Source: Saccoglossus kowalevskii
Lineage: Eukaryota; Hemichordata; Enteropneusta; Harrimaniidae
Length of the DNA stretch: 20,069 nucleotides
Assembly (NCBI RefSeq): GCF_000003605.2
Contig: NW_003137828.1
Span: forward strand, 743,967-764,035
Direction of reading: 5' to 3'
The notes below the pieces were generated by a model. That model made no database searches. It saw nothing but the letters and a program-made list of their open reading frames with translations, and was not told the DNA's origin. Of the stretch, positions 1 to 20,069 are shown piece after piece. Within the stretch, counting starts at the first letter, position 1; every line of letters starts with the position of its first letter. The translations under genes were made by a program, and so were the position numbers.

Positions 1-106
1 TTTTAAAGACGAATAGACCATGCGAATATAATTTTTCGGGCAAATAATTAATGGAATTGGATCTAAACTCGTTAATTTGCCGCATAACTGTTTTTTTTTT
101 ATTCAG
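1..106 (+). other. 3' end of an upstream intron
   Basis: AT-rich sequence ending in a ten-T run and AG at 105-106, the acceptor of the first visible exon. Nothing else seen. Confidence 0.6.
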
Positions 107-205
107 ACCCCGACATTATTCTTCCACGACTCCGAGCGATCAATTTTGGTCCTTCATACGGACTGGTAACGCAAGCGCCATTTCTACCAACAACTGCACA
201 GCCAG
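107..205 (+). CDS. Exon: N-terminal linker before VWD1 (residues 1-33)
   Basis: An acceptor with a T-rich tract (T run at 91-100, AG at 105-106) opens this 99 bp exon and a GTAATG donor closes it. It enters and leaves in phase 1, and only the frame starting at 109 both stays open and joins the VWD1 exon. The peptide ([20 protein letters not shown]... ending in TTAQP) has no cysteine and looks like a flexible spacer between an upstream signal peptide exon and the first D domain. It is the least certain exon because it has no domain homology. Support comes from the splice sites and from phase agreement with 938. Confidence 0.6.
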
Positions 206-3200
206 GTAATGCGCTATTCAATTAAATTATTAGACATCCGTTTAGTAGAAATTCATATCACTCGCTGCTATTGGTATATATTATGATACACGATGAATAT
301 ATTTGGTGTTAAAATAGATCATAACGTGTTTTAAAACCTGTATCCATTCACGCATTTTGTTTGAATGGTGTGAATATTCAGATTGAGCTATTCGAAACTA
401 CATTTCCAATTTTTAACATCACATAAACTGTTTAAAAAATGATCTTGTCTGAACGTGTGCTCTAAATAACAACTTTAGATATCAAAGTTGCCTGTTTTAT
501 ACATTTGATAAATGACACAACTAAACGAAACGTAAATCACATTGGTTTGCATCTCCAGAAACGTACGTTTCTGTGCAGAAAGGGCTCATAATTGTGCAAA
601 TGTCCAATCAAAGTGGTGTGAAAATTTGAATAGTTAGTCAGACGTGTCGTTCTTGGTATATTATCTTAACATTCATCTTGCCATTCATATTTATCATGGA
701 TAATATAGTTCTGTTTGTAATGACAATCGAATTCTCGTGCTTGGAAATTTGAAATGGATATATGACGTCATTATTGAATACTGATATTCTACGACTGGTT
801 TAATTTTTCAACTACGTGCTCTCGCTTGCTTAGTTGTTGGAAACTCTGCATATGCAGTGACTAGCCAGTATTTTTTATTTCTTTTGAATATGTCGAGAAG
901 ACAAACTAACAACGTATTTTTTAAATCTTTCATGCAGCTGCAAATCCTACCTCTGATTACTGTGCGTCATGGGGACAAGATTCGTATCGTACTTTTGATG
1001 GCCACGTATATTCCTTCGATGGAGTGTGTACATATATCCTAGCTGCAGACTGTTTCAGTAATACCTTCCAGATTCTAGTCACCAACGACAGAGAATGTTC
1101 TCCTCCTTACTCGCAGTGCGATCGTTCCGTCACCGTTGTCTTAGGATCCGAACAGAAACTTGAACTTTACCGCGGAGACGATGCCGCAGCAGTGAAGCTA
1201 GATGGCATACGACTACATCTGCCAATTCATATCAATGGTTTCATAATAGAGGTAGTGTCCAATTTCATCCTCCTGAGAAGTAATCTTGGTTTTAAACTGA
1301 TTTGGGATAGCCAGGAAAGCATTTATCTTGAACTCGTTAGTGGTGATCTACAGGGCAAAATGTGTGGTCTATGTGGAACGGCTAATGGTAACCAGTTGGA
1401 TGATCTCACAACATCAGACGAAAGAATTTTAAATTTTGGCCAGGAACATGCCTTTGGTCTGTCTTGGAAGGCGCCGGATCGTAAGTTAATACTTGATAAA
1501 ACCTTCTGAATAATTATGCAACTTTAACACGTAGTCTCTCTGGTTCGAACTAAAACGATCTGAAAGGATGTTCTTTATACATGGTGTAAACAATATTGCA
1601 CTTGATCGCGTGTTTACATGTTGTCTAGTTATGACACCAGTTCGGGTAGAGTTCTTTAGGGCCCCTCGCCCATGACCATTATACTAACCTTGCCCACCAT
1701 GCAGAGTGCCCCTCCCAAGTTCAATTGTATATTCTCTTCGGGATAGTTATTTGGAGGGGCATATTACATTGCATTGGGATATGTAGTGTTATAGTCCACG
1801 TTAGGGGTAAAACAATTGTTTTACTTGTATTAAAAATTCAACCTTAGCTGTTAGTATTTCTGAGTTGACCACTTCTTTTCGAAATATGTACATTTCTAAT
1901 GCCGTTTTTGCAACAGGAACATGTCCTGATATCCCACCATCTGGCCCACGATGCACGCAAGTGTTCGTTTCATCAGAATACCAGTCTCAATATTCAGAAT
2001 TTATTGAGCTCCAGAACTACGTCAGAGGTGTCTGTAATCTACTGCAAGGCAATCTCTTCAGCGATTGCCACCATGTACGTATATAAAGTCATTGTTACAC
2101 ATTTTAATCTTCTACCGTATTGCATTCGACAGTATTTTTAATTTGCAAAGAAACTCCATCTCTAGTGCATGGAACGATATAATGTATATTTACAGGGACA
2201 CTCTTGCCTGTTCTTATGCGCCAGTTGTCTTCCATGCGTCGAAGCTTGTACTGCATGCAATGTACAGTTGTATCACTTTTCATCCTCTATATTCAACTTT
2301 TCATCGTAATACATGTAGCCTACAATTTTGAATCCACAAGCGATTACGTGTAAAGTATGGCATCATAGAATCCGTTGTGAAAACTTGAAATATAGTTTCC
2401 TCAAGTTTTCGTAAGAACGACTTTAGAACATAATGGCATACAGTATCAACGATGACAATGTTAATTTTTTCAACCAAAATACATTCATCGCTTCTAAGTA
2501 CATTTCATACAATTTTTATCGATGAGTATCTTTATACAGAAACAGCGTCCGGATTACTTTCGGAAATTCCGTCGCGTTTCGGAAAGTTTTAATTTTCAAA
2601 ACTTTTGAATATTTATTTGTGCTTTTAGGTTAGTGAGGAGGTTATAATAATTTTTCATTTCACTTTAACACTGTTTTTTTCACCCCTCAGACCCCTTTAA
2701 AAAGTCACTTCTGGCCATTATAATGGCCACTATTTTCTTAATGGCCAAAATATTGACCAGTGTTTTTTAAATGGTGGTTTTAATGACCCATGTTTGTTAT
2801 ACTGGTCAGAATAATTACAATTGCTGGATGGTGGAGTTGATGACATTTTTTTTTGATGGGCAGTATAATGGTCATTTTATTTGTCATTATATACATAACA
2901 TGACCAGTATTTTTGTTCATGTCACTAATATAATGGTCCAGAAAAAAACCTACCTCGTGTGAGTCAATATACGTGTGGGAATTTATTTTTTCCAAGTTTC
3001 ACTGGCGCTTGCAAGTACACTTAAATGAAATTTCGCGAATAATACCTCGATCCCCAGTGAAATTTTATAGTAACGCTGATGCCAGTGACTGCTGGTGGAC
3101 TACATAACCTAAAGAGTATTTATATGGTGTTGAATCATAGGACGATTGCAGTACTGCAACTGGCACATCGAGGTATGAATTTGTAATTATTTTACAATGA

Positions 3201-6200
3201 CTTCAATACAATATTAGATACTTTTGTTGTTCATGTAGCAGTCTTTTGGGGGCTTTCGTTTTTTGTTTTTCAAAAATTATATTAATTACAAAACACTGGC
3301 ATTTGCTTTATGTACTATCATACCTATTTTTTTTTAAAAAAATAAATGCGAAAGTTTTTGTTCAGTCGTGGCTCACTGTGTAAGTACTGTTTAATTATCA
3401 TTCATACTTGTCAAATAACAAGCTCAAGTAGGTGTTAATGAGGATTAGCTCCTATGTTTGTTAATACAAGAAAAGATAAACAAAGGTTATTTCCAACTCC
3501 TGAAATCTGCAAAAAACATCAACGTAAACACAGTCCCTCTATTTAGAGGGACTGTGACGTAAATTTGTTTCCATTCATGGCAATGTTTTTAAAATTATTA
3601 ATATAATTTAACTGACTGCAAAATGTTTTTTTTTTTTAATTTTCAAAGATTATGTATATTGTTGTTTTTTTCTCTTTAGATAATACCAGCAATATTGGGA
3701 AGTCTAATTTAGTAACCATGTATGAAATATATATATTAGCCCATAACGTCAAATACCATACAGAATCCCTTTTTCCTGTAAACAAGTATAGATGATGTAT
3801 GCCCAGTGTGCAACAGTTCATTTTCTTTACACACACAAAAAAACTCCCATACTCAAAATAACTTTTAATTTAGCATGGATTTAAACTAAATTTCAATTAA
3901 ATCTAATATTCTTTGCCCATCTTTGAGCCTAATTTGATTTGAATGAGTTCTAGAGATCAATATAAAAGATGTGAACCTTAATGTATGCGCCTAAGGAAGG
4001 AATACACAGAAGACACTTATTAGTAGTATTCACACAGAGCTCTTTAGCAACGGCTAAGAGGTCCAATACCTTAGCTTGTGCTAGAAAAAATGTGCATGAA
4101 CACAGGCTAATAAATACTAAGTACAGAGTAAATCTGGTCAGTCCAAAGCCCCTTAGCACAGGCAAAACAAAACATGCATAAGCGCTTAGCTCGGCTAAAA
4201 AAACAATTGTATTCAATGTTCATTTAGGAGATAAACTACTATATTCATAACTTTTTATTTCGGTTTGCCATTTCCTGCATGACAATCAACGTTAACACAT
4301 ATAGAGAGATTTATTCAAGAAAAAAATAAACTAATGATGAGACTCTGTGCTACTTCCTGTTATTCTGCAATTTGCACTTTCTGAATTTGCTTTGGTATTG
4401 TTTTATAACTGTAGAACTAACCTTCCTTGTTCCTCTAACCATGGAACCATGTTTATAGTTCCATGCACTAACTGAGCAATCAGTTAAGATTTTGCCTATT
4501 CTTAATAAGTTTGGGCGTTCCTTACCCCGTGCTAACCATCGTTTCCTTCTGTGCTTGAACTCAAACATACGAGATTAGCTTAAATCTTAGCCCGTACATT
4601 GTGTAGCATGAACACTACTGTTGAAAATCCAGGGGGCAAATGGGTGAAAATTAAACAAATTATAATGAAGGTGTAATATGCAGTCAGTAAAAGTCTTGGG
4701 CGTTTCTGGGTCAGCCAAATTGATCATGGATACTCTGGCTCAACTTGGACAAAAAAAAAATTAGTCTATATAACGGGAACAGGGGCATGCTACTGTGGGT
4801 ATCCCTTTCAAAAAACCTTAGTTATAATCCTCTACCAAATTAACACCTTAGAGAAACTGATAATAAATCTAGGTCAACACCACTGTTGTATCCTTTCCTG
4901 TTTCATAAGCCAAGCATGGCTGCCAGGGTGTAGCTACACAAAATGAGACAATTTTGTGGTTGGAATATAATCAGAAAAATTAAATTTGATCAAAACTGAA
5001 TGGTCAATTCTATTGATGCGAGTGAAACTAAAAATTAACAGCTTTTATCCCACTATGAAATCAGGAAAGGGAAACAAAAATGGTAAGTTTTCTCTGCAAG
5101 GAAACAAAACTGCCTAAAAGTAAACAATGACCTGTCAAAATTTGTGTAATTATAACAAGTGGATTTTTCATCATATTTAGAACAGATAGCTTAGTGCACT
5201 CGTTATACACTGACCAATGGGAATACTAGTAAACACTGTTTCAGATGTATAAATCTTCTAGGGAGGTTATAACCCACATTGCACATAGGAAACTGGATTT
5301 TCTTTTGTTACGGACAGAAGTTGCATGTCACTGTTTTCCAAGGTCTATGCTTAAATCATAAACATCTGAATAGCATTGCATCATTTTTCAAACTAAACTG
5401 TTTTTATACTTTTAATATCATTTTCTTGATTTTGAAAAAAATATAGAAACAATATTACACTTACCATAATTACTCTATTAGCAGCACATGCGCTTAAGTA
5501 AATTACAGGAATCTTCAATGGTCGAAATAAGTAATATTTCCATGATTTAGTATCCACAAATGTAATTTTAGAGCAATTTTAGGTATTGTATTGGATCATA
5601 ATTAAAATACAATTATTTATTTTGTGAAAGTACCAGGGGATCGATGAAGTTGTACATTCATGGTGGCATTCCCATTGTGGAGGGACTCTATAATTTTGTA
5701 TGTACACAGTATCCTATTTTGACAGACAAAATCATGCAGCTGCCTTGTTACATAACATTCTTTTGTCTCTTGTCTTGTAGGAAGTTAAATCCCCCTATTG
5801 TTCTCAGAAATTAGGTTCCCAAGTACAGCAATGTACTGTCCTAGTCTCTCAAGAGACGAACTGTGTGTATATATGGCACAACCCCTTAATACATTCTGTT
5901 AGTTAAACGATTTGATTTTATTCTGTTGTCTAGATGCACGTTTTCGATATTTATATGTTTTCAATCAGAATGTACCGGGTATCATTTTTTTGGAAGTATA
6001 TCTGAGTTACAAAGGGAAGAAATTAACATATCACAAGATGTCATTTTATCGACATTGCTATTTGTGAGGATAGAAATATGCCAGCATACAGACACCCCAA
6101 ACATGTTTCCAACATTTGTTACAAAGTGTAAAAATAACTGGTCATTGTATACTAATAGCAAACTGAATTATTTTTTGCAGATGACAATTTAAAAAAAGTA

Positions 6201-9200
6201 AATAACTATATATATGGGACGTGAGAAGTTGAAGAACCAGAATTTATGGACGATAAGGGAAGAAAAAAGTTTAACCAGTATTGATGGATGCAATGGTTTA
6301 GCATTTACATGTTTATCAGTTTTACGCTTGCACACATATTTTGAAAGTTCCAAGTGTGTATAGTCACTGTACATTGATTTTCCATATTATTGAAAAAATC
6401 CTGCAGAGATCAATAATAGGAAAAAATTTGACATGCCTAAATCTTAGAGAAAAAATATTTTACACTAGAAAAAGAATAGCACAATAACGATGAGGAGAAA
6501 AATATTTTGCACAGCCCCCTCCTTAAGCTAACCACCTCACAAAAAAACTTGATAAATATCTGGAGGAGTATGACATTGCAAACCTAAAATACTATTACCC
6601 ACTAAAACAGTCTTTATGGCTGTGCACTACATCAAGATTTTTTAAAAACAAAACAAAACATGGCATAATTTTAATATTGCTTACATATACTTGTTTTGTC
6701 TAATGTTTTCATTAATTATTCAATTTCTGTACTTCATGTGTTTGTACACTGAGCTGAACAGATGATGTTTTGAAGCAATGTTTTAATCCCCTCCCTCCCC
6801 CATACGACTTTTTTTACTTTGCAAAGCTGTACCTCTCTGATCATTAGTTGTTTATGCATAGACGGTCTTTGGTTATAAATTATTTACTTTCCAGTCATTT
6901 TTGAAGCGTAAGTCTTTGTCATACTTTCGGCTGTGGTGACTTCCTGTCACTATGCTTTTGTTTCCCTTTGGTTAGCTAAACATATGAACGCTTGTTAAAA
7001 ATCACACTTGGAAGTAAGAGTTTCCAATGGAATAGCAAGCAATCTAATCTATTCCTGAAATTGTTAATTATATATAGTGTTATCTGGAAAAGTAAAACTA
7101 AAGTTCTAGAAATGTGTTATTCAGTTCAAAAAATAAACTGGCTGCATGCAGAATCTTAGAAACAATTGCATGTACATGTAGGAATGGACGGATGTTGCAG
7201 AAGTTTGGGCCTGGACATTCCAGTCGCATTTTTAAAATTATTTTAAATAATGTACGTATTCTTAAACTGTTACATGAGAGGGGGCAGAGCACGAAATAAT
7301 ATTTTCCTTTTGGAAACTATACAAAGATGCGTGTTCCAGTTCAGTAATTCAATACCTTTGATGAGCCATTTTTAATAGCACACTAAGGGCTAGATTTGAA
7401 TAGATTCCTAGTGAGATTGGTGCATTCTTAATTCAAAAAAACTTTTACTGCTAGTAAATTATACCACAGTCACTCTACTAGAACGGTTAGGAAGCGCTAT
7501 TGTTAAAAGGTGTGAACGAGCAGCTTCTGAGAACCTACGCTGGTCTCAAAACTATGACGTAATTGTCATCGGAGGGCGCTATTTTTCTCCATTATTCATT
7601 GCGTTCAATGTTGCTCGAGACGCCCGTGAATTTTTGAAATTGTGCTTTATTTTTACATCAAACTACAATCTCAACTGAACTATGACTAGGAGTGATATTG
7701 TATTTTACAGATGGGCGTTCTTTTGCCATCTTGAAGATGCTTTACTCGAGAAAATCAGTGTTTTGTTGACAGACTCTTTCTCTCGATCTCTAACAGTCTT
7801 ACGGTCCGTAAAATAAACCCCTCGCTCAGTTTAGAAACAATGTTATCGCTAAAAACATTGATGTCTGCAAACCTTTACAATATTCCTTTGTCCATTCTTG
7901 CTATTTTTGTGTGTTTTTATAGTCACTTTATGGCGAAACTTTGCACGTTTTCGGCGTCTATGGAGATGGTCGCCATGTTGCTTTATTGCATGGTTTTCAA
8001 TGGAAGTAATCGGACGAAAGAGATTTTTGATTGTTGTTTTCATACCCCTCCATTCGCTTTATTTGACGACTGATACAAATCCCAAATCCTAGTAGAGTGA
8101 CTGTGATTATACACATGTTTGGTATAATTTATTGTAAAACATTAATATTGTTGTGACAATAGTTTTATACAAAACAGTGAAAATTTCCCAAAATCTTTGT
8201 ATGTGTTGCCAGTGATATGCTAGTTTCTATTATTTAAATATAGGGAGGTAATCCATTACAAAACATCACTGATCCACAGTAGTCTGGTTTCAAGCTACAC
8301 CAAGTCACAGTCCTTAGAGAGACTTTGACCAAGTGCAGGCTAAGATTTAAAGGGGAACCGCTCAATCCCATGGATTGCACCAAAGAATCATGGGACACTA
8401 TTGTTTGTTTACAATGTTAATCTATCTTTTGTTATCCATGATTATTTTAATCCAGAAAGTAAATTTGTTGTGAAATTAATCTTAACTGGAAGGTGCCCCT
8501 TTAAGCTAATCCCAAATGTTTGCATATACCCAATTGTGTTCACTCACAGGGGGGCCCAACAGTTATAGCACGGGCCACAGTGTTGAGGGTCTGTGCACTG
8601 GCTAAGAACACCCAAACTGGTTTCCCAAGGGAGGCAGCAATTATGAATAAACAAACAAACAAACAAACAAATAAACAGCAATGGTACAGTGACATAACTA
8701 CGCTGGTAACCGAAATAAACCAACCACCATATAGTTTTCTCCTTAAATATTTTTTTCATTCTTTTTCCATGTTTCATTGATTTATAATGCTTATTTTTTT
8801 TAATTAATATCACCATTGTTTTCAATTGTTTTTTTAAACCATTGTGGTGCTTCCGATACGAGTTTGCTGATAGTTGATAAAATGGAATTTTTGTGACATT
8901 GATTGGTACACTCAGAAGCAAAACATCACATGTGCAAATTTACATTACACCCCAAACTGCATGCGCGCGCATGCGAAACTCCAAATCTTCGACTTCTGGA
9001 GAAGTCGTCTACTAGTATCCCACGAGTCATTACTCTGTACACGCTTCCACACTGATTGGGTCGCTTTAGTAGAGCATACAACAACTCCAATTTGGTTCGC
9101 GGTCTACGACATGCACTAATAAAACTCTGCATTCTGTAACGCCGTTTTATACTGTTCCTGTGCATCCAAATAAATCGGTCAGTCTTCGCTCGCGTTCGTA

Positions 9201-12200
9201 AACGGCGGCTTAACAAAGCTCACCGACTGATGGCCTGGCCCTCCTAATGCGTGGACGCAATTGGGTCTAGTCAAAATGCAAACATCAACCAGTACTTCAT
9301 GTAGCATGAACACTATAATAATGTTTATTCAACCTTTGTATCGGCAGCATGAAACAGTAATACATATATTTAAATTACATTCATCATTTCTTTTCTATAT
9401 TGTCCAGCATTATAATACCGTGAACAAACAAACATGCCATTCACTGCTAAGTCAGCTAGCTGCACACATGGAGCTCTATGCTAGACCCCCCCCCCCAATA
9501 TAACTTACTGAACCACCCAACACTGTTTTGTACACATGCAGTAGTCGTGGAATATTTTCATATATTTTTTATATTGCATTAAACCATTCATAATAGAGAA
9601 AATAGCAAAATATAAAAATGAAGCAGAGCATCATGGGTATTTTTTAGTTGATTGTCTAAGCCACTTTAAAATCACCTTCCATCGACCCTTCCACATAAAC
9701 TTCTACAGTTTATGAAAAGTTACTGGTTAAGTATTTCAATGTAAAATGTTATAGTTTGGGTGTATTTGAAGACTGAACTTTAGTTTTTTGTCATTGTTAA
9801 AATGGGAATTTTGTTTGTTTGAGCTTAACCCCACTCATAAAGACAGGCTCTTTTTTCGGATTAATAACTCGCAGTTTATGTGACTTTTGGAGTAACTCCG
9901 TGACTTTTTGGAGTAACCAGCTGTTTATGTGACTTTTTTTGGTGGAAAGTCAGTTGCTGAGTATTTTCGGGGTTGCACACTGTTCGAATGTTCAGTAGTG
10001 AATGTCTTGCTTGTTTGTTCAAGGTATTATAATGCTGGACATTGTACTACTTCCTGTTCTTATAAAGGCAGAGTCACATTGTCAGTCCATTTTTATCAAG
10101 AATAATGTCACAGAATGTGCTTGTATTGATTGTCAAGTTTAGTATAGTTATATTCATAACCATTCTTATTCATAATCATAATGGTTAAATTTTCAAATAG
10201 ACATCAAGTACAATGGTATTTTGGGTGATTAGCCTGGGCTCATTTTTGCACAAACTTTGTTAGCACCCGTGATAAGGGTCTAGACCGTATTTTGAAAACA
10301 GGTCATCTTCTAGGTTTAATAACCTATTGCATTACACTATATATTATAAGTCAACAGTATCAAGTGCATGATCTGTTGTGATTTTAAAAGCAAATTAACC
10401 CAAAACTTCATAAATTTTCAAGATGTATAATTCCATATTTCAAATTTTTCAAAATCTTGTATTTTATGTTTATCTACAATTGTACTGGCTTAAAATTGAA
10501 GCAAACTGAAGCGAGGGAGGAAAAAGAGAGCTGTCAATCCCCATGTGCCATTACCGGGTATATCTGTGACATGAAAAAAAATGACCATTTTATTCATGTA
10601 ATGAAAAATAAAATGATCATTATAATACCCATTAACAAAATAGATTGTCACCAACTCCATCATTAAATAAAAAAAAAAACTATTATTCTGACCAGTGTAA
10701 AAATAGTGGTCAATATTTTGACCATTAAAAAAATTCTGGTTGATATTCTGGCCATTAAAAAAAATAGTGGTCATTACAATGGCCAGAAGTGACTTTTTTA
10801 AAGGGGTCCGAGGGGTGAAAAAACAGAGTTAAAGTGAAATGAAAAAATATTATAACCTCCTCACTAACCTAAAAGTATGAACTAATATTCAAAAGTTGTG
10901 AAAATTAAAACTTTCCGAAACGCGACGGAATTTCCGAAAGTAATCCAGACGCTGTTACAGATTATATATGACTTGTCCACCGTAAGTCGTATTTTAAACT
11001 ACTAAAGCGATTATTTTTACTTTTCTGGGAGTATCTATACTTGTTGCAAGTTTCCCAGTAATATAATGATGCACGCTGGTAATATTCACTAAGAATGAAT
11101 TTAAATGAAATAATTTTCTTAAGTGTATATAAAACAAAATTTGAAGCAGTAAATTGATATACTAGTATATGACGTGCGTTTATATGCCTGTGGCGATTCA
11201 ATAACGCCAACCATTTCTGATTTAAAGGTGGTTGATCCATTACCGTACATAACCGAATGCGAGAAGGATGTCTGCTCCTGTAAATTCACCAGTACTCGTT
11301 GCATGTGCAGCACATTTGCAGCCTACGCAAGAGAATGTACGATCCAAGGCATACCATTAGATTGGAGAGGACCTGATCTATGCGGTGGGTACATAATGTT
11401 TCGCTCTCAATTTTCTTTAGGATGTACACTGCATTTTGTATTTCTAAAATTAGTACAATTTCTAGTCGGTTGTACTTTTCACGGCACGTATAACTGAACT
11501 CAATTTGCAACACACGACGTGCAAGTTTGTGGCGCATTTAATCTTTGCTGTTGTATACGAGGAAATGGGAATATATCAGACTAACTTCATATGCTATTTC
11601 CCTTACAGAACTTGAATGTCCGGTTGGAATGGTGTACGATAGCTGTGGTAGTATATGCCCACGTACGTGTCGCTCATCCATGTATATTTGCGAGGACGAC
11701 CAATGTTTGGAAGGATGCCACTGTCCGCCAGGAATGTTTCTCCACAGCGGGCGATGTCTTTCACCCACAGACTGTCCCTGCGATTATCACGGCATTGATT
11801 ATCCAATCGGAACAGTAATACGTTATGATTGCAATGAATGGTACGTAATTGCATTCATTGTTGAACTCTTCATTCACTTATCCACTGCTTACAGTCCTAG
11901 GTTTGGTGCGCTTCGCTCTGGTTTTCTACACATTAAGTTATATCTTAAATTCAACTTTGAATATTTTTTTGAATATATAACATTTATACAAATCAAGCCC
12001 TCCCCGGTAGATGCAAAATGTATACCATATTAATATTAGAATACAATGCCAATAAGTATGCAACCATTGGATTTAAATCTCGCACAAAATGTATATATTG
12101 TCTACAATAATATCTCCATCTATAGTCGTTCGCTTCAGACCCCCCCCCCCTGTTTAACACGTAGTAGGTAACTTTAGTCCTTGGTAATTGTGTTTATTCC

Positions 12201-15200
12201 ATGTAATCAGGTTTAAAAACTGCATTACCTGTCATTTAGGCTGGTAGATGTATACATCAACTTGCAAATGGTTGAACAGACTACGACTAACAAGTTACAT
12301 TCATTGTTCTCATTTCAGTCAATGTTTTAATGGAAAGTGGGACAAATGTACAGACATAGTTTGCGAAGGTGAGTGTATTAATTCAATGCTATATATTGCC
12401 GTACGAGACATTATTCCTAGTACTATTGAAGCAATAGGTCATGTTATATTAGTAACACTATACAAAGCATCCATTCTCTTCCACGGATATTGTTCTATCA
12501 CTTGTCTACAAGTTGTACATTTCTTCATGTTCTACCCTAGTAAAAGTGGAATGGAATTAATTTCATTAATTGTTCGGAATGATTGCTGGATTCAGTTCTG
12601 GTCTATCTGCTTGGTGCTGGTTGATAACTTGAAAGTTCGTTTTTTATAGGTACCTGCACGGTGTCGGGAGACCCACACTACCGTACGTTTGATGGTCGAC
12701 CATACAACTTTCTGAGCCTTAGGGAATGTTCCTACACATTAGTTATGGACTGTTTTTCATTGGAAAAATATTATCGCATTATCATGGAAGAAAGCGCCCC
12801 CTGTGGACACACTCAGGATGCATTGGATTGTTCGAAGTCTGTTATGATAGAGTTGGATGGAGATGTAGTAAAATTGAAAAGAAACCAGGAAGTGGTTGTC
12901 AACGGAGTTGAACTTGTTCATACACCATACGCCCTCAACGGAATATATATAGAAAAATTGTCGTCAATGTATTTGAAGGTACGAACTAGTATTTGTCACG
13001 TAAGCACGATTTGGGGATATGGCTTAGCAGGTGAATTACGTAATTGTATATTGAGTGGCAGGTGATAAATGGGTATTCACTGAACTGAGCTTTAAAAATG
13101 CAGTATATTGGTGACCAATATTACGATTTATCATGAAATAAGATTTCATGCTACACACAACGAAATGCACGTGTTGAAGTTCTGATTGTTAAATAAAAAC
13201 GCCGCGGCACATGCAGTTTTCATCGGCAGAAAAGTTAGTGTTCTGTCAAACACAGACAATAGTACAAAACGTGTTCGTTCATGTTGCATTTGATGGATTC
13301 AGTCTTCTGCTGCCACAGGATAGTTGGAAATAAATGTGTCAAAAGTTATTCATCTAAAATAGATTTTTGTTGGTGAACGTTTTTCGTTCGTGGGTCTGTT
13401 TTATGATTGTGTACCTTATTGAGCAGTTAACTTGTGCGATTTTTGTAGGTAACGCTGTCCAATGGTATTCGTATATTCTGGGATAATCATATGCGTGTCA
13501 GGATAAAGATTAGTACGGCTCATTATAATCAGACTTGTGGTTTATGTGGAACTTTCAACAATAACCAACTAGATGATTTTTACACGCCTGATGGTAAGAT
13601 TCCAAAACGTGCTTTAACAGTCTCGTTAAATTAGACTGGGTATACTTGCACCTAGTCTTCATTAGTCGTGTTCTTGTCAAATTACACGAATGTGATATTG
13701 CAAGTTTTCATGGAATCTCCATTGGCTGCCATCTTTATTGCAAATTCATAGAATGATAAAAATGAACATGTTGCGACATATCAATATGCATTGCAATGAT
13801 TTTGATTTTTAAAATTAATATAACTCCGATAAATATTGCGTTCTTGATTATATTGCAGGCGACATCGAATCAACTCCTGAAGCATTTGGTAATAAATTTA
13901 AGGTCGTTGAAAATTGTCCAGATGTTTCAATTGACGATACGATGACCCCTCACCCTTGTGACCTTTACTCTCAGAGAGCAGACGTGGCAAAAGATATATG
14001 TGGAAGGCTCAAATCAGACGATACATTTTCAGGTAAGTCTATGCTTGTTTTAGTTGATGCATTATATCCTGAACACCGCATTGGAATATTTACATGATGA
14101 AATTCTCCAATCGACGTACAGTGAGTGAATTGAATGAAATAGGCAGTCTATTCAAACTTGCGTTTTGTAAGACGTATTATAGTTTTCGACACCGGCAAAA
14201 GTGTAATATCGACTAGAAAACGTTGGTCTCTAAACAATATTGTACAATTCTAAGCCATTAACGAGGGCGTTGCCTTTCAGCTTGCCATGACCAAGTGAAC
14301 CCGGAGCTCTACTACGAGAACTGCAGATACGACGTGTGTAGCTGTCAGTCAGATGACTGTCACTGTGATATATTTGCCGACTATGCATACGAATGTGCCA
14401 ACAGAGGTAAAGTGCTAGATTGGAGATCTTCTGTTCACGAATGCAGTAAGTAGATAATAAAGTGACCTGAACTACATGAACTTGACATTCATGTCTGTTT
14501 TTTGTAAATCAATATTTTTCTCTCCCACGTAACTTTTCTGGCCAATCTGCTCGGCAGTCTCGTGCTACGAATGGGTTTTGTTATACTATCAAATATAACA
14601 TTTTAAGGTTTTTCCAATGTCTATTAAAAAACAAGTCTCTCTATATTTATGAAACGATAACTAGCAAGATGATTTTGATTGTCCTGACAAGTCGTGTGGC
14701 GGTTCTATTATGAGCATGCACAGACGTCATCAATAACTTTTGCATGTGGCAAGTGTAAATGCCTGGAGTTTAACGTATATTGTGCTTTCCCATACAGGTG
14801 CACAGTGCGATTGGGGTCTTGTATACAGGGAATGTGGTCTATCGTGCGAGACATCGTGCAACTCCTTGGCAAATGCACAATCGTGTGACGATGAATGTGT
14901 ACCTGGTTGCTCGTGCCCAGTTGGCATGCTGACCGATGTGTATGGCAAGTGTATTTCGATGTCAGAATGCCCATGTGAATATTCTGGAGTTAGTTACAAA
15001 CCGAATGAAATAATACGCCAAGGTTGTGATTACTGGTAAGTATTTTCTATGTACATTGCTAATCGACACGTGATCACTAACGTGCATCGCGAGAAAAAAT
15101 ACTAACACTATAGAACATGATTCATTGTCCCTTCATTTAAAAAGTATTGTGTACAAGTCACAAACTTGTTTGGTCTAGAGTATCGAAAAAATTTGTAAAT

Positions 15201-18200
15201 GTATTTCTAAATAAAATTTACATCATGTCGTGAATCTAAGTATATTTAGACATCCTTTATCACATTCTGGTCACTTAAATGAATTTTATTTTCCCATATT
15301 CCAAAATGATTTACAAAGAATTTGACATTTGAACGAAAAATAAGATTCGAGATGCATCCATCTTTATTGGTGTAACTTCTTTTTCCGTATTATGAAGTAG
15401 ATTAATCTGAGATTAAATCAATCGTTCAACCATACTGGTGCAACATCAAATTCAATGTTATTGTATGTTTTTCATTTAGTCAATGCATAGCTGGTGAATG
15501 GTCCTGTATGGGCGAAGAATGCGACGGAAAGGCGTGCCCAGAACACCAGGTATACACAGAGTGTCTCTCGCAGTGTCCGATGACGTGTGGCAACATGCAC
15601 GAACCCCGCGAATGCTCAGCAGTCGGATGTTTCCGTGGATGTCAGTGCGACATCATGACTGTCTGGAACGGATACGAATGCATTTTCCCCATCGATTGTC
15701 CCTGCCACCATGGTGGACGAAGCTATCAGTACGGGGAGACAATACAAGTAAAATGCAACAAATGGTTCGTCTAATATTCTTGTAGTTTGACTTATCTTAA
15801 TATTTACATTTGTTCTATGTGGGTCACAATTCAAAGTTCGATCATTGTAATAGATATTACTGTCATTTTGGAGTTGAATATTCAAAACTTGTAGAAAATG
15901 GAAAATTTATATTGATATATCTGTCGTTTAATTTCAGTTTCTGTGATGGTAGAAGATGGCAATGTGAAACTCGGACTTGTCCAGGTAATTATCAATGTTA
16001 ATGCGATTAACTTGTTAACTTAATTAACCTTCAGCAGGACATGCTGTGATGAATAAATATCCCGTTTTTATCTTTAATTCTAGATCAAATGTTTACTTTG
16101 GCGCTAAATTTAAAATGCCTCGACGTTAAGCCAAACATAGTTCCGAAAAGAATTCTTGCAAGAGTGAATCCCTTTTCATTCCCGTTCAATGCAGATTATC
16201 ACTTAAGTGGTATCGCATACTGATCTTCAAATTTTCTATAATCAGCCATAAAATGTATAATATGCAGATTATTTTCACAATATTAACATTTACCAAATTT
16301 CGATCTAATTTTTAACTGTAGCGAAACGCCATAGCTATGAGGCGTTAAATCAAATTGCTATATAGCGGGTAAATTAACTAAAATTCTATTCACAATTCCA
16401 AACTATAAGTGTGTGGCACCAAGTCGCTACAATAATACCATTCAAGCTACACAATAAACTTGTTAAAACCAGTTATGCACATTGCACAATTCTCTCCTAA
16501 ACTAATAAACACAATTAAAACGCAAAGTAATGTATCAAGTTTGTTGAAATTGATTAGTCTACTGTAATATAATTGTTGAAATATTATTCTGTGTCTTGAT
16601 ATGCTAGTAAATTTGACATTTAACAGCTGGCTCTTCGGTTATTGTGATTAACGGTATTTTATGTTATGTTTAGGTGCATGTGTAGCCTGGGGAGATCCTC
16701 ATTACGTCACGTACGACGGAAAAATGTTCGATTTCCAAGGATCGTGCGAGTACGTGTTGACACGTAGCACTGCTTCTAATCCTTTCTTCTTCAGTATAAT
16801 TGTGAATAACGTGCCTTGTGGAACCAGTAGTGTAACGTGCGTCAAAGAAATTTCTATCACTATAGGTACGTCTTATTGCAGATGAAAGTCTGTCTTGTAT
16901 ACTCTTTAAACTACCTATCACGTACTTGCGAGTATGGTGCAAATATTAACATAAACTTGAAAAAAGTTTATTACAGACGCGTTAAATTGATGAATAGGGG
17001 GATTTTGTATTTATGCATATCGCCAACTAATTAAAAACCATTTGAGGTGTTAGTAGTTGTATCAACTTCATTAACGGGTAGAGTATGTAGTTCTGCCTAG
17101 AACTAGTTATTTACAAGGTTAACAGTGCGTGCCTTTGTTTAAATATTATTTGCATAACTGAATTCAGCGTACACGTTGTCATTAAAGATGCAATATGCAC
17201 GAGAACGTCGCATTTTTAATATAAATACATCGAACTACGATTTACCGTGACCTAAAAACGTTTTTTTTTTGTAGCACACGATTATTAGTTTAATGCAATT
17301 TTAAACCGCATCTACAGTGGCAGTTGGTACGTACAAGAAAAATCGCTGCACATGCGTATCAGTTTAGATTTATTTCATGTAATACTTTTCCTGTAAACGT
17401 AAGATTAGATGAAAACGGATTTGGACAACAGTATGGTGTACCACCTTTCTGTTCATGTTGCATCTTTGAATAAGAATGCCAATTGAAAACAATAATACGG
17501 ATGCACACTCCAAATACCCTCCGACAAGTTTTTATTGGCCATTTTAACACTCCCATAGGTTAGTTGCAGGACGCTTCTTGCATGCACCGATAATGTCAAA
17601 TTAACATCTTCTTAATTGTAGTCAAAGAACGTGCTGCCAGGCACCTACACCAACTATTGTTATCACGTGGTCGCGGCCCCGAAGTGATTGGATATGGGTC
17701 TGCTTTTGAAATCAGCGAGGTTGGACAATTTGTGTTTATTCATACGTCTATTGGTTTAACAATACAATGGGACAGAGGTACATCCGTACAAGTGAAACTA
17801 GAGCCCTTGCACAAAGGAAAGGCGAGTATAAAGCAAATCATTCATTTCATGGAATCTCTATCGTGACTAGTTCTTATCCTGGTTTAGAGCCGCAAAGTAC
17901 ACCGGTTTATATTATGGCACATAATGCAAAGCGAACAGTCTCCACTGTAATGATGGAATGTGTAGTTCGATCAATTATTCCGGAACCTGGTTACATCAAC
18001 ATTTGCGCCACTTTGTGGGACGTATGCTATATTCCATAGGATAGCTAAATACATTGGGTTTGTCGTGTCGATTATATTCGTAATAGATTTATTGCTATTT
18101 TCTGGGTGGAACAGTTTGGTCGCAAGCGGCCAAGCGATTTTTAAACTTACTGGTCATTGATGCTCTGGAAAGCAAGCGCATTAATAAATTTGAATGTTAC

Positions 18201-20069
18201 CTCGTAGGTTGAGGGACTATGTGGAAACTTCAATGACAACCAGAATGACGATTTTCTACCACCGTCTGGAGGTTTTCCATTCGCCATGCCCGATCAGTTC
18301 GGCAACAGTTGGAAGGTAAGTTTATTTCCTGTTATATATTTTACCATACTGTGATATTTTTTTATCATTACAAATGCACTTTCTGTTAATAAACCCAGTG
18401 CCCGGTATCACGAATAAGCCAATCCCTACTAAAATGCACGGACGACTTTTGAGATGAAAAAAGAAATAGCCTGACAAGTAGTATCAAAACGGCCTTCTCG
18501 TTCTGCCAGGTACACTGTAAGGACTAGTATACAAGTATATAGTAAGTATACAAGTATATAGTAAGTACATGGTATAAGGTCAGGCCGTGCTCGTATTAAA
18601 CGACACGTGTCTATCAAGGATCTATACTTGAAAAGTACATAAAGAGATCGTTGCATCCACCTTGCACCACGAAGTGTAGTGTTATTCATCAACGCCAACA
18701 CGATGCGCACATTGTTTCAGTAACGGAATAATGAGTATTGTCATACAATTGTGTAATGCTATGATGTACCACTATTTTCTCTACAGATATTAAGCTATTG
18801 CCCAGATGCAGTGGTGATTCCAGATACTTGCTCCCTTCATCCTGCAAGAAAGTCATGGGCACGAAGGAAATGCAGTGTTATCAAGTCGGTTCTATTTAAA
18901 TCGTGTCACAGCGAAGTGCCTTACCATCCTTATTTGACAATGTGTGAATACGACTCGTGTGGTTGCGACATGGGAGGTGATTGTAACTGCCTTTGTACGG
19001 CCATCGCAGCATATGCCCAAGAATGTAACAGTCACGGCGTGCATGTCAGGTGGCGGAACCAAGAGCTCTGTCGTAAGTCAGATATGGAACGGAAACTTGT
19101 TGCATGTTGCTGCTCTCAGACTTAAGTGTTGCTGACGCAGCTCCAGGTTATTAGAGTGTAGTATGTTATTTAAGTTTTAGTTTCGGTGACCGAAAATAAT
19201 AAAATATATGAATCATAATCGAATGAATTTCTCTATCGATGTACATTTTCTCAAGTGTGGATTTTAGCAAAACTGAAGACTTAAAATAATCAATACGAGC
19301 CATTAAATTTTCTACAAATGTTCATATATGAATTTTATAAAACATAAAGATGTTAATATAAGATTCCCTCTCAACGTAACTGTACAACACTAAAATAAAT
19401 CTAAATTTAAATTATTTTGCAGCTATACAGTGTGAAAACAGTTTGGTTTACAGCGAATGCATCTCAGTCTGCAACAAGACGTGTGCGAACCATCATAGAA
19501 TTGGGGACGATTGGCAATGTACGGACACGTGTGTTGAAGGTTGTGCTTGCCCAGAAGATCTTCTCTGGGATGGCTATCGCTGTGTACCCGAATGCCCTGG
19601 GGGAGCCCCGACCCTCACTACCCCATTCAAGACAACGTTGCCGACTACCACGTTGCCGACTACCACGTTGCCGACCACCACCACGTTGCCGACCACCACC
19701 ACGTTGCCGACCACCACCACGTTGCCGACCACCACCACGCCTTGTAGTTGTTGCGAATGGACAGAATGGATTGATGATGAGCATGGTGAAAAGGTGGATT
19801 TTACAGCTCCTGGAGAATTTGAATTAATTGCCGAACTCCAAAACGAATACGAGATTTGTGAAAGCCCTGATGACATTGAGTGTAGATTAGCAATTCCTCC
19901 CCATCTATCGTATGATGAAACAGAACAGTCTGTTAGCTGTAATGTTAACCAGGGGCTAGCTTGTTTTCATGGTGATCAAAACATGTTTCCACCACTGTGC
20001 TATGACTATGAGGTGAGACTTTATTGTTGTACTACACCTTGCATATGTGAAGAAACTACAGCAGCAGCA
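107..20069 (+). CDS. Gel-forming mucin / VWF-like secreted glycoprotein, 18 visible exons, open at both ends
   Basis: Composite entry for the whole gene; exons follow separately. Exons 107-205, 938-1480, 1917-2074, 11228-11384, 11609-11840, 12319-12368, 12650-12978, 13449-13593, 13859-14032, 14281-14445, 14798-15035, 15480-15764, 15938-15984, 16674-16865, 17622-17821, 18208-18315, 18787-19072 and 19423-20069+ join with matching phases and no stop, giving about 1,351 residues (residue 1 = codon at 109). Domains in order: linker (1-38), VWD1, C8, TIL, VWD2, C8, TIL, TIL'/E', VWD3, C8, TIL, Thr/Pro linker (about 1195-1242), WxxW/CysD (about 1243-1338). This is the D1-D2-D'-D3-CysD order of vertebrate gel-forming mucins, where the region drives packing in secretory granules and disulfide-linked multimer formation; that role is inferred here. 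Signal peptide and C-terminus are outside the window. Otogelin or VWF-type relatives are less likely because of the Thr/Pro linker and CysD. Confidence 0.9.
206..937 (+). other. Intron (732 bp)
   Basis: GTAATG donor and CATGCAG acceptor. AT-rich, with no gene, repeat or terminal-repeat structure that I can see. Confidence 0.7.
938..1480 (+). CDS. Exon: complete VWD1 domain (residues 33-214)
   Basis: A single 543 bp exon, acceptor CATGCAG and donor GTAAGT, phase 1 to 1, encodes a whole von Willebrand type D domain. The start motif is [15 protein letters not shown] followed by [14 protein letters not shown], matching the diverged first strand of mucin D1 domains (WG..x.YkTFDG, not the GDPHY of D2 and D3). 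Near the end [17 protein letters not shown] carries the CGLC vicinal cysteines and the Asn/Asp calcium-binding loop. In VWF and mucins the CGLC motif of the propeptide D domains helps intersubunit disulfide formation. The exon finishes in GLSWKAPD, the usual linker into C8. VWD2 and VWD3 are each cut by introns, so the intron-free VWD1 is a structural difference within the gene. Confidence 0.93.
1481..1916 (+). other. Intron (436 bp)
   Basis: GTAAGT donor and CAACAG acceptor. It contains a perfect 9-bp inverted repeat, TGCCCCTCC at 1707-1715 and GGAGGGGCA at 1753-1761, around a 37-base loop; no further element structure was found. Confidence 0.85.
1917..2074 (+). CDS. Exon: C8-1, first half (residues 214-266)
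   Basis: Acceptor CAACAG and donor GTACGT bound 158 bp, phase 1 to 0. The peptide runs from [12 protein letters not shown] to [16 protein letters not shown]. The ...C..L....F..CH ending is the classic first half of the C8 domain, and the second half continues after the intron at 11228. The split falls exactly after CHH, as in other VWD-C8-TIL genes. The donor is normal, so the very long intron that follows is probably still spliced. Confidence 0.88.
2537..2932 (+). repeat. Left terminal inverted repeat of the 8.4 kb element
   Basis: Pairs with 10559-10960 in inverse orientation. Landmarks are TTTCGGAAATTCCGTCGCG (2559-2577), GGTTAGTGAGGAGGTTATAA, CACCCCTCAGACCCCTTTAA and AAAGTCACTTCTGGCCATTA. 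From about 2712 inward it is packed with TGGCCA/TGGTCA/TGACCA hexamers, about nine in 230 bp. Pairing fades after CATGTCAC at 2918-2925. Confidence 0.9.
3522..3563. mobile_element. 28-bp palindromic mini-element flanked by 7-bp target duplication ACGTAAA
   Basis: CACAGTCCCTCTA (3529-3541), two T, then its perfect reverse complement (3544-3556). Directly outside lie ACGTAAA on the left (3522-3528) and ACGTAAA on the right (3557-3563). The ends match those of the 641-bp element at 7465-8105, which also has a 7-bp duplication, so this appears to be an end-only relic or minimal member of that family. Confidence 0.75.
7458..8112. mobile_element. 641-bp MITE-like element with 17-bp inverted repeats and 7-bp target duplication ATTATAC
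   Basis: The left end CACAGTCACTCTACTAG (7465-7481) and right end CTAGTAGAGTGACTGTG (8089-8105) are perfect inverted repeats. ATTATAC occurs immediately outside both (7458-7464 and 8106-8112). The interior is somewhat richer in GC than its surroundings and has only short ORFs, up to 77 codons, with no transposase features. It is inserted within the larger 8.4 kb element. Confidence 0.85.
8299..8334. mobile_element. 22-bp relic of the CACAGTC family flanked by ACCAAGT target duplication
   Basis: CACAGTCCTTAGAGAGACTTTG (8306-8327) is a shortened imperfect palindrome resembling the 28-bp copy at 3529. The 7-mer ACCAAGT lies directly on both sides (8299-8305 and 8328-8334). The identical flank length and similar termini support common origin. 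Confidence 0.65.
8347..8504. mobile_element. 158-bp MITE-like element bounded by TTAA
   Basis: TTAAAGGGGAACC at the left and GGTGCCCCTTTAA at the right are inverted repeats matching at 12 of 13 positions. The outermost TTAA on each side (8347-8350, 8501-8504) could be a target duplication, as in piggyBac- or Kolobok-type elements. There is no coding potential. Terminal homology beyond 13 bp is weak, so the call is tentative. Confidence 0.55.
8648..8676 (+). repeat. AAAC microsatellite
   Basis: A run of AAAC units with one AAAT unit near its end. It creates spurious Thr/Asn/Lys and Phe/Leu/Cys-rich ORFs on the two strands. Confidence 0.9.
8959..9007. repeat. Alternating palindrome GCATGCGCGCGCATGC and adjacent hairpin
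   Basis: GCATGCGCGCGCATGC (8959-8974) is a perfect 16-bp palindrome of alternating purine and pyrimidine. At 8990-9007, CGACTTCT and AGAAGTCG form an 8-bp stem with a GG loop. The surrounding 8930-9250 is GC-richer than the rest of the intron. Confidence 0.8.
9874..9942 (+). repeat. Three imperfect copies of a TGACTTTTTGGAGTAAC unit
   Basis: GTTTATGTGACTTTTGGAGTAAC, GTGACTTTTTGGAGTAAC and GTTTATGTGACTTTTTTTGG follow one another with short spacers. This is a decayed local tandem repeat inside the 8.4 kb element. Confidence 0.6.
10559..10960 (-). repeat. Right terminal inverted repeat of the 8.4 kb element
   Basis: Reverse complement of the left repeat with scattered substitutions and small length changes in T runs. 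It ends ...CCAGACGCTGTTACAG. Inner landmarks GTGACATG (10567-10574), ATGACCATTT, CTGACCAGTG and TGGCCAGAAGTGACTT match the left copy in reverse. Confidence 0.9.
11228..11384 (+). CDS. Exon: C8-1, second half (residues 267-319)
   Basis: This exon completes C8-1 across a 9.15 kb intron. The acceptor is TTTAAAG, with a weak pyrimidine tract, and the donor is GTGGGT, phase 0 to 1. The first residues [18 protein letters not shown] follow CHH in the canonical C8 order CH..V.P..Y...C..D.C.C, and the exon ends in [19 protein letters not shown], the conserved A.YA.EC...G...WR block. The fit of both halves identifies this as the next exon despite the distance. Confidence 0.9.
11609..11840 (+). CDS. Exon: TIL1 domain and start of the following Cys module (residues 319-396)
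   Basis: Acceptor CCTTACAG and donor GTACGT, phase 1 to 2. The peptide starts [20 protein letters not shown] and continues through [18 protein letters not shown] to [15 protein letters not shown], the ten-cysteine trypsin-inhibitor-like pattern that follows C8 in mucins, VWF and zonadhesin. The final CNE-C is completed by the first base of the next exon. TIL domains stabilise the VWD-C8 assembly; protease inhibition is not implied. Confidence 0.92.
11841..12318 (+). other. Intron (478 bp)
   Basis: GTACGT donor and CATTTCAG acceptor; includes a run of C near 12139-12148. The TIL1 reading frame stays open by chance into the intron to 12033. No other feature seen. Confidence 0.88.
12319..12368 (+). 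CDS. Micro-exon: CxCxxGxWxC module closing D1 (residues 396-413)
   Basis: A 50 bp exon with acceptor CATTTCAG and donor GTGAGT, phase 2 to 1. It encodes [16 protein letters not shown], the short C.C..G.W.C.....C tail after TIL that leads into the next VWD. It is paralogous to the 47 bp exon at 15938-15984, with the same phases and the same motif. It is easily missed by gene finders; without it the cysteine pairing of D1 and the reading frame into VWD2 would fail. Confidence 0.88.
12650..12978 (+). CDS. Exon: VWD2, N-terminal part (residues 413-522)
   Basis: Acceptor TTTTTATAG and donor GTACGA, phase 1 to 0. The start [20 protein letters not shown] is the canonical VWD opening with GDPHY, followed by [10 protein letters not shown]. 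The later strands [20 protein letters not shown] and [11 protein letters not shown] are typical VWD beta-strand repeats. It ends after SSMYLK, mid-domain, and continues at 13449. Confidence 0.93.
12979..13448 (+). other. Intron (470 bp) within VWD2
   Basis: GTACGA donor and TTTTGTAG acceptor. It contains a small perfect hairpin, CATGAAAT (13132-13139) and ATTTCATG (13143-13150). No gene seen. Confidence 0.88.
13449..13593 (+). CDS. Exon: VWD2, C-terminal part with CGLCG (residues 523-571)
   Basis: Acceptor TTTTGTAG and donor GTAAGA, phase 0 to 1. [19 protein letters not shown] is the VWD 'G..v.WD....v.i' strand pair. [19 protein letters not shown] gives the intact CGLC pair and calcium loop. 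In VWF and mucins the second D domain also carries this CXXC-like motif needed for multimer formation, so this protein keeps it in both D1 and D2. Confidence 0.92.
13859..14032 (+). CDS. Exon: VWD2 tail and C8-2 first half (residues 571-629)
   Basis: Acceptor ATTGCAG and donor GTAAGT, phase 1 to 1. The peptide reads [15 protein letters not shown], the VWD exit corresponding to 'afgnsWk', then [20 protein letters not shown] and [15 protein letters not shown], the first half of C8. The tryptophan usual in the 'fgnsWk' exit is replaced by phenylalanine. The junction codon is completed by the exon at 14281, giving [12 protein letters not shown]. Confidence 0.9.
14281..14445 (+). CDS. Exon: C8-2 second half (residues 629-684)
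   Basis: Acceptor GCCTTTCAG and donor GTAAGT, phase 1 to 1. [21 protein letters not shown] and [19 protein letters not shown] show the CH..V.P..YY..C.YD.C.C and YA.EC...G...WR signatures of C8. It joins directly to TIL2. Confidence 0.92.
14446..14797 (+). other. Intron (352 bp)
   Basis: GTAAGT donor and CCATACAG acceptor. Nothing else recognisable. Confidence 0.88.
14798..15035 (+). CDS. Exon: TIL2 (residues 684-763)
   Basis: Acceptor CCATACAG and donor GTAAGT, phase 1 to 2, the same phases as the TIL1 exon. The peptide [20 protein letters not shown] leads to [19 protein letters not shown] and [17 protein letters not shown], the TIL pattern. A nearer AG at 14803-14804 would put the exon out of frame with the C8-2 exon, so 14798 is preferred. 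Confidence 0.91.
15036..15479 (+). other. Intron (444 bp)
   Basis: GTAAGT donor and TTCATTTAG acceptor. AT-rich, no feature seen. Confidence 0.88.
15480..15764 (+). CDS. Exon: D' region, Cys tail of TIL2 plus a second TIL (TIL') (residues 763-858)
   Basis: Acceptor TTCATTTAG and an unusual donor GTTCGT, phase 2 to 2. It opens with [14 protein letters not shown], the same C.C..G.W.C tail as the micro-exon at 12319. It then runs straight into [18 protein letters not shown] and [18 protein letters not shown] to [16 protein letters not shown], a further TIL. Two consecutive TIL/E units without an intervening VWD is the hallmark of the D' segment between D2 and D3 in VWF and gel-forming mucins, and fixes the identity of the following domain as D3. 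Confidence 0.92.
15938..15984 (+). CDS. Micro-exon: E'-like CxCxxGxWxC module before D3 (residues 858-874)
   Basis: A 47 bp exon, acceptor AATTTCAG and donor GTAATT, phase 2 to 1, encodes [15 protein letters not shown]. It matches the 50 bp exon at 12319 in length, phase and C.C.G.W.C.....C spacing, and links D' to D3. Confidence 0.87.
15985..16673 (+). other. Intron (689 bp) between E' and VWD3
   Basis: GTAATT donor and ATGTTTAG acceptor. AT-rich; no repeat or gene identified. Confidence 0.87.
16674..16865 (+). CDS. Exon: VWD3, N-terminal third (residues 874-938)
   Basis: Acceptor ATGTTTAG and donor GTACGT, phase 1 to 1. [19 protein letters not shown], then GSCEYVLTR and [20 protein letters not shown], are textbook VWD. 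The '[16 protein letters not shown]' block closely resembles D3 of vertebrate MUC2/MUC5-type mucins as I know them. It leaves phase 1 into the exon at 17622. Confidence 0.93.
16866..17621 (+). other. Intron (756 bp) within VWD3
   Basis: GTACGT donor and AATTGTAG acceptor. A T10 run lies near 17262-17271. No gene seen on either strand. Confidence 0.87.
17622..17821 (+). CDS. Exon: VWD3, middle part, ends at a GC donor (residues 938-1004)
   Basis: Acceptor TAATTGTAG, phase 1 to 0. The segment after the junction ([19 protein letters not shown]) is diverged, but [19 protein letters not shown] and [20 protein letters not shown] are the conserved VWD strands just before the G-L-C-G loop. Continuity with VEGLCG at 18208 requires the exon to end after AAG at 17821, where the next bases are GCGAGT, a GC donor. 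Without splicing, translation reaches a TGA at 17864. The only upstream GT in good context (17778, AGAG|GTACAT) would delete conserved residues and break the phase. Confidence 0.85.
17822..18207 (+). other. Probable GC-AG intron (386 bp) within VWD3
   Basis: Donor AAAG|GCGAGT and acceptor CTCGTAG. The intron position is fixed by VWD homology on both sides (KLEPLHKGK then VEGLCGNFN) in phase 0. In-frame read-through stops at 17864-17866. A +2-frame ORF to 18039 lies across the intron but looks like chance. Confidence 0.8.
18208..18315 (+). CDS. Exon: VWD3 calcium loop, EGLCG variant (residues 1005-1040)
   Basis: Acceptor CTCGTAG and donor GTAAGT, 108 bp, phase 0 to 0. [19 protein letters not shown] retains the calcium-binding N-x-N-D-N-x-N-D-D loop, and FGNSWK is the canonical VWD exit. 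The first cysteine of the CGLC pair is replaced by glutamate, unlike D1 and D2 of the same protein. Confidence 0.92.
18316..18786 (+). other. Intron (471 bp)
   Basis: GTAAGT donor and CTCTACAG acceptor. It contains a two-copy 19-bp tandem repeat at 18527-18564; otherwise featureless. Confidence 0.88.
18527..18564 (+). repeat. 19-bp tandem duplication
   Basis: GTATACAAGTATATAGTAA occurs twice in direct succession (18527-18545 and 18546-18564) inside an intron. Confidence 0.95.
18787..19072 (+). CDS. Exon: complete C8-3 domain (residues 1041-1136)
   Basis: Acceptor CTCTACAG and donor GTAAGT, 286 bp, phase 0 to 1. Here C8 is in one exon, whereas C8-1 and C8-2 are each split in two. The peptide shows [52 protein letters not shown] and [18 protein letters not shown], covering all C8 signatures in order. 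The extra NC-C around GDCNCLC keeps the spacing of the family. Confidence 0.93.
19073..19422 (+). other. Intron (350 bp)
   Basis: GTAAGT donor and ATTTTGCAG acceptor. AT-rich; nothing else seen. Confidence 0.88.
19423..20069 (+). CDS. Exon (runs off the end): TIL3, Thr/Pro linker, WxxW/CysD domain (residues 1136-1351+)
   Basis: Acceptor ATTTTGCAG, entering in phase 1; open to the window end. TIL3 (residues 1137 to about 1188) reads [19 protein letters not shown] to [19 protein letters not shown] Thr/Pro stretch follows, with TLPTT and TLPTTT repeats (1207-1240), a likely O-glycosylated mucin segment. Then comes a WxxW (Mucin2_WxxW, CysD) domain: [12 protein letters not shown] with W1248 and W1251, [19 protein letters not shown] and [11 protein letters not shown]. 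Its length of roughly 96 residues suits the family. WTEW fits the C-mannosylation motif. CysD domains are thought to self-associate and set mucus gel pore size. After [10 protein letters not shown] the Thr-rich sequence resumes, so further PTS sequence probably continues downstream. Confidence 0.93.
19635..19736 (+). repeat. Coding tandem repeat (2 x 15 bp, 4 x 18 bp) in the Thr/Pro linker
   Basis: Two copies of ACGTTGCCGACTACC are followed by four identical copies of ACGTTGCCGACCACCACC (19665-19736). In the mucin frame they read TLPTT twice and TLPTTT four times. All units stay in frame, so copy-number change lengthens the O-glycosylation linker without breaking the CysD domain. Lack of any substitution among the 18-bp units indicates recent expansion or homogenisation. 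Confidence 0.95.

Follow-up and report, generated by a model that had tools for sequence, protein, structure and literature searches.

A large, probably non-autonomous DNA transposon without recognisable genes in an intron of a Saccoglossus kowalevskii mucin-type gene

Results

Extent and setting of the element

The window analysed here, a 20,069-nucleotide stretch of Saccoglossus kowalevskii contig NW_003137828.1, carries an 8,416-bp element that we interpret as a large non-autonomous DNA transposon mobilised in trans (probability about 0.85). It has relatives across the genome, exact ends and target duplications, and one sister copy can be compared with unoccupied versions of its site. A first-pass annotation, made from the sequence alone, had proposed, as one of two possibilities, a non-autonomous element bounded by long inverted repeats; the family, the ends, the duplications and the lack of Pfam matches uphold this. 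The features are as follows (window coordinates):

2075–11227, + strand: intron of a mucin-type gene, interrupting its C8 domain (C8 across the joined exons; GT...AG)
2536–2540, + strand: left target site duplication ACAGA (exact 5-bp match to 10957–10961)
2541–10956, + strand: whole element, 8,416 bp (ends common to 38 genomic termini; interior colinear with other copies)
2541–2932, + strand: left inverted arm, L type, with the 32-base terminus AACAGCGTCCGGATTACTTTCGGAAATTCCGT
2712–2774, + strand: 30-bp tandem units of the left arm, with TGGYCA/TGACCA motifs
2933–10558, + strand: interior without recognisable genes (0/6 frames with a Pfam match at E ≤ 1; indel lengths)
7458–8112, + strand: nested short element (7465–8105), TIR CACAGTCACTCTACTAG, with 7-bp duplication ATTATAC (7458–7464, 8106–8112)
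8347–8504, + strand: nested short element (8351–8500), TIR AGGGG[A/C]ACC, with TTAA duplication
10559–10956, − strand: right inverted arm, R type
10684–10785, − strand: 30-bp tandem units of the right arm
10957–10961, + strand: right target site duplication ACAGA (exact match to the left copy)

The host intron is 9,153 bp long and does split a C8 domain (PF08742: 75 bits on the joined exons, 58.3 on the second half alone, none on the first half alone). Both splice sites are kept, as first proposed, and removal of the element with one target copy leaves an intron of 732 bp, close to the original estimate of roughly 730 bp. The insertion was probably neutral for the host gene.

The element runs exactly from 2541 (AACAGCGTC) to 10956 (GACGCTGTT). 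The inverted repeat had been recognised correctly, but its edges, set at 2537 and 10960, took in four bases of the duplicated target ACAGA on each side. The arms, reported as about 400 bp and here ~395 bp long, match at 82% identity over 403 columns (blastn, E = 1.7e-110), with an ungapped stretch of 212 nt at 86% followed by 88 nt at 74% and 64 nt at 77%. TGGYCA/TGACCA motifs, picked post hoc from the arms, occur at 17.6–17.9 per kb in the window arms vs. 0.66 per kb in the interior. The window copy in turn harbours two smaller elements: the one at 7465–8105 is absent, leaving a single ATTATAC, in the six other copies compared (L010, L011, L019, L020, L023, L027), and the one at 8351–8500 is absent from the four compared (L010, L014, L020, L023). 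Without both insertions and their target copies, the element measures ~7.6 kb.

Family copies and target sites

Searching the ends against this genome, as the first-pass annotation had advised, recovered a dispersed repeat family with shared interiors. The 32-base terminus occurs 38 times at ≤3 mismatches (control pattern, 0), and such inverted termini common to dispersed copies are as for a DNA transposon with terminal inverted repeats. Among the 25 ends listed, 24 read AACAG and one AATAG. L-arm and R-arm searches (best 40 of 55 candidates scored in each) returned largely the same loci, with at least 43 and at least 42 matches, respectively. Four copies are two-ended, namely the window copy (C2922), C3391, C361 and C4304; in C3391, the second such copy, the same arms enclose the interior in the window's order, and it is in order in C4304 too and in pieces in C361. 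At least 1.5 kb of interior is common to 11 of the 20 loci fetched via the arm, with interior substitution of 5.8–7.8% for L010, L011, L012, L020 and L023. That the family is undescribed, as had been suggested, agrees with the collections searched: the terminal sequence had no match in the papers, its exact terminal 27-mer none in IMG/VR and the left arm none in plasmids, animal repeat libraries being outside this scope.

At least 10 of the fetched loci (L016, L028, L035, L038–L041, L043–L045) have an arm that gives way to unrelated DNA, at differing depths. Ends that occur independently with different inner boundaries had been named as evidence against a single element; this is partly what was seen, but in 11 of 20 loci the shared interior keeps its order, and no second arm was found near the arm-only loci, which we therefore read as truncated copies.

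Exact target duplications flank three of the four two-ended copies (ACAGA, ATAT and ATAC), their lengths being 5, 4, 4 and none clean. C3391 sits in a common repeat: 38 of 40 scored joined-flank matches (the best 40 of 70 candidates) cross the junction, the remaining two being its own halves, and three fetched unoccupied copies of this host repeat carry a single ATAT there. Alignment is poor over the 9–10 bases immediately left of the duplication, and the repeat copies resemble one another at only ~75%, so this comparison supports a duplication of at least 4 bp and does not prove exactly 4. Empty sites, which the first-pass annotation had proposed to look for, were thus found for C3391, and none in the assembly for the window's own site.

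An interior without recognisable genes

Six-frame searches against Pfam (E ≤ 1) of the window, L010, L011 and L019 copies returned nothing in 24 of 24 frames, hence no trace of a transposase, polymerase or integrase; for the window element (0/6 frames) this bears out the earlier statement that no transposase is recognisable. The same approach recovers a nested reverse transcriptase in L020. Indel lengths between copies are divisible by three in only 22% of cases, which implies no coding constraint. For the remaining fetched copies, frames of ≥80 or ≥90 aa were read from lists and seven were put to Pfam; the long frames tested belonged to a nested retrotransposon (L020, L027) and a tRNA-synthetase-type exon (L025).

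Possible autonomous relatives were sought among partial arms (C1211, C155, C2446) and extra termini (C254, C669, C1419, C1341, C3325). Of these, C1211, C155, C2446, C669 and C1419 break off at N or at a contig end; the arm ends after ~79 bp in C254 (L035), ~180 in C1341 (L038) and ~130 in C3325 (L039), and no transposase was recognised among frames ≥80 aa in these three. Eight further partial arms (L040–L047) comprise three cut by N at or just past the matching part (L042, L046, L047), two with 200–400 bp of unmatched DNA past the arm and then an N run (L041, L045), and three entering unrelated DNA with no N (L040, L043, L044). Overall, the fetched loci yielded neither a transposase-bearing copy nor a partner gene. 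The proposed search for copies enclosing a transposase, polymerase or integrase gene thus came back empty for these loci, many of them N-cut. N runs or contig ends interrupt many copies and could conceal an autonomous one.

This last point, together with the large size, the long arms and the many indels between copies, would suit an interior made of the remains of lost genes in a gene-bearing element, possibly of Polinton/Maverick type, that was reduced by deletion or decay. We consider such an origin unlikely: all 24 frames of four copies lack any Pfam trace, leaving the annotation's "shell of a gene-bearing element" without support, and since the same non-coding interior recurs from copy to copy with about 6–8% substitution, any gene loss would predate their spread. 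A Polinton origin would further call for AG ends and 6-bp duplications, against AACAG and 4–5 bp here.

Separate left and right arm lineages

Inner arms are 23–29% different within a copy (window 29%, L010 23%), and same-side inner arms differ between copies by 5–7% on average. Sisterhood of the two arms of one copy is rejected for both the window (p = 1.6e-5) and L010 (p = 4.5e-6). L and R arms are separate lineages, and the 82% arm identity in the window consequently cannot date its insertion. More generally, dating such an element by the divergence of its arms can make it look far older than it is. It is tempting to imagine an undescribed transposase superfamily that tells left from right end by inner-arm sequence and tolerates ~8 kb of gene-less cargo, in which case this discrimination would keep the two lineages from homogenising, but we think this improbable.

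We give still less credence to a CACTA/EnSpm-like protein as the arms' transposase. Its 992-aa open frame in C3830 lies ~0.9 kb outside an arm, and in C4041, a near-duplicate locus, it is again close to an arm, here a cut one. This candidate partner was rejected: it sits outside an arm that, in C3830, lacks its last ~13 bases, none of the other 12 contigs matching it turned up in the arm or terminus searches, and a 9-kb stretch around its relative in C2225 lacks an exact AACAGCGTC end.

An assembly artefact, conceivable given the many N runs adjoining these arms, is hard to credit when the window copy, L010, L018 and L019 contain no N, independent contigs give the same order, the target duplication is exact and the nested insertions have unoccupied sites. 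Partnerless arms at several loci might suggest that two short arm-like elements, independent of each other, happen to face opposite ways with ordinary intron DNA between them; this reading is already contradicted by the colinear two-ended copies (C3391 and C4304, with C361 in pieces) and by an exact duplication that flanks the pair and not each arm.

Discussion

For the preferred reading, a non-autonomous transposon mobilised in trans, a transposase encoded elsewhere would recognise the conserved outer ends and perhaps also the repeated TGGYCA motifs deeper in the arms; we infer a DDE-type cut-and-paste enzyme binding both. The whole ~7.6 kb unit would be mobilised and inserted into AT-rich DNA with duplication of 4–5 bp. 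The window copy would have inserted into the mucin-type gene at its C8 intron, where the splice sites survived, and taken two small insertions of its own. This indicates that the 8 kb intron insertion belongs, as a passenger, to a genuine mobile family and is not a gene-bearing or viral element.

Among known systems, MITEs are under ~1 kb long, against 8,416 bp here. Polinton/Maverick elements are also large, with arms hundreds of bp long, but have AG ends and virus-type genes (protein-primed polymerase B, retroviral-type integrase, capsid), and here 0/24 frames had a Pfam match at E ≤ 1. Their target duplication is 6 bp (PMC10045372), vs. 5, 4, 4 and none here. Ginger2, as described in PMC2836005, makes 4-bp duplications in AT-rich targets (RTATAY) and has TGTNR ends and TIRs of 50–180 bp; none of the 25 ends listed here begins TGTNR. 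For Sola2, PMC3627910 gives AT-rich 4-bp duplications such as ATAT, which ATAT and ATAC fit and ACAGA does not, and TIRs of 12–21 bp in the amoebozoan families described, vs. ~395-bp arms here; no Sola2 transposase is linked to them.

Foldback/Galileo elements have long arms with internal tandem repeats, like the 30-bp units in both arms here. In Galileo (P superfamily), arm repeats contain transposase binding sites (PMC3688188), the arms of one copy are 98–100% identical with 7-bp duplications, and copies whose arms diverge are chimeric, with flanks that do not match (PMC3573991). In contrast, both well-covered two-ended copies here (window and C3391) combine divergent arms with matching flanks, no target duplication of the two-ended copies is 7 bp, no P-type transposase appears in 24 frames, and the inner arms (29% different in the window, 23% in L010) are far from near-identical.

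The closest likeness is to large non-autonomous DNA transposons of unassigned superfamily, the families given "-N" names in repeat libraries, although 7.6–8.4 kb seems long for a gene-less unit. Like them, the element has terminal inverted repeats and target duplications, exists in many copies, lacks recognisable genes and is presumed to be mobilised in trans; it differs in keeping its L and R arms as separate lineages.

Structure of the insertion and of the host intron

The window spans 743967-764035 of contig C2922. It contains a genuine transposon with clear boundaries, in which no gene could be recognised. The inverted arms described in the first-pass annotation are genuine: aligned with each other (blastn), they share 82% identity over 403 columns (E 1.7e-110). 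In ungapped form the outer 212 nt pair at 86%, and identity is 74% and 77% in two pieces further in. The ends first proposed, 2537 and 10960, captured the element but not its exact edges, which the termini common to other copies place at 2541 and 10956 (AACAGCGTC...GACGCTGTT), for a length of 8,416 bp. The main features are:

2075-11227, intron of the mucin-type gene holding the element
2536-2540 and 10957-10961, target site duplication ACAGA, an exact 5-bp repeat directly outside the edges
7465-8105, nested 641-bp element with a 17-bp TIR (CACAGTCACTCTACTAG) and a 7-bp duplication, ATTATAC
8351-8500, nested 150-bp element with a TTAA duplication

Removing the element and one target copy leaves an intron of 732 bp, as the earlier estimate of roughly 730 bp had it. 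The host gene carries VWD, TIL and Mucin2_WxxW domains (Pfam, three window frames tested), and exon joining completes its C8 domain (75 bits; second half alone 58.3 bits, first half none). An 18-bp tandem repeat at 19635-19739 encodes a TTTLP-type spacer ahead of the Mucin2_WxxW domain.

The 641-bp nested element is absent from 6 of 6 copies compared, and the 150-bp one from 4 of 4. A 53-bp inverted pair (87%) around 545 bp, at 9396-10046, is perhaps an older nested fold-back element; this region is partly missing in L010, the locus of the copy on contig C3391.

A repeat family in the genome

Searching the arms against their own genome (572 Mb in 4,830 contigs), as initially suggested, recovered a family: at least 43 rows for the left arm and at least 42 for the right (40 of 55 candidates scored in each case), in largely the same places. 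Allowing up to 3 mismatches, the 32-base terminus was found at 38 places genome-wide, vs. 0 for the same pattern read backwards; we examined the DNA around 36 of these termini, leaving out C1421 and C1886, which both reach contig starts. Four copies retain both ends (the window copy on C2922, C3391, C361 and C4304), and many others are interrupted by N or contig ends. The family was not found in papers (terminal strings), IMG/VR (exact 27-mer) or plasmids (left arm).

The interior of the window element aligned in 16 of 20 loci (exceptions L013, L016, L017 and L028), about 90 bp of interior being kept in L024 and about 600 bp in L025. In at least ten fetched loci (L016, L028, L035, L038, L039, L040, L041, L043, L044, L045) the arm passes into unrelated DNA at varying depth, and no second arm was seen nearby, so we take these to be truncated copies. 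The possibility that the ends occur alone, raised in the first-pass annotation, is thus borne out as far as lone arms go, but at least 1.5 kb of interior sites is common to 11 of the 20 loci, in an order kept apart from insertions and deletions (L014 and L026, among the 11, are near-duplicates of one locus, 98%). A 157-bp tandem repeat adjoins two loci (L029:629-2613 and L035:3804-4156).

Coding content

Six-frame translations, with X at stops, were compared with Pfam at E<=1. All 24 frames from four copies (window element, L010, L011 up to its N run, L019) were empty, so that the transposase, polymerase or integrase gene which the first-pass annotation proposed to look for did not turn up in them. 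In the L020 control (three frames of one strand), a nested retrotransposon was recovered through its reverse transcriptase at 1.3e-14, along with one weak FixQ match (E 0.72) below its cut-off. Remaining copies were judged from lists of frames with a minimum length of 80 or 90 aa, seven of which were compared with Pfam; no autonomous member was found among the copies examined, many of which are interrupted by N or by the end of a contig. Just 22% of the indels between copies have a length divisible by three, and reading-frame constraint is therefore not indicated. Together with the empty frames, this makes it probable that the interior already lacked genes by the time these copies were dispersed.

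Other frames of interest are:

L033:2514-5489 (C3830), minus strand, intact 992-aa open frame outside one damaged arm
L026:1142-4144 (C4041), minus strand, near-duplicate of that locus with the frame in pieces
L034:3198-6215 (C2225), 1006-aa relative of the 992-aa frame
L020:5150-6592 and L027:2903-5808, LINE-type reverse transcriptase frames, the L020 insertion sitting inside an element copy

The 992-aa frame, which we take to be a CACTA/Plavaka-like transposase, was considered as the element's own, but it lies outside the damaged arm and is better explained as a neighbour. One piece of the C4041 frame gave a weak DUF4218 match below cut-off (Pfam).

Left and right arms as separate lineages

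In a first tree of 25 arms (L031 was too short to include; bootstrap values had not fully settled), left arms formed a clade of 12 rows (98/94) and right arms one of 10 (98/96). The window and C3391 arms each grouped by side; both C361 arms and one C4304 arm fell outside both clades. In a second, chosen set of 19 arms, differences across the inner part came to 29% between the two arms of the window copy, 23% in C3391 and 24% in C361, and averaged 21.8% between left and right arms of different copies (68 pairs), vs. means of 4.7% among left arms (45 pairs) and 6.9% among right arms (21 pairs). Side labels in this set came from the adjoining interior, except for L013 and L017, labelled by similarity alone, as were L016, L028, L030 and L032 in the first tree. 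Under the model, trees that kept the two arms of one copy together could be rejected (p 1.6e-5 and 4.5e-6). Because same-side arms of different copies are closer than the arms within one copy, the left/right divergence is older than the spread of copies, and gives no date for the window insertion. End branches of 0.025 and 0.03 in the first tree, and interior substitution of 5.8-7.8% against L010, L011, L012, L020 and L023, point to a younger insertion. In the outer 210 columns, majority letters agree between the two types at 202 positions. Overall, the transposon is of an ordinary kind, though large for its type, and the identity of its left and right arms is notably stable.

Target duplications

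Exact duplications lie directly outside the ends in three of the four two-ended copies (window ACAGA, C3391 ATAT, C361 ATAC); the more diverged C4304 copy has no clean duplication beside its ends. Flanks of element copies are AT-rich. Unoccupied sites, sought as first recommended, were recovered for C3391 but not for the window, whose joined flanks matched nothing in the assembly beyond their own halves and two weak, incomplete hits. The C3391 flanks lie in a high-copy repeat:

L010:200-308 and 9060-9080, repeat flanking the C3391 copy

Once joined, they matched at least 40 places (40 of 70 candidates scored), two being their own halves and the other 38 a common repeat at 73-77% identity, all crossing the junction. 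In the three repeat copies that were read (L048-L050), ATAT occurs once at this point, so the C3391 copy inserted into the repeat, duplicating at least these 4 bp; the length is unproved to the base because the 9-10 bases to its left align poorly.

Likely mechanism and comparison with known systems

In the most likely mechanism, a transposase acting in trans would bind the outer ends, which are strongly conserved, and the ~7.6-kb unit would then insert into AT-rich DNA at a stagger of 4-5 bp. The motif TGGYCA/TGACCA, picked after the arms had been seen, occurs 7 times in each window arm, a density of about 18 per kb vs. 0.66 per kb in the interior, and may provide extra binding sites by analogy with Galileo, whose arm repeats have been shown to be such sites (abstract of PMC3688188).

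Galileo arms, according to passages of PMC3573991, match each other at 98-100% inside one copy, and copies whose arms diverge are chimeras with flanks that do not match, whereas the inner arms here differ by the 29% (window) and 23% (C3391) reported above. Ginger2 is similar in its 4-bp AT-rich duplications, as described in a section of PMC2836005, but its ends differ from those of the element. Sola2, according to portions of PMC3627910, likewise makes 4-bp AT-rich duplications; ATAT in C3391 and ATAC in C361 fit this pattern, and ACAGA in the window copy does not.
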